Assembly: GCA_024408505.1 (NCBI GenBank)
Contig: JAKSUZ010000008.1
Coordinates: 1-54,964 of the forward strand
DNA from: Bacilli bacterium
Lineage (GTDB): Bacteria; Bacillota_I; Bacilli_A; RFN20; CAG-826
DNA: 54,964 bases
Direction: 5' to 3'
Shown piece after piece: positions 1 through 54,964 of this stretch (position 1 is its first letter; each line of letters starts with the position of its first letter). Both the position numbers and the translations under genes were made by a program. The notes below the pieces were generated by a model. The model had not been told where the DNA came from, made no database searches, and saw only the letters and a list, made by a program, of their open reading frames with translations.

Positions 1-308
1 TTTTACATTAAACAATAAAACGTTAATGCATACAAAACTATACACGTGATCAAGGGTTCCAATATACATCCTTTCAATACAAAGCTATCTGTGCTTCTAA
101 TGGTATCTCTATTTCTATGTCTAGGAAAGGAACACCTATAGATGACTCTCCAATGGAGAGTTGGCACGGAATCCTTAAAAAGGAAACTCTGTACAATAAC
201 AATATATCATCTTTAGAACATTACATTCAATTAGTTAAAGAATGGATAAAGTTTTATAACACGAAGAGATTAAAAAATAAGAAGGGATTTCTCCCTTCCT
301 ATTCATAA
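1..308 (+). pseudogene. IS3-family transposase remnant (OrfB C-terminal part)
   Basis: The frame open from about position 27 to the stop at 306-308 encodes the C-terminal end of an IS3-type DDE transposase. It reads RDQGFQYTS, then SMSRKGTPIDDSPMESWHG, then WIKFYNTKRLKNK. These match the family core around the second catalytic Asp and the final Glu (ME-SWHG). In this frame a stop lies at 24-26. The upstream piece of the family motif (LMHTKLYT) continues in another frame, so there is a frameshift near 40-47. The start of the gene lies outside the window or is lost. The element is therefore probably dead, unless OrfB is produced by a complex frameshift. Confidence 0.8.
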
Positions 309-365
309 CCGTTTTTCTTTTGGTGTGAACTAAATGGGGTTCACATCACAATGTCCCAGTTTTTA
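309..365 (+). mobile_element. probable right end of the IS3-type element
   Basis: Just after the transposase stop lies an inverted repeat TGTGAAC / GTTCACA (324-330 and 339-345), then CACAATGTCCCAG. This kind of tail is usual at the right tip of IS3/IS150-type elements. The left tip is not in the window, so the terminal repeat and target duplication cannot be confirmed. Confidence 0.35.
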
Positions 366-378
366 TTTTGTATTTTAA

Positions 379-849
379 TTATTTGCCACGACGAGATAAA
401 ACAAGTCCACCAGCGCTTGCAACTAATCCTAAGATATGCAGTACTGAATAAGCGATTGGACCGGCGCCCAAACCGTAATCAAAGCTTGGCATACTATGTG
501 CACCACAATATGCCCCAACCACATTAAATGAAATAATAAACGTAATAAATGAACATAAGCAAACAACGCCGTATATAACTATGGTAAGAATATAGTGAAA
601 TTTATTGGTGATTGTGCCAACAATAATTGCTATTACTCCGGCTAACACAATCATTTGAAAAACAAAAACAGCAGTCATGCTAGTTATTCGATAACCATCA
701 AAACTACCAAATGCTGCTTGAAACATATTTGGATAATCCACGCTACCAGCATGAGTAACTACTTTACCAAACATCGCAAATGTTGCACTCGCAAAAAGAA
801 GCATTGCTACTCCGAATAAAATAGTGCTTAATGACTTTTTATTTTCCAT
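379..849 (-). CDS. small four-helix membrane protein, unknown function
   Basis: This 156-residue protein has four hydrophobic stretches, at about residues 7-27, 59-80, 84-110 and 128-150. The loop between the first two is extracytoplasmic-sized and carries no recognised motif. It ends in a short basic tail (SRRGK). No family is recognised. It converges with the IS remnant and is transcribed towards it. A perfect palindrome sits 11 nt upstream of the start codon, inside the likely promoter, so the gene is probably under a dedicated repressor. There is no clear Shine-Dalgarno sequence. Confidence 0.6.
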   Translation of the reverse strand: MENKKSLSTILFGVAMLLFASATFAMFGKVVTHAGSVDYPNMFQAAFGSFDGYRITSMTAVFVFQMIVLAGVIAIIVGTITNKFHYILTIVIYGVVCLCSFITFIISFNVVGAYCGAHSMPSFDYGLGAGPIAYSVLHILGLVASAGGLVLSRRGK

Positions 850-860
850 ACACTTAAATT

Positions 861-881
861 ATTTAATCATAATGATTAAAT
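861..881 (-). promoter_or_regulatory. palindromic operator in the promoter of the 156-aa membrane protein
   Basis: A perfect inverted repeat with 10-bp arms (ATTTAATCAT and its complement) is separated by one base. On the minus strand it lies between TTGAAT (-35-like) and TTAAAT (-10-like), 17 bp apart, just upstream of the ATG at 849. This is the expected geometry for repressor blocking. The cognate regulator is not visible nearby. Confidence 0.5.
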
Positions 882-904
882 TTATTCAATATTTTTGGTG
901 TCTA

Positions 905-927
905 AATAAAAAAGCCCGGGTGGGCTT
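905..927 (-). terminator. rho-independent terminator, probably the original ssrA terminator
   Basis: On the minus strand the stem AAGCCC/GGGCTT with a 4-nt loop is followed by TTTTTTATTT. It lies only 11 bp beyond the last copy of the tmRNA 3'-end sequence (938-950). That is where the terminator of ssrA would be if the three cassettes were removed. At present it would terminate the lipoprotein transcript from 2230. Confidence 0.7.
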
Positions 928-937
928 AATTTCAATT

Positions 938-1050
938 TGGTGGAGTCGAGGGGGACAACTGACCCCTCGACCCTTTTGTTACCTTTTTAATACCTTTTAA
1001 TACTTATTCAATATAAAAGAGTAGAAATTAAATACAGAAAGCAGGGGCAA
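938..1050 (-). repeat. 113-bp cassette-end repeat, copy 1 (ssrA 3'-end duplicate)
   Basis: First of three near-identical 113-bp copies. It spans the last codons (PAFCI) of the upstream lipoprotein gene, its 3' UTR, a hairpin (CGAGGGG / CCCCTCG around a 9-nt loop) and, at 938-950, a near copy of the tmRNA 3' end. On the minus strand this end reads CTCGACTCCACCA, with one change relative to tmRNA (GGC to GAC). Beyond it lies unrelated flanking DNA with a terminator, as expected for the outer boundary of an insertion. Confidence 0.85.
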
Positions 1051-2230
1051 TAGGGTAAGCGAAGGCGCAGGCATAGCGGGTATCTACCTCACCATCGATA
1101 CCCACATTCCATGAATAACTCGAGCCGGTTATACTAGGTGACCTGAGCCAAAAGCCCGAACCGCACCCAGCGATGCTTGAATTATATCCAGCGTAACTAT
1201 ATCCGGAACCGCAGGCAGTATCAGTTATATCAATGCTATTAGTTCTCGCTCCAACCGTACCTTTTACCTGTTGTTTAATTCTTATAGGGTCGGCTTCTTC
1301 AGGTTTAGCGTTTTTATAATATTCATAGGCTTCCCCTTTTTCAGCATAATCTATTTTCTTATTCATTTCATTAGCACTAAGCAAGAAAAGTTCATCATAC
1401 ACATTAGTTTCAACCCAACTCCCTGTAGTTTTATGGTTAACCTTCTTTTTAGCAATTTTTAATACACTCCTAAGGTCATTAGGCAACATATCTAATACTG
1501 ATTGACTACGGCTTGATTTTGTAGCACTATCCTTTTCATACCACATTAAATCATCATTTTCGTAACCTACAAGGTTTTTACGAATAGTAGAATTAAGGTA
1601 ATCAAAGTTACAATCTTCACCATCGGTATCATCTTCCCATAAACTTGCTAAAGAATATCCATTTTCATCACTAATTAAATCAGCAAATTCAAAAGTAATA
1701 CCGGCTTTACCAGAACCATCTGCTAAATCATCGTGATTAAAATCAATAATTCTTACGGTATGACTAAAACTTTGACCTTTTAGTGTTACTTCCTTAGTAT
1801 TGCCGACACCAAAGAATTCATCTGCTCTACCCGTTTCGGCTATTTCAGCAATTTCATCCCAACTTGAACCTTCCAAAGATTTAGAATAAGATGACCCTGT
1901 AACAGAAATTGTTAAATTACCAATAATAGGAACAAAAAGATTACCATTAACGTATTTACACTCAACAGTTTCATCCGTCCCTGTCTTCTTAATAGAAATA
2001 TCAGATTTTAAAGGAACTTTGAATGGTTTGTTAACTTCAAAATGGAATTCTTTACATAAAGATAGGGTAGGGTCAACAGCAGGAACTGTAACGCTGGTAA
2101 CTTCTTTATCACTTTCATCATAGGCTTTACAATCCGTACAATTGAAAGTGATTGTGTAAGTGGGTTCTTTACTGCCCTCACAACTTAAAAGCATCATAGG
2201 TGCTAATAATAAAATTAGTTTTTTCTTCAT
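1028..2230 (-). CDS. surface lipoprotein with C-terminal DUF6273-like domain (cassette 1)
   Basis: 400 residues. It begins with a lipoprotein signal peptide, lipobox LLSC with Cys17, so it should be anchored on the outer face of the membrane. Residues about 25-115 form a beta-rich domain resembling the N-terminal half of the lipoprotein trio at 26-28.5 kb. Residues about 120-400 form the DUF6273-like module, with FWLRSP about 40 residues before the invariant end PAFCI. The segment VTLKGQ...HDDLADGSGKAG is almost identical to that of the 448-aa protein at 4773-6119, which suggests recent duplication or gene conversion. The start has no Shine-Dalgarno sequence; a TATAAT lies 8 nt before the ATG. 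Ligand or function unknown. Confidence 0.85.
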   Translation of the reverse strand: MKKKLILLLAPMMLLSCEGSKEPTYTITFNCTDCKAYDESDKEVTSVTVPAVDPTLSLCKEFHFEVNKPFKVPLKSDISIKKTGTDETVECKYVNGNLFVPIIGNLTISVTGSSYSKSLEGSSWDEIAEIAETGRADEFFGVGNTKEVTLKGQSFSHTVRIIDFNHDDLADGSGKAGITFEFADLISDENGYSLASLWEDDTDGEDCNFDYLNSTIRKNLVGYENDDLMWYEKDSATKSSRSQSVLDMLPNDLRSVLKIAKKKVNHKTTGSWVETNVYDELFLLSANEMNKKIDYAEKGEAYEYYKNAKPEEADPIRIKQQVKGTVGARTNSIDITDTACGSGYSYAGYNSSIAGCGSGFWLRSPSITGSSYSWNVGIDGEVDTRYACAFAYPIAPAFCI

Positions 2231-2238
2231 ACGTCAAC

Positions 2239-2275
2239 ATTATATAACATAAACGCACTAAAAACCTTTCTTAGT
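2239..2275 (-). promoter_or_regulatory. cassette 1 promoter with overlapping inverted repeat
   Basis: On the minus strand TATAAT (2244-2239) ends 8 nt before the ATG, which places the transcription start at or next to the start codon. Upstream, CACTAA...TTAGTG arms form an imperfect inverted repeat over the -35 area. The same arrangement is kept in cassette 3 (6128-6165). A leaderless mRNA controlled by a repressor is inferred. Confidence 0.5.
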
Positions 2276-2336
2276 GAAAGAAGAAGCCAATTCCTTTAAA
2301 CAGCCGATTGTTACTAATAAAAACAAGAAATAAAAA

Positions 2337-2359
2337 CGCACTAAACGATTTTTAGTGCG
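2337..2359 (-). terminator. cassette hairpin terminator, copy 1
   Basis: Arms CGCACTAAA and TTTAGTGCG around a 5-nt loop form a 9-bp stem. On the minus strand it is followed by TTTTTATTTC. It lies about 40 nt beyond the 113-bp repeat of the preceding cassette, so it should end the transcript entering from cassette 2. Confidence 0.65.
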
Positions 2360-2401
2360 AATTGGGATTTTTGTTCGATATATACTGAATTATTTTTAAA
2401 A

Positions 2402-2514
2402 TGGTGGAGCCGAGGGGGACAACTGACCCCTCGACCCTTTTGTTACCTTTTTAGTTCCTTTTAATACTTATTCAATATAAAAGAGTAGAAATTAAATACA
2501 GAAAGCAGGGGCAA
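2402..2514 (-). repeat. 113-bp cassette-end repeat, copy 2
   Basis: Same 113-bp unit as at 938-1050, with about three differences. Its left end (2402-2415) is an exact 14-bp copy of the ssrA 3' terminus (CCTCGGCTCCACCA on the minus strand). It contains the CGAGGGG/CCCCTCG hairpin and the last codons of the 329-aa lipoprotein. It separates cassette 2 from cassette 1. Confidence 0.85.
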
Positions 2515-3481
2515 TGTTCAAAGCAGCATTATAAACATAAAAACGACTAGGAAGACCATATTCCCCAATCATCCAAGCATCATCATTCGTTCTTTCTTCG
2601 CTCGGCATAGCTGCCATAGGAGATCTTAACCAATAATAGCCACCATCATACGATTTTTTATTGTAACCAGCATAACTTATTCCTGGTAATCCAGTATGTT
2701 CAGTGCTTTCATAATATTTAGTATCAAAAATTTCTGTGTATTGTCTAATTGATCTAGCAGAATATCCAACTACTTGTTGTTTAACCCTAATTTCATCATT
2801 ACCATATGGTGAATCAGTTTTATAATATGTATATGCATGAAGACTTCGTTCCATATACATCTCACTGTAACCCATTTCTTTTGGAGTTAATAAAAATAAT
2901 GAATCGCAAAAATCGGTTTCTTCCCACTTGCTTCCGTCTTCAGTTGCTTTAAATATATTGACAACCTTTTTTGCTGGTTTAATTGCTCTTTTTAAACCGC
3001 TAGGCAACATATCAAAAATTGAACAATTATATATGGAGGATTCTTCTTCTTTTTTGTTTTGATTAATGGTATACCAATCAAAAGAGGTTTGGCGTTCATC
3101 CCCAACTAACCCTACTAAATTTTTACGAATGGTCGACACTAAATAGTTAGAGGTGGCAGTATCTAGATTATCTTTAGTAACATCATTCCAAACAGTAGCT
3201 AGGGAAAAACCATTTTTATCAGAAATAACATTAGCAAACTCCCATGTGGTATGAATTTTATTCCCCTGATTATCAATATCTTCGTCAACTCCAATCAAAC
3301 GAACTTTATGCATGATACCGTTAACCATTACTTCTTTTTCCATTCCGATATCTGAAGTAGTTAAAGAATCAATAAAATTAACATCATTAAACCACCCATT
3401 ATCGTTTTGACAACTCGTTAACGGAAATATAGCAATCAATGCAATTAAAATTCTTTTCATACTAAAACTCATGTTAATCAT
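2492..3481 (-). CDS. DUF6273-like lipoprotein (cassette 2, second gene)
   Basis: 329 residues from the first ATG, or 322 if translation starts at Met8 (3460), which gives the usual MKR signal-peptide start. The lipobox is LTSC. There is little linker: the DUF6273-like module fills most of the protein. It carries YYWLRSP and ends in NIAPAFCI. The first ATG overlaps the stop region of the upstream gene (3474), and no Shine-Dalgarno sequence is seen, so translation is probably coupled to that gene. The C-terminal part differs strongly from the other paralogs between WLRSP and PAFCI, the stretch expected to form the exposed face. Confidence 0.8.
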   Translation of the reverse strand: MINMSFSMKRILIALIAIFPLTSCQNDNGWFNDVNFIDSLTTSDIGMEKEVMVNGIMHKVRLIGVDEDIDNQGNKIHTTWEFANVISDKNGFSLATVWNDVTKDNLDTATSNYLVSTIRKNLVGLVGDERQTSFDWYTINQNKKEEESSIYNCSIFDMLPSGLKRAIKPAKKVVNIFKATEDGSKWEETDFCDSLFLLTPKEMGYSEMYMERSLHAYTYYKTDSPYGNDEIRVKQQVVGYSARSIRQYTEIFDTKYYESTEHTGLPGISYAGYNKKSYDGGYYWLRSPMAAMPSEERTNDDAWMIGEYGLPSRFYVYNAALNIAPAFCI

Positions 3482-4493
3482 TATAGTAATATGTTTGATC
3501 TGCGGTTGGTTTTCCTACAAAACTTCCGCCCGTTTCTGCAAACATATCTATAAGCGCATAATCAACTTTGGTTTCATGCGGGCAAACGAAAAACTCATGT
3601 TGCCCACTATTTTCAGAAATTTTTAATTTTTTACATCCGCTAAACATACTCCCATAACATGCTCCTACTAATTTTTTAGCAGGAAGTTTGGGAGCTGTAA
3701 CTATATTAGTGCATCCTTGAAACATATAATAATAACAACCATGAGTCAACGTTTCAGCTGGTAAAATGGTAGGTATTTGCTTTAAACCTCTACAATTAGA
3801 AAACATGTTATGGTAACAATACTCTCCCAAAGTAGTAGCGGGTAAAGCGGGGGCAATTTCTAAAAAATGGCAATCTTTGAACATAGAGGCGTAGCACAAC
3901 AACTCTAATGTAGTGGCAGGCAGAACAGGCGCATTGGCTAAGGCATTACAACCAGAAAACATTTCAAAATAACAATATGGTGCAAGAGTGGTAGCTGGTA
4001 ATTCAGGTGAAGTTTTTAAATGAGTGCACCCAGAAAACATTCCAGAATAGCAAGATGGTGCTAATTGCATATTTGGCAACGATGGAGCGCTTACTAATGC
4101 CGAGCAATTTTCAAATAATCTTAGATAACAGGATGCATATAGGCTTTTATAATTAATCATACTATCAACATTACCACTAGCGGCAATTTCGCCTGACATC
4201 GTGAAGTAGAAATAATTGTCCTCATTAGAAAGGGTATCTTTAAGGTTATGTACATAAATCTTTTCGCCTTTATTAAGAGTAATAGCATCACCAGACCAAT
4301 CATTCCATTTATTGTTATCACGAGAAATTTGAATTTGAATATTAGTCACGTGTACATTTAAACCATATCCAACTGTCGAATTATCCACGTTAGCTTCAAA
4401 ACATAACGGAGTCTCTTTATCTGTCGCCTTATTACAATTTGCTAAAAACAATACTGCCATTAACGGCATTACTAATAAACTTAGTTTTTTCAT
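3474..4493 (-). CDS. lipoprotein with leucine-rich-type CY-MF-GC repeats (cassette 2, first gene)
   Basis: 339 residues. Signal peptide with lipobox FLANC. Residues about 125-300 hold seven repeats of about 23 residues with the pattern LPATTL...CY..MF.GC..L...P. This is a BspA-like leucine-rich variant common in secreted proteins of gut bacteria. The regular Cys pairs in each repeat may form disulfides. A beta-type domain (about residues 30-110) precedes the repeats. It is the only gene of the array without a DUF6273 end and shares its cassette with the gene that overlaps its stop codon. A Shine-Dalgarno sequence (AGAGGTTTC) precedes the start, unlike cassettes 1 and 3. Confidence 0.8.
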   Translation of the reverse strand: MKKLSLLVMPLMAVLFLANCNKATDKETPLCFEANVDNSTVGYGLNVHVTNIQIQISRDNNKWNDWSGDAITLNKGEKIYVHNLKDTLSNEDNYFYFTMSGEIAASGNVDSMINYKSLYASCYLRLFENCSALVSAPSLPNMQLAPSCYSGMFSGCTHLKTSPELPATTLAPYCYFEMFSGCNALANAPVLPATTLELLCYASMFKDCHFLEIAPALPATTLGEYCYHNMFSNCRGLKQIPTILPAETLTHGCYYYMFQGCTNIVTAPKLPAKKLVGACYGSMFSGCKKLKISENSGQHEFFVCPHETKVDYALIDMFAETGGSFVGKPTADQTYYYND

Positions 4494-4618
4494 GAATGAA
4501 ACCTCTCTTTATTCAAATTTTACTTATATGAAAAAAAAAGTCAAAATTTTTCTTAGTGGAAAAGTATCACAAATTCTATAAACATTCGATTGCTACTAAT
4601 AAAAACGAGAAATCAAAA

Positions 4619-4641
4619 CGCACTAAACGATTTTTAGTGCG
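4619..4641 (-). terminator. cassette hairpin terminator, copy 2
   Basis: Same CGCACTAAA/TTTAGTGCG stem as at 2337 and 6225, followed on the minus strand by TTTTGATTTC. It lies about 40 nt beyond the 113-bp repeat of cassette 3. Confidence 0.6.
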
Positions 4642-4682
4642 AATTGCCCATATATACGATTATTACTAATCTTTTTTAATTC

Positions 4683-4795
4683 TGGTGGAGCCGAGGGGGA
4701 CAACTGACCCCTCGACCCTTTTGTTACCTTTTTAATACCTTTTGATACTTATTCAATATAAAAGAGTAGAAATTAAATACAGAAAGCAGGGGCAA
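4683..4795 (-). repeat. 113-bp cassette-end repeat, copy 3
   Basis: Third 113-bp copy, one or two bases different from the others. Its left end (4683-4696) is an exact copy of the 14-nt ssrA terminus. It marks the junction of cassettes 3 and 2 and covers the last codons of the 448-aa lipoprotein. Confidence 0.85.
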
Positions 4796-6119
4796 CGGCA
4801 CACTCGCGAGTGGTAACTTGGCCGTAACCAAGAGCTCCTCCGGTTAAAACACGAAACGCATCGGTAAGGAAATTCATAGCAGGCGAACGAAGCCAAAAAC
4901 TCACTCCATCACCGCCATCGACTATCTTTTTAACTCGATAAATATTATCTTCATCCGTATCTCCACCGTGTCCTTCATAATATTCATAAATACCATTAGT
5001 TTCATTAGGAGTAACCGGTCTGCTATCAGGATTATGAATTTCATGATACGCTAATGAGAAAAGTTTAGTTTCAAAGGATGTAGCCGTAAATTTCCCCCGG
5101 GTTTGAGTTTCACTAACTCCCACTAATTTATTAACTGATTTAATTATCCCTTCTTCACTTAAATCATCAGGAAGCATGTTGATAACACTTGTAGTACCTT
5201 CAGTCTCATTATTTAAAAAATTGTTAAGGATGGATTTACGATAATCGCTGTTATTTGGAGTGTCCCATTTAGTAGTGTATGCTTCTTCTTTACTATCTTT
5301 CGTAATCACATCCGCAAATTCAAAAGTAATACCAGCCTTACCAGAACCATCTGCTAAATCATCGTGATTAAAACCAATAATTCTTACAGTATGGGGAAAA
5401 TCTTGACCTTTTAGTGTTACTTCCTTAGTATCGCCAACATCAAAACATGTATCAGCAAGACCTGCCTTTGATAATATATTAATTTCTGACCATTCATAAG
5501 ATTCAAGACTTTCTCTTGGAGTATTTTCTGCTACTGCTTTAATTACGCAAACATTGTCTTGAGCAACTTTAATTATTATTTCTTTTTCTATAAGATTGAA
5601 ACTATATGATTGAGCCTCGCGTATTTCTACGTCCCCATCAAGAATTGGAAAATAGCCCTGGTTTGACTTGATTGTTAAAGTAACCTCTACCCCAGCAGGG
5701 ATTAGGAATGATGAGTTTGGTTGGTATTTAGCTCCCTTATAGGATAATTTACAAGATTGACTAAATGCAGAAAAATAAACCGTTGCGGTTGCTTTAGGAG
5801 TATAAATTGCATAAACCGTTAAATCGCTAGTGATTTTATAATCATTAATCGGAATTTGCGTATCTTTAGTGAGACCCCAACCACTAAAATTAAAATAATC
5901 AATATCTTTTGTCGCAGTTTGTTTAGTTATATTAGGAATTTCACTAAATAAAGTACCATCTTTAACATCAATCGATGAAGAAGCCCCACTATCTAATGTC
6001 CCACCATTCGCATTAAAAGTTACAGTAAAGGTATCTGGTTCAGGTTTATCTCCACCACCTTTATTACATCCAATAAGAGAAATCACCATTAATGGGGCGA
6101 CAAATAAAATTTTCTTCAT
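4773..6119 (-). CDS. lipoprotein with InlB-type repeat and DUF6273-like domain (cassette 3)
   Basis: 448 residues. Lipobox LIGC. Residues about 30-108 form one Listeria/Bacteroides-type (InlB B) repeat, VTFNANGG...GW...YAIYTP. Residues about 110-198 form a second beta domain also found in the 597-aa lipoprotein at 14274-16067. Residues about 205-448 are the DUF6273-like module with FWLRSP and the end AVAPAFCI. Proteins of this layout are usually surface-exposed; the substrate is unknown. TATAAT ends 8 nt before the ATG with no Shine-Dalgarno sequence. This is the cassette next to ssrA and so, in an insertion model, the most recent arrival. Confidence 0.85.
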   Translation of the reverse strand: MKKILFVAPLMVISLIGCNKGGGDKPEPDTFTVTFNANGGTLDSGASSSIDVKDGTLFSEIPNITKQTATKDIDYFNFSGWGLTKDTQIPINDYKITSDLTVYAIYTPKATATVYFSAFSQSCKLSYKGAKYQPNSSFLIPAGVEVTLTIKSNQGYFPILDGDVEIREAQSYSFNLIEKEIIIKVAQDNVCVIKAVAENTPRESLESYEWSEINILSKAGLADTCFDVGDTKEVTLKGQDFPHTVRIIGFNHDDLADGSGKAGITFEFADVITKDSKEEAYTTKWDTPNNSDYRKSILNNFLNNETEGTTSVINMLPDDLSEEGIIKSVNKLVGVSETQTRGKFTATSFETKLFSLAYHEIHNPDSRPVTPNETNGIYEYYEGHGGDTDEDNIYRVKKIVDGGDGVSFWLRSPAMNFLTDAFRVLTGGALGYGQVTTRECAVAPAFCI

Positions 6120-6127
6120 ACGACAAC

Positions 6128-6165
6128 ATTATATAACATAAAAGCACTAAAAACCTTGCTTAGTG
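6128..6165 (-). promoter_or_regulatory. cassette 3 promoter with overlapping inverted repeat
   Basis: TATAAT at 6133-6128 (minus) lies 8 nt before the ATG at 6119. Arms CACTAA and TTAGTG flank the likely -35 region. The block from here to 6250 is clearly similar to the leader of cassette 1, so cassettes share both ends and differ in the middle. Confidence 0.5.
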
Positions 6166-6224
6166 AAAAATTATTTAAATCCTTTAAATAGTCGATTATT
6201 ACTAATGAAAACGAGAAAATAAAA

Positions 6225-6247
6225 CGCACTAAACGATTTTTAGTGCG
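6225..6247 (-). terminator. terminator now serving ssrA, supplied by cassette 3
   Basis: Arms CGCACTAAA/TTTAGTGCG with a 5-nt loop are followed on the minus strand by TTTTATTTTC. It begins 42 nt beyond the mature tmRNA 3' end, so it should end the ssrA transcript. The same hairpin occurs in the same position in each cassette. Confidence 0.7.
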
Positions 6248-6289
6248 AATTGACTTATATCTACGATTATTACTAATCTTTTTTTCTTC

Positions 6290-6690
6290 TGGTGGAGCCG
6301 AGGAGAATTGAACTCCTGTCCAAGACGGACCACATAAGAACATTTCCAGTTTATCTAGCACTTACTTTACCTAGACCTATCTACTAGCGGAATCAATCTA
6401 GGCTAGATTATTTAGCTTCGGGATAGATTTATAATCATCACCCACCCTACAAAACCTTGTTATGACACTGATCCTAAGCGTGAGGTTCTACAAACCTTAG
6501 GGAGCGTGCTCTCCGAACTGGGTTCGGCCTAATAATTAAGGGCTAAATTAAGCAAGAGCAAGTTGTGCATTGCTCGTACGAGCATTCACAAATGAATAAT
6601 TTTTGCCAGTTATTTTCTGTTTGGTATTTAAGTTTACCAGGCTACTGTATTTCTTACACAGACTCATCCTGTCGAAACCAGGACGGCCCC
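6290..6690 (-). ncRNA. ssrA: tmRNA (transfer-messenger RNA)
   Basis: 401 nt. It rescues stalled ribosomes and tags the unfinished protein for proteolysis, in partnership with SmpB. The 5' end (from 6690) reads GGGGCCGTCCTGGTTTCGAC and the 3' end CCTCGGCTCCACCA. The seven-bp acceptor stem GGGGCCG/CGGCTCC closes with one G-U pair. The T-arm is GGAG-TTCAATT-CTCC. The tag frame runs from 6607 to 6548: GKNYSFVNARTSNAQLALA followed by TAA, giving a tag with an extra leading Ala supplied by the tRNA-like part. It ends in the hydrophobic LALA expected for ClpXP/FtsH recognition. CCA is encoded. The 3' end is the anchor of the cassette array to its left. Confidence 0.95.
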
Positions 6691-6715
6691 AAATTGGACT
6701 TACCCCCAAATGTTT

Positions 6716-6763
6716 GGCGGTAATCTAAAGAACAATACCCCTTACGGAGTGATATACATTATA
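6716..6763 (-). promoter_or_regulatory. ssrA promoter and 5' leader (direct repeat A)
   Basis: On the minus strand TATAAT (6763-6758) sets a start near 6751, giving a leader of about 60 nt before the mature 5' end; RNase P should remove it. This 48-bp segment is repeated with 44 of 48 identities at 8210-8257. Downstream of it the leader can form a small hairpin (CCAAACATTTGG) flanked by ACCG and GGGG. Confidence 0.65.
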
Positions 6764-6790
6764 CACTATGTTAAATAAAAGCAAATTTAT

Positions 6791-6862
6791 AAAATAAAAA
6801 GATTGGTCCTACGTTTACCCGTACACCCAGCAAACCAATAGCCAGGAGGCCAACCTTAATAT
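6791..6862 (-). ncRNA. candidate small structured RNA, family not recognised
   Basis: On the minus strand, TTGTTT and TAGTAT, 17 bp apart, form a promoter just downstream of the ATPase stop codon. A transcript of about 70 nt would follow, ending in TTTTTATTTT at 6800-6791. It can pair GGTTGG near its 5' end, or ATTGGT in the middle, with ACCAATC near its 3' end. An inner hairpin GTTTGC/GTAAAC carries the loop TGGGTGTACGG. It lacks the GGAA tetraloop and AGCAGC of SRP RNA. It could instead be only the terminator of the ATPase gene. Confidence 0.4.
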
Positions 6863-6895
6863 GGTTATACTATAGCAAACTTATCACAAAAACAA

Positions 6896-8089
6896 TTATT
6901 CTAGTAAAAAATCAAAAATATTAATTACTTTATATCCATTATCAAGATGATTAAATATGGTCTTATCCATAGTAATTATTACTTTTTCATATCCATCATC
7001 TAAACCTTTAAGCGAATTGATTTCGCGTTTTAAAGTATCTGGGTTTTCAATGGTTGAAGCGATTTGGATATATGAAATAGTTTTATTGTGTTTTACCACA
7101 AAATCTATTTCTTTATTTTCGTTCTTTCCAACATTTACCAAATAGCCTCGACGAAGCAATTCGAAATAAACAATGTTTTCAAGCGTATGACCGATTTCCA
7201 TTTGGTTAAAATTCATTTTTTGATTTCTTAAACCGATGTCTACTGCATAATACTTATACAAAGTTTTTAAATACTCTTTGCCTTTGATATCATATCTATT
7301 GACCTTATAGAACAAAAAACCATCACTAAGATATTTTAAATAATTGGACACCGTTTCATGATTTATGGTTTTATAGTTGTTTGATTTGAGTGTATTGGTA
7401 ATTTTATTAGGTGAAACAACCGATCCGATTTGAGAGTAAATTAAATTAATTAATGAATCAAAAAGTCCGATGTTTCTAATATTAAAGCGCTCAATAATGT
7501 CTCTATAGGCAATTGTTTCATTAATCATCTTCAAATATTCAATCTTTTCTTCTTCATTGTTTAGCTGTGTTAAATAAGGAAGACCACCATAGCGAACATA
7601 TTCTTTAAATACCGATTCCTTATCTCCGCCATAATATGAATAAAATTCTTTGAATGACAATGGAAATATTTTAATTTCAATACCCCTACCACGTAATTTA
7701 GTATTTATTTCCGTAGAAAGTAATTTGGAATTAGAGCCGGTGATATATAAATCAAGATTGTAATCATTAATTAATCCATTTAAAACGTCTTCAAAATTAT
7801 CAATAAGTTGAATTTCATCAATAAAAACGTAATATTTTTTATCATCATGGATGTTAGAAACAATGTAATCATACAATTTATTTTCGTTTCTAAGTGTTTT
7901 AAAAGTATGAGATTCTAGATTAACTTTAATTATGTGATTTTGTTTAACTCCTAAGTTAATTAAATAATTATAATAAATTCTATTAAGTAAAAAAGATTTA
8001 CCAGATCTTCTCATTCCAGTAATTATCTTTATAAGTTCTTTATCCTTATAAGCAATTATTTTTCTTAAATATTCATCTCTTTTAATCAT
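6896..8089 (-). CDS. DUF4143-type AAA ATPase
   Basis: 397 residues. N-terminal AAA_14-type ATPase: Walker A GMRRSGKS at residues 25-32, Walker B YVFIDEIQ near residue 92, and TGSNSKLLS (sensor). A middle winged-helix-like segment (about 200-280) is followed by the DUF4143 C-terminal part with ENIVYFELLRRGY...EIDFVV, a restriction-endonuclease-like trace. Members are widespread in gut bacteria, often as isolated, mobile genes; their cellular role is not established. The gene stands alone between two copies of the ssrA leader and is followed by a candidate small RNA. Confidence 0.85.
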   Translation of the reverse strand: MIKRDEYLRKIIAYKDKELIKIITGMRRSGKSFLLNRIYYNYLINLGVKQNHIIKVNLESHTFKTLRNENKLYDYIVSNIHDDKKYYVFIDEIQLIDNFEDVLNGLINDYNLDLYITGSNSKLLSTEINTKLRGRGIEIKIFPLSFKEFYSYYGGDKESVFKEYVRYGGLPYLTQLNNEEEKIEYLKMINETIAYRDIIERFNIRNIGLFDSLINLIYSQIGSVVSPNKITNTLKSNNYKTINHETVSNYLKYLSDGFLFYKVNRYDIKGKEYLKTLYKYYAVDIGLRNQKMNFNQMEIGHTLENIVYFELLRRGYLVNVGKNENKEIDFVVKHNKTISYIQIASTIENPDTLKREINSLKGLDDGYEKVIITMDKTIFNHLDNGYKVINIFDFLLE

Positions 8090-8209
8090 AAGATTATTAA
8101 TATTCTATCCGCAAAACTTTTAAAAATCAATTTTTTTGCGGTTTAGACTTTATAGTCAAATGTTTAATTTTGGGGGTAGGTTACAATGAAGGTTCCCCCG
8201 TTTTTTAAC

Positions 8210-8257
8210 GGCGGTCACCCAAAGAACAATACCCCTTGCGGAGTGATATACATTATA
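8210..8257 (-). repeat. second copy of the ssrA promoter/leader (direct repeat B)
   Basis: 44 of 48 positions match 6716-6763, including TATAAT (8257-8252). No tmRNA body follows. On the minus strand the leader continues with a different hairpin in the same place (CCGTTAAAAAACGG), then GGGGG...CCCCC arms ending near 8169. A short independent RNA of about 80 nt is possible. It starts seven bases after the stop of the broken Fic gene. Confidence 0.75.
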
Positions 8258-8263
8258 CAATAG

Positions 8264-9047
8264 TTACAAAGGTAAATAGCATTTATTGCGTAAGAACTTT
8301 TTTACATCATCATTTTTTGATTCGTAATAGTCGACTAACTTTGCTTTATATTCTTTATCTAATTTATCTGGAACTGAGATAAAACACCACCATGTAACGC
8401 TAAATAATAATTAGTAAAAATTAGTGCAGTTCTTTTGTTTCCATTAGAAAAGACTTGTGCCTTACATATGTAACATAATAAATGATTGCCTTATTAACAA
8501 CTTTATTATTTTTAACATTAATGATTTCATTAATATCCCTTATTACATTTTCTTTGACCGGAATCGGTGGGGTATAAGTAGAACCACCAATCAGAACTTT
8601 AGTCGAACGAATTTGATCAGGATAAGATATTTGTCGATCATTGACAAAGCCAGCAATATTAGCCAAAACATTAAAATTGATACCACATCTGACTGTATCT
8701 TCATCCAAAACATATTTCCAGGCATTCTTAAGATTTAAAATTGTTAATGTGTCGTTAAAATCCACATTCTTTGAAGAACCTTTCTCTAATATTTCTTCCG
8801 TATCTAAAAAAGTAGCTGACACACCTTCGACAATTGCTTGGCCATAGATAATAGTACTTAAATTATTTCTAATAAAATCTAAGTTTAAAATAACCTTAGA
8901 ATTAATAGGGCCTTGATTAACGCCTAATTTAGCTAATTTAGTTTTAACTACTCTTAAGTGCGAATTAAGTTGACGCATATTATTAGACATTTCCTTTAGA
9001 TTATTAAACAATTCTTCACTATAAACACCAGCATATGTAGAACTCAA
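8264..9047 (-). pseudogene. Fic-family protein gene broken by two frameshifts
   Basis: The first open part (9047-8421, about 208 aa) holds a Fic N-terminal region, including VEGVSATFLDTEE and VLIGGSTYTPPIP, typical of Fic proteins. The core motif follows in another frame near 8460: KAQVFSNGNKRTAL, the QxFx-GNKRT variant. A second shift near 8360 leads to the C-terminal part VPDKLDKEYKAKLVDYYES, ending at the TAA at 8266-8264. Joined, the protein would be about 260 aa. The usual catalytic His is Gln in this variant and Asp is Asn. The apparent start is TTG (9047). Fic proteins usually transfer AMP to target proteins; this copy is probably inactive. Confidence 0.75.
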
Positions 9048-9176
9048 AACATTATATTTCTTATATCTTAAATAGATATATTTTTTTAGGGAGAAATTAT
9101 AACAATTAATATGGATTTAAATCACCCTAAGCACATTTTATGGCACTAATAAAATCATTTAATATCAATAATCTAT

Positions 9177-11633
9177 TTAACTAGCGATGATACTATTCAT
9201 AACTCCCAAAGTATTTTGCGCTGCAGTCTCATATTGAAAATCATTATCAACAATAGAGTCATCATAGCAAGCTAATTCAGGATATAAATAATTATCAAAA
9301 TATGCTTGTACTAAATCATCAATTTTATCAAAATTTTTATCGCAAAAATACTTAGTGGAGAAAAATGATTCAAAATACTTTGTACCGAAAAAGAAATTAT
9401 TAAACCCCTTTATATTATCTTCTTCGCGGTCATATCCTTTCTTAGCGTTTTTGCATGCTAAAAAGAAAAATCTTTTATCCGTGATAGTTTTTCTTATCAT
9501 GTTTAATTCCGCCATAAACAAATTATCCGACCCAGGCCATTTATTAATAATGCTTTTAATCATCGAAATAAATTGATCAAACAATTGATAGGTCATAGCG
9601 AATGCTTCATCTTTGTGGCTAGCCATTGTTCTAGAATAAGGTATAGCAACAAGAGCAACTTTATACATATCAATAATTGTTTCTATCAACGGCTCAATTC
9701 GAGATGGGAATGGGCAACTAAAAATGTATTTTAACAAATCATCTTTAATACGTTTCATCTCCTTTTCGTAATAACCTTCAGGCAAATCTCCATAACAAAC
9801 ATGTTGATGACATCTTCCCGTCTCTAGTGCACCACAAACCTTTCCGATATAAACAGCGTTCTCTGGCGAAATAGTATAAATATCGTAATAACTATTTTTT
9901 ACTTTTTCAAGTGTATCAAGGAGTATAGGTGAGCCTCCAGAAAACGTGGAAGATTCTATTAAGGAAGAAGCAAGGGCTCCTAATCCTTTTAATTTTTGCT
10001 CCTCTACATCTTCAGCTACTAACATATCAAAAATGTCGTTAGCAATAAGCTTAACACTAGTAATTATTTCAACGTCTACGTCTACTATTGCTTGATTTTT
10101 TAATCGTTCCAAGAAATTAGCCATAAAATCACACATTGAAGTTAATGAGTCATAGAGAACACCAAGAAAGCGATTGGTTTTTCCTTTTTCATAAGCGCAT
10201 AAATCAATGCACTTATCGCAAAGATACCAAAAATGAGAATCAAAATTCATGTGATGAAGAGAACCGCATTCATATATTTCATTAAAATTCTTAATTCCTT
10301 CAGTATAGGATATCGCAAAATAACAAATTTTATCAACTATCTCATTATTATCGTATGCGCTAGCAATTTCATAAAATTTATTTTTAATGCTAACTAGTGA
10401 TGAAAGACAATCTAATGTGGCAATATTGTTAGTGCCAAAGGCATATAAAAACCTTGATATAATATCGCTCGTTCTTTTCAAGGCATAATCGTTATCAGTA
10501 AAATAATTTTGCAAAGCATTTTCATATAAATCATCAATTTTATTAAGGTCATCCGGGTTGCTATGTAGTTTAATATAACTAGCAGAATAACCGCTAACAA
10601 GATGCATTAAGAATGTGTAATCCTCTTCTGAAGTAGCACGAGTAATTAGCTCTTGAATTTTACTCTCAATAAAAGCATTAACATTATTATAATCTGTAGC
10701 ATCTTTGATATAAATCGCAGAAGAAAGAACGCCAGAACCGATATCAGCATTCGTATTAATCACCTTTTGATCATTAGTATTAGTTATCAATGTAATATAC
10801 TTAGAAAAAAATAAATCAAGATACTCTAAGCCATCTTCTAGTTGTGCTGCTGTGCCAGCTCCAAATACCAATTGTCTGCTAGCAACATTGCACAATTTAA
10901 TAATCGCTTTTTCTTGCGTTTGCGTCGAAATAGTAATCGAAGCAATAGTTTTTATTTGATTGAAAAAATGCTCCAATAATATGTCACTAGAAAAAATTTT
11001 ATCAGGGTACCTAGGGTTATCATAAGATAATATGTATTTGACTAAACTATCAGCATAAGCATAAGCGGCCTTAATTTGCCCGGATGAAGTAAGCTGGACA
11101 GTTTGCTTATCATCAAGCGCAATAGCGTGATACACATACTGATAAATGCTATTTACACCTGGGTCTTTAATATCACCAATGGATTTATCAATATAATCAA
11201 ATTTTACTCCAAAGTCTTCTAGGGGAATTGCTAAGTTAGCATATTTGCTATCTTCTTCTAATTTAGCCAAATAAACTTTACGATTATATTCAGCACTAAA
11301 GACATATGATGCTTTTAAAACAATGTCTGAATCAATCGTTACATCTACTGGTACTACATCTCCGCTTGGAGTTAACCAATCACCAAAGGTATAATCCAAA
11401 TTTTCCATTGTAGGAGCTTCATATCCAGTAATTTGGTTAAGTTTAGTTCCGGCTGGTACATCTTTTATAAAACGAGTTATAGAACCATCACTAAATTTTC
11501 CTTCTTCAGCTAATAATGCAACAGAAAAAGTTGTAGTTGGATCTGGATCCGGATTATCTCCACCACCTCCACCACAACTCGTTAAAAAAGATACAACCAT
11601 CACTGGCGCTATAAATAATTTTAGTTTTTTCAT
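9177..11633 (-). CDS. large lipoprotein with one InlB-type repeat, unknown C-terminal part
   Basis: 818 residues from Met at 11633. This start is preferred to one 15 codons upstream because it has AGAGGTTT in front and gives a normal signal peptide. The lipobox is LTSC followed by a Gly-rich spacer. Residues about 32-100 form one InlB B-type repeat. The remaining 700 residues look helical, are rich in Asn, Ile and Tyr, and contain Cys pairs (CGSLHH, CDKCIDLC). No family is recognised. A TATAAT lies upstream. It is transcribed away from the divergent lipoprotein gene at 11830. Confidence 0.75.
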   Translation of the reverse strand: MKKLKLFIAPVMVVSFLTSCGGGGGDNPDPDPTTTFSVALLAEEGKFSDGSITRFIKDVPAGTKLNQITGYEAPTMENLDYTFGDWLTPSGDVVPVDVTIDSDIVLKASYVFSAEYNRKVYLAKLEEDSKYANLAIPLEDFGVKFDYIDKSIGDIKDPGVNSIYQYVYHAIALDDKQTVQLTSSGQIKAAYAYADSLVKYILSYDNPRYPDKIFSSDILLEHFFNQIKTIASITISTQTQEKAIIKLCNVASRQLVFGAGTAAQLEDGLEYLDLFFSKYITLITNTNDQKVINTNADIGSGVLSSAIYIKDATDYNNVNAFIESKIQELITRATSEEDYTFLMHLVSGYSASYIKLHSNPDDLNKIDDLYENALQNYFTDNDYALKRTSDIISRFLYAFGTNNIATLDCLSSLVSIKNKFYEIASAYDNNEIVDKICYFAISYTEGIKNFNEIYECGSLHHMNFDSHFWYLCDKCIDLCAYEKGKTNRFLGVLYDSLTSMCDFMANFLERLKNQAIVDVDVEIITSVKLIANDIFDMLVAEDVEEQKLKGLGALASSLIESSTFSGGSPILLDTLEKVKNSYYDIYTISPENAVYIGKVCGALETGRCHQHVCYGDLPEGYYEKEMKRIKDDLLKYIFSCPFPSRIEPLIETIIDMYKVALVAIPYSRTMASHKDEAFAMTYQLFDQFISMIKSIINKWPGSDNLFMAELNMIRKTITDKRFFFLACKNAKKGYDREEDNIKGFNNFFFGTKYFESFFSTKYFCDKNFDKIDDLVQAYFDNYLYPELACYDDSIVDNDFQYETAAQNTLGVMNSIIAS

Positions 11634-11829
11634 ATAATGAAAACCTCTATTTAACTTTATTATATTAAAAAGACACATTTAATTCAAACTTGTCTATTTG
11701 TTATTTTTGATATGTATTTAATGCCCATATAGACGTTAATATTGAGGGAATGTATATAAATAAAATAATTAACAATGAGACACTAGTGTATTTTAGGTAT
11801 AATAACTCTATATAAGGAAGGCCTATATA

Positions 11830-12795
11830 ATGAAGAAAATAAGTTTACTATTACTACCGTTTACTATGTTTTCTCTTTTGACTAATTGTAATAAAGCTGA
11901 TAATAGGAAATGGTATGAACATGAGGATTGGTGGAAATATTGCTCTAATGGAGTAGAAAACGTTCAAGCAATTGAAGAAGATATCGGTAAAGAAGTAAAC
12001 TTAACCGTCAATAATCAGATTCATAAAGTAAGACTTATAGATATTGATCATGATACTTTATCAAGCGGAATGGGTAAAGCACACTGCACCTTTGAATTTG
12101 TTAATTTACTATGTGACGATATGGGTTGCTCATTAGCAACAGTGTGGAATTGGAAAGATGGTGGCTCATCTAAGAATTATGATTTTCTTAATTCTAATTT
12201 AAGAAAGGCGCTTGATGGTAATGGCGAAGGCGAACTTTGGTGGTATCGAAGAGGTAGAGTCGAAAGTGAACAGACAAAGGGTACTGATTATAAGAATAAA
12301 TGCGTGTTAGACATGCTCCCCAGTGACTTGCAAGATAATCTTAAGGAAGTAAAAAAGCCAATTGAATTATCTAAAGATGGGAAAACATATGCAATCGATG
12401 AAGAATCTTATGTAACCAAAGTATTTTCTCTTTCATACCGAGAAATAACTGAAGACTCAGGTCAATTCTGGCAACCAGATGAAGGCACAACTTATAAATA
12501 TTATCTAGGAGATAAAGACAAGGCAAAATCTAAACGTGTTCATATACAAATACTTAAAGAACACTATGCGAGCGCACCAACAATAGAAGATGGTTATTAT
12601 AATGAGGCTAAAAATCATGCTGGCTATTATACTGAAGCTACAGAAATAATTGTCGGTAATTATTATTGGCTACGTTCACCTCATCTTAATAGCACAGATA
12701 AGGCAGGAGCATGGAAAATCACCACCGATGGGGTTCTTATAAATGAATTTATCTATAAACAAGCGGTTGCTGTCGTACCCGCATTTTGTATTTAA
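11830..12795 (+). CDS. DUF6273-like lipoprotein (outside the ssrA array)
   Basis: 321 residues. Lipobox LTNC. Almost the whole protein is the DUF6273-like module, with VNNQIHKVRLIDIDHD, YYWLRSP and the end VVPAFCI. It is a paralog of the cassette proteins, but its 3' end lacks the 113-bp repeat and it is on the opposite strand. TATAAT near 11802 and AAGGAAGG before the ATG form a standard promoter and ribosome binding site. The next gene starts 15 bp downstream, so the two form an operon. Confidence 0.8.
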   Translation: MKKISLLLLPFTMFSLLTNCNKADNRKWYEHEDWWKYCSNGVENVQAIEEDIGKEVNLTVNNQIHKVRLIDIDHDTLSSGMGKAHCTFEFVNLLCDDMGCSLATVWNWKDGGSSKNYDFLNSNLRKALDGNGEGELWWYRRGRVESEQTKGTDYKNKCVLDMLPSDLQDNLKEVKKPIELSKDGKTYAIDEESYVTKVFSLSYREITEDSGQFWQPDEGTTYKYYLGDKDKAKSKRVHIQILKEHYASAPTIEDGYYNEAKNHAGYYTEATEIIVGNYYWLRSPHLNSTDKAGAWKITTDGVLINEFIYKQAVAVVPAFCI

Positions 12796-12810
12796 TTAAG
12801 GAGAATAATT

Positions 12811-14268
12811 ATGAAAAAGAAATTAGTTTTACCATTAATTGCATTTGGTACTATTACTTTGATTGGTTGTAATAGTAGACCAGAACCAGCACAATTAACT
12901 CTAATTAGTGAATGGGGCTCATTTAATGAAGACTACCCAACTCCTAAATTAACTTTAAATGTAATGAAATCGCAAAAATTTAGTGAAGTTCAAGGAATAA
13001 TTACACCAAAACCATTTTTCCCTGAAGTGCACAAATTTGGTGGTTGGACGTTTGATTCTCAAGGAACTAAAGCGGTTCCTGATGATTATGTCATTGAAGG
13101 TAATGTCACTGTTTACGCTAATTATCTATACACTCCTATGCAAGAAGATCGTACATATATACTATTTAATGTCAATTATGAGGAACAATCGGGAGAAGAA
13201 AAAGATTGGCGGCATGCAATAAAATTTACTTATAAAGCTGAGAAGAAAGCGACAATAGAATGGGATACAACAAAACATCCAGGAAATCGGATGGAACCCC
13301 AGCATCTTGGCGATGGGAATATACTTGAACGAATTACCTTTAGCAAAAAATCGTACAGCATCGGACCTTGTATTATTACTATTGATGGCAAAATCGATGA
13401 TTTTAGATTATCAAGCGTAGAGGGAGGCGAACCATTTATATACGGAAATTCATTCATTACCGCTGTGTTGTTAGCGGATAACATTAAGACTGTAGGCGAT
13501 TACGCTTTTGATTCTAGTTATTGGTTAATGGCTACACATTTGCCAAATAAACTTAAGACTATTGGCAAATATGCATTCAATCTTTGTTATAGTCTCAATT
13601 TTATTGAGATGCCTCCGACACTCGAAACAATTGATAATTATGCTTTCTTTGGATGCGCCACTATGGAACATGTTTACTTTAATAGTGAGTTAAAGCGTAT
13701 CAACGAATGTGCCTTCTTTGGATGCGTATCACTTCGCGAAATACATATTCCTGATAGTGTCGAAGAACTTGGAATCGAGGCATTCCATTATTGCCTTTTA
13801 AATAATGATTTGGTGATTGGTAGAGGAATTAAAAAAATTTCTGACCGTTGTTTCGGCGAAAACTATTATCTACAAAAAGTTACTATCCCTAACAACGTTA
13901 TTGAACTTGGTACTGCATGCTTCAGTCATTGCGATTCGCTATTAGAAGTCAATTTTGAGGATGGAGGCGATCCAATTACCGATTATTTAAAAGTTGATGC
14001 GCCGTTCGAATATTGCATCTCTTTAACTACCGTACGTATTTCTAGTCGAATTCAAACCTTAGGACATTGGTCCTTTGCACACACTTTACTTTATACATTA
14101 GACTTATCTAGTTGCCCAGTCGTTGTTGGTTTTGGCGCTGCTCCGTTCGGTCATGATGCTCCGTTATGTTATGGATATGGTAGCATCATCGTGCCAGGAA
14201 ATTTAGTTGACCAATATAAAAACACCGAAGGCTGGCAGGATTATAAAGACATTATTGTTGCTAAATAA
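12811..14268 (+). CDS. lipoprotein with InlB-type repeat and BspA-like leucine-rich repeats
   Basis: 485 residues. Lipobox LIGC. Residues about 30-110 form an InlB B-type repeat (FGGWTF...VYANYLYTP). Residues about 205-470 hold BspA-type (LRR_5) repeats such as IGKYAFNLCYSLNFIEMP and ELGIEAFHYCLL, 22-24 residues each. BspA-like proteins act in adhesion in other species; here only the fold is supported. Ribosome binding site AAGGAG. Second gene of an operon with the DUF6273 lipoprotein; it meets the gene at 14274 tail to tail with 5 bp between. Confidence 0.8.
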   Translation: MKKKLVLPLIAFGTITLIGCNSRPEPAQLTLISEWGSFNEDYPTPKLTLNVMKSQKFSEVQGIITPKPFFPEVHKFGGWTFDSQGTKAVPDDYVIEGNVTVYANYLYTPMQEDRTYILFNVNYEEQSGEEKDWRHAIKFTYKAEKKATIEWDTTKHPGNRMEPQHLGDGNILERITFSKKSYSIGPCIITIDGKIDDFRLSSVEGGEPFIYGNSFITAVLLADNIKTVGDYAFDSSYWLMATHLPNKLKTIGKYAFNLCYSLNFIEMPPTLETIDNYAFFGCATMEHVYFNSELKRINECAFFGCVSLREIHIPDSVEELGIEAFHYCLLNNDLVIGRGIKKISDRCFGENYYLQKVTIPNNVIELGTACFSHCDSLLEVNFEDGGDPITDYLKVDAPFEYCISLTTVRISSRIQTLGHWSFAHTLLYTLDLSSCPVVVGFGAAPFGHDAPLCYGYGSIIVPGNLVDQYKNTEGWQDYKDIIVAK

Positions 14269-14273
14269 TTTAA

Positions 14274-16067
14274 TCAGATACAGAAGGCAGGGGCTATTGC
14301 TCCGGCTGTAGCATAAGCAAAACCGTTAGCAGTTGAAATATTACCATTGTAATAAACATACCAAGCTTTGTCATCATCACTCGTGAAAGGTGAACGGAGC
14401 CAGTAGAAACCACCGCCAGAAGTACCGCTTTTCATATTATATCCAGCATAATTAGCAACATTGCCCCGATATGCTTGTCCTTGCTCTGAATCAATCGTGG
14501 AAGTTATTGTGCATTCCTCGTTACCCTTTACTTGCTTCTTAACACATATCACTTCTGAAGTAGCAGAATTTTCATAATAAGCATATGGTGAAGTGTGTTC
14601 TTTAGATTCCTGATGATCGTTTTCTTTACCCATCTCTCTAGGCGATAACAAAAATAACTTATCGTAGACACCAATAGTATCAATTGTCTTATCTTCCCAA
14701 ACTCCTAGATCGTTGTTATAGCAAGCAACATATTTTTTAGGAGCTTTTAAAACACCATCGGCTGTTAATTCGCTTGGTAACATATTAATTACAGAATCAT
14801 CGTACTCAGTGGACCAAGTTATTCCACCCTTCTTCGCCCAATAGGAAACTTTACCAGGGTCATTAAGAACTTTGCGGATAGAAGTAGTTAAATAGTTATG
14901 ATTAGAGGTAGTGGTTGCTGATGTGTCATTCCATTGAGCCGCAAGTGAATAACCATTTTTATCACTGATTAAATCTTTAAATTCAAAGGTAATACCAATA
15001 GGATTACCATCTTTATCAACGTCATGATCAAATCCAATAATTCTGACTGTTTGGTATGGTTCGCCTTCAGTAATTTTATCAGTACCATCACTAGCGGTGT
15101 CTTGATGTGTTAATTGCACTCTCTTTGTGCAAAGTTTTTCATCAAGCGGACTATAAATTGTAAATAATTCATCGGCTAATCCCATCTCAGATATTTGACT
15201 AATTTGTGACCATGTATAATCATCTAACTTTTCCTTATGCGCTTCTGAAATAGCCTTGATAGTACAGGTGCTGCCTTCCGCAACATTAACTATTACTTTT
15301 TGTTCATTAGGTGTAAAGCGTTTTAAAGATTCTGGCGCAGTAACGGTTAAACCATCTTTAAATACAGGCAAATGACCTGTTGTTGGTTTTATCGTTAAAG
15401 TGACATCCATTCCTGCTGGAATAGTAAAAGATCCTGTATCACCCGGACTAAGCTCTTTACCGTTATAACACAAATTACAATTTTCACTGTATCCGGAGAA
15501 TTTAACATAGGCGGGAACAACTGGAGTGTATATCGCATATACCGTTATGTCTCCTTGAATTGTATAATCATTTTCACTAGAAAGAGGTATTTCACCGGTT
15601 TTAGTTAATGCCCAACCTATGCAGGAATATTGTCCTGGATCTGTAATGGTAACCTCCGGCGTATTAATCGTAGAAAATTTATCCCCATAATTAACCTTAA
15701 TTGTAGAACCACTTCCAATAGTTCCCTTATCTTTTGGGTCGAAGGTAACAGTATATTGACGAGGTTTAATGTCATAATCCGCTTTTAAAGTAACATCACC
15801 AGTAATAGGGGTATTATCAAAATCAAAGGGCTCATTATTTAATAACCATTCACCAGTGAAGGTGTAAGTCTTTTCTTGAGTAGGCTCACGAGTAGGAGTT
15901 TTAGTCGGCTTCATCGCAGTCTTACCATCTTCAACTTTTTGTGATTCGACAAATGAACCGCCATCTGTATCAAAATTTACAATGTGATAAGTAGTATTTT
16001 TACTACCACAACTCGCTAAAAGCGATACAGCTGTAACTGGTATTATTAATATTCTTAATTTATTCAT
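14274..16067 (-). CDS. lipoprotein with two InlB-type repeats and DUF6273-like domain
   Basis: 597 residues. Lipobox LASC. InlB B-type repeats at about residues 27-100 and 105-182, then the same middle beta domain as in the cassette 3 protein (about 183-272), then the DUF6273-like module with FYWLRSP and end IAPAFCI. It has the architecture of the cassette 3 protein with an extra repeat, yet lies 8 kb from the array, without the 113-bp repeat. The last codons (PAFCI) keep the same sequence with one change. Likely surface-exposed; ligand unknown. Confidence 0.85.
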   Translation of the reverse strand: MNKLRILIIPVTAVSLLASCGSKNTTYHIVNFDTDGGSFVESQKVEDGKTAMKPTKTPTREPTQEKTYTFTGEWLLNNEPFDFDNTPITGDVTLKADYDIKPRQYTVTFDPKDKGTIGSGSTIKVNYGDKFSTINTPEVTITDPGQYSCIGWALTKTGEIPLSSENDYTIQGDITVYAIYTPVVPAYVKFSGYSENCNLCYNGKELSPGDTGSFTIPAGMDVTLTIKPTTGHLPVFKDGLTVTAPESLKRFTPNEQKVIVNVAEGSTCTIKAISEAHKEKLDDYTWSQISQISEMGLADELFTIYSPLDEKLCTKRVQLTHQDTASDGTDKITEGEPYQTVRIIGFDHDVDKDGNPIGITFEFKDLISDKNGYSLAAQWNDTSATTTSNHNYLTTSIRKVLNDPGKVSYWAKKGGITWSTEYDDSVINMLPSELTADGVLKAPKKYVACYNNDLGVWEDKTIDTIGVYDKLFLLSPREMGKENDHQESKEHTSPYAYYENSATSEVICVKKQVKGNEECTITSTIDSEQGQAYRGNVANYAGYNMKSGTSGGGFYWLRSPFTSDDDKAWYVYYNGNISTANGFAYATAGAIAPAFCI

Positions 16068-16195
16068 ATTTACCCTCGTTTTTTATTATACATTATCACC
16101 TCAAGCATTATGAATTAAAATTTAAGAGAAACAAAATACAAATTACAAACACAAACATTAAAATAAATATAGAATATTTATAGAGGTAAAATATT

Positions 16196-18199
16196 ATGAA
16201 AAGTAAATATTTATTGCTGGTAGGATTACTACCTTTGTTTTATTCATGTGCGAACAAAACAAATGTAACTACTCAAATGAATTATCAAAATCAGCCAATG
16301 GTAGACAATGAAGAAAGCGATGATTCAGATTCTTGCACGGTGCTATATGTTGGCAAAAATGTAAGTAAAAATAAAAAAGCTATAATTGCACGTACTAGTG
16401 ATGCTGGTCCTGGTGCAATGATGATAAATACAACTATATTCCCACATAATTCTCTTGCTAACCAAACTATTACTTCTAATAAAGGTTTTACCTACAAGAT
16501 GCCAAGCACAACGTATAAATACATTTCCACTCCACGTAATCCAGTTATCAATAAAGGACACCATTGGGAAGCCAGTGCTATAAATGAAAACGGAGTTGGT
16601 GTTAGTGCAACTTTATCTTGTTACACCAAAAACGAAATTCTCGCTGAAAACGTTGATCCATTAGTGCCTACTGGTATTGGCGAAGATAATATCGCTCAAA
16701 TTGTTGGCGCGACCGCTACCACCGCTCGTGAAGGGATGGAAATTATCGCTAATATTATTGAAGATCAAGGTTCAGTCGAAACTAATGCTATTATGACCAT
16801 TGATCAAAATGAAGCTTGGTATATGGAAATTTATAGCGGGCATCAATACGTTGCCGTTAAATGCCCAGATAACATGATTCTTACAGCAGGCAATGAATTT
16901 GTATTTGATTCAATAGAAAAGATGAGCAGCGAGATGGGCATTAAAGAGAGCGACATGATATTAAGTGGCAAACTACTTGAGACCGTGCCTGAGGATTTAA
17001 GGAAACCAACTGGTGTTGAGGATGTAAGAAAATTAGAACTAGCTAATTCTTATGCTGACTTTAGCCATGGTGATCTTTGCCACACTCGTACTTGGCGTGG
17101 CTATAATATGTTCGCGAAAAATAATTATCCTCAATGGGAAAAATACGATGTTAATCAAAAATACGACGCTTTCTATAAACCAGATAACAAAGATTTAGAT
17201 ATTCATGATGTCACTAGATATATGCGCGATCGTTATGAAGATATTTTAGAGATAAGTGGACCAAACACTCAAAGGTTTAAAGAATTAGAGGCCGAACATA
17301 ATTTACGTTACATCGGTATTGAAAACGCCTATCAAGTACATGCTATTCAATCTGATAAAGAGTTACCTAAAGATTTAGCGGCGACAGAATGGCTAAGTAT
17401 CTCTAATTCTAACTACACACCATTCGTACCAATTAATTGTTCAATTAGACACATGTCTGATTATTATACTAGAGTATCTGATACTTATAGTTATGATGAA
17501 AAGTCTGCTGCTAATATCTTTAAGAAACTGAATACTCTAGCGAGAAATGATCGTGAATTCTATGGAAGACCTATTGAAAACTTCTGGATTACATATGAAA
17601 ACATTTGGGAACAACAATATAATGATCTCATTAATCAAGTAAAAGATTTAGACACTAACAGTCGTTCTGAAATTATGACTAACTATATAACTCAAATTCA
17701 GAACGATGCCGTTAAGACTGCTTTATTTATGATTGATGATTTAACTTGGCATATGATGAACGATTCTTTTGACTTTGGTTCGCCTACGCGTTATAGACCA
17801 TGCGTAAATGTAAAAGAGTACGCTACTAAGTATGGGTATAGCTATAGCAAAAACAACAAAACCGTTACTATTAAAAAAGGTCAAGAACAATATACTTTAG
17901 TACAGACTAGAGAAGATTATCGTCCGGGCGACACTAAAAATATTTATCGTCCAGAAGGTGAAGTAAGATATGGCGACAATATAGATAAAATCGAAATGGT
18001 TATTAAAGATGATGAAGTATATATCCCACACGAAACTTTAGTGAAATATGTTAAAGGTGACTTGATAATTAATATGAATGATTATCGCGACCCATTTAAC
18101 CATGCAGTGTGGATTATTCCCGTTTCAATCGGAGTTCCACTTATAGGCGTAGTGATTTTCTTCGTACTTAAAAACGCAAGAAAACAAAAGACAATATAA
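16196..18199 (+). CDS. membrane-anchored C69-family dipeptidase
   Basis: 667 residues. N-terminal signal peptide (to about residue 18, SCANK) followed by a linker. CTVLYVGKNVSK at about residue 48 is the family N-terminal motif, in which Cys becomes the nucleophile after processing. ARTSDAG follows. The family hydrolyses dipeptides and related amides (Ntn-hydrolase fold). The C-terminus has a transmembrane helix (WIIPVSIGVPLIGVVIFFVL, about 639-658) and a basic tail, which would fix the enzyme on the outside of the cell. Ribosome binding site AGAGGT. Stand-alone gene; a role in external peptide use is inferred. Confidence 0.85.
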   Translation: MKSKYLLLVGLLPLFYSCANKTNVTTQMNYQNQPMVDNEESDDSDSCTVLYVGKNVSKNKKAIIARTSDAGPGAMMINTTIFPHNSLANQTITSNKGFTYKMPSTTYKYISTPRNPVINKGHHWEASAINENGVGVSATLSCYTKNEILAENVDPLVPTGIGEDNIAQIVGATATTAREGMEIIANIIEDQGSVETNAIMTIDQNEAWYMEIYSGHQYVAVKCPDNMILTAGNEFVFDSIEKMSSEMGIKESDMILSGKLLETVPEDLRKPTGVEDVRKLELANSYADFSHGDLCHTRTWRGYNMFAKNNYPQWEKYDVNQKYDAFYKPDNKDLDIHDVTRYMRDRYEDILEISGPNTQRFKELEAEHNLRYIGIENAYQVHAIQSDKELPKDLAATEWLSISNSNYTPFVPINCSIRHMSDYYTRVSDTYSYDEKSAANIFKKLNTLARNDREFYGRPIENFWITYENIWEQQYNDLINQVKDLDTNSRSEIMTNYITQIQNDAVKTALFMIDDLTWHMMNDSFDFGSPTRYRPCVNVKEYATKYGYSYSKNNKTVTIKKGQEQYTLVQTREDYRPGDTKNIYRPEGEVRYGDNIDKIEMVIKDDEVYIPHETLVKYVKGDLIINMNDYRDPFNHAVWIIPVSIGVPLIGVVIFFVLKNARKQKTI

Positions 18200-18206
18200 G
18201 TAATAA

Positions 18207-18773
18207 TTATTGACCAATGTTAATAGAGTGATAGTTATTAGCGGCTCTTCTTTTATCCGCATCGATTATATTATCAACTGCGATAATAACCGCTACTAAG
18301 AATGGTCCATCATCTTTATCATCGAAGGTGATTTTATATTTATCAGTAATGCCAACGGTCATTACGACTTTATCAGTAGATTTCTTTAAATTGCCATTAA
18401 CAATCTTACCAATGGCTTTGCCACCATACATAACTTGTGCGCCACCGCCAAAGGTAAAGCTACCGACAATTTCCATCTTCTTTTCAACGCCTTCAATTTC
18501 ATAACCACACTTAAAGGCTCCGTTTTGCTTAACACGAGCAATTTCTTTCTTATTCGCGTCATAAATAATGGCCGCGCGTTTAAATGGTCCATGAATACGC
18601 TTATTACACACAACGTATAAAAGCTCCTTGTTCATAGTCATGATTTTTTTCTTATACTTTTTAGAAAAAACGTTACTAGCAAAGCTACCTTTAACTTTAT
18701 AGACTTGTTCATCTTTTTCGTTAAGGACTTTGCTGCTACTTGTAAATAATTTGTTTTTAACTAATAATTCCAT
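18207..18773 (-). CDS. LURP-one/Tubby-C-like protein
   Basis: 188 residues, mostly beta strands: LLVKNKLFTSSSKVLNEKDE at the start, then strand pairs such as VYKVKGSF and EIARVKQNGAF, and the family-like tail PFLVAVIIAVDNI. This fits the LURP-one-related/Tubby C-terminal fold, whose bacterial members have no settled role. It is the last gene downstream of lysS (25 bp gap) and may belong to that operon. Ribosome binding site AAGGAG. Confidence 0.6.
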   Translation of the reverse strand: MELLVKNKLFTSSSKVLNEKDEQVYKVKGSFASNVFSKKYKKKIMTMNKELLYVVCNKRIHGPFKRAAIIYDANKKEIARVKQNGAFKCGYEIEGVEKKMEIVGSFTFGGGAQVMYGGKAIGKIVNGNLKKSTDKVVMTVGITDKYKITFDDKDDGPFLVAVIIAVDNIIDADKRRAANNYHSINIGQ

Positions 18774-18798
18774 AATTATCTCCTTTTATTATTATAAA

Positions 18799-20286
18799 TT
18801 ATTTTCTATCTTTCATAGTTGGAAAGAGAATTACTTCGCGAATACTCTTCTCATTACACATAAGCATTACTAAGCGGTCAATACCAATACCAATACCACC
18901 TGCTGGAGGCATACCATACTCTAAGGCTTCTAAGAAATCATAATCCATTTCATTCGCTTCTTCATCGCCTCTTTCCTTTGCTTTTAATTGTTCTACAAAT
19001 CTCTCTTTTTGATCAATTGGGTCATTAAGTTCAGTATAAGCATTCGCCACCTCATGACCGTCAATAAATAGTTCAAAGCGTTCCACGAATCTAGGATCTT
19101 TACTCTTCTTAGTTAATGGAGAAACTTCAATTGGATAAGTATGTACGAATGTTGGTTGAATTAATTTTTCTTCACAGAACTTCTCAAAGAACGCATTCAT
19201 AATTTGTCCGGTTGAGGTTACAAGTTTTGGATCATATTCAACTTGATGCTTCTCGGCTAATTTAACCGCCTCATCAAATTTAATATCTTGCGTAAAATCA
19301 ATGCCGGTTGCTTCTTTAATTAATTCCGCCATTGAAACCCATCTAAATGGTTTACCAACATCAATAGTCTTATCATCATAAGGTAATGAAGTAGTACCTA
19401 CAACCGTTTTAGCAATTTCTCTAATAACCCCTTCACATATATTCTTCATGTCTTCAAGATCACCATAGGCTTGATATAGTTCAACCGTAGTGAACTCAGG
19501 ATTATGAGTAGTGTCCATACCTTCATTACGGAACAATCTACCTATTTCGTAGACACGTTCAAGACCGCCCACTAATAATTTCTTAAGCGGTAATTCAGTT
19601 GCGATTCTTAAATAGAAGTCTTTATCTAAAGTGTTATGATGAGTCACAAATGGACGAGCATTTGCGCCGCCAAGGATTGGTGATAATACGCTAGTCTCGA
19701 CTTCAATGAATCCTAATGAATCAAAATATTTTTGCATCGCTCTAATAATTTTTGGACGCATAATCGCATTCTTCTTTGCGTTCTCGTTCACGATTAAATC
19801 AACATAACGATGACGATATCTTTCTTCGACATCAGTAAGTCCATGATATTTCTCTGGAAATGGTCTAAGTGATTTAGTTAAATGCGTATATTCAGTAACT
19901 CTTACGGTTAATTCACCAGTGCGCGTTAACATTAGACGCCCTTTGATGCCTACGATATCTCCGATATCTGCTAATTTAAATAATTCATAAGGCTTTTCGC
20001 CAATAATATCAATACCAACATAAGCTTGGATTTTGCCCGTCTTATCTTGGATATTCATAAATGAAGCTTTACCCATTCTTCTAAGAGCATTAATACGTCC
20101 CGCTAAAGTAACAATAATATTTTCTTGTTCTAATTTAGCATTATCTTTTCCTTCGGCTAGTTTACGCGCTTCACTTATTAAATGAGTGCGAATAAACTTA
20201 TGACCAAAAGGATCAACTCCTAACTCTTTATACTTAGGAAGTTTGTCTCTTCTTACTTTTTCTTGATCAGTTAGATTGTTTTCCAT
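18799..20286 (-). CDS. lysS: lysyl-tRNA synthetase, class II
   Basis: 495 residues, normal length. It charges tRNA-Lys with lysine using ATP. The N-terminal OB-fold anticodon-binding domain covers about residues 50-165 (TLAGRINALRRMGKASF). The class II motif 2 is RLFRNEGMDTTHNPEFTTVE and motif 3 GGIGIGIDRLVM. Its start overlaps the end of dusB by 20 bp, a coupling also kept in other Bacillota, where dusB precedes lysS. Confidence 0.97.
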   Translation of the reverse strand: MENNLTDQEKVRRDKLPKYKELGVDPFGHKFIRTHLISEARKLAEGKDNAKLEQENIIVTLAGRINALRRMGKASFMNIQDKTGKIQAYVGIDIIGEKPYELFKLADIGDIVGIKGRLMLTRTGELTVRVTEYTHLTKSLRPFPEKYHGLTDVEERYRHRYVDLIVNENAKKNAIMRPKIIRAMQKYFDSLGFIEVETSVLSPILGGANARPFVTHHNTLDKDFYLRIATELPLKKLLVGGLERVYEIGRLFRNEGMDTTHNPEFTTVELYQAYGDLEDMKNICEGVIREIAKTVVGTTSLPYDDKTIDVGKPFRWVSMAELIKEATGIDFTQDIKFDEAVKLAEKHQVEYDPKLVTSTGQIMNAFFEKFCEEKLIQPTFVHTYPIEVSPLTKKSKDPRFVERFELFIDGHEVANAYTELNDPIDQKERFVEQLKAKERGDEEANEMDYDFLEALEYGMPPAGGIGIGIDRLVMLMCNEKSIREVILFPTMKDRK

Positions 20287-21265
20287 AACCTAATTCCTTT
20301 GTGACTCTTTTTAAGATTTTATCTAAGTCTTGATAACTTTTGATATTTTGCGAGATTTCGCACCTAATCTTCTTAGCTTCTTTAAATCCAAAGAAGAATT
20401 TCGGAGCAATACTACGCAAGATAGCAATCGCCGTTCTCTCACCTTTTTCTAAGATAAGAGCCTTAGATAGCTCACGACAATATTTTATATTTTCTAATTG
20501 AGATATGTTATCTATTTTTTGCTTTTTTGATAAATACTTATCAATTTGGGTAATTAAATGAGGATTCCCTACTCCTCCACGAGCAACCATAACTGCTTGT
20601 GCTTTAGTGATTTTTAAAGCCTTAATTGCATCATCTAAAGAGAAGATATTCCCACTAATGATTAATGGTACTTTCATCTTCTTTCCATAATCTTTTAATA
20701 AATCATAATGCGGCTTACCGCTATATAATTCTTTAGTGGTTCTCGCGTGTATCGCAATCGCTTTAACTCCCGCTTTAGTTAAAACATTAATGACTTCATC
20801 TACATTAATGTGTTCATTATCAATGCCTAAGCGAATCTTAGCAGTAACCGGTTTCTTAGAATGCTTAGCAATCGCTTTAACATATTTCTCTAGTTTTTTA
20901 GGATTTTTAAGCCACGATGAACCCGCACCTGAACTAGTAACCTTTCTAACTGGGCAACCAAAATTTAAATCTAAGAAATCATATTTAATCCTTAATTCGT
21001 TATTGATGATATCCATTGCTTTAAGAGTGATATCAATCTTACTTCCAAATAATTGTAAAGCGACTGGTCGATCTAATTTAGAGGTCTTCAAATAATCAAT
21101 GGTTTTTTGATTATGATGGACTATCCCAGCATCACTTATCATTTCGGTAACCGAATAGCCAACCCCGAATGGTTTCATGAATTCACGGTAGCTTAAAGAA
21201 GTAATGCCCGCCATAGGGGCGAGCACTACTTGTGAATTAATTTTGATACTACCAATCTTCCACAT
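20267..21265 (-). CDS. dusB: tRNA-dihydrouridine synthase
   Basis: 332 residues. FMN-dependent reduction of uridine to dihydrouridine in tRNA. Family signatures: LAPMAGITSLSYR (FMN site), DLNFGCPVRKVTSSGAG with the catalytic Cys near residue 103, AIHARTTKELYSG, and MVARGGVGNP (phosphate binding). The start ATG overlaps the stop of ftsH (TAATG), and the end overlaps lysS. Confidence 0.93.
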   Translation of the reverse strand: MWKIGSIKINSQVVLAPMAGITSLSYREFMKPFGVGYSVTEMISDAGIVHHNQKTIDYLKTSKLDRPVALQLFGSKIDITLKAMDIINNELRIKYDFLDLNFGCPVRKVTSSGAGSSWLKNPKKLEKYVKAIAKHSKKPVTAKIRLGIDNEHINVDEVINVLTKAGVKAIAIHARTTKELYSGKPHYDLLKDYGKKMKVPLIISGNIFSLDDAIKALKITKAQAVMVARGGVGNPHLITQIDKYLSKKQKIDNISQLENIKYCRELSKALILEKGERTAIAILRSIAPKFFFGFKEAKKIRCEISQNIKSYQDLDKILKRVTKELGYGKQSN

Positions 21266-23415
21266 TACTTCTTCGCTGGTTCTTCTTTCTTCTCTTCCGC
21301 CTTAGGCTCAACCTTAGCTGGTTTAGCTTTCTTTTCGGTAGGAAGTTTCTTATTTTTTAATAAGTAATCAATTTGTTCAGCGGTAATTGATTCATGCTCA
21401 AGTAAAGTATTCGCAATGAGAGTAACATCGGCTTTACGTTTAGTAATAATCTTCTTTGCTTCTTCATGAGCTTCATCGATAATTTCACGAACCGCTTTAT
21501 CAATTTCAAGCGCAACTTGCGCAGAGAAATTCTTTTGGCTGTTAGTGTAGTCACGACCAAGGAATACGCTTCCGGTATCCTTTTCATATTGGATTGGTCC
21601 TAACTTAGACATACCGTATTCAGTAACCATTAAGCGGGCAATACGCGTAGCGACTTCAATGTCATTATGTGCACCGGTAGAGATATCTTTAAAGAAGATT
21701 TCTTCTGAGCTACGTCCGCCTAAATACCCAACAATTCGCGCAAATAATTCTTTCTTAGTAAGAATAAACCGGTCATTTTCTGGAGTCATTAAGACGTGAC
21801 CACCAGTTTGCCCACGTGGAATAATAGTAATCTTTTGAACTTTATCTGAGTCAGGTAAAGTAAGACCAATAATCGCATGACCAGCTTCGTGGAACGCAAC
21901 CGTTTTTCTTTCTCTTTCAGTCATTGAACGAGATTTCTTAGCTGGACCAGCAATACGTCTATCAATCGCTTCATCAATATCTTTAGTAGTAACTATTTCA
22001 CGATTTTCACGAACTGCTAAGATAGCTGCTTCGTTCATAATGTTTTCAATATCAGCACCCGAGAAACCAACCGTACGTTTAGCTAATGCACTAAAGTCTA
22101 CGCTTGGATCAATCTTCTTATTAGCGCTATGAACTTTAAAGATTGCTTCACGACCTTTCTTATCGGGTAAGCTAACTGTAATTTGACGATCGAAACGACC
22201 CGCTCTAAGTAAGGCTGGATCAAGAACGTCATCGCGGTTAGTAGCGGCAATGACAATAATTCCTGAGTTATCTTCAAAACCATCCATTTCTACGAGTAAC
22301 TGGTTAAGGGTTTGTTCACGTTCATCGTTACCACCACCTAAACCAGCACCACGTTGACGACCGACCGCATCAATTTCATCAATGAAGATTAAGCAAGGCG
22401 CAGTTTGTTTAGCTTTCGCAAACATATCACGAACACGACCGGCACCAACACCAACGAACATTTCAACGAAATCCGAACCAGAAATAGAATAGAAAGGAAC
22501 ACCTGCTTCACCCGCAACGGCTTTTGCTAATAAAGTTTTACCAGTTCCTGGTGGACCAACAAGTAATATACCTTTTGGTAACTTCGCACCTAATTTAGAG
22601 AACTTACCTGGTTCTTTTAAATATTGAACCACTTCTTCCATTTCAGCTTTTTCTTCATCGCAACCGGCAACATCTTTGAAACGTACTTTGCTTTGGTCAA
22701 CGCGTCTAGCTCTACTTTGATTGAAGCTTAAAGCTTTAGCATTAGTGTTACCAATTGATCTAGATAATCCACGGAATAAGAAGAACGCAACTAAAATCGT
22801 AATAATTAACATTATGATAGTTGGTCCCCAAGCATCCCACCAAGAGACTTGGAAGTTATCATTGACGAATAAACCAAATCCTTTCTTTTCTTCAGGAGTA
22901 AAACGACCCTTATTTTCATCAATCGCTTCTTTGATTTTCTTTTCAAAGCATGTGTGGTAGTTAATGTGATAAACAGGCGTCACGCCAACTTGTTTATCTC
23001 CACCATCAGTAAAATACGGGAAAGCAACTGTTTCGCCTTCCTTATATAAATGATCGAAGAAACCATTTTCTGCTTCTAATCTTTCATTACTAACATTAAC
23101 GGTGAAGTTATAAGTTTTATTTTCTTTCTTATCATAGGCATTGCCAACAATAGTCGCAGCCTTTTCATTAGTAGAAATGGTTGCGTACTTAATGTAGGTA
23201 TATCCTAAAGTTGGATCTTCTTTATCGGTTTCATTAACTAAACGAAGGGTATTATTTAATTCATCTTCGCTCCAGACTGTAACGCGATTCCACATATTAC
23301 GTGTCATTAAAATAACGATGCCGGTAATCGCAGCAATAATTAAAATGTAAGGAAGGATTGATAAAAAGACATTACGTTTGGGTGCTTGCTGTGGTTTTTT
23401 GTTTTTCTCATCCAT
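21265..23415 (-). CDS. ftsH: ATP-dependent zinc metalloprotease FtsH
   Basis: 716 residues. Membrane-bound AAA+ protease that degrades misfolded membrane proteins and tagged proteins. Transmembrane helices at about 15-37 and 198-215 enclose an external domain. Walker A GPPGTGKT at 287-294, Walker B IFIDEID near 345, SRH up to RAGRFDR at 404-410, zinc motif HEAGH at 509-513. The tail (about 690-716) is very rich in Lys, Glu and Pro. The ATG overlaps the end of tilS by 8 bp. The tilS-ftsH order is conserved in Bacillota. Confidence 0.97.
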
Positions 23416-24679
23416 TGTTTTTGATCTCCTTTGTATTAGTAAACTTTATAACGAATGTTGATTTGTGATTATCAACAAAGGTTTTACGATATCTTGGGAC
23501 ATAAATGACTTTGCCATTTTTATCACAGAATATTGGCCAGACTTTGCGATACTTAGTTGGGACCTTCCAATCAATGAACACCCGTCTAAGTTCACACATA
23601 TGATGACCAATCTCAACCGTATCTCCAGGTAAGGGAGAACGAATCGTAATCGGATAATGTTTGGGGAAGATTTTTCTTTCTTCCGCACCGTTAGTAAAAT
23701 CAACATCGAATTCAGGTGTTGATAATTTACCTGGTTTATTAAGTATATATGAATACGGCTTCAAATTGTCAATTTCATCAACACCTAGGGTGATGATGTC
23801 ATATTCTTTAACTAAAGAAACACCATCCGCTAAAGGCATTTGAATATTAGGTGTTTGGGATAAACACATCTTACGAATTTCTTGAATTCTTCCCGCAGAT
23901 AAATCAATATGTGCAGGCGAGTTAGTGCTCACAAATTCGATTAAGACTTCTGCGAATTCATCACGGTCTAATGCAATTAATTCTCTAATTTCTAGTTCGT
24001 TCGCAATTCTAATTCTTTTTTCAAGACTGCTAACGAATTCTTCTTGTTCCATGTTTAAATCATGAATTTCTTTTAAGATATTTTCGCGGTCAATTTCGGA
24101 AAGATGATTAATAACATCTTTTCTAATTTGGTTACGTAAATATTTAGTTTCAAAATTTGACATATCAATAGAATATGGCACTTGATTCTCACGGCAATAA
24201 TTTAATAAATCTTCTTTTGTGTACATAAGTAACGGACGGATTACAATCATGTCACGTAACATAGATATTTCATTTAAACCATATTCTTTAACATGAGCCT
24301 TTCTCATCTTTTGCATTAAGAAAGTTTCAATTAAATCGTCTTGTTGGTGCGCAACAAAGACCCCAGCCGCGTTATATTTTTTATATACTCTTTGGAAGAA
24401 ATCATAACGAGCTTCTCTTGCCCATTCTTGAAAATTACCTTCTTCTTTCATTCCTTTTGTATCAAGGATTTCGATTTTAACGCCAAGCTTTTTGCAATAA
24501 GCGGTAATATCTTTTTGTTCTTGGTTGCTTTCTTTTCTCTTGTGATAATTCACAAAGCAAACTACAAAACGACACTTCGCTTTATAAAGCATATCAAAAA
24601 GTGACATTGAGTCTGGCCCAAAGGAACAGGCTAAGATGTAATTTTTGCTTGGTGAAAATTTATAAGAGAAATGAACCAT
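23408..24679 (-). CDS. tilS: tRNA(Ile)-lysidine synthase
   Basis: 423 residues. It converts C34 of tRNA-Ile(CAU) to lysidine so that AUA is read as Ile. The PP-loop is SFGPDSMS near residue 20, a variant of SGGxDS with Phe in place of the first Gly. VAHQQDDLIETFLMQ follows near 120, and a TilS C-terminal domain (ITIRSPLPGDTVEIG...RRVFIDWKVP) ends the protein. Essential in most bacteria. It begins 2 bp after the hydrolase stop and overlaps ftsH. Confidence 0.93.
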   Translation of the reverse strand: MVHFSYKFSPSKNYILACSFGPDSMSLFDMLYKAKCRFVVCFVNYHKRKESNQEQKDITAYCKKLGVKIEILDTKGMKEEGNFQEWAREARYDFFQRVYKKYNAAGVFVAHQQDDLIETFLMQKMRKAHVKEYGLNEISMLRDMIVIRPLLMYTKEDLLNYCRENQVPYSIDMSNFETKYLRNQIRKDVINHLSEIDRENILKEIHDLNMEQEEFVSSLEKRIRIANELEIRELIALDRDEFAEVLIEFVSTNSPAHIDLSAGRIQEIRKMCLSQTPNIQMPLADGVSLVKEYDIITLGVDEIDNLKPYSYILNKPGKLSTPEFDVDFTNGAEERKIFPKHYPITIRSPLPGDTVEIGHHMCELRRVFIDWKVPTKYRKVWPIFCDKNGKVIYVPRYRKTFVDNHKSTFVIKFTNTKEIKNNG

Positions 24680-24681
24680 GG

Positions 24682-25587
24682 TTATTTTTCAAAGAACTCC
24701 AAAATATCTTTATAAACGATTTTGTTATTACTTTCATTTAAAATTTCATGACGCATATGATCATAGAGTTTTAAGGAAACATTGTCGACGCCTAAGCGTT
24801 TATATTTCTTAAACAATCTTTTTGGTCCTTTACCCATATGACCAACTGGATCTTCTTTACCAGCGATAATATAAATTGAAACAGTCGGACGAATCTTATG
24901 AATAAATTTAGATTTACCAATTCGTCTCATGCCTTTAAGGAAATCACGGTAGAATCCACCGGTGGCAATAAATCCACACTTTGGATCCGCAATATATTTA
25001 TTAACATTTGCTTTGTTATAGCTTAGCCAATCGAAATCAGTTTCACGATTCTTAACCGCTTTCGCAAAATTACCAGTTACTAATCCGGCTAATTTTTTAT
25101 TTGGGAGATCACGCTTATGCTCTGGGACCATTATTTTCGCTAACCGATAAGCAAAACCCATTACAAATGGATTTGCATAATCAGTACCACATAAAACAAC
25201 TTTGTTTACACGTTCATGGAAACGTTGAATGTATTCCTGCGCCATAAATGAACCCATTGAATGAGCGAAAATATAAACAGGTAAACCAGTTTTAAGAAGG
25301 GTGTGTTCAACATCGCCAAATGTTTTTACCGATTTAGAGAATCCGCTTTCTGGCCATATGCCAGGAACGGCTTTATCCTTGATATTTAAGCCTTGACCAT
25401 AGTGATCAATGCAAAAAACATCGTAACCATTTTTGTTAAGGAACGTGGCAAAATTATCATAACGCGCTGCAGTTTCTTGCATACCAGTTATGATGATTAC
25501 ATTGGCTTTTGGTTTCTTAATAGTCCAGCCATAACCATATAGCGTATCGCCGAAACTATTTGTGATTTTAATAAGCTCTTTTGCCAT
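24682..25587 (-). CDS. alpha/beta hydrolase, lysophospholipase-like
   Basis: 301 residues, no signal peptide. The nucleophile elbow is AHSMGS (Ser near residue 110), with GMQE...YDNFATFLNKNGY as the oxyanion region. Candidate Asp in IAGKEDPVGHMGKG and His in YDHMRHEILNE complete the triad. The overall layout fits the PldB/monoglyceride lipase branch; the substrate cannot be read from sequence. First gene of a tight run with tilS, ftsH, dusB and lysS; ribosome binding site AGGAG. Confidence 0.85.
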   Translation of the reverse strand: MAKELIKITNSFGDTLYGYGWTIKKPKANVIIITGMQETAARYDNFATFLNKNGYDVFCIDHYGQGLNIKDKAVPGIWPESGFSKSVKTFGDVEHTLLKTGLPVYIFAHSMGSFMAQEYIQRFHERVNKVVLCGTDYANPFVMGFAYRLAKIMVPEHKRDLPNKKLAGLVTGNFAKAVKNRETDFDWLSYNKANVNKYIADPKCGFIATGGFYRDFLKGMRRIGKSKFIHKIRPTVSIYIIAGKEDPVGHMGKGPKRLFKKYKRLGVDNVSLKLYDHMRHEILNESNNKIVYKDILEFFEK

Positions 25588-25712
25588 AAAAACTCCTATA
25601 ACAAGTTAATGATTTATAATCATTGCTTGACTTATACTATATCACAATTTGTTCTTTTTCTTAAAAAGAAAAAACCATCTAAAAATATATTTAACTACAT
25701 TTTATATCTAAT

Positions 25713-25976
25713 TCATTTTGTAGTTAAAGTATCTTTGATAATATCATAGAGAGTATCGGCATTTTCTTTGGTAACTACTTCTTTAATATTTTTAACTTTA
25801 ATCAAAATCACTCTTTTGCCTAACTCTAATTTAATCGTATCATTTATCTTTACTTCATAAGCTGGCTTAGTGGGTTTATCATTAACGAATATTTTATCTT
25901 CATTAATTAAAACTTTCGCTACTCCGCGTCTTTTAATTAGTCGAGTTAATTTCAGATATTTATCTAAACGCATCAT
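25713..25976 (-). CDS. rqcP: S4-domain RNA-binding protein RqcP
   Basis: 87 residues. S4 fold throughout: MRLDKYLKLTRLIKRRGVAK, then VNDKPTKPAYEVKINDTIKL. RqcP (YabO, Hsp15-like) assists RqcH in adding Ala tails on stalled 50S subunits, a rescue route that runs beside tmRNA. Its place between mfd and tilS is the same as in B. subtilis. The start codon may be the first or second Met; either fits. Confidence 0.85.
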   Translation of the reverse strand: MMRLDKYLKLTRLIKRRGVAKVLINEDKIFVNDKPTKPAYEVKINDTIKLELGKRVILIKVKNIKEVVTKENADTLYDIIKDTLTTK

Positions 25977-26017
25977 AATAAGTATAACCTAAAAATTAAT
26001 AAGTTAATTTACCTAAT

Positions 26018-26023
26018 TAATAT
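26018..26023 (+). promoter_or_regulatory. leaderless-type promoter of the lipoprotein trio
   Basis: A TATAAT box near 26028-26033 lies 6 nt before the ATG at 26040, and no Shine-Dalgarno sequence is visible. Transcription would begin at or beside the start codon. The -35 region just upstream is AT-rich and weak. Coordinates given are approximate. Confidence 0.4.
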
Positions 26024-26039
26024 TATGTATAATTTAATT

Positions 26040-26882
26040 ATGAAAAAAATATTTTTATTAGCGACTTTGTTGCCACTTATCAGCTGCAATAACAATTCTA
26101 CAAATACAAAAGTTATTTGCACTATTGATGCGCCATACACAGTCGTCAGTAATTTAGAGACTTCTTATGCAGTCAATTCGGAAGTAACTATCCAATTCAC
26201 ACCTAAGACTTATTTTGCTCTACCTACAAAAGACCAGATAAGCGTGGAATATGGTGATCAAGATTTTACGTATTCAGAAGATACTGGAACTTTAAAATTA
26301 AAATTAACAACTAACACGTTAATTAGTGTCGATGCTAGTTTAAAATCTGGCAAAAGAGTTAATGCAAGAGAAGTAGAAACATGGATAAATTTTCATACTC
26401 CAGAAGGAGAAGAGGAAAAAGTGTTTAAATCCATTTCTATGAATTGGGGTTTCAATTCAAGCGATAAACCACAAACTGTGACAAAAGCTCATATAAATGA
26501 TTTCTTTGTTAAAACACTATTATTTGAAGAGGCACCAAATTTATTAACTAATTTAACTGGAAGCTTCATTCACACGAATAGTGGAGATGAAGCGATCCCT
26601 ATCGGTGACGATTTTATCAGCAATTTTTTCACAATAAGCATGCTTCGGGATGCTACGTGCCGGTGCTCTATCGATGATAATCAAGCAATCATTTTTTGCG
26701 AAACATGTCGACTTTGGAGTGATGATGAGGAAGAACTAATTCCATCATATGGCAATGCGATTGTTTATTTTGACAACAATGCGATGATTAAAAAATTCTG
26801 TGTAATGTTTGATAATTTTATATATCCCTTTGTTATTGAGAGCCCATTAACTGGAACGTTGGAGTTTAATTATGCCTACTAA
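26040..26882 (+). CDS. lipoprotein, trio member 1
   Basis: 280 residues from the Met at 26040, chosen over a Met five codons upstream that lies in the -10 box. Lipobox LISC. The N-terminal beta domain (about residues 25-105) has the pattern ...FALPTKDQISV...FTYSEDTGTLKLKL...ISV, shared by all three genes of the trio and by the cassette 1 lipoprotein. The second half begins REVETWINFHTPEGEE. No known family. The next gene overlaps its end by 11 bp. Confidence 0.75.
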   Translation: MKKIFLLATLLPLISCNNNSTNTKVICTIDAPYTVVSNLETSYAVNSEVTIQFTPKTYFALPTKDQISVEYGDQDFTYSEDTGTLKLKLTTNTLISVDASLKSGKRVNAREVETWINFHTPEGEEEKVFKSISMNWGFNSSDKPQTVTKAHINDFFVKTLLFEEAPNLLTNLTGSFIHTNSGDEAIPIGDDFISNFFTISMLRDATCRCSIDDNQAIIFCETCRLWSDDEEELIPSYGNAIVYFDNNAMIKKFCVMFDNFIYPFVIESPLTGTLEFNYAY

Positions 26883-27696
26883 ATTTAAAACTTTATTATT
26901 ATTTACATCGACTTTTGTTTTGACTAGTTGCGGTTCACAAAAACAACCTGATTGGAATTTATATACAATTACTGCTAATGCACCTCAATATAAAATTCAA
27001 GGAATTGAAAAAAAATATCAAGCAAACACTGAAGTTAATTTATTGATAAAACCTATTAATTCTTCTATCTTATTGCCAAGTACGGAAGATGTGATTCTAT
27101 ATGGCGGAAATGATTACACGTATAACCCAGAAACTGGTGAACTCAGTTTTATTATTAATCAAGATATTAGGCTTGACGTGATATCAAAATCTGTTTACGG
27201 GGAAGCAATCACTCGGGATGAAGCGGCTATATGGCTTAACGCACATTATAATCCAAAAGAGCATTTTACTTGGACTACAGAAACCATTACTTGGGATTTA
27301 CCGGGCGTTAAATTTCCCGATTCTGAAATAACGAATTTGTTTAAAGAAATAACGACAATAGAGATTACAACTAACAATGGTGAATTTAAAATAACTAATG
27401 ACACACACGAAGAAATAGAACGCGAAATAAGCCTCGATTTATTGGATAAAAACATAGCCTACTATTACTTAAATGACTCTCAATTAACGCTGTGTGTGAA
27501 TGTACCGCCATCAAAATTTAGACCAGCAACTGGTAGTTTTTGTGCCTATATGACTTTTAATGAAAAAATGGTGACAAATAGCGCATATATGTACTTCGAT
27601 AACTATTTACCTGCTTCTGAAGAATACCACCCAAAATCAGAAATTAATGGTGTGTTTCACTATACAATTGATCCGATTTTAAAGGAGGCAAAATAG
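26872..27696 (+). CDS. lipoprotein, trio member 2
   Basis: 274 residues. Lipobox LTSC. Same two-domain plan as its neighbours: ILLPSTEDVILYGGNDYTYNP..., then TRDEAAIWLNAHYNPKEHF. A Shine-Dalgarno-like TTGGAG sits inside the previous gene. Overlap with member 1 and a 1-bp gap to member 3 indicate one operon. Confidence 0.75.
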   Translation: MPTKFKTLLLFTSTFVLTSCGSQKQPDWNLYTITANAPQYKIQGIEKKYQANTEVNLLIKPINSSILLPSTEDVILYGGNDYTYNPETGELSFIINQDIRLDVISKSVYGEAITRDEAAIWLNAHYNPKEHFTWTTETITWDLPGVKFPDSEITNLFKEITTIEITTNNGEFKITNDTHEEIEREISLDLLDKNIAYYYLNDSQLTLCVNVPPSKFRPATGSFCAYMTFNEKMVTNSAYMYFDNYLPASEEYHPKSEINGVFHYTIDPILKEAK

Positions 27697-27697
27697 T

Positions 27698-28546
27698 ATG
27701 AGAAAAATTGGTCGCTTAGCGGTTTTAACGTTAGCGTTACCATTTACCACTAGTTGCAATGGCAATGCCTGTACACTTGAAATAAATGCTAAATTTTGCA
27801 CGGTTGAAGGTTTAAAAGAAACATATAATTCTGGTGAAAAGGTACATTTAAAGGTGACTCCCTATCCATATTTTGAATTACCTCCTCAAAAAGACATAGC
27901 TATACATGGTGCCTCTGATTTTGATTATGATTACGCAAACGGCGAAATAAGTTTTAACATAAACACTAATGCCACATTAGTGATAAATGGAGTATCATCA
28001 TTCGGCGGCCAAGAAATAGGTTATGTAGGCGCACAAAATTGGTGGAATCATCATAAAGGAGGTTATGAAATAGCCAAATTGCATTACCAATATTCTTTTG
28101 AAGAAGTAGAAGATCCAACTAGTCCACAATATCAACTTGTTTTAGGACTAATTAATTCAATATTCAAATTAGAACCAGATGATCCCTATATTATTACAAA
28201 TTTTGCTGGCGATATCACAGAATATTATCCCGACAATATTCAATTAGGCGTAAGTGGAAAATGGCTTATCGGTACACATACATTATGCGTGGCTAACAAT
28301 CAATCCACACTAATATCAGGACCAGATCAATTAGCTGTTTATTTTGATAGAATACAAGCCACTACAGCATCAACTATAGACGCGATTGGTTATATGCATT
28401 GGATTGGTAGCGGCTCAAAAGGTGGATGTGATAGTGTGCAATATACTGTAGATAATGTAGTGGTAGATTTTCCTCTTGAAGATGGCAGCATATATCATAG
28501 CGACCCGATTAGTGGCTTTGTGCAAATAGATCTGACTTTCTTTTAA
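27698..28546 (+). CDS. lipoprotein, trio member 3
   Basis: 282 residues. Lipobox TTSC. Same plan: YFELPPQKDIAIHGASDFDY, then GYVGAQNWWNHHKGGYE. A strong AAAGGAGG precedes the start. The gene ends 3 bp from the end of mfd, with which it converges. The trio replaces the spoVT/yabM/yabN segment found between mfd and rqcP in B. subtilis. Confidence 0.75.
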   Translation: MRKIGRLAVLTLALPFTTSCNGNACTLEINAKFCTVEGLKETYNSGEKVHLKVTPYPYFELPPQKDIAIHGASDFDYDYANGEISFNINTNATLVINGVSSFGGQEIGYVGAQNWWNHHKGGYEIAKLHYQYSFEEVEDPTSPQYQLVLGLINSIFKLEPDDPYIITNFAGDITEYYPDNIQLGVSGKWLIGTHTLCVANNQSTLISGPDQLAVYFDRIQATTASTIDAIGYMHWIGSGSKGGCDSVQYTVDNVVVDFPLEDGSIYHSDPISGFVQIDLTFF

Positions 28547-28549
28547 AAA

Positions 28550-31500
28550 TTATTTAGACAGATATAATTTATGAATTTTATCGCTAATCTTTTCTAAATC
28601 ATTAAGCCATAATTCATTTTTCTTAAGTTCTAATCTTAATTCTTTTTTTAAGTATGAAATTTTTAATCTATCCATAAACGGATATAAAACATCAAAGAGT
28701 TTAACCGCTATACCGTTCTTTGAACAAAACGAATCCGATAAGAAGATTACTATGCGATTATCAAATTCTCTAATATTTCTAAATTCCTCTGAAGATGTAA
28801 TTAGATCCACTTTCTTTTTAATTAAAAGATTATTAACCTCTAATGGAATTCTTCCATAGATATCTTTTAATTTCTTTTTAATCTTGTTAACTGTTTTAAC
28901 ATCTTCTGCGTTTTCAATCTCTTGATAAACTTCGACTTTCTCGCTCTTTATGATGTAATCATTTGGAATATATGCATCTAATGATAAAAGTTTATTAGGC
29001 TTATGCTCTACGATAATTTCATTTTTATGTTTACTTACCGCTTCGTTTAATAATTTAACGTATAAATCAATTCCAATTGAATCAATAAATCCAGCTTGTT
29101 CTCTTCCTAACATATCGCCCGCTCCACGAATCATTAAATCTCGTTGAGCGATTTTATAACCACTACCCAATTCCGCGAATTCTTGGATTGCTCTTAAGCG
29201 CTTCATTGCTTCATTATTCATTGTTTTATTAGGATTATAGAAAAGATACGCATACGCAATACGATCACTTCGACCAACTCTTCCTTTAATTTGATAGAGT
29301 TGTGCTAAACCAAACATATCTGCATTTTCTACGATAATCATATTTGCGTTAGGAACATCAATCCCATTCTCAATAATCGAGGTTGCAACAAGTAAATTGA
29401 TATCACCTGCATAAAAGCGCAACATAACATCTTCAATAGCTTCTCGACTCATTTGACCGTGTACTACACCGATTTTCGCTGACGGAACCATTGTGGATAA
29501 ACGCGCAGCGACTGCATGAATTGAATAAACATTATTATGAACATAGAAGATTTGTCCATCGCGCGATAATTCTCTTTCAATCAATTCTTTTGCAATCGGT
29601 TCACTATAAGGAGTGACGTAAGTTTGAATTGGATTACGTAATTTAGGAGCAGTATTAATTTGACTTAATGAACGAACGCCTACTAATGACATTTGTAAAG
29701 TTCTAGGAATTGGTGTCGCACTTAAAGATAAAACATCTACGTCCCTTTTAATTTCTTTAATTCTTTCTTTTTGTTCAACGCCAAAACGTTGTTCTTCATC
29801 CACTACTAATAAACCAAGATTATTAAAGACGATATCTTTACTTAATAAACGATGTGTACCAATTATTAAATGAGTTTTGCCTTCCTTTATTTCTTTAATA
29901 TATTGCCGTTGTTCATGCAACGGGATTAATCGGGAGAACACTGCTATTTTAATTCCAAACGATGCAAAACGAACTTTCGCTAATTCATAATGCTGGCGAC
30001 ATAATAAAGTAGTAGGACATAATAGTGCAGCCTGCTTTCCTGCATTAATACACTTAAAAATCGCTCTAAACGCTACTTCGGTTTTACCAAAGCCGACATC
30101 TCCGCATAATAAACGATCCATCGGATAAGGTCTTTCCATATCATCACGAATTTCGCGATACGCTTCTTCTTGATCATCGGTTAAGCGATGCACAAATTCT
30201 GAATTAAATTTTTCTTGAAGCTCATCATCTTGAGGGAACGCAAATCCAGGGATTGATGCTCTTTCTTTATATAAAGTTGATAATCTTTGTGTTAATTCAC
30301 TTAATCTCTCTCTAATCTTTTCTTTGGTTTTATCCCAAGTCTTGCTATTAAGGCTAGATAGTTTAGGAGTGACGCCCTCCCGACCGGCATATTTTCTTAC
30401 TAATCTAAATTGGTTTAGTGGAACATATAATTTATCTTCATTCGCATATTCTAGATGTAAGAAATCTCGATGCACTCCATCAACTTCAAGTGTTTCAATA
30501 TCTACGAATTTACCAATACCGTTATATTCATGAACAACATAATCACCTGGTTTAAGATCTTCATAGGAATGTAAGATCGCACCTTCTTTAAACTTGGCGG
30601 TAAATCTAGATGACTGAGTTTTAAAATTAAATAATTCACGAGCGGTTAAAACTGCAATCTTTTCTTGATATAATTCAAATCCTTCATTCAAAGAATAAAT
30701 TGAAATACCTATATCTTTAGTAGGAATATCTAGTCCATTTGTCTCTTCAAAATCAATTTTGTTTTCCTTTAAAAGAGCCTCTATATTTTTCTTTTGTGAG
30801 ACATTCGCTAAAGCGATAATTACTTTCTGATTATTCTTTAAATAAGTAAGAATCGTATTTAACGAATTACTAGTTCCATCTGTTACAATCGGACGAACTG
30901 TGAACACAATATCAGTATTATTTTCTTTATATTTTTTAGTATGAATAATCTTTTTATGCTGAGTTAATAATTCAATTCTTTGGAACAATTCAAGATGAGA
31001 AATAACTTTCCCATCATCTTTAAGTTCATCAAGATAATCGATGCTTTCTTTACGGAGTAATTCGCTAGAAGTTCTAAACTGTTCATCATTAGAGTAAATC
31101 ACTAAATCAGCATCAAAATAATCAAATAATGAATAATGTTTATCTTGTAGATAACCATAATATTTATAAAGGTTATCACTTGATTCATAATTTAATAATC
31201 GTTCAATATCTTCATTTGTTTTATTCTTTAATGACTCATATTGTTCATTACTTAAATTATCTCTATCATCTTCAGCTTGTAATGTTAACTTACGTTTAAT
31301 AAAGGAGAATTCGCTACTAGAAAATAAAATGTCACTAGCAGGCACAATTTCTACTTCATTAATCTTCTTAATACTTTCTTGGGTCGCAATATCAAAATAA
31401 GCGATTGATTCAATTTCGTTATCAAACAACGATAAACGAATCGGTTGATCATGATTAATTGAATAAATATCAATAATATCGCCACGTTTTGCGAATTCTA

Positions 31501-31957
31501 ATGAATGATCTATTTTATTAACTCGATAATATCCGCTTCTAAGTAACTTATTAATTAAATCATCAACATTGATTGTAGTGCCTACTTCTAATTTAATGGT
31601 TAAATCCTTAAATAAATCAGGCGAGGGTAAATAGCGAAGTACACTTGCAGGATGCGCCACTACAATTTTATTTTTCGCATGAATAATTTCATTAAGTGCA
31701 TATAAACGATGCGATACTAATTCTTTTGAGGTTGCTAGACTCTCCGCTCTAAGTAATTCATCCGCTGGAAATAAAATCACTTTCTCATCACCAACTAGAC
31801 TCGATAATAAGTTAGCAATTCTTTGTGCATTGTATAAATTGGAAGCTAGAACTAATATATTTTCTTTCTTTTCTTGATAATAGGTAGCAAGTAATAATGA
31901 CACCCCTAAAGTATCATCCACGACAAAAATCCCCGATTTCGTTTTTAGGGGGGGCAT
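28550..31957 (-). CDS. mfd: transcription-repair coupling factor
   Basis: 1135 residues from the first in-frame ATG. It removes stalled RNA polymerase and recruits UvrA. The N-terminal UvrB-like part runs to about 430, then the CarD-like polymerase-binding domain (LKPGDYVVHEYNGIGKF) near 465. Then come the helicase motor with GDVGFGKTE (Walker A), DEEQRFG (motif II) and GRVGRSDR (motif VI), and the TRCF C-terminal domain. The ATG is far from the only good Shine-Dalgarno sequence (AAGGAGGT at about 32013-32006). The frame stays open up to it, so the true start may be ACG at 31999, adding 14 residues. Confidence 0.96.
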   Translation of the reverse strand: MPPLKTKSGIFVVDDTLGVSLLLATYYQEKKENILVLASNLYNAQRIANLLSSLVGDEKVILFPADELLRAESLATSKELVSHRLYALNEIIHAKNKIVVAHPASVLRYLPSPDLFKDLTIKLEVGTTINVDDLINKLLRSGYYRVNKIDHSLEFAKRGDIIDIYSINHDQPIRLSLFDNEIESIAYFDIATQESIKKINEVEIVPASDILFSSSEFSFIKRKLTLQAEDDRDNLSNEQYESLKNKTNEDIERLLNYESSDNLYKYYGYLQDKHYSLFDYFDADLVIYSNDEQFRTSSELLRKESIDYLDELKDDGKVISHLELFQRIELLTQHKKIIHTKKYKENNTDIVFTVRPIVTDGTSNSLNTILTYLKNNQKVIIALANVSQKKNIEALLKENKIDFEETNGLDIPTKDIGISIYSLNEGFELYQEKIAVLTARELFNFKTQSSRFTAKFKEGAILHSYEDLKPGDYVVHEYNGIGKFVDIETLEVDGVHRDFLHLEYANEDKLYVPLNQFRLVRKYAGREGVTPKLSSLNSKTWDKTKEKIRERLSELTQRLSTLYKERASIPGFAFPQDDELQEKFNSEFVHRLTDDQEEAYREIRDDMERPYPMDRLLCGDVGFGKTEVAFRAIFKCINAGKQAALLCPTTLLCRQHYELAKVRFASFGIKIAVFSRLIPLHEQRQYIKEIKEGKTHLIIGTHRLLSKDIVFNNLGLLVVDEEQRFGVEQKERIKEIKRDVDVLSLSATPIPRTLQMSLVGVRSLSQINTAPKLRNPIQTYVTPYSEPIAKELIERELSRDGQIFYVHNNVYSIHAVAARLSTMVPSAKIGVVHGQMSREAIEDVMLRFYAGDINLLVATSIIENGIDVPNANMIIVENADMFGLAQLYQIKGRVGRSDRIAYAYLFYNPNKTMNNEAMKRLRAIQEFAELGSGYKIAQRDLMIRGAGDMLGREQAGFIDSIGIDLYVKLLNEAVSKHKNEIIVEHKPNKLLSLDAYIPNDYIIKSEKVEVYQEIENAEDVKTVNKIKKKLKDIYGRIPLEVNNLLIKKKVDLITSSEEFRNIREFDNRIVIFLSDSFCSKNGIAVKLFDVLYPFMDRLKISYLKKELRLELKKNELWLNDLEKISDKIHKLYLSK

Positions 31958-32063
31958 GGCATTATTGCCTTTTAAAACACTAAGTAAGTTAGTGTCCGTA
32001 AAGATACCTCCTTACATAGGTAGTAATATATCACAATATATTATTGAGCGCTAATAAATTAAT

Positions 32064-33374
32064 TTATTTAAAGCTAGCGGGCTTAATTTCAGCTATTTTA
32101 CTTTTGCTACCTTTAATTACTACACCGGGATTAGAAGAATAAATCCTAGTCGTAAATACATATTCGCCATTATTAAGATAAATCTCACATATTGAAGTAT
32201 CAAAAATAATATCGACTTTGTTAATTTTAATATTATATTTTCGATCCGGCCGATTAGCGCCATTACATTTAAAATGAGTAGCCATTCTATTTTTATTAAA
32301 TTTAATTACCAGTGAATTTCCTAAAATAACTTGCGTATCCTTAGTTATATTAAATTTAGCGAGGAATCGTTTACCTTTATAAGAATTAGCATTTTTAAAC
32401 TTTTGATATAAATTTGTGATTTCCTTAATTGGTTGCTGATAGATTTTATTATTTTTAAGTTTTAATTCTCTAGGCAAAGTAAGGCAATGTTTCCATCCTT
32501 CTTTTTCTTCTAAGTAAGAATAACTAGCGCCTTCTAGTCCTGCCCATCCAATTAGGATTCTTCTACCTTTAGGATCCACAAACACTTGAGGAGCGTAGAA
32601 ATCATATCCTAAATCCCACTCAATGTAATTGCTCTTACTAATCTTATTAATCGCATAACCAGAAGAAAATATATTTTTAAAACGATTGGATTCAGTTTTT
32701 ATACCCTGTGGCGAGAAAGAATATATTTTATTTTGACTAAGTATGAAGATGCTTGGGCATTCAAACATATACCCTAAATCCTTACTTTTATAATTTTTAA
32801 CTAATTTAAAATGCTCTAAGTCTTTACTACTATATAAAAGGTAAGATCCATGATTGTCTTTACTTCTAGCGCCTAAAACCATATAAAAGTTTTGGCCTTC
32901 TTTAAATACATATGGATCTCTTACATGCAAAGATAAATTAGAAGGATAGTCTTTATTAGTGAAAATTACTTTTTTATTAGTGAAATGAATTCCATCTTTT
33001 GATTCAACTCGCATAGTATTGCTTTCACGCCCAGTTAAAACATAATCGTAATTACCTTTATGTTTAACACTACCGGTATAAAACAAATATAGTTTATTTT
33101 TGCAAATAATAGCAGACCCACTATAGGCCCCGTCTTGATCTCGTTTACTATTAGGGGAAATGGCTAGGCCTTGAAATTTATAATGAATAAAGTCTTTAGT
33201 GGAATAATGTCCCCAATAACATTCGCGTTTTAAAGTTGAATGTGGATTATTTTGATAAAAGATATGAAATTCATTATTAAAATAACATAACCCATTCGGA
33301 TCGTTTAAACGTCCTGAATTAGGATATAAATGAAAACCAGGTAAGAACTTTTTTAAGCTTGACAAGATAAACAC
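32064..33374 (-). CDS. GH32 sucrose-6-phosphate hydrolase
   Basis: 436 residues, start GTG at 33374 inside the end of the PTS gene (22-bp overlap). GH32 motifs: RLNDPNG (Asp nucleophile, near residue 24), RDPYVF (transition-state Asp) and ECPSIF (acid/base Glu). It should split sucrose 6-phosphate delivered by the upstream permease into glucose 6-phosphate and fructose. No signal peptide, so it is cytoplasmic. A related fructan substrate cannot be excluded. Confidence 0.88.
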   Translation of the reverse strand: MFILSSLKKFLPGFHLYPNSGRLNDPNGLCYFNNEFHIFYQNNPHSTLKRECYWGHYSTKDFIHYKFQGLAISPNSKRDQDGAYSGSAIICKNKLYLFYTGSVKHKGNYDYVLTGRESNTMRVESKDGIHFTNKKVIFTNKDYPSNLSLHVRDPYVFKEGQNFYMVLGARSKDNHGSYLLYSSKDLEHFKLVKNYKSKDLGYMFECPSIFILSQNKIYSFSPQGIKTESNRFKNIFSSGYAINKISKSNYIEWDLGYDFYAPQVFVDPKGRRILIGWAGLEGASYSYLEEKEGWKHCLTLPRELKLKNNKIYQQPIKEITNLYQKFKNANSYKGKRFLAKFNITKDTQVILGNSLVIKFNKNRMATHFKCNGANRPDRKYNIKINKVDIIFDTSICEIYLNNGEYVFTTRIYSSNPGVVIKGSKSKIAEIKPASFK

Positions 33375-35251
33375 TTCCCTTCTCTATTCATCGATTCTTT
33401 TGATAGTACACTTATCTTTTTAAATTCAGCCGAATTTGTAATGATAATCGGAGTGGTAATATCGTATCCTTTCTTCTTTAACAATTTTAAATTTACTTTG
33501 ACAAGTAAGTCTCCACGTTTAACCGTATCTCCAGTCTTTTTATATGCTTCAAAGCCTTCACCTTTTAATTGAACTGTGTTAATACCGACATGAATCAATA
33601 CTTCAATTCCGTCCTTTGATAATCCTAGTGCATGTTTAGTCTCAAATAAAGTTTCTAATTTACCATCAAACGGCGCATAAACATAACCGAACCCATCTTT
33701 ATCCATTGTAGGCACTACCGCTAAACCTTTACCTAAAACACCTTTAGAGAAGGTCTTATCCTTAACCTGCTTTAAAGGAATGACTTTACCTTCGATTGGA
33801 TTACCAACTTCGTTCTTATTTAATTTTTCATATACAACTTTTAAAACTGGTTCTGTTGCTTTTTCATCTTTATAAAGAATAAAGGAAACCACAAACGCTA
33901 CGCCAGAAGCAATACCAATACCTGCTAAGTAAAGTAATAAGTTTCTGACTTCAAACATCGTAATTAAAATACCGAAGATACCAGTTACTCCATATGCATT
34001 AGCTTTAACACCAAGTAGTGCCACAAACCATCCGCCAACTGCACCACCAATGCAACCTGCAATTAATGGTTTTTTAAATCTTAAGTTCACACCAAACAAG
34101 GCTGGTTCAGTAATACCCAAATATGCAGAAAGGGCGCCAGGGAACGCAATCGCTTTAAGTTTTTTATCTTTAGTTTTAACGGCAACTGCTAAAGCCGCTG
34201 CGCCTTGAGCGGTATTAACACAGGTTGCGATTGGCATCCATGGGTTAAAGTGAGTTTTAGCTAATAATCCCGCTTCAAGAGCGTTATACATATGATGTAG
34301 ACCGACAATAACCGTTAAAGCATAAATACCACCTATGATTAATCCGCCAAATCCATATGGGATTGAAATGAACCATTCACATGCATATAACACAGCGTTT
34401 TCTGCAGTTGAGAATATTGGAGCGATAATAATGAATGAAGCCGCTCCTGTAATTAATACGGATAATAAAGGAGTAACAAATAGATCAATCATTTCTGGAA
34501 CAATCTTATGTAGTTTCTTTTCGCAGAATGATAAGAGCCAGATCGAAATAATAATCGGAATTACGTGACCCTGGAATCCAGTTAAATACACTCGCCATTC
34601 ACCAATTTGAAATAGAGTAATTTTTGCTAACTCTTCTTCCGTCATGGAAGCAATATTCCAAGCATTAGTAAGACCTGGATGGACCAAGATAATACCAACC
34701 ACCGCAGCCAATAATTTATTACATTTAAATACACCTGCTGCGGATACAGCAATTAGAATTGGAAGACAAGCAAATGCAGCATTAGAGATATTGTGGAACA
34801 ATACATACCACACATTTTCGCTCCATGCCGGATCCCAACTTGGAATCTTGGTAATGCCTTCTAAGATTCCCATTAAAATTCCACATGCGACAATCGCTGG
34901 AATAATAGGAACAAAGATATCACCTAAAGTTTTAATGACTCTAAAGAAAACATTTTGTTTACTAACTGCATCTTTTTTAACTTCTTCGGTACTTTTAACT
35001 TCAATATGTCCAATCTTCACCATTTCTTCATACACTTTGTTAACAGTACCCGTTCCAATTACAATTTGAACTTGCCCGGCAGCCACAAACATGCCCTTAA
35101 CCCCATCGATATTCTCTAATTTCTTTTTATCAACCTTAGAGTTATCCGAGATGACAATTCTTAAACGAGTTGCACAATGAGCGGCTGAGATTATGTTTTT
35201 ATCCGTCCCGATAGCTTCTAAAATTTCTTTAGCGCACTTTTTATAATCCAT
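33353..35251 (-). CDS. PTS sucrose/beta-glucoside transporter, fused IIB-IIC-IIA
   Basis: 632 residues from ATG at 35251, chosen because AAGGAGAAGG stands just before it. Order of domains: EIIB (about 1-90, phosphocysteine in AAHCATRLRIV), EIIC (about 105-460, with GITEPALFGVNLR), EIIA (about 480-620, active His in VLIHVGINTVQL). It imports and phosphorylates the sugar. The coupled GH32 gene points to sucrose. A promoter with a perfect palindrome lies upstream. Confidence 0.9.
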   Translation of the reverse strand: MDYKKCAKEILEAIGTDKNIISAAHCATRLRIVISDNSKVDKKKLENIDGVKGMFVAAGQVQIVIGTGTVNKVYEEMVKIGHIEVKSTEEVKKDAVSKQNVFFRVIKTLGDIFVPIIPAIVACGILMGILEGITKIPSWDPAWSENVWYVLFHNISNAAFACLPILIAVSAAGVFKCNKLLAAVVGIILVHPGLTNAWNIASMTEEELAKITLFQIGEWRVYLTGFQGHVIPIIISIWLLSFCEKKLHKIVPEMIDLFVTPLLSVLITGAASFIIIAPIFSTAENAVLYACEWFISIPYGFGGLIIGGIYALTVIVGLHHMYNALEAGLLAKTHFNPWMPIATCVNTAQGAAALAVAVKTKDKKLKAIAFPGALSAYLGITEPALFGVNLRFKKPLIAGCIGGAVGGWFVALLGVKANAYGVTGIFGILITMFEVRNLLLYLAGIGIASGVAFVVSFILYKDEKATEPVLKVVYEKLNKNEVGNPIEGKVIPLKQVKDKTFSKGVLGKGLAVVPTMDKDGFGYVYAPFDGKLETLFETKHALGLSKDGIEVLIHVGINTVQLKGEGFEAYKKTGDTVKRGDLLVKVNLKLLKKKGYDITTPIIITNSAEFKKISVLSKESMNREGKCLSCQA

Positions 35252-35270
35252 AACCTTCTCCTTAATTTTA

Positions 35271-35343
35271 TTCATGGTAAAAGAAGAGATTTTTAATCAT
35301 CTCAGCTTAACCATGAATAAATGTTATTCATGAGAATATTATA
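35271..35343 (-). promoter_or_regulatory. promoter, operator and leader hairpin of the sucrose operon
   Basis: On the minus strand TATAAT (35343-35338) is followed by a perfect palindrome at 35332-35312 with arms CATGAATAA/TTATTCATG and a 3-nt centre. It sits on the expected transcription start, a standard repressor position. Further down, CATGGT/ACCATG and GAGAT/ATCTC arms (about 35316-35274) can form a hairpin in the leader before the ribosome binding site. A LacI/GntR-type sugar repressor is likely; none is encoded nearby. Confidence 0.6.
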
Positions 35344-35388
35344 CAACAATTAAAACTAGCTTAAAAATATGGTTTTTATCTAATTAAA

Positions 35389-36363
35389 TTACTTATTTTT
35401 GCCTTGTCTAACGTTACTAGCAAAATCATGTAACGTGAAGGATAAGGATTTACCTAATGCAATGGACTTAATGACGTCCGCAAGTAAAGGCGCAACACTA
35501 AGGACTTTAATCTTTTTGCACCATTTCTCAGGTGGAAGTGGAATAGTATCAGTAATAACCATTTCATCTAATGCTGAATGATTAATATGTTCAATCGCAC
35601 TACCTGAAAGGATGGCGTGTGTGATAACCGCAAAGACTTTCTTTGCACCTAATTCTTTTAATTTATCCGCTGCGTGACAAAGAGTGCCACATGTATCAGC
35701 GATATCATCAACGATAATGCAGTTCTTACCTTTAACATCACCAACAATCGCAACAATTTCACTTACATTTGGTCTAGTTCTACGTTTATCGATAATGACT
35801 AATGAAGCATTTAACTTGCTTGCTAAACGAGATGCACGAACGACACCGCCATGATCAGGAGACACGCAAGCAAGATTATTTAATTTCTTTCTTTCAAAAT
35901 AATCAGAGAAGATGTTAATTGCGCTAATATCATCAACTGGAATATCAAAGAAACCTTGAATAGCGGCTGCGTGTAAATCCATACAAATCACACGATCTGC
36001 ACCAGCAGTAGTAATTAAATTAGCCACAAGTTTCGCGGTAATTGGTTGACGTGGTTTTGCTTTCCTTTCTTGACGAGCGAATCCATAGTAAGGAATTACT
36101 ACGTTTACGCTTTTTGCGCTTGCTCTTTTTAAAGCATCTACACAAATTAAGAGTTCCATTAATCTTTCAGTCACTGGACAACATGTTGATTGAATTACAT
36201 ATACATCATCACCACGGAAGGTTTCGTTACATTCAAATAAGATCTCTCCATCCGCAAAATGCGCGACTTTTGTATCTAACACCGGGACCCCGAGACGTTG
36301 CGAAATCGCCTTAGTCATTTTGTGATTAGCAGTGAGACTAATTAATTTAACTCTTTTTAACAT
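35389..36363 (-). CDS. prs: ribose-phosphate pyrophosphokinase
   Basis: 324 residues. It makes PRPP from ribose 5-phosphate and ATP for nucleotide, His and Trp synthesis. Motifs: FADGEILFECNETFRGDDVY, ATP loop RQERKAKPRQPITAK, ribose-phosphate loop IIVDDIADTCGTL. Ribosome binding site AAGGAG. The promoter is TATAAT near 36398, preceded by a palindrome TTTATTC/GAATAAA. Confidence 0.95.
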   Translation of the reverse strand: MLKRVKLISLTANHKMTKAISQRLGVPVLDTKVAHFADGEILFECNETFRGDDVYVIQSTCCPVTERLMELLICVDALKRASAKSVNVVIPYYGFARQERKAKPRQPITAKLVANLITTAGADRVICMDLHAAAIQGFFDIPVDDISAINIFSDYFERKKLNNLACVSPDHGGVVRASRLASKLNASLVIIDKRRTRPNVSEIVAIVGDVKGKNCIIVDDIADTCGTLCHAADKLKELGAKKVFAVITHAILSGSAIEHINHSALDEMVITDTIPLPPEKWCKKIKVLSVAPLLADVIKSIALGKSLSFTLHDFASNVRQGKNK

Positions 36364-36420
36364 AAGTTTCTCCTTATGAGTAGCAAAACTATTATACTTT
36401 ATTCATAGAATAAAAACATC

Positions 36421-36450
36421 ATAAAAAAATGTAAGCGGTTTCCCACTTAC
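36421..36450 (-). terminator. terminator between the zinc-ribbon gene and prs
   Basis: On the minus strand the stem GTAAGtGG/CCgCTTAC with a short A-rich loop is followed by ATTTTTTTAT. It should end the transcript of the 36-residue protein before the prs promoter. Confidence 0.75.
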
Positions 36451-36467
36451 ATTCTTTCGTTATTTTA

Positions 36468-36578
36468 TTAGTCTTCGATCTTTTCAAGCTTTTCAAAAGG
36501 TGCGCCACAAACCGGGCAAGGTTCGCCTTTTTCTACTTCTACATCTGCACCGCAGACTGGACAATGATATTTCGCCAT
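36468..36578 (-). CDS. 36-residue rubredoxin-like/zinc-ribbon protein
   Basis: MAKYHCPVCGADVEVEKGEP starts a 36-residue protein with two CPVCG knuckles 15 residues apart (Cys6/9 and Cys21/24), followed by an acidic tail. The spacing fits a small metal-binding (Zn or Fe) ribbon of the rubredoxin-like type. A perfect AAGGAG stands before the ATG and a terminator after the stop, so it is a real gene. It is divergent from a superoxide reductase gene 68 bp away, so it may donate electrons to it; that is inference. Confidence 0.8.
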   Translation of the reverse strand: MAKYHCPVCGADVEVEKGEPCPVCGAPFEKLEKIED

Positions 36579-36646
36579 AAAGTCTCCTTATCTATATTTA
36601 AAGTATAGCATTAGAAATGGTATGATTAAAGTAAAGGAGATATCTT

Positions 36647-37015
36647 ATGAAATTTTATCGTTGTAAACACTGTGGCCAAATTATTGCCAAAGTGAAGGAC
36701 ACTAATGTCCCAATTATTTGTTGTGGAGAACCCATGAGTGAAATCGTTCCTGGCACTACTGATGCCGCAGTTGAAAAACACGTTCCAGTATTTGAGGTAA
36801 AAGATAATATCGTTAATGTTCAAATCGGTTCAGTTCCTCACCCAATGGAAGAAAAACATTATATTGAATGGGTGGCGCTAGAAACTAAATTCGGTAACCA
36901 AAGAAAGGAATTAAAGCCTGGGCAAGAACCAAAAGTATCATTCGCGCTTTTACCCGGCGATCAAGTGATTGCAGTATACGCGTATTGCAATATTCATTCG
37001 CTTTGGAAGAAATAG
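36647..37015 (+). CDS. dfx: desulfoferrodoxin-type superoxide reductase
   Basis: 122 residues, the usual length of two-domain desulfoferrodoxin. N-terminal desulforedoxin-like iron site: CKHCG (Cys6, Cys9) and CC (about 25-26). The catalytic iron site is EKHVPV (Glu/His near 48-49), HPM and KHYIEW (His), and CNIH (Cys and His near 113-116). It reduces superoxide to peroxide without making oxygen, typical of anaerobes. Ribosome binding site AAGGAG, -10 TATGAT. Confidence 0.93.
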   Translation: MKFYRCKHCGQIIAKVKDTNVPIICCGEPMSEIVPGTTDAAVEKHVPVFEVKDNIVNVQIGSVPHPMEEKHYIEWVALETKFGNQRKELKPGQEPKVSFALLPGDQVIAVYAYCNIHSLWKK

Positions 37016-38164
37016 TTATTTCTTAAGTTTATCAAACTTCTCTTTCATGGTTGGGTTACCATGAGTAAGTTTTTTGATTGTTAATTCTTGAGCTTTATCA
37101 TTCGCTAGACGGAGATTATTTTCTGATTTTAATAAATCTTCTTTAACTTTAGATAAATGCTGAATGGTTTTATCGATTTCATCAATCGCTTTTGCGAATT
37201 GTTCACCGGCTAGATGATAATTTTTAGAGAATTTATCTTGGAAATCCACTAACTTATCTTCAAAGTGGGTAATATCTAAATTTTGATTTTTCACTAATGT
37301 AAGTTGACGTTGATACTCCAAGGAATTTTTTGCTGCATTAGCGAGTAATGTAATCATTGCAATAAAACATTGTGGACGAATTACATACATCTTTGGATAA
37401 CGATAGGATACATCAACAATACCAGCGTTATAAAATTCACTATCAGGTTCAAGCATTGAAACTAAAACTGCGTATTCACAACCTTTTTCAGTTCTATCTT
37501 TATCTAATTCTTTGAAGAAATCTTCGTTCTTATGTTTAGTAGCAGTCGTGTCATTTTCGTTTTTCATTTCAAACATAATCGAAATGTATTCTTGACCATC
37601 CACGCTATCCTTAAAGATGAAGTCTCCTTTAGAACCACTAGCTTTACTAACATCATTATCTTTTTCAAAGTAAGCATTCGGGAAGGCGCTTGTACGTAAT
37701 TTATTAAATTCAATCATGCAATGCTGCTCAAGTGTTTCACCTACTAACTTAGTGGACATTCTCGCTTTTAAATCACGATAGAATGCAATTGCATCATCTT
37801 TATTTTTTAATTCATTTTTAAATTTTTCAGTAATATTTTTTTCGTTCAATGCAGCTTCTTTATCTTTAAGTTCTAAATCACTTTTTAACTTTAAGATATC
37901 TTGATCTCTCTTGCTAACTGCATTTTGAATCGCTAGTTGTTGATCTTTATCTTTCGCGTCTAATTTACCTTTTAATTCAGTAATCTTATTATTTAGTTCC
38001 GATAATTGTTTTTCGTAATTTTGTTTACTAGCTAATTCAGTGTTCTTTCTAATTTCTTCTTCGCGATCTTTAACCGCTTTACTAACTGCATTGTTAAAAT
38101 CAGCGTATTGAGCCTGATTAATCTCGAACTCATGACCGCATTTTGGACATTTGATTTTACTCAT
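37016..38164 (-). CDS. DUF2130 protein
   Basis: 382 residues. N-terminal zinc ribbon [12 protein letters not shown], a long coiled coil (about 25-125, Lys/Glu/Leu-rich), then the DUF2130 core (about 130-290: [32 protein letters not shown]) and a second coiled segment. The core resembles restriction-endonuclease-like folds, but activity is unproven. It ends 1 bp after the superoxide reductase gene on the opposite strand. Confidence 0.85.
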
Positions 38165-38234
38165 ATTAAATACCTCGCTTTAATTGTAGCATTATTATAA
38201 AAATAATAGTGACCTAGAAATAGGACAAGTAAAT

Positions 38235-39662
38235 TTACTTATTATTTCGAGCGTGGTTCTTTAAATAAGTCCAGAAAAGAATTAACGAAACTAAACAACA
38301 AACAATATCAGCGATTGGAGTAGCCCAAACCGCACCGATTCCTACAATATAAGTAATTGAACTAACTAAGATAAACATTAATGGAATATCAATTATTCCT
38401 TTACGAAGCAATGCTAAAAGAAGGCTACGTTTCCCATGCCCGACTGCTTGGAAGAAAGAGATAATTGAATAGGCAATGGCTGAGAAAGGTGCACCAATAG
38501 CGAATACAATTAAGTATTCTTTTGAATAATAAATTGCATCCTTTTCGTTAAGGAAAATCATCGATAATGGTTCAGCTAAAGTAGTGTTTAAGATTAAACA
38601 AATAATCGCAAAACCAAGAGTGATTAGCATCGAAGAATTAACAATCTTCTTCATTCTAATTCTTCTCCCGGATGTTTTATTATAACCAATTAAAGGTAAC
38701 ACACCCTGTGTCATTCCTCGCGCTACACTATGTGCAAACATATTTATTTTCTTAGATGCGCCAACACCTGCTAATGCGGCCTGGTTAACCACAACATCAG
38801 TAGATACATTCGCGATAATTGAATCAAGCAATAAATAGGAGATGTTTTCGCAGAAAGTCATTAAACATGCTGGTAAACCAATAATTAAAACTTCACCCGG
38901 GACTTTATCTTTAAACATTCCTGTACCAAATTTAACCGACAACAAAGATTGTTTGTTTCTTAATCGATAAAAAATAAAATACAATAAACCACAAACGTTA
39001 GAAACACCAGTCGCTAGGGCCGCCGCTAGTGCTGCATCTTTAATATCAAAGAAAACAAACATGAATAATGGATCAAGTGCAACATTTAATAAACCGCCAA
39101 TCATAATGCCTAGTGAAGCATGCGTAGCGGAGCCTTCCGCTCTAAATAAGTGTGAAAATAAAGTAGCTAGACCAGTTGGAATTCCAAATGCCACAACTGT
39201 AATAAGTATGTAAATACGAGAATATTGCGCAACCTCTTCAATGTCACCAGATAAGAAATTAGTTAACGGATAAAGGGTTGCTAATATTAATAAACTATAA
39301 ATAAGTAAGAATACTAATGAACCATAGAAAGCAAAACGTGAAGCGTTTATAGCTTTGTCTTTATCTCCTTTACCTAAACTTCTAGCAATTAACGAAGCTC
39401 CGCCTACACCAAATAAATTAGCAATAGCGCTAATTAACATAAAGATTGGCATACAAATAGATACACCACCAATTAAGGCATTCGATAATCCTTGTGATGT
39501 ATAAAAAGAATCTTTAGCGGCTAAACCAATAAAGAAAGTATCCGCTAAATTATAGATAACTAAAATAATCTGACTACATATAGAAGGAATTGCACAACGA
39601 AAGATGCTTTTAAGCACTGGCATTTCTTCAAATATGTATCGTTTTCTTGCGTTATCTATCAT
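38235..39662 (-). CDS. MATE-family efflux transporter
   Basis: 475 residues with about 12 membrane helices in two halves. Exports drugs or metabolites in exchange for Na+ or H+. Typical elements: IFRCAIPSICSQIILVIYNLADTFFIG near the start, GVGGASLIARSLGKGDKDKA, and in the second half GASKKINMFAHSVARGMTQG. The substrate is not predictable. Separate from pth by 40 bp; may share its transcript. Confidence 0.9.
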   Translation of the reverse strand: MIDNARKRYIFEEMPVLKSIFRCAIPSICSQIILVIYNLADTFFIGLAAKDSFYTSQGLSNALIGGVSICMPIFMLISAIANLFGVGGASLIARSLGKGDKDKAINASRFAFYGSLVFLLIYSLLILATLYPLTNFLSGDIEEVAQYSRIYILITVVAFGIPTGLATLFSHLFRAEGSATHASLGIMIGGLLNVALDPLFMFVFFDIKDAALAAALATGVSNVCGLLYFIFYRLRNKQSLLSVKFGTGMFKDKVPGEVLIIGLPACLMTFCENISYLLLDSIIANVSTDVVVNQAALAGVGASKKINMFAHSVARGMTQGVLPLIGYNKTSGRRIRMKKIVNSSMLITLGFAIICLILNTTLAEPLSMIFLNEKDAIYYSKEYLIVFAIGAPFSAIAYSIISFFQAVGHGKRSLLLALLRKGIIDIPLMFILVSSITYIVGIGAVWATPIADIVCCLVSLILFWTYLKNHARNNK

Positions 39663-39702
39663 AAAAATAGATAACTATTATAATTAATGTTTATCTTAAA
39701 TG

Positions 39703-40242
39703 CTAATTAAAATTACTCATCGCACGAGTAAAATTAGTTTTTAAATATTCTAAAATAGCATTTTTTGCTTTTTCTTGAGCTTCTTTAATTAATGGCGCTT
39801 CTTCTTTACTCGGTTTACTTAACACAAAATCAATCGTGTTAATTTTCGGTTCACCAATACCAATACGAACACGTTTAAATTGGTCGGTGCCTAAATTATC
39901 AATAATATTTTGTAAACCTTTATGTCCGCCGCTAGATCCACTATCTCTTAAACGAATCTTACCAACTGGAAGAGCCATATCATCACTAATTACTAATAAA
40001 TCATCAATATCAATTTTATAAAAAGTCATAATTTCTCTAACCGCAATGCCGCTTAAATTCATATATGTTTCCGGTTTAAAAAGAATAATACCCTCACCTT
40101 TTCCATATAAACCTTGGAACTTCTTTTTATCTAATTTAATTTTTAAAGTTTCGTTAAGTAAATCAAGCGTATCAAAACCCATGTTATGACGCGTGTGTTC
40201 ATACTTACTTCCTGGATTACCTAAACCAACAATTAATTTCAT
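39703..40242 (-). CDS. pth: peptidyl-tRNA hydrolase
   Basis: 179 residues. Releases peptides from tRNA dropped by ribosomes. Family start VGLGNPGSKYEHTRHNMGFD carries Asn9 and the catalytic His near 19; NLSGIAV and DDMALPVGKIRLR follow, with SGGHKGLQNI. Starts inside the flavodoxin gene end (4-bp overlap). Lies between prs and mfd relatives as in other Bacillota, although here pth is upstream of prs. Confidence 0.94.
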   Translation of the reverse strand: MKLIVGLGNPGSKYEHTRHNMGFDTLDLLNETLKIKLDKKKFQGLYGKGEGIILFKPETYMNLSGIAVREIMTFYKIDIDDLLVISDDMALPVGKIRLRDSGSSGGHKGLQNIIDNLGTDQFKRVRIGIGEPKINTIDFVLSKPSKEEAPLIKEAQEKAKNAILEYLKTNFTRAMSNFN

Positions 40243-40781
40243 ATAGTCTTACTTTCTCTTTCGAGGCGATGGATTGTATCCATAATACGTTCAATCCCAC
40301 TAATATCATTATACTCGCGTGGAACATCGAAGATGCTACCAACTAAACTTGCTTGCGCTTTTAAAGCTGGATCTTTTTCTATTGCGGATTTCATTCCGAT
40401 TTTCATTATTTTACGCATAATCCACGATAATTTGTTCGCATCAAAACCACCAATTAATTCATATAAACGAATGTGATAATCATCCAATAAATTAACGGTA
40501 ATAATGGTCTTTCTACGTTCGGGATCAGGCGGTTGCATGCCTACTGCAACAATAATTAAATTCTTATCTTTAATTTTTTTATAGAGTTTAAGGAATTTTG
40601 CTACTTTACGAATCTTATTTCCGTATACTGGTGAAACAAAAATAATCGTATCAAAATCTTTCATGTGTCTATATTTCATCTTTTTATAATTAAATGATTC
40701 ACAATTTGCACGACTCGCTAAAGATTCTGCATAATTCTTACTATGACCAGACTTAGAAAAATAGTAGATAATCGTTTTCAT
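40239..40781 (-). CDS. flavodoxin-fold protein
   Basis: 180 residues from the Met at 40781; the longer frame upstream runs into the divergent gene and is not needed. The N-terminus IIYYFSKSGHSKNYAESLA is a flavodoxin FMN phosphate loop. SPVYGNKIRKVAKFL matches the second FMN loop. The C-terminal 50 residues are unusual for short flavodoxins and resemble flavodoxin-domain (protoporphyrinogen-oxidase-like) proteins. Overlaps pth by 4 bp. Confidence 0.8.
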   Translation of the reverse strand: MKTIIYYFSKSGHSKNYAESLASRANCESFNYKKMKYRHMKDFDTIIFVSPVYGNKIRKVAKFLKLYKKIKDKNLIIVAVGMQPPDPERRKTIITVNLLDDYHIRLYELIGGFDANKLSWIMRKIMKIGMKSAIEKDPALKAQASLVGSIFDVPREYNDISGIERIMDTIHRLERESKTI

Positions 40782-40812
40782 AACTATCAAAAATAGTATA
40801 TAGTAATTTTGT

Positions 40813-41706
40813 ATGAAATTTAAAGATATCATCTTCGATGCGATTAAAGGATTTTTTATTGGTACAGCTTTATTAATTCCCGGAGTGAGCGCGGCGACCA
40901 TTGCTTTAGTCACCAAAGTTTATGATAAATTAATCACTAATATCTCTACTTTATTAAAGAATTTCTGGCCATCCTTAAAAGCATTACTCGCAATTGGTGT
41001 AGGCGTGATTATTGCTATGGTTAGTATGTGGATTCCACTTAAACTTGCGACTGAACATATCCTCTTTGCGATTGTATGTTTATTCGCTGGTTCTATGATT
41101 GGAAGTATTCCTGATGTAGTCGATAGCATTAAGGATGAACCAATCAAGAAAATACATTATCTTTATTTATTATTAGCCATATTAGGTGGAATGACTTTAG
41201 GAATTCTTTCTTACCATTGTAATGCGGATGTTCATTCATTATTTAATCCAATTCATTGGTCGCTTTATCTAATTATGATCCCAGTAGGTTTCTTAGCAAG
41301 CGCAGGTGTAGTTGTGCCTGGTATCTCTGGTTCAATGCTTTTATTAGTGTTAGGCTTCTACACCAATATTTTAGGATTAGTGGACAACATTAAGGATCAA
41401 CCCGGCCAAGTAATTGGTGTATTAGTATGCATGGCAGTTGGAGTCATTATCGGTATGTTCTTCTTCTCCAAATTAATGAAACAATTATTTAAGAAATGTA
41501 AAACCGCTACTTATGTGTGGATTATTGGTTTAGTAGTAGGCAGTATTTTCTCCTTATTCTATAACCACGATATGATGACTTATTATCAAGGACACGGCAT
41601 CCCTTGGTGGGAAGGCTTACTCGGCACCATTTTATTAATCGGTGGGTTTATCGGCAGTTATTATTTAGTACTTTATCAAAGGAAACATATAAAAACTAAT
41701 TCTTAA
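40813..41706 (+). CDS. DUF368 polytopic membrane protein
   Basis: 297 residues with about eight hydrophobic helices. The motif GTALLIPGVSAATIALV near the start and VVVPGISGSMLLLVLGFYTNI at about 168-188 are the paired PG(V/I)S motifs of DUF368. Members have been linked to polyprenyl-phosphate transport (related to UptA/PopT work); that role is plausible here but not shown. TATAGT lies 8 nt before the ATG with no Shine-Dalgarno sequence. Its end overlaps the convergent toxin gene by 11 bp. Confidence 0.85.
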   Translation: MKFKDIIFDAIKGFFIGTALLIPGVSAATIALVTKVYDKLITNISTLLKNFWPSLKALLAIGVGVIIAMVSMWIPLKLATEHILFAIVCLFAGSMIGSIPDVVDSIKDEPIKKIHYLYLLLAILGGMTLGILSYHCNADVHSLFNPIHWSLYLIMIPVGFLASAGVVVPGISGSMLLLVLGFYTNILGLVDNIKDQPGQVIGVLVCMAVGVIIGMFFFSKLMKQLFKKCKTATYVWIIGLVVGSIFSLFYNHDMMTYYQGHGIPWWEGLLGTILLIGGFIGSYYLVLYQRKHIKTNS

Positions 41707-41975
41707 ACAAATCAGAATGTGTTCCAGTGCGGAATAAATATAGTTCTAATATCTTATTATCTATTCTATAAATTAGTAACCAATCAGGTTTAATGTGACA
41801 TTCACGAAAATCTTTCAAATCACTTTTTAATGGGTGATCACGGTAAGAGGCGGGCAGTTGTTCTCCTTTAGCTAGTTTATCAACCACTTCTTTAAGAAGC
41901 GTTAAATCTAATCCTCTTTTTTTTAGCTAATTTTAAATCTTTTTTAAAATGATTCGAAGGTACAATTTTAAGCAT
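41696..41975 (-). pseudogene. YafQ/RelE-type toxin gene with a frameshift at an A8 run
   Basis: The ATG at 41975 overlaps the antitoxin stop (TAATG). Translation gives MLKIVPSNHFKKDLKLAKK, then meets eight A residues (minus strand, about 41927-41920). One A too many breaks the frame; with seven A, reading continues as RGLDLTLLKEVVDKLAKGEQ and on through HIKPDWLLIYRID to FKN, giving 92 residues, the normal YafQ length. YafQ toxins cut mRNA at the ribosome. The break may be a real mutation, phase variation, slippage during expression, or a sequencing error. Confidence 0.8.
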
Positions 41976-42247
41976 TATTTAATCTCCTTTAACACATCGT
42001 TAAAGGAATTATACCTCTTATATTTCTTTTTGTGGGTCCTCATTTCAGAATATTCTTTTAAAGCGGCCATCGTTTTCTCGTTAGGAGTTTCCATTCTAAT
42101 TTCAAAAGGAATTCTCTTTTCTCTTACTGATTGTGCTAAAAATAAAGAAATAGCAGTAGAAAAATCTAAACCAAAATTAGCGAACAGTTCAGTCGCATTA
42201 TGTTTGAGTGTTGGATCAACACTAATGTTAGTATTAACTTTTTTCAT
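41975..42247 (-). CDS. DinJ/RelB-family antitoxin
   Basis: 90 residues. N-terminal ribbon-helix-helix segment KVNTNISVDPTLKHNATELFANFGLDFSTAISLF, characteristic of RelB/DinJ. It should bind the toxin and repress its own promoter. The pair has the classic order, with overlapping stop and start codons. No Shine-Dalgarno sequence; TATAAT ends 8 nt before the ATG. Confidence 0.88.
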   Translation of the reverse strand: MKKVNTNISVDPTLKHNATELFANFGLDFSTAISLFLAQSVREKRIPFEIRMETPNEKTMAALKEYSEMRTHKKKYKRYNSFNDVLKEIK

Positions 42248-42255
42248 ATGTTTAT

Positions 42256-42277
42256 ATTATACACATATTATACACAT
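42256..42277 (-). promoter_or_regulatory. tandem 11-bp repeats in the toxin-antitoxin promoter
   Basis: Two perfect head-to-tail copies of ATGTGTATAAT (minus strand), each holding a -10-like TATAAT. Their position just before the antitoxin ATG suggests both promoter and operator for the ribbon-helix-helix antitoxin. Confidence 0.6.
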
Positions 42278-42294
42278 ATACAAATTTTATATAT

Positions 42295-42329
42295 TTGCCC
42301 CGTTTTTTATCGTGTTTTATAATGTCATT
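42295..42329 (+). promoter_or_regulatory. leaderless promoter of the pseudouridine synthase gene
   Basis: TTGCCC, a 17-bp spacer, then TATAAT (about 42318-42323) 6 nt before the ATG. A start at the A of ATG is expected, and there is no Shine-Dalgarno sequence. Confidence 0.55.
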
Positions 42330-43031
42330 ATGCGAATCGACAAATATCTAAGTAACGCCGGACTTGCTTCTCGTAGTGAGATTAAACGTTTCTTTAAAGA
42401 TAAGCGCGTTACAGTTAATGATCAATTAATAAGACAAGGTAAAATTCAAATCGATCCAAATATAGATATTATTAAAGTTGACAACAAAGTTATCCAATAT
42501 AAACCTTATTATTATTTCGTTTTAAATAAGCCGAAAGGATACGTATCTGCAAACGAAGATGATAAATATCCAACGGTAATGGAATTCTTTTCTAATTTAC
42601 ATATTAAAGACTTAACGCACGTAGGAAGACTTGATAAAGACACTACTGGAGTATTATTAATCACTAATGATGGCAAATTAGGGCATTTCTTAATTTCTCC
42701 AAAATCAAACGTTAAGAAAATATATTCGTTAACGGTTGATAAAGATTTAGATGATTTACTTATAAAACAATTTAAAGATGGTATTACATTAGAGAATAAA
42801 GAAAAGTGTAAGCCCGCTAAATTAACAATCATTAATAAAAGAAAAGCTACATTAGAATTAACTGAAGGCAAATATCATCAAGTAAAAAGAATGATGAGAA
42901 GTGTTGGCTATGAAGTAATTGCTTTAAATCGTGATTTATTTGCGTTTTTAACAATTAAAAACTTAAAGCCTGGCAAATATTACGAATTAAATGAAGAAGA
43001 AATCAATAAATTACGCGAGTATATGCGCTAA
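42330..43031 (+). CDS. rsuA: RsuA/RluB-family pseudouridine synthase
   Basis: 233 residues from MRIDKYLSNAG; the frame is open much further upstream but overlaps the antitoxin gene, and the promoter lies at 42295-42329. S4 domain (1-60), then the catalytic domain with VGRLDKDTTGVLLITNDG (catalytic Asp near 103) and EGKYHQVKRMM. The PTVMEFF motif fits the 16S U516 branch; a 23S target is the alternative. Its end overlaps the convergent gene at 43011. Confidence 0.85.
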   Translation: MRIDKYLSNAGLASRSEIKRFFKDKRVTVNDQLIRQGKIQIDPNIDIIKVDNKVIQYKPYYYFVLNKPKGYVSANEDDKYPTVMEFFSNLHIKDLTHVGRLDKDTTGVLLITNDGKLGHFLISPKSNVKKIYSLTVDKDLDDLLIKQFKDGITLENKEKCKPAKLTIINKRKATLELTEGKYHQVKRMMRSVGYEVIALNRDLFAFLTIKNLKPGKYYELNEEEINKLREYMR

Positions 43032-43838
43032 TAATTGTTGAATTTCTTTTTTGTGTTTTCCATAGAAGATAATGTGATGGTTACCGCACGGATTAGTCAA
43101 TAAAGAAGAAATATCATCTTTAAATTTAACTTCAATTTGAGTTCTACATCTTTGTGAATTGTTTCCGTTTTTAATTATTTTTCCTTCCACAACAAAATAA
43201 TCTTTTAAGTTACTAGATAATCTAAACATAGTAATATCGCTAGTCTTTAATTCGCCTTTTATGGCCACTCCAATATTAGATTCAAAATGAGTGTCTAATT
43301 TATATGAAGTAGTCATTTTAGTAGGAATGGTACAATGCGCTAAAATGATCTTCTTATTTTTAACATCAATATAGCTAGGATTGGTCTGGAAGGTATATCC
43401 ATCACCGATTAAACTAGCGATTTTCATTGATATCATCGCAGTTACATCACCTTCACATGTTGCGATAATCTTTTGATTATTAAACTCTGCTAATGCTAAA
43501 CATGCAGTGGATTTTAAACTAGTTAATAAATCAAAACATCTAGTGGTTAAACCAGTTAATTTATATTTCTTAACTAGAATATTTAAGGCTTGATAAATGT
43601 GATCTGCCTTCATTAATTCTTTTTGATTAAACTTACCTTTTATTTTTAATTGATAAGGAGATTTAACTTGTTTCGCTAATCTAGCGACTTCATCCATCTT
43701 AATGTTAATAAAGGTAATGCCAAATAATTTATGTGCTTTCTTTAAATCAGGAATAGAAGAAATTAACCAATCTGATGGTTTACCAATAATTCCAAAGCGT
43801 TGTTTCTTTAATTCTTGAGTAATCTTGTTTATCTGCAT
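43011..43838 (-). CDS. sugar isomerase-like protein, C-terminal part
   Basis: 275 residues. The start GIIGKPSDWLISS and the segment CEGDVTAMISMKIASLIGDG...HCTIP are typical of the middle and C-terminal parts of fucose/arabinose isomerase-like proteins, ending in GNHHIIFYG. Glu and His metal ligands of the family can be placed in CEGD and HC. It lacks the N-terminal domain, which is encoded by the preceding gene in another frame. Whether the two make one enzyme is open. Confidence 0.7.
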   Translation of the reverse strand: MQINKITQELKKQRFGIIGKPSDWLISSIPDLKKAHKLFGITFINIKMDEVARLAKQVKSPYQLKIKGKFNQKELMKADHIYQALNILVKKYKLTGLTTRCFDLLTSLKSTACLALAEFNNQKIIATCEGDVTAMISMKIASLIGDGYTFQTNPSYIDVKNKKIILAHCTIPTKMTTSYKLDTHFESNIGVAIKGELKTSDITMFRLSSNLKDYFVVEGKIIKNGNNSQRCRTQIEVKFKDDISSLLTNPCGNHHIIFYGKHKKEIQQLLAHILA

Positions 43839-44197
43839 AATTTCTTCATCCGATTAACTATATATTTAATGTCCCCGTGTAATATTTCACCTTTAAGATG
43901 TTTTAGATGGAGATAATGCATAATCTCAAGTGACGCAGCTAGTGAATTATTCTCACCACTAGTTAATAAAATATACGGTGGTTTAAATTTCTTAAAGTTT
44001 TTAAGGAAATAACCTTCACTACCACCTGATTCAATATAAATAAGTTTTAAATCGCAGTCATAATCACTTAAATCATCGGTATAAATTAACTTATTTCCTA
44101 ATTCTTTATTAATTTTGTTTAAAAAAGACTGGCTACTTTTATCTAAATTACCAGCCTCATGTATCCTAGATTTAAACTTAGAAAACTTAATTTTCAT
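43829..44197 (-). CDS. sugar isomerase-like protein, N-terminal part
   Basis: 122 residues. IYIESGGSEGYF and LTSGENNSLAASLEIMHYL are the N-terminal domain signatures of the same isomerase-like family, ending in KGEILHGD. It stops where the second domain would begin, and the next ORF starts 10 bp earlier in another frame (overlap ATGCAGATAA). Together they give about 397 residues, close to a full protein. A frameshifted single gene or a natural split with translational coupling both fit. Confidence 0.7.
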   Translation of the reverse strand: MKIKFSKFKSRIHEAGNLDKSSQSFLNKINKELGNKLIYTDDLSDYDCDLKLIYIESGGSEGYFLKNFKKFKPPYILLTSGENNSLAASLEIMHYLHLKHLKGEILHGDIKYIVNRMKKLCR

Positions 44198-44295
44198 ACG
44201 ATATCTTATATCTATTATATAAGAAAGTAGAAAAATATATTTAATTTGTGTTATCCTATTAGACGTTAGAATTGATTATTTTTTAAGGAGATTAT

Positions 44296-46941
44296 ATGAC
44301 TAACAAAAAATATGTTTACAACTTTAAAAACGCCTATGGCTTAGGTAAAGAGTTATTAGGTGGTAAAGGCGCAGGTCTAGCGGAAATGACCCATGTTGGT
44401 ATTCCGATTCCACAAGGTTTTACGATTACTACTGAAGCTTGCACTCTTTATTACAATTCAAAGAAAAAGATTCCTGAATTTTTAGTAAAGGATATTTTTG
44501 AACACATTAAAAAACTAGAAAAGGAAACTGGTAAAAAGTTTGGTGGCGATCATAACCCACTTTTAGTTTCAGTGCGTAGCGGCGCTCGTCAAAGTATGCC
44601 AGGTATGATGGATACCATTCTTAACCTTGGTTTAAATGATATTACCGTCTCCGCCTTAGCGCGTGAAACTGGTAATGAAAGATTTGCCTTTGACTGCTAT
44701 CGTAGATTTATTTTAATGTTCACTAATATCGCTAAAGGTCATCCAAGAACTGAAATGGATAAGATGTTAGATGAATTAAAAGAAAAGAAAGGTTATAAAC
44801 TTGATACTCAAGTAACAACCGGCGAACTTCGTCAATTAGTCTATCAATATAAACAATATTATAAGAAAGTGTTTAAAGAGGAATTCCCAATTGATCCAAA
44901 AGTTCAACTTATTGAAGCAATTGCTGCGGTCTTTAGAAGTTGGGATAACCCAAGAGCAAACGTTTATCGTAAGATGAATAACATTCCATATGAATGGGGC
45001 ACTGCGGTTAACGTTCAATCCATGGCATTTGGTAATAAAGGTGATACATCTGGTACCGGTGTCGCTTTCTCTCGTTCTCCTTCAACCGGTGAAAAGAAAG
45101 TGTTTGCGGAATATCTCCCTAATGCTCAAGGTGAAGACGTTGTTGCGGGTATTCGTACACCACTTCACATTGAAGAACTTAAAGCTAGAATGCCAAAAGT
45201 TTATAAACAATTCATGGAAACCATCAAAAAGATGGAATCCCATTATAAAGATATGCAAGATATGGAATTTACCGTTGAAGATGGTAAGTTATATTTCTTA
45301 CAAACTCGTAATGGTAAGAGAACTGCCGGTGCAGCTTTAAAGATTGCCTGTGACTTAGTCGATGAAGGCGTAATTTCTAAAGAAGAGGCGGTCTTAAGAG
45401 TTGAACCAAATGCGCTTAATACTTTATTACACCCAGGCTTTGATGTAAGTGAATTAAAGAAAATTAAACCAGCGGTTGTTGGTCTTCCAGCCTCCCCAGG
45501 TGCAGGTGTTGGTAAAATTGCTTTTACTGCTGAAGAAGCTGAAGAAAGACATAAGAATGGTGAAAAGGTTGTTCTTTGCCGTGCCGAAACTTCTCCTGAA
45601 GATATCGTTGGTATGGTGAGTTCTGAAGCTATCTTAACTATGAGAGGCGGTATGACAAGCCATGCGGCCGTTGTTGCTCGTGGTATGGGTAAATGCTGTG
45701 TCGCTGGTTGTTCAAACGCTAAGATTGATGAAGAAAAGAGAACCGTTACGATAAACGGCAAGAAATATACTGACAAAGATACATTATCCATTGATGGTTC
45801 AACTGGTAATGTTTATGTTGGCGCAATTAAAACCGTTGCTCCATCTCTTAGTGGACACTTTGCTCGTTTAATGGAATGGGCAGATAAAGCACGGACTTTA
45901 AGAGTAAGAGCGAATGCTGACACTCCAAGAGATGCAAAACAAGCTGCAAAATTTGGTGCTGAAGGTATTGGTCTATGCCGTACTGAACATATGTTCTTTG
46001 CTGAAGATAGAATCTTCCATATGAGAAAGATGATTTTAAGCGATACGACCGAAGCTCGTGTTGAAGCACTTAAGAAATTATTACCTTATCAAAAGAAAGA
46101 CTTCTATGAACTCTATTTAGCGATGGAAGGTAAAAACGTTAATATTCGTTTACTTGATCCACCACTTCATGAATTCTTACCACAAGAAGAAGATAAGATT
46201 GAAGAACTCGCAGACGCTTTACATTTAAGCGTTAATCAAATTAAAGCGAGAATTGATTCACTCCATGAATTTAACCCAATGATGGGCCATCGTGGATGCC
46301 GTCTTGACGTTTCTTATCCAGAAATCGGTAAAATGCAAGCAACCGCGATTGTCGAAGCTGCTTTAGCCGCACAAAAGAAATTAAAGAAACCAATTACTTG
46401 TGAAATTATGATTCCATTAATTCTTGATGTAAAAGAATTTAGATACGTAAAGGATATCATTGAAGAAACCGCTAAGGATATCATTAAGAAAAGCGGACAA
46501 AAACTTGAATTACATGTTGGTAACATGATTGAAATCCCAAGAGCCGCATTACTCGCTGGTGAAATCGCTAAAGAAAGTAAATTCTTCAGCTTTGGCACTA
46601 ACGACTTAACCCAAATGACCTATGGCTTCTCTCGTGATGATGCTGGTAAGTTCTTACCTGATTATTATGACACTAAGATCTTTGAACAAGATCCATTCGC
46701 AAGCGTAGATCAACGTGGTGTTGGTAAATTAATTGCTATGGCCGTTAAAGATGGTAAGGCCCATAATAAAAACATTCACTTCGGTGTTTGTGGTGAACAT
46801 GGTGGCGATCCAGTAAGTATTGAGTTCTTCCACAATGTTGGACTTGATTACGTCTCTTGTTCTCCATTCCGCGTACCAGTTGCAAGACTCGCTGCTGCTC
46901 AAGCTGCGATTAAAGCAAAACGCGCTAATAAAAAGAAGTAA
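44296..46941 (+). CDS. ppdK: pyruvate, phosphate dikinase
   Basis: 881 residues, full length. Interconverts PEP + AMP + PPi and pyruvate + ATP + Pi; in anaerobes it often works toward ATP. N-terminal ATP-grasp domain (SVRSGARQSMPGMMDTILNL), swivelling domain with GGMTSHAAVVARGMG (phospho-His near 455), and PEP/pyruvate barrel with GCRLDVSYPEIG and CGEHGGDP (Cys near 831). Ribosome binding site AAGGAG. Highly conserved codon use suggests strong expression. Confidence 0.97.
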   Translation: MTNKKYVYNFKNAYGLGKELLGGKGAGLAEMTHVGIPIPQGFTITTEACTLYYNSKKKIPEFLVKDIFEHIKKLEKETGKKFGGDHNPLLVSVRSGARQSMPGMMDTILNLGLNDITVSALARETGNERFAFDCYRRFILMFTNIAKGHPRTEMDKMLDELKEKKGYKLDTQVTTGELRQLVYQYKQYYKKVFKEEFPIDPKVQLIEAIAAVFRSWDNPRANVYRKMNNIPYEWGTAVNVQSMAFGNKGDTSGTGVAFSRSPSTGEKKVFAEYLPNAQGEDVVAGIRTPLHIEELKARMPKVYKQFMETIKKMESHYKDMQDMEFTVEDGKLYFLQTRNGKRTAGAALKIACDLVDEGVISKEEAVLRVEPNALNTLLHPGFDVSELKKIKPAVVGLPASPGAGVGKIAFTAEEAEERHKNGEKVVLCRAETSPEDIVGMVSSEAILTMRGGMTSHAAVVARGMGKCCVAGCSNAKIDEEKRTVTINGKKYTDKDTLSIDGSTGNVYVGAIKTVAPSLSGHFARLMEWADKARTLRVRANADTPRDAKQAAKFGAEGIGLCRTEHMFFAEDRIFHMRKMILSDTTEARVEALKKLLPYQKKDFYELYLAMEGKNVNIRLLDPPLHEFLPQEEDKIEELADALHLSVNQIKARIDSLHEFNPMMGHRGCRLDVSYPEIGKMQATAIVEAALAAQKKLKKPITCEIMIPLILDVKEFRYVKDIIEETAKDIIKKSGQKLELHVGNMIEIPRAALLAGEIAKESKFFSFGTNDLTQMTYGFSRDDAGKFLPDYYDTKIFEQDPFASVDQRGVGKLIAMAVKDGKAHNKNIHFGVCGEHGGDPVSIEFFHNVGLDYVSCSPFRVPVARLAAAQAAIKAKRANKKK

Positions 46942-46960
46942 TCTAACTACTTATTAAAGA

Positions 46961-46990
46961 TGAACCTCCTCGTGGGGTTCATTTTTATTT
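46961..46990 (+). terminator. ppdK terminator
   Basis: Stem TGAACC/GGTTCA with an 8-9 nt loop is followed by TTTTTATTT. It overlaps the end of the converging lipoprotein gene and lies 20 bp past the ppdK stop. Confidence 0.8.
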
Positions 46991-48925
46991 AGTCGGTTGA
47001 TATAAAGATGCTAATAAATAATAAGATGTCATTCGATGTGGATAATTAGATTTAGGATCAGGATTTTCTAAATCTAAGCCCAATTTAGTTTGCATAGCGC
47101 TCACTATGTCATAGTAATTAGTAAAAATGTCTAATAGATGGAATAACGCATCGATATCTACTTTCCCGCTTTCTAATACATTAAAGATAACTAGATAAAC
47201 CGCATAAGGGCAATTTATGCCAGTAACGGTTTGTGCAGCGTCATCTTTATATAAACGATATGGCGAGTTCTTATCCGCGCCATCAATCCCGTATTGTTTT
47301 AACAACTCTAAACATTCTTGATATTTTTCATCTACTGAGGAGGAAAGAAATGAATGATATGTATAGCCTATACAACGTTCTGCGCTTTCATCAATTTTGT
47401 AAATTGAAGTACGTGTTGGGATAATCGGCTGAACATTAACATTCATAAAATCTTCAATATTAGAGAAACAATCATACTCATGCCCTGTGAGTTTAAAATA
47501 CTCGAATTGATAATCATCTACAATTGATAACCTTATATCATTACCATATTGCTTACAGCCGAAATAGGAGAATGGAAGATGGGTGATAATATCATCATTA
47601 TTTAGAATATTAAATATATAAGGTACATTCGTTTCGTTATTACCGAAATAATAAGTAGGCCCGCCAAATGTATAAGCAAATATTTTAGAGTACTTAGCAT
47701 TGTATTGATATTGTTTAGCGATATAGTTAGCAATAACCGCACCATGTGAATGACCAGTCATCACTAAAATCTTATTTTCTAAATTACTAAATTTTACTAA
47801 ATAATTATCAACATGCTGCTTAACTCGATTAGCCGCAATATAAAAACCTTTATGATAATCGGTATCAGTCCATTCAGGGTGCTCACCAGTTAAAGTTTTA
47901 TAAGAGGGATCTTCACTACCAACATCTAAATTGCTTTCCCAAAGTGGAATATTATTTTCATGTGAAGCATCGAATGTTAAAAAGAATATATTATAGTCTT
48001 TGGTGACATCAGTGTGGCTTCCAATCGTATTAGCTTTGACTGTATGGTGCGCCATAGTCGCACCACCTAAATCATTTTTATCATAGCTATAATCATCAGG
48101 ATTAATAAAAAAATGTTCAATGTCTTCACATCCTAAATGTTTATAGATATATTCTTTATCATCAAAGTCACTAGGTTCGTTTGGAAAAGAAATATGACCG
48201 GTGCGAAATTCATCAATGCATAGTGCAGCGGTTAACTTAGCGATACCTTGTGAATATACATTAGGATCCTGCTTGATAAAATAATTATAATAATCAATGT
48301 CAAAATCAAGTTGCCCAGTATCAGTTTTTTCGTATTCGTAATAGACATGGTTACTAGTGGAATCCCAATCTGGATCTAAATAATCTAATAGGCCATCACA
48401 ATCATAATCACTTGTTGCATTAGTCTCATGATATTGAGCAGTATAAGTCGTATCGTATGTAATTGGATGCTCTCCAGAAACGCCCCGATTATCTTCCCAA
48501 CCATCAAAAGCATAGTAGGTAGAACCACTAGGTTCTAATTGTGGAAAATGTAAATCAAAAGCCGGTTTATTACCAGTAACTACATAATGATCATCTTCAC
48601 GAAAACGTAATACTTTTCCATCTTTATTTACCCATTTCACTTCATAGTTAGGTTTAGTGGAATAGGTAGCGGTATAAGTTTTATCTTTAGTTACAGGTTC
48701 AAACGGCGAATCCCAACCACTAAAGAAATATGAAGTTCCTTTAATCGGTTTAAGAATTGGTATACTTCCATCATAAGATGGCATTCTACCCTCGCGAACT
48801 TTTTTGTCTACTTCTAAAACATCACCATTTGCATTTAGCCAAGTAATAGTAAATGTCGTTTGCTTGGGCTTACAAGATGTTAGTGGTAGTAAAAAAGGAA
48901 TTAGAAGTAACCACTTTATTCGCAT
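46985..48925 (-). CDS. lipase-like lipoprotein with two InlB/MucBP-type repeats
   Basis: 646 residues. Lipobox LTSC. Residues about 24-165 hold two repeats of the Listeria/Bacteroides kind (FFSGWDSPFEPVTKDKTYTATY and YAFDGWEDN...TYTAQY). DYDCDGLLDYLDPDWD (about 175-190) looks like a Ca-binding thrombospondin type 3-like motif. The rest is a class 3 lipase-like hydrolase with VMTGHSHGAV (Ser near 395) and NNDDIITHLPF for the Asp. Expected to act on lipids or esters outside the cell. Last gene of a four-gene lipoprotein operon. Confidence 0.82.
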   Translation of the reverse strand: MRIKWLLLIPFLLPLTSCKPKQTTFTITWLNANGDVLEVDKKVREGRMPSYDGSIPILKPIKGTSYFFSGWDSPFEPVTKDKTYTATYSTKPNYEVKWVNKDGKVLRFREDDHYVVTGNKPAFDLHFPQLEPSGSTYYAFDGWEDNRGVSGEHPITYDTTYTAQYHETNATSDYDCDGLLDYLDPDWDSTSNHVYYEYEKTDTGQLDFDIDYYNYFIKQDPNVYSQGIAKLTAALCIDEFRTGHISFPNEPSDFDDKEYIYKHLGCEDIEHFFINPDDYSYDKNDLGGATMAHHTVKANTIGSHTDVTKDYNIFFLTFDASHENNIPLWESNLDVGSEDPSYKTLTGEHPEWTDTDYHKGFYIAANRVKQHVDNYLVKFSNLENKILVMTGHSHGAVIANYIAKQYQYNAKYSKIFAYTFGGPTYYFGNNETNVPYIFNILNNDDIITHLPFSYFGCKQYGNDIRLSIVDDYQFEYFKLTGHEYDCFSNIEDFMNVNVQPIIPTRTSIYKIDESAERCIGYTYHSFLSSSVDEKYQECLELLKQYGIDGADKNSPYRLYKDDAAQTVTGINCPYAVYLVIFNVLESGKVDIDALFHLLDIFTNYYDIVSAMQTKLGLDLENPDPKSNYPHRMTSYYLLASLYQPTK

Positions 48926-48930
48926 AGAAA

Positions 48931-50319
48931 TTAATAGGCAGCAACTTTGAAATCGATAGATTTAATGAAGTCAATTGAGCCACCGCTATAGAAAGTGTGA
49001 TAGTCTTCATACCCGGTTAAATCTAAAGAGCTAATAATTGTTGATGTTGGTAGTTGAGTATACTTAACCATCTCTGGAATCTTAATTTCAATCGTCAATG
49101 TTTTGTAGTAAAAGTCGGTTACTGATACTGTTAACCATTTTCTCATTTCCGAATAAATATTACCAAGCTTATCATAAACATATGAATAATCATCAAACAA
49201 CTCTTGCGCGCCTATGTAAGCTCCATACGGACTAAATTCATCAATGTTACCACGCTTGCTTGCATCTTTATGAACAGCGAATTCACGAAAATATGGATGG
49301 CCTGTTGGAGAATATATACCAGGCTGAATAGCTAAATCAGTGAGAGCAAAATTTGTCATTCCATCGTAAAAGTAATAATCATTGTTAGCAGTAAAAGTAG
49401 CTTTGTAATGGTAATTATCATCGATAGTCGCACTTGTCAATTTGCAAGATTGACTATCTGCTTGAGCGTTAAATAAATTTAAATAACGCTCTTTATCATA
49501 ACTCACAGGATCTTTGGATGTGTCTATAGTCCTTACTTCAATCTTGTCAAATCTCTTCTTATAGCCATATTTTTCTTTTGGGGCTGGTTTGTAAAGTTTT
49601 TCCATTGGCAACGCGCAACGCAATGATTTAGTATCGGTATGATAATGACTAATACCTTGGATTGAACTATCAATATGTACTAATTCTTTTCGGGAAAGAT
49701 CTAAAGTTAAATCTATTACACCTTCTTCAGTACTATTACCAACAATCTTAATATTATCTTTTGACGCAACATCAAATGTTGCCCCGGCCTGGAAATTATT
49801 TGGCATAATATGAAAAGTTAAATCATGATTTACCGATGAATTAGTGACAATAACACTAACATCGTTTTCAATATCATCGCTTGGAACAACACTATCAGTG
49901 CCGTACTTAACATATGTGTAATTAACAATAACATCGTAAGAAGCGGTCATATACTCTTTAGGGATTTGAAGTCGATACTCACCGGCAGTTTCAGTTTCGG
50001 CGAAACTGTAGCAATTTTTATTTAAAATCGGTCCATCACCCGTAAGAGAGGATTGGCGAATCAAGTAATCTTCATCTTCTCCTTCTATTTCATTAAATGT
50101 TGAATAAGGAGCGAGTCTGATTAACAAATCACAATCCTTACCTTTTTCTATTAAATTGCTACTTTCAAAAGTAATTTCTGGTTTATCAGTATCTTCTTCA
50201 GCCACATTGACAAATGATATTTTATAAAAATTGGATTCAGGTTGACCATGTGCTTGATCACATGCAACAAGCGTCACTAATCCTAAGCAAACCGGTAATA
50301 TAAATTTAATCTTTTTCAT
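48931..50319 (-). CDS. lipoprotein of unknown function (operon gene 3)
   Basis: 462 residues. Signal peptide with lipobox LVAC. The rest is beta-rich with no recognised family. Segments such as DVIVNYTYVKYG and LTLDLSRKELVHIDSS suggest two or three immunoglobulin-like beta domains; a conserved LYKPAPKEKYGYKKRF basic patch lies near 245. It precedes the lipase-like gene by 5 bp and follows the 256-aa gene by 9 bp. Confidence 0.7.
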   Translation of the reverse strand: MKKIKFILPVCLGLVTLVACDQAHGQPESNFYKISFVNVAEEDTDKPEITFESSNLIEKGKDCDLLIRLAPYSTFNEIEGEDEDYLIRQSSLTGDGPILNKNCYSFAETETAGEYRLQIPKEYMTASYDVIVNYTYVKYGTDSVVPSDDIENDVSVIVTNSSVNHDLTFHIMPNNFQAGATFDVASKDNIKIVGNSTEEGVIDLTLDLSRKELVHIDSSIQGISHYHTDTKSLRCALPMEKLYKPAPKEKYGYKKRFDKIEVRTIDTSKDPVSYDKERYLNLFNAQADSQSCKLTSATIDDNYHYKATFTANNDYYFYDGMTNFALTDLAIQPGIYSPTGHPYFREFAVHKDASKRGNIDEFSPYGAYIGAQELFDDYSYVYDKLGNIYSEMRKWLTVSVTDFYYKTLTIEIKIPEMVKYTQLPTSTIISSLDLTGYEDYHTFYSGGSIDFIKSIDFKVAAY

Positions 50320-50328
50320 AACTTACTC

Positions 50329-51099
50329 CTATAAACTATAATTGCATGTTAATGATAAATGAATGCTGCCATCATTGACTGACATATAATCACCATAAAA
50401 AGTATCTGGCAATATTTCGCCAGCATTAGTGAAATCGAACCATGCATCATTTACGGCAAGAGTTAAATCAACTGTATCTAAGAAACCGAAACGAGTGAAT
50501 TGAATATCAGCAACACACATACCTTCATTGGCGGTAAATGAATTCAATGCATAGGTGAGAATTTGAACAACTCTACTATCGATGAGAACATAGCTAGCGA
50601 TTTCTAGTATTTCACCAAGTATGCCGGCAAAGGCTTCAAGGTGTTCTGAACTAATGTAATAACCTAGATGATCACCGGTTCTTGTAAAGCCGCAATCAAT
50701 ATAGCCAATTGTATGGCGAATAAACGCTATTGCCTGATGAAAGGCTAATAAGTCAGCTGAGCCGAAACTTAATGTTTGCTTATAATAAAGTGTTGATACT
50801 ATATTCTGTAAATTTAAATCAGCACTATATGCTTTTTCGAGATAATAATCTCCGCCTGTTTGAGTCGGATCGTAATAATGCTTTTTATAGACAATTACAT
50901 CGGTAGCTTTTGAATCTTTACTATCAAATGTATAGGTAACATTATAACCATCATGAATGTGAGGATCATGATGCTCTTCAGCAAAAGCTATTGCGTCTCC
51001 TATTGAAATATAATTAACCGTTTTAGCATTATTGTTACAGCTGCTCATTACAAGTGCAAGAGTGGGTAACGCTATTGTAAATAAAGATAATTTGCGCAT
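50329..51099 (-). CDS. lipoprotein of unknown function (operon gene 2)
   Basis: 256 residues. Lipobox VMSSC. After the signal it reads YISIGDAIAFAEEHHDPHIH, similar in position to the REVETWINFH motif of the trio at 26-28.5 kb, followed by a mixed alpha/beta part with no clear family. Ends in LSLTCNYSL, echoing the LEFNYAY end of trio member 1, so it may be a distant relative. Ribosome binding site AGGAGG. Confidence 0.7.
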   Translation of the reverse strand: MRKLSLFTIALPTLALVMSSCNNNAKTVNYISIGDAIAFAEEHHDPHIHDGYNVTYTFDSKDSKATDVIVYKKHYYDPTQTGGDYYLEKAYSADLNLQNIVSTLYYKQTLSFGSADLLAFHQAIAFIRHTIGYIDCGFTRTGDHLGYYISSEHLEAFAGILGEILEIASYVLIDSRVVQILTYALNSFTANEGMCVADIQFTRFGFLDTVDLTLAVNDAWFDFTNAGEILPDTFYGDYMSVNDGSIHLSLTCNYSL

Positions 51100-51110
51100 A
51101 ATTATTCCTC

Positions 51111-52304
51111 CTATTTCATTTGGATGTCGACATAGACATCACCGCTAAATAAATTGAATGTTTCGGGGTAAAAATGAATTAGCGTATTCGAGGAGCGCGG
51201 GTTGGTTTTAGCCTGAATAATATTAGATTCAGTACTATTGATCGGATAAGATTTTCCTTGGTAATTTACAATAACATTCAAATTACGATATGCGTGGCCC
51301 GGGATTACGATACACGCTCCATAACCAGGCAAAATTGTTTCATGGTAATTTGCCATATCTTGCCAAATATATTTGTAATAATCTGTACCAATACCATGTG
51401 CTTCGTTTACTGATTGAGCGCCACGATGAGTGTAACTAATTGTTTCCTTCACTTTGCCACTTGCATCTAACTCTCTAAATGTAATATGAGCATATTCAGA
51501 ATCATCATAAAGTGCGACTTTATTTTTGATATTGACCTTACCATGCATTTTCCCAGTAAAGAAAGTAGTATCGATTTGACCACCAGTTAAACCAAGATGC
51601 ATAGCGATATCATCACTATCAATATCTGCTTTCATTTCAATTGGATAACCTTGTTTATCAAAGCCGAAGACTAAAGAAACCTTCCCGGTTCCAGTAAACG
51701 GCATTACAAATGTCATCTTCGGATCTTGAATAGAAACTTCTTTAATTAAAGCAGTAACCGTTTCTAATTCATTAAAATGATACGCCACATATAAGTTCTC
51801 ACCATCTAATGTATAACGCGTTTCAAAAATGTCTTTAGATACAATCGTGGTTAAACTATCCACATAAGACATTTCAATGCTATCCATAAATGGATTTAAA
51901 AGATAATTGAGCATATAGTCCATATTGCCTTTACCAATCTCTGGATCCTTTCGATAGCCATTAACGGTAATGTATGATCCCACTACTCCTTTTACATTTG
52001 TATAGGTAGCGTTAATAAAATTATTATTCGAAACCTTTAAATTAATATAAGTTGGATCATCAATCGGAACTGGATCAACAAATATAGCTGGATAAATCAT
52101 TCCATCACAAGAGAAGTTGTCTAAACCCACTTGTGTAGTAGCCGTTTTAGCTATATTGGTACGTTTTTCAAAATGATCCGCTACCCATTGAGATGCTTCT
52201 TCAATTTTAATCTCTCGACCAGGCGCACTAATTTTGCCATTGCCGCAGTTAGTTAAAAATGCGACTGCTAGTAAGGGCGCCAAGGTTAACATTACTTTTT
52301 TCAT
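51111..52304 (-). CDS. lipoprotein of unknown function (operon gene 1)
   Basis: 397 residues from ATG at 52304, preferred over a Met 10 codons upstream because AGAGGTTTT precedes it. Lipobox LTNC. The start EIKIEEASQWVADHFEKRTN resembles the post-signal motif of the trio and gene 2. The middle part has the lipoprotein-like lipocalin-type feel of beta strands (KVSLVFGFDKQGYPIEMKAD). TATAAT upstream at about 52328 drives the whole four-gene run. Confidence 0.7.
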   Translation of the reverse strand: MKKVMLTLAPLLAVAFLTNCGNGKISAPGREIKIEEASQWVADHFEKRTNIAKTATTQVGLDNFSCDGMIYPAIFVDPVPIDDPTYINLKVSNNNFINATYTNVKGVVGSYITVNGYRKDPEIGKGNMDYMLNYLLNPFMDSIEMSYVDSLTTIVSKDIFETRYTLDGENLYVAYHFNELETVTALIKEVSIQDPKMTFVMPFTGTGKVSLVFGFDKQGYPIEMKADIDSDDIAMHLGLTGGQIDTTFFTGKMHGKVNIKNKVALYDDSEYAHITFRELDASGKVKETISYTHRGAQSVNEAHGIGTDYYKYIWQDMANYHETILPGYGACIVIPGHAYRNLNVIVNYQGKSYPINSTESNIIQAKTNPRSSNTLIHFYPETFNLFSGDVYVDIQMK

Positions 52305-52347
52305 ATAAAAACCTCTATCTTTTTTATTATACAATAAAAAAACAATA

Positions 52348-52590
52348 TTATAGATTTTCGAATTTTAAATCATTGCTAGGGGTGACGTGGCCCACTAATT
52401 TATCACGAAGATAAATATCTCCGCCGTCTTCAATATAACCCACCAATTCATCATTAACGTAGATGTCGCCATCTTCAGTAAGTTCCGCAAACTTTTTACC
52501 TGAGATATAAATAAAGCCTTCACCATCAATATAACCAACTAGATTATCCTTGATGAATACATTCTTACGATAACAATCAACAAATATCAT
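52348..52590 (-). CDS. 80-residue beta-repeat protein
   Basis: 80 residues with about four short repeats of the kind D-LVGYI--GG-IYL (LVGYIDGEGFIYISGK, ELVGYIEDGGDIYLRD, KLVGHV). This fits small beta-flower/beta-repeat proteins; no function known. No signal peptide. TATAAT (52602-52597) lies 6 nt before the ATG with no Shine-Dalgarno sequence. Divergent from 52699. Confidence 0.6.
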   Translation of the reverse strand: MIFVDCYRKNVFIKDNLVGYIDGEGFIYISGKKFAELTEDGDIYVNDELVGYIEDGGDIYLRDKLVGHVTPSNDLKFENL

Positions 52591-52609
52591 AATTTAATTA
52601 TAGCGTACC

Positions 52610-52627
52610 CACTTTTAAATAAAAGTG
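52610..52627. promoter_or_regulatory. palindromic operator between divergent genes
   Basis: CACTTTTA-AA-TAAAAGTG, perfect 8-bp arms. It sits just upstream of the -10 of the minus-strand repeat protein and upstream of a TATGAT (-10) for the plus-strand gene, so one repressor could control both. Confidence 0.5.
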
Positions 52628-52698
52628 TGTTATGATAGCGATAGAAGAAGGGAAGGGGGAATATTTTCTCTTTTTCTTTTCATTTTTGGAGGTCTATT

Positions 52699-53307
52699 AT
52701 GAAATTTCACGAAATGCCATTTAAAAAACAAGTTGAATATGTTTTAAGCAAAAAACGATTGAAGAATCGAAGCGATCTTTTACTTGTAAGAAAAGACACT
52801 CCAAAAATATTGCGATTAATCGGCATACCTAATTTACCAATCTTAATAACACAACAGCACATTATTTCAATATCACAATCAACCGGTAAATATAAAAATG
52901 TAAATTATCACGGTTTAGGAAAAGAGTTACTTTATCAACTGCCTAAATTGCTAGAAAAGCCTGTTCTCGTTGCTAAAAGTTTTACAAAGGGAGATAGCAT
53001 CGTTCTATTGACAAATAAAGAAGATGACTCGCATAATTCAATTATTATCATCTTAAAAATGTGTGGGTACGGGTCTTTACAACAAAATATTTTAACTGCA
53101 AATATTGTGACGAGCATGTATGGGAAAAATAATATCTGTTCTTTTGTTAATCGAATAATTAATGATAACGCTCTGCTTGCTTACAACAAAATAAAAAGTC
53201 ATCATTTGCCAGTGACATCAGGGCTCCAATTGCCCAGCGGTATAGCAAACTTTGACTTCAATATTATAGTAAAGACACTTTCGATAATTGTCAATAAGGA
53301 TAAATAG
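52699..53307 (+). CDS. possible PBECR/MuF-type nuclease-like protein
   Basis: 202 residues, no signal peptide. ILITQQHI, NYHGLGKELLYQLPKLLEKP, SFTKGDSIVLLTN and then TANIVTSMYGKNN...GLQLP follow the pattern of phage barrel nuclease (PBECR-type) domains found in MuF proteins and polymorphic toxins. The assignment rests on pattern memory, not a search. Ribosome binding site GGAGG. Stand-alone, with no visible immunity partner except perhaps the divergent repeat protein. Confidence 0.45.
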   Translation: MKFHEMPFKKQVEYVLSKKRLKNRSDLLLVRKDTPKILRLIGIPNLPILITQQHIISISQSTGKYKNVNYHGLGKELLYQLPKLLEKPVLVAKSFTKGDSIVLLTNKEDDSHNSIIIILKMCGYGSLQQNILTANIVTSMYGKNNICSFVNRIINDNALLAYNKIKSHHLPVTSGLQLPSGIANFDFNIIVKTLSIIVNKDK

Positions 53308-53325
53308 AAAATTTAACGATTACAA

Positions 53326-54075
53326 TTATTCTATAATACGCGCTTTTAATGCAATTCTTGCTAGCGCTAATTGATTACGATCATTAATCCCGTCCATTTC
53401 GTGTGGGTCTTTCATAATCATGGCATCAACTTTATACTTATTCTTCAAGAAAATAGAAATTAGTTGAGTTAAGTAGTACTCCTTTTTCGCATTGTTATTA
53501 GTTAATTGAGTTAACCCCTTTAATAACGCATTATTAGAGAACATCACCACGCCACTATTAACTTCTCTTATTTTCTTTTCTTTATCATTAGTATCGGTTT
53601 CTTCAACAACCTTCACTAATTTCTTATGTGAATCACGTACAATACGACCATATCCAAACGGATTATCAACTATCGCGGATACTAAAGTTTGATCATTTTT
53701 ATTATTAATATGGAACTTCACTAATTTCTTTAAAGTTTCGCCTCTTATTTGAGGAGCGTCTCCACAAAGGACGATTGTATAGCTATCTTTACCACTTTTA
53801 ATATATTTCTTAGCTTGAAGAACTGCATGCCCAGTTCCTTTCTGTTCTTTTTGCCAAACAATCTCGCTATCGTTTTTAACAATCTTAGAAGTAATATCAC
53901 CACCAAAACCAACAACCGTAACAATCGTTGTAGGTTTAATAGCCTTAACCGCATTAACAACATAACTAACAATTGGTTTACCTAAAATGGTGAACGCAAC
54001 TTTAGAGTAATGTTTCTTTTTGCATTTCATTCGGGTACCTTTACCCGCGGCAAGGATAATAACTGTTAAGTTCAT
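53326..54075 (-). CDS. GlmU-like N-acetylglucosamine-1-phosphate uridyltransferase domain only
   Basis: 249 residues. LAAGKGTRM (nucleotide loop), QKGTGHAVLQAKKYI, GDAPQIR, FGYGRIVRD, EVNSGVVMF and KKEYYLTQLI match the GlmU uridyltransferase domain. The C-terminal left-handed beta helix that carries the acetyltransferase (about 200 residues) is missing. The stop is clean, with no sign of a second ORF downstream. It would make UDP-GlcNAc only if another enzyme acetylates. It sits next to ispE, as glmU does in Bacillota. Confidence 0.85.
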   Translation of the reverse strand: MNLTVIILAAGKGTRMKCKKKHYSKVAFTILGKPIVSYVVNAVKAIKPTTIVTVVGFGGDITSKIVKNDSEIVWQKEQKGTGHAVLQAKKYIKSGKDSYTIVLCGDAPQIRGETLKKLVKFHINNKNDQTLVSAIVDNPFGYGRIVRDSHKKLVKVVEETDTNDKEKKIREVNSGVVMFSNNALLKGLTQLTNNNAKKEYYLTQLISIFLKNKYKVDAMIMKDPHEMDGINDRNQLALARIALKARIIE

Positions 54076-54077
54076 AG

Positions 54078-54926
54078 CTACTCCTTAAGTATTGTAGTAT
54101 AAAATGCCTGATAATTTAATTTCTTTAAATTATTAGCGGTTTCTTCTACTTTATCTTTATCAGTAGAAAGTGAGAATACAGCCGTACCCGCTCCAGTCAT
54201 TAAAGTAATTGGAAATCCTTTAGCAATTAAATAATCTTTTATTTCTTTAACTTTAGGACATTTTTTAATTGCAGGAGCTTCTAATGAATTCTTAATTTCT
54301 TTAGCGAGTAATTCATCATCACCGTTTTTTAACGCTTCTATTACTTTATCAATATTACAAATATTAAAATCTGCTTTAGTTAATGCACCGTATACATCTT
54401 TAGTCGCTAATCCTTGTTTGGGTTTAACAATTAAAACATAATAATCTTTTTTAATTTCAATTGGTTCAATTAAATCGCCATCACCTTTTACCCGTGATGG
54501 TTTATTAACTAAGAAGAAGGGAATGTCTTTACCAAACTCTTTTAGGAAATTAATAGCTGTAACATCTGACATCTCAAACTTAAATTTCTTATTATAGAAA
54601 CGATAAATTGCAGCGGCATCACTACTTCCACCGCCTAAACCAGATTCCATTGGGATGTCCTTATAGATTGAAAATTCATATTTCTTTTTAATATTGAATT
54701 TATTAGTAATCGCTTTGATTAAATTCCCGCATATATCATTAGTAAAATTAGGCATTCCATCATTAATTAAAATGTGACTATCTTGTTTTTTATTAATTCG
54801 ATTAACCGCAATCGTATCGTGCAATTTAAGTGGTAACACAATCATATCAAGATCATGAAAACCATCCTTACGTTTTCTAGTAACATTAAGCGCTAAATTA
54901 ATTTTCGCGTAAGCTTTTAAATACAT
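54078..54926 (-). CDS. ispE: 4-(cytidine 5'-diphospho)-2-C-methyl-D-erythritol kinase
   Basis: 282 residues. GHMP kinase of the MEP isoprenoid route. KAYAKINLALNVTRKRKDGFHD, the ATP loop PMESGLGGGSSDAAA, and MTGAGTAVFSL (GHMP motif 3) are all present. Two bp before the glmU-like gene, so co-transcribed. No ribosome binding site of note. Only this MEP gene is in the window. Confidence 0.93.
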   Translation of the reverse strand: MYLKAYAKINLALNVTRKRKDGFHDLDMIVLPLKLHDTIAVNRINKKQDSHILINDGMPNFTNDICGNLIKAITNKFNIKKKYEFSIYKDIPMESGLGGGSSDAAAIYRFYNKKFKFEMSDVTAINFLKEFGKDIPFFLVNKPSRVKGDGDLIEPIEIKKDYYVLIVKPKQGLATKDVYGALTKADFNICNIDKVIEALKNGDDELLAKEIKNSLEAPAIKKCPKVKEIKDYLIAKGFPITLMTGAGTAVFSLSTDKDKVEETANNLKKLNYQAFYTTILKE

Positions 54927-54964
54927 ATATAGATATTTTAACTAATAAGTTAACTTAAAGATAT

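Follow-up and report, generated by a model that had tools for sequence, protein, structure and literature searches.

A cluster of lipoprotein genes behind the tmRNA gene of an uncultured gut bacterium of the Bacilli probably represents three small integrative units that were inserted in tandem at the 3′ end of this gene. The cluster occupies positions 938-6289 of a stretch of 54,964 nucleotides, which was analysed as a whole and is referred to here as the window. This assessment covers the reading in its entirety, which we consider likely: single-gene elements lacking an integrase would insert site-specifically at the 3′ ends of RNA genes and accrete there by means of a recombinase acting in trans.

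Putative integrative units behind the tmRNA gene

The presumed insertion target is the tmRNA gene ssrA (6290-6690; ARAGORN and Rfam RF00023, 105 bits), whose 3′ end CTCGGCTCCACCA was located at 6290-6302 in a 13-mer scan. The gene is encoded on the minus strand, as are the units and all features described with them below. Each unit in the window comprises a terminator-bearing leader, one or two lipoprotein genes, exactly one of which encodes a DUF6273 domain, and a putative attachment (att) site of approximately 90 bp. Unit 1 (4683-6289, 1607 bp) directly follows the tmRNA gene, with its leader terminator (6225-6247) located about 42 bp beyond the CCA of the tmRNA. It encodes a lipoprotein of 448 aa (4773-6119) with Pfam matches to DUF6273 and, just under the cut-off, to List_Bact_rpt, and its site (4683-4772) ends with CTCGGCTCCACCA. 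Unit 2 (2402-4682, 2281 bp) begins with the same stem-loop (4619-4641) and encodes two lipoproteins, one of 339 aa with internal repeats and no Pfam match (3474-4493) and one of 329 aa with a DUF6273 match scoring exactly at the Pfam cut-off (2492-3481), followed by the site (2402-2491). Unit 3 (938-2401, 1464 bp) is the most distant from the tmRNA gene and comprises a leader terminator (2337-2359), a gene for a DUF6273 lipoprotein of 400 aa (1028-2230; Pfam) and a site (938-1027) that ends with CTCGACTCCACCA, the tmRNA variant of the sister species G002 and G004. All three DUF6273 proteins end with APAFCI. Behind the last site the native flank resumes with a terminator (912-927) and a gene for a protein of 156 aa (379-849), a homologue of which is found near the tmRNA site of G002.

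Two further observations concern the surroundings of the array. The promoter-like region upstream of the tmRNA gene is duplicated (6716-6768 and 8210-8262, 91% identity over 53 bp) and flanks an AAA_14/DUF4143 gene (6896-8089); an insertion distinct from the array is likely on the upstream side of the tmRNA gene. The window also encodes two additional DUF6273 proteins with the C-termini VPAFCI and APAFCI (11830-12795 and 14274-16067, respectively), and neither gene is followed by a site resembling an RNA end.

The repeat and the putative attachment site

The original prediction had drawn attention to a 113-bp repeat with three copies that are far more alike than the coding sequence next to them, and our comparison bears this out. 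The copies (938-1050, 2402-2514 and 4683-4795, minus strand) align without gaps and differ pairwise at only 2, 3 and 3 positions, whereas the adjoining 100 bp of upstream coding sequence show identities of only 30-44%. It had further been noted that the minus-strand end of the repeat imitates the 3′ half of tmRNA. Indeed, each copy ends with CTCG(A/G)CTCCACCA, which apart from the A/G position equals the tmRNA 3′ end, and the 13-mer of the tmRNA end occurs four times in the window, once in the tmRNA gene and once in each copy, versus no occurrence in 100 shuffles. All three copies are located on the strand of the tmRNA gene and are lined up behind it.

The first 23 bp or so of the repeat correspond to the last codons (PAFCI) and the stop codon of the DUF6273 protein. 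The codons are thus part of the 113 bp, as had been stated, and yet they do not belong to the site but to a conserved protein end: PAFCI terminates many DUF6273 proteins in the source genome (G000), including those encoded outside of arrays, and sites that follow other payloads lack these codons. The site proper is therefore the stretch of about 90 bp behind the stop codon, which is made up of an accessory part, rich in AT and containing short direct repeats, and a core that copies the RNA 3′ end. A fusion of the payload to the site can be discarded as a mechanism, because the same sites also close units with payload genes that lack the PAFCI codons.

A hairpin reminiscent of folded recombination sites such as attC was also part of the original prediction. 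The GAGGGG/CCCCTC stem is present and strong in all three window copies (CGAGGGG-TCAGTTGTC-CCCCTCG at 947-969, minus strand). However, it is missing from the tmRNA-type site of G002 and from one site of the tRNA-Pro type, and in tRNA-Thr-type sites the left arm varies without compensation, that is, without covariation. In addition, five of six sites contained none of the attC R boxes GTTRRRY/RYYYAAC, and one site of the tRNA-Pro type contained an isolated GTTRRRY. On the grounds of missing hairpins, uncompensated changes in the left arm and absent boxes, we reject attC-like folding as a conserved feature of these sites. The hairpin arms may instead represent two half-sites of the core, albeit ones that are not kept in all sites. 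The accessory part of the window site contains three imperfect direct repeats, GTATTAAAA, GTATTAAAA and GTAACAAAA (974-1003, minus strand). The best direct repeat was matched by 16 of 500 shuffles for the window copy, by 9 of 500 for G002 and by 4 of 500 for one copy of the tRNA-Pro type, while in the other two sites tested it was reached by many shuffles and was not significant for the tRNA-Thr type. Judging from sequence, these repeats could possibly be arm-type sites of an integrase, a reading we treat as a lead only, because they are only modestly better than shuffles for the tmRNA type and non-significant in two of five sites.

Arrays behind tRNA genes and in sister species

The same design recurs behind tRNA genes of the source genome, where four target RNA genes were found in total, namely the tmRNA gene and the genes for tRNA-Thr(UGU) on contig C50, tRNA-Thr(CGU) on C8 and tRNA-Pro(CGG) on C12. 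Together they account for about 20 units, which measure approximately 1.1-3.7 kb and hold one gene or a few, and each unit ends with the 3′ end of the RNA of its own array. Five units with the ending ..GTTAGTCGGCACCA are found behind tRNA-Thr(UGU), a run of eight tRNA-Thr-type sites is located on C5, two more such sites follow tRNA-Thr(CGU), and three copies of ..CACTGTTCCGACCA are present behind tRNA-Pro(CGG). The tRNA-Thr 13-mer TTAGTCGGCACCA occurs 17 times in the genome, always on the arrays of C50, C5 and C8 and in a single orientation, versus zero for the reversed control. The ends of tRNA-Ile and tRNA-Val, which are encoded in the same cluster, had no copies outside their own genes in the genus loci retrieved. 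In G000 and G004, twenty sites of the tRNA-Thr type have up to about 90 bp in common, largely irrespective of the payload. A terminator like that of the tmRNA-type units was found in only some of the tRNA-Thr-type leaders. Directly behind tRNA-Pro(CGG), ahead of the first unit of its array, we noticed a pair of IS3-like transposase genes, recognised by inspection of the sequence (L027, 12460-13885). Reversed tRNA-Pro-like 3′ ends were also seen just behind DUF6273 genes on G000:C45 (L028, around 5299) and G004:C4 (L034, around 47).

Occupancy of the targets varies between species. The genomes compared are all draft assemblies with a completeness of 66-90%, and the number of units directly behind the tmRNA gene is three in G000, one in G002 and zero in both G001 and G004; the contig of G003 breaks near the 3′ end of the tmRNA gene, which a repeat would be expected to cause. 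In G002 the single unit carries an unrelated gene and is followed by native DNA that includes the homologue of the 156-aa gene of the window. The terminator located about 42 bp after CCA starts this unit as it does all three units of the window. Behind tRNA-Thr(UGU), the native flank is common to G003 and G004, which differ in their units. The outermost site of the window reads CGACTCC, as do the tmRNA genes of G002 and G004, versus CGGCTCC in the window tmRNA gene and the inner sites, and the 5′ strand of the tmRNA shows the matching change (GGGGCCG versus GGGGTCG). This pattern would fit a scenario in which the outermost site is the displaced original tmRNA end and the present end was brought in by an incoming unit, with an ancestral state that is not certain, because the tmRNA gene of G001 likewise reads CGGCTCC.

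The central claim of the original prediction, a recombination site carrying the tmRNA 3′ end, is thus well supported by the units directly behind the tmRNA gene, by the other RNA ends at tRNA-Thr and tRNA-Pro and by the variable occupancy in sister species. Where sites elsewhere stand next to unrelated genes and lack an ssrA-like end, their ends match the neighbouring tRNA gene. A search for the sites in 224 genomes of the family returned clear matches only within the genus. For integrases of other genera of the family, homologues were detected in 51 of 224 genomes, and several of them adjoin tRNA genes; no tandem repeats of a tRNA end were present near them in the stretches read. Many genomes, mostly of genus g3 of the same family, also encode stand-alone integrases of about 330-440 aa with varied neighbours and no repeat array nearby (L144-L158). 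In 30 DUF6273 loci of other genera, represented by short flanks only, no tRNA genes were found.

Payload genes

Besides DUF6273 lipoproteins, the units encode a range of other functions, including GH43 and polysaccharide lyase 8 enzymes, proteins with BspA-type repeats, a flavin reductase and a glycosyltransferase. Fic proteins among the payloads are SoFic-like according to PADLOC, the AAA_14/DUF4143 ATPases belong to the candidate defence family PDC-S01, an NTP_transf_8 nucleotidyltransferase protein occurs together with a small partner, and the payload of G002 is a weakly SieB-like protein. Some payload genes are oriented opposite to the site, and therefore the site is not simply a 3′ untranslated region of the payload.

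Proposed mechanism and source of the recombinase

Under the accretion model that we favour, a trans-acting recombinase, most likely a tyrosine integrase from an element outside the assembly, would join the site of a circular unit either to the end of an RNA gene or to a site already present there. The incoming unit would rebuild the end of the RNA gene while the displaced end would shift to the far side of the unit, and in tmRNA-type units the terminator about 42 bp after CCA would substitute for the native one. Repeated insertion would then lead to stacked units, which may still be mobile today. If so, the arrays would provide a testable model of how integration at tRNA and tmRNA ends can be repeated without harm to the RNA, in the case of tmRNA because each unit brings a replacement terminator.

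The only proteins of G000 with a Phage_integrase domain (PF00589) are XerC, encoded beside topA, and XerD, encoded beside deoB, and G003 and G004 likewise have just two Phage_integrase genes each. No recombinase was found within or near any array. Resolvase-type serine recombinase genes were absent from the array of the window and from the array-bearing genomes G003 and G004, and their absence from the latter two rules them out as a common engine. Separately, a small serine resolvase gene was observed behind near-identical DUF6273 C-termini in two species (L029, 1608-2195; G002:C2, 10585-10989). The sole extra integrase in the genus is a protein of 389 aa encoded after an Arm-DNA-bind_4 protein on a small contig of G001 (C27, L141), with no recognisable site beside it. 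Neither the 113-bp unit nor the core patterns had a match in collections of phages, plasmids and viral contigs. A helper element outside the assembly is the likeliest source of the recombinase, because an integrase is absent from several genomes, though drafts of this completeness could miss one.

These results also bear on how the units might move in other ways. Following an old integrase that created the first sites, they could have been moved mainly by RecA-type homologous exchange or gene conversion between the 90-bp sites, with no dedicated recombinase acting today. The lack of an integrase in the array-bearing assemblies would agree with this, the sites are long and similar enough, and the IS3-type element together with contig breaks at sites indicates a repeat-rich region. 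We nevertheless regard it as unlikely, as it leaves unexplained the correspondence between the sites and the RNA gene that precedes their array, the targeting of several RNA genes and the independent single insertions, for example that of G002, whose left half differs. Within the accretion model, units are probably shuffled by homologous exchange between sites as well. Even less probable is that the host proteins XerC and XerD serve as the integrase, as is the case with dif-like modules. They are the sole tyrosine recombinases of G000, and the two genes each in G003 and G004 would be in line with this, but inspection of the sites revealed no evident 11-6-11 layout resembling dif, which itself was not located, and showed that sites differ between RNA targets. 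The sites also contain long accessory parts, which Xer systems do not usually need.

The remaining explanations do without a DNA recombination site. In one of them, the repeat would act at the level of RNA, as a tRNA-like processing or stability signal at the 3′ end of the mRNA. Its ability to fold and its location after the stop codon of every window gene would agree with this. We regard it as very improbable, given that genes run opposite to their site in several units and that some sites lack a hairpin, and it offers no explanation for the match to the neighbouring RNA gene. In the other, a DUF6273 gene would simply have been duplicated locally together with its 3′ flank, with gene conversion homogenising the copies. 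This could account for a 184-bp stretch with 82% identity in two of the three window genes and for the similar leaders. We practically dismiss it in view of the payload diversity, because unrelated genes precede the same site in G002 and in other arrays, and because every site contains the end of the RNA gene upstream of it.

Returning to accretion with a recombinase in trans, we tentatively consider an extended version of it, a dedicated cassette system of these Bacilli with a non-integron origin, in which tRNA and tmRNA 3′ ends would form the platform for insertion, individual genes would bring a matching site, and a single resident or shared recombinase would gather them and swap them between species, so that they form a store of genes for surface proteins, glycan enzymes and toxin- or defence-like functions. 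This extension remains rather doubtful.

Comparison with known systems

Integrons are the textbook route by which bacteria stack and swap single genes. Like integron cassette arrays, the arrays described here consist of single genes with a site, show one orientation of the sites and carry varied accessory payloads. Unlike integrons, they have no attI, no attC boxes and no conserved foldable site, their core is taken from a host RNA gene, and no IntI integrase was found in the drafts, which are 66-90% complete. They thus resemble an integron-like store of genes at the ends of RNA genes, in which no integron machinery was found. If the arrays are active, a gut lineage with a small genome would match the outcome of integrons by using sites of its own RNA genes, without an integrase of its own.

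Cis-mobilizable elements (CIMEs), for example those of streptococci, have kept their attachment sites and lost the genes for integration and transfer, and they stack by site-specific recombination. The units share with them the flanking sites and the lack of integration and transfer genes. In most descriptions, however, a CIME is related to a known ICE or IME, whereas no parent element was found for the units described here, which comprise about one gene and reach about 20 copies per genome.

Genomic islands at tRNA and tmRNA genes, as collected by Islander, rebuild the target RNA gene and leave its displaced 3′ fragment at the far end, and they are inserted by tyrosine integrases that are usually self-encoded (PMC4383910). 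For tmRNA, tRNA-Thr and tRNA-Pro, we likewise found an intact RNA gene and the displaced 3′ fragment at the far end; in contrast to such islands, the units encode no integrase. The DUF6273 domain, which is C-type-lectin-like, is known from targets of diversity-generating retroelements (PMC10743442), and the payloads have this domain in common with them. A diversity-generating retroelement was ruled out, as no reverse transcriptase (RVT_1) was found in G000.

In Dehalococcoides, many elements are arranged in tandem behind ssrA, where they were inserted in the T-loop part, and a copy of the 3′ end of ssrA delimits each of them (PMC3146451). Many of these islands have a serine recombinase module (DsiB/DsiA), and some lack an integration module and were proposed to be cis-mobilizable (PMC3146451). 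The array in the window is similar in that several elements follow one another behind ssrA and are bounded by copies of its 3′ end. It differs in the size of the units, which are about 1.1-3.7 kb here, in the absence of a recombinase from any array, and in the additional use of tRNA-Thr and tRNA-Pro as targets in the same genome. A literature search of limited reach did not turn up any account of arrays of this kind with DUF6273 payloads. The closest precedents are the CIMEs and the ssrA islands that Dehalococcoides carries in tandem, and the class of element as such is already known, because tandem elements behind ssrA, some of them without an integration module, occur in Dehalococcoides. New are the single-gene size, the simultaneous use of several RNA genes, the absence of a recombinase and, for a small genome, the number of units.
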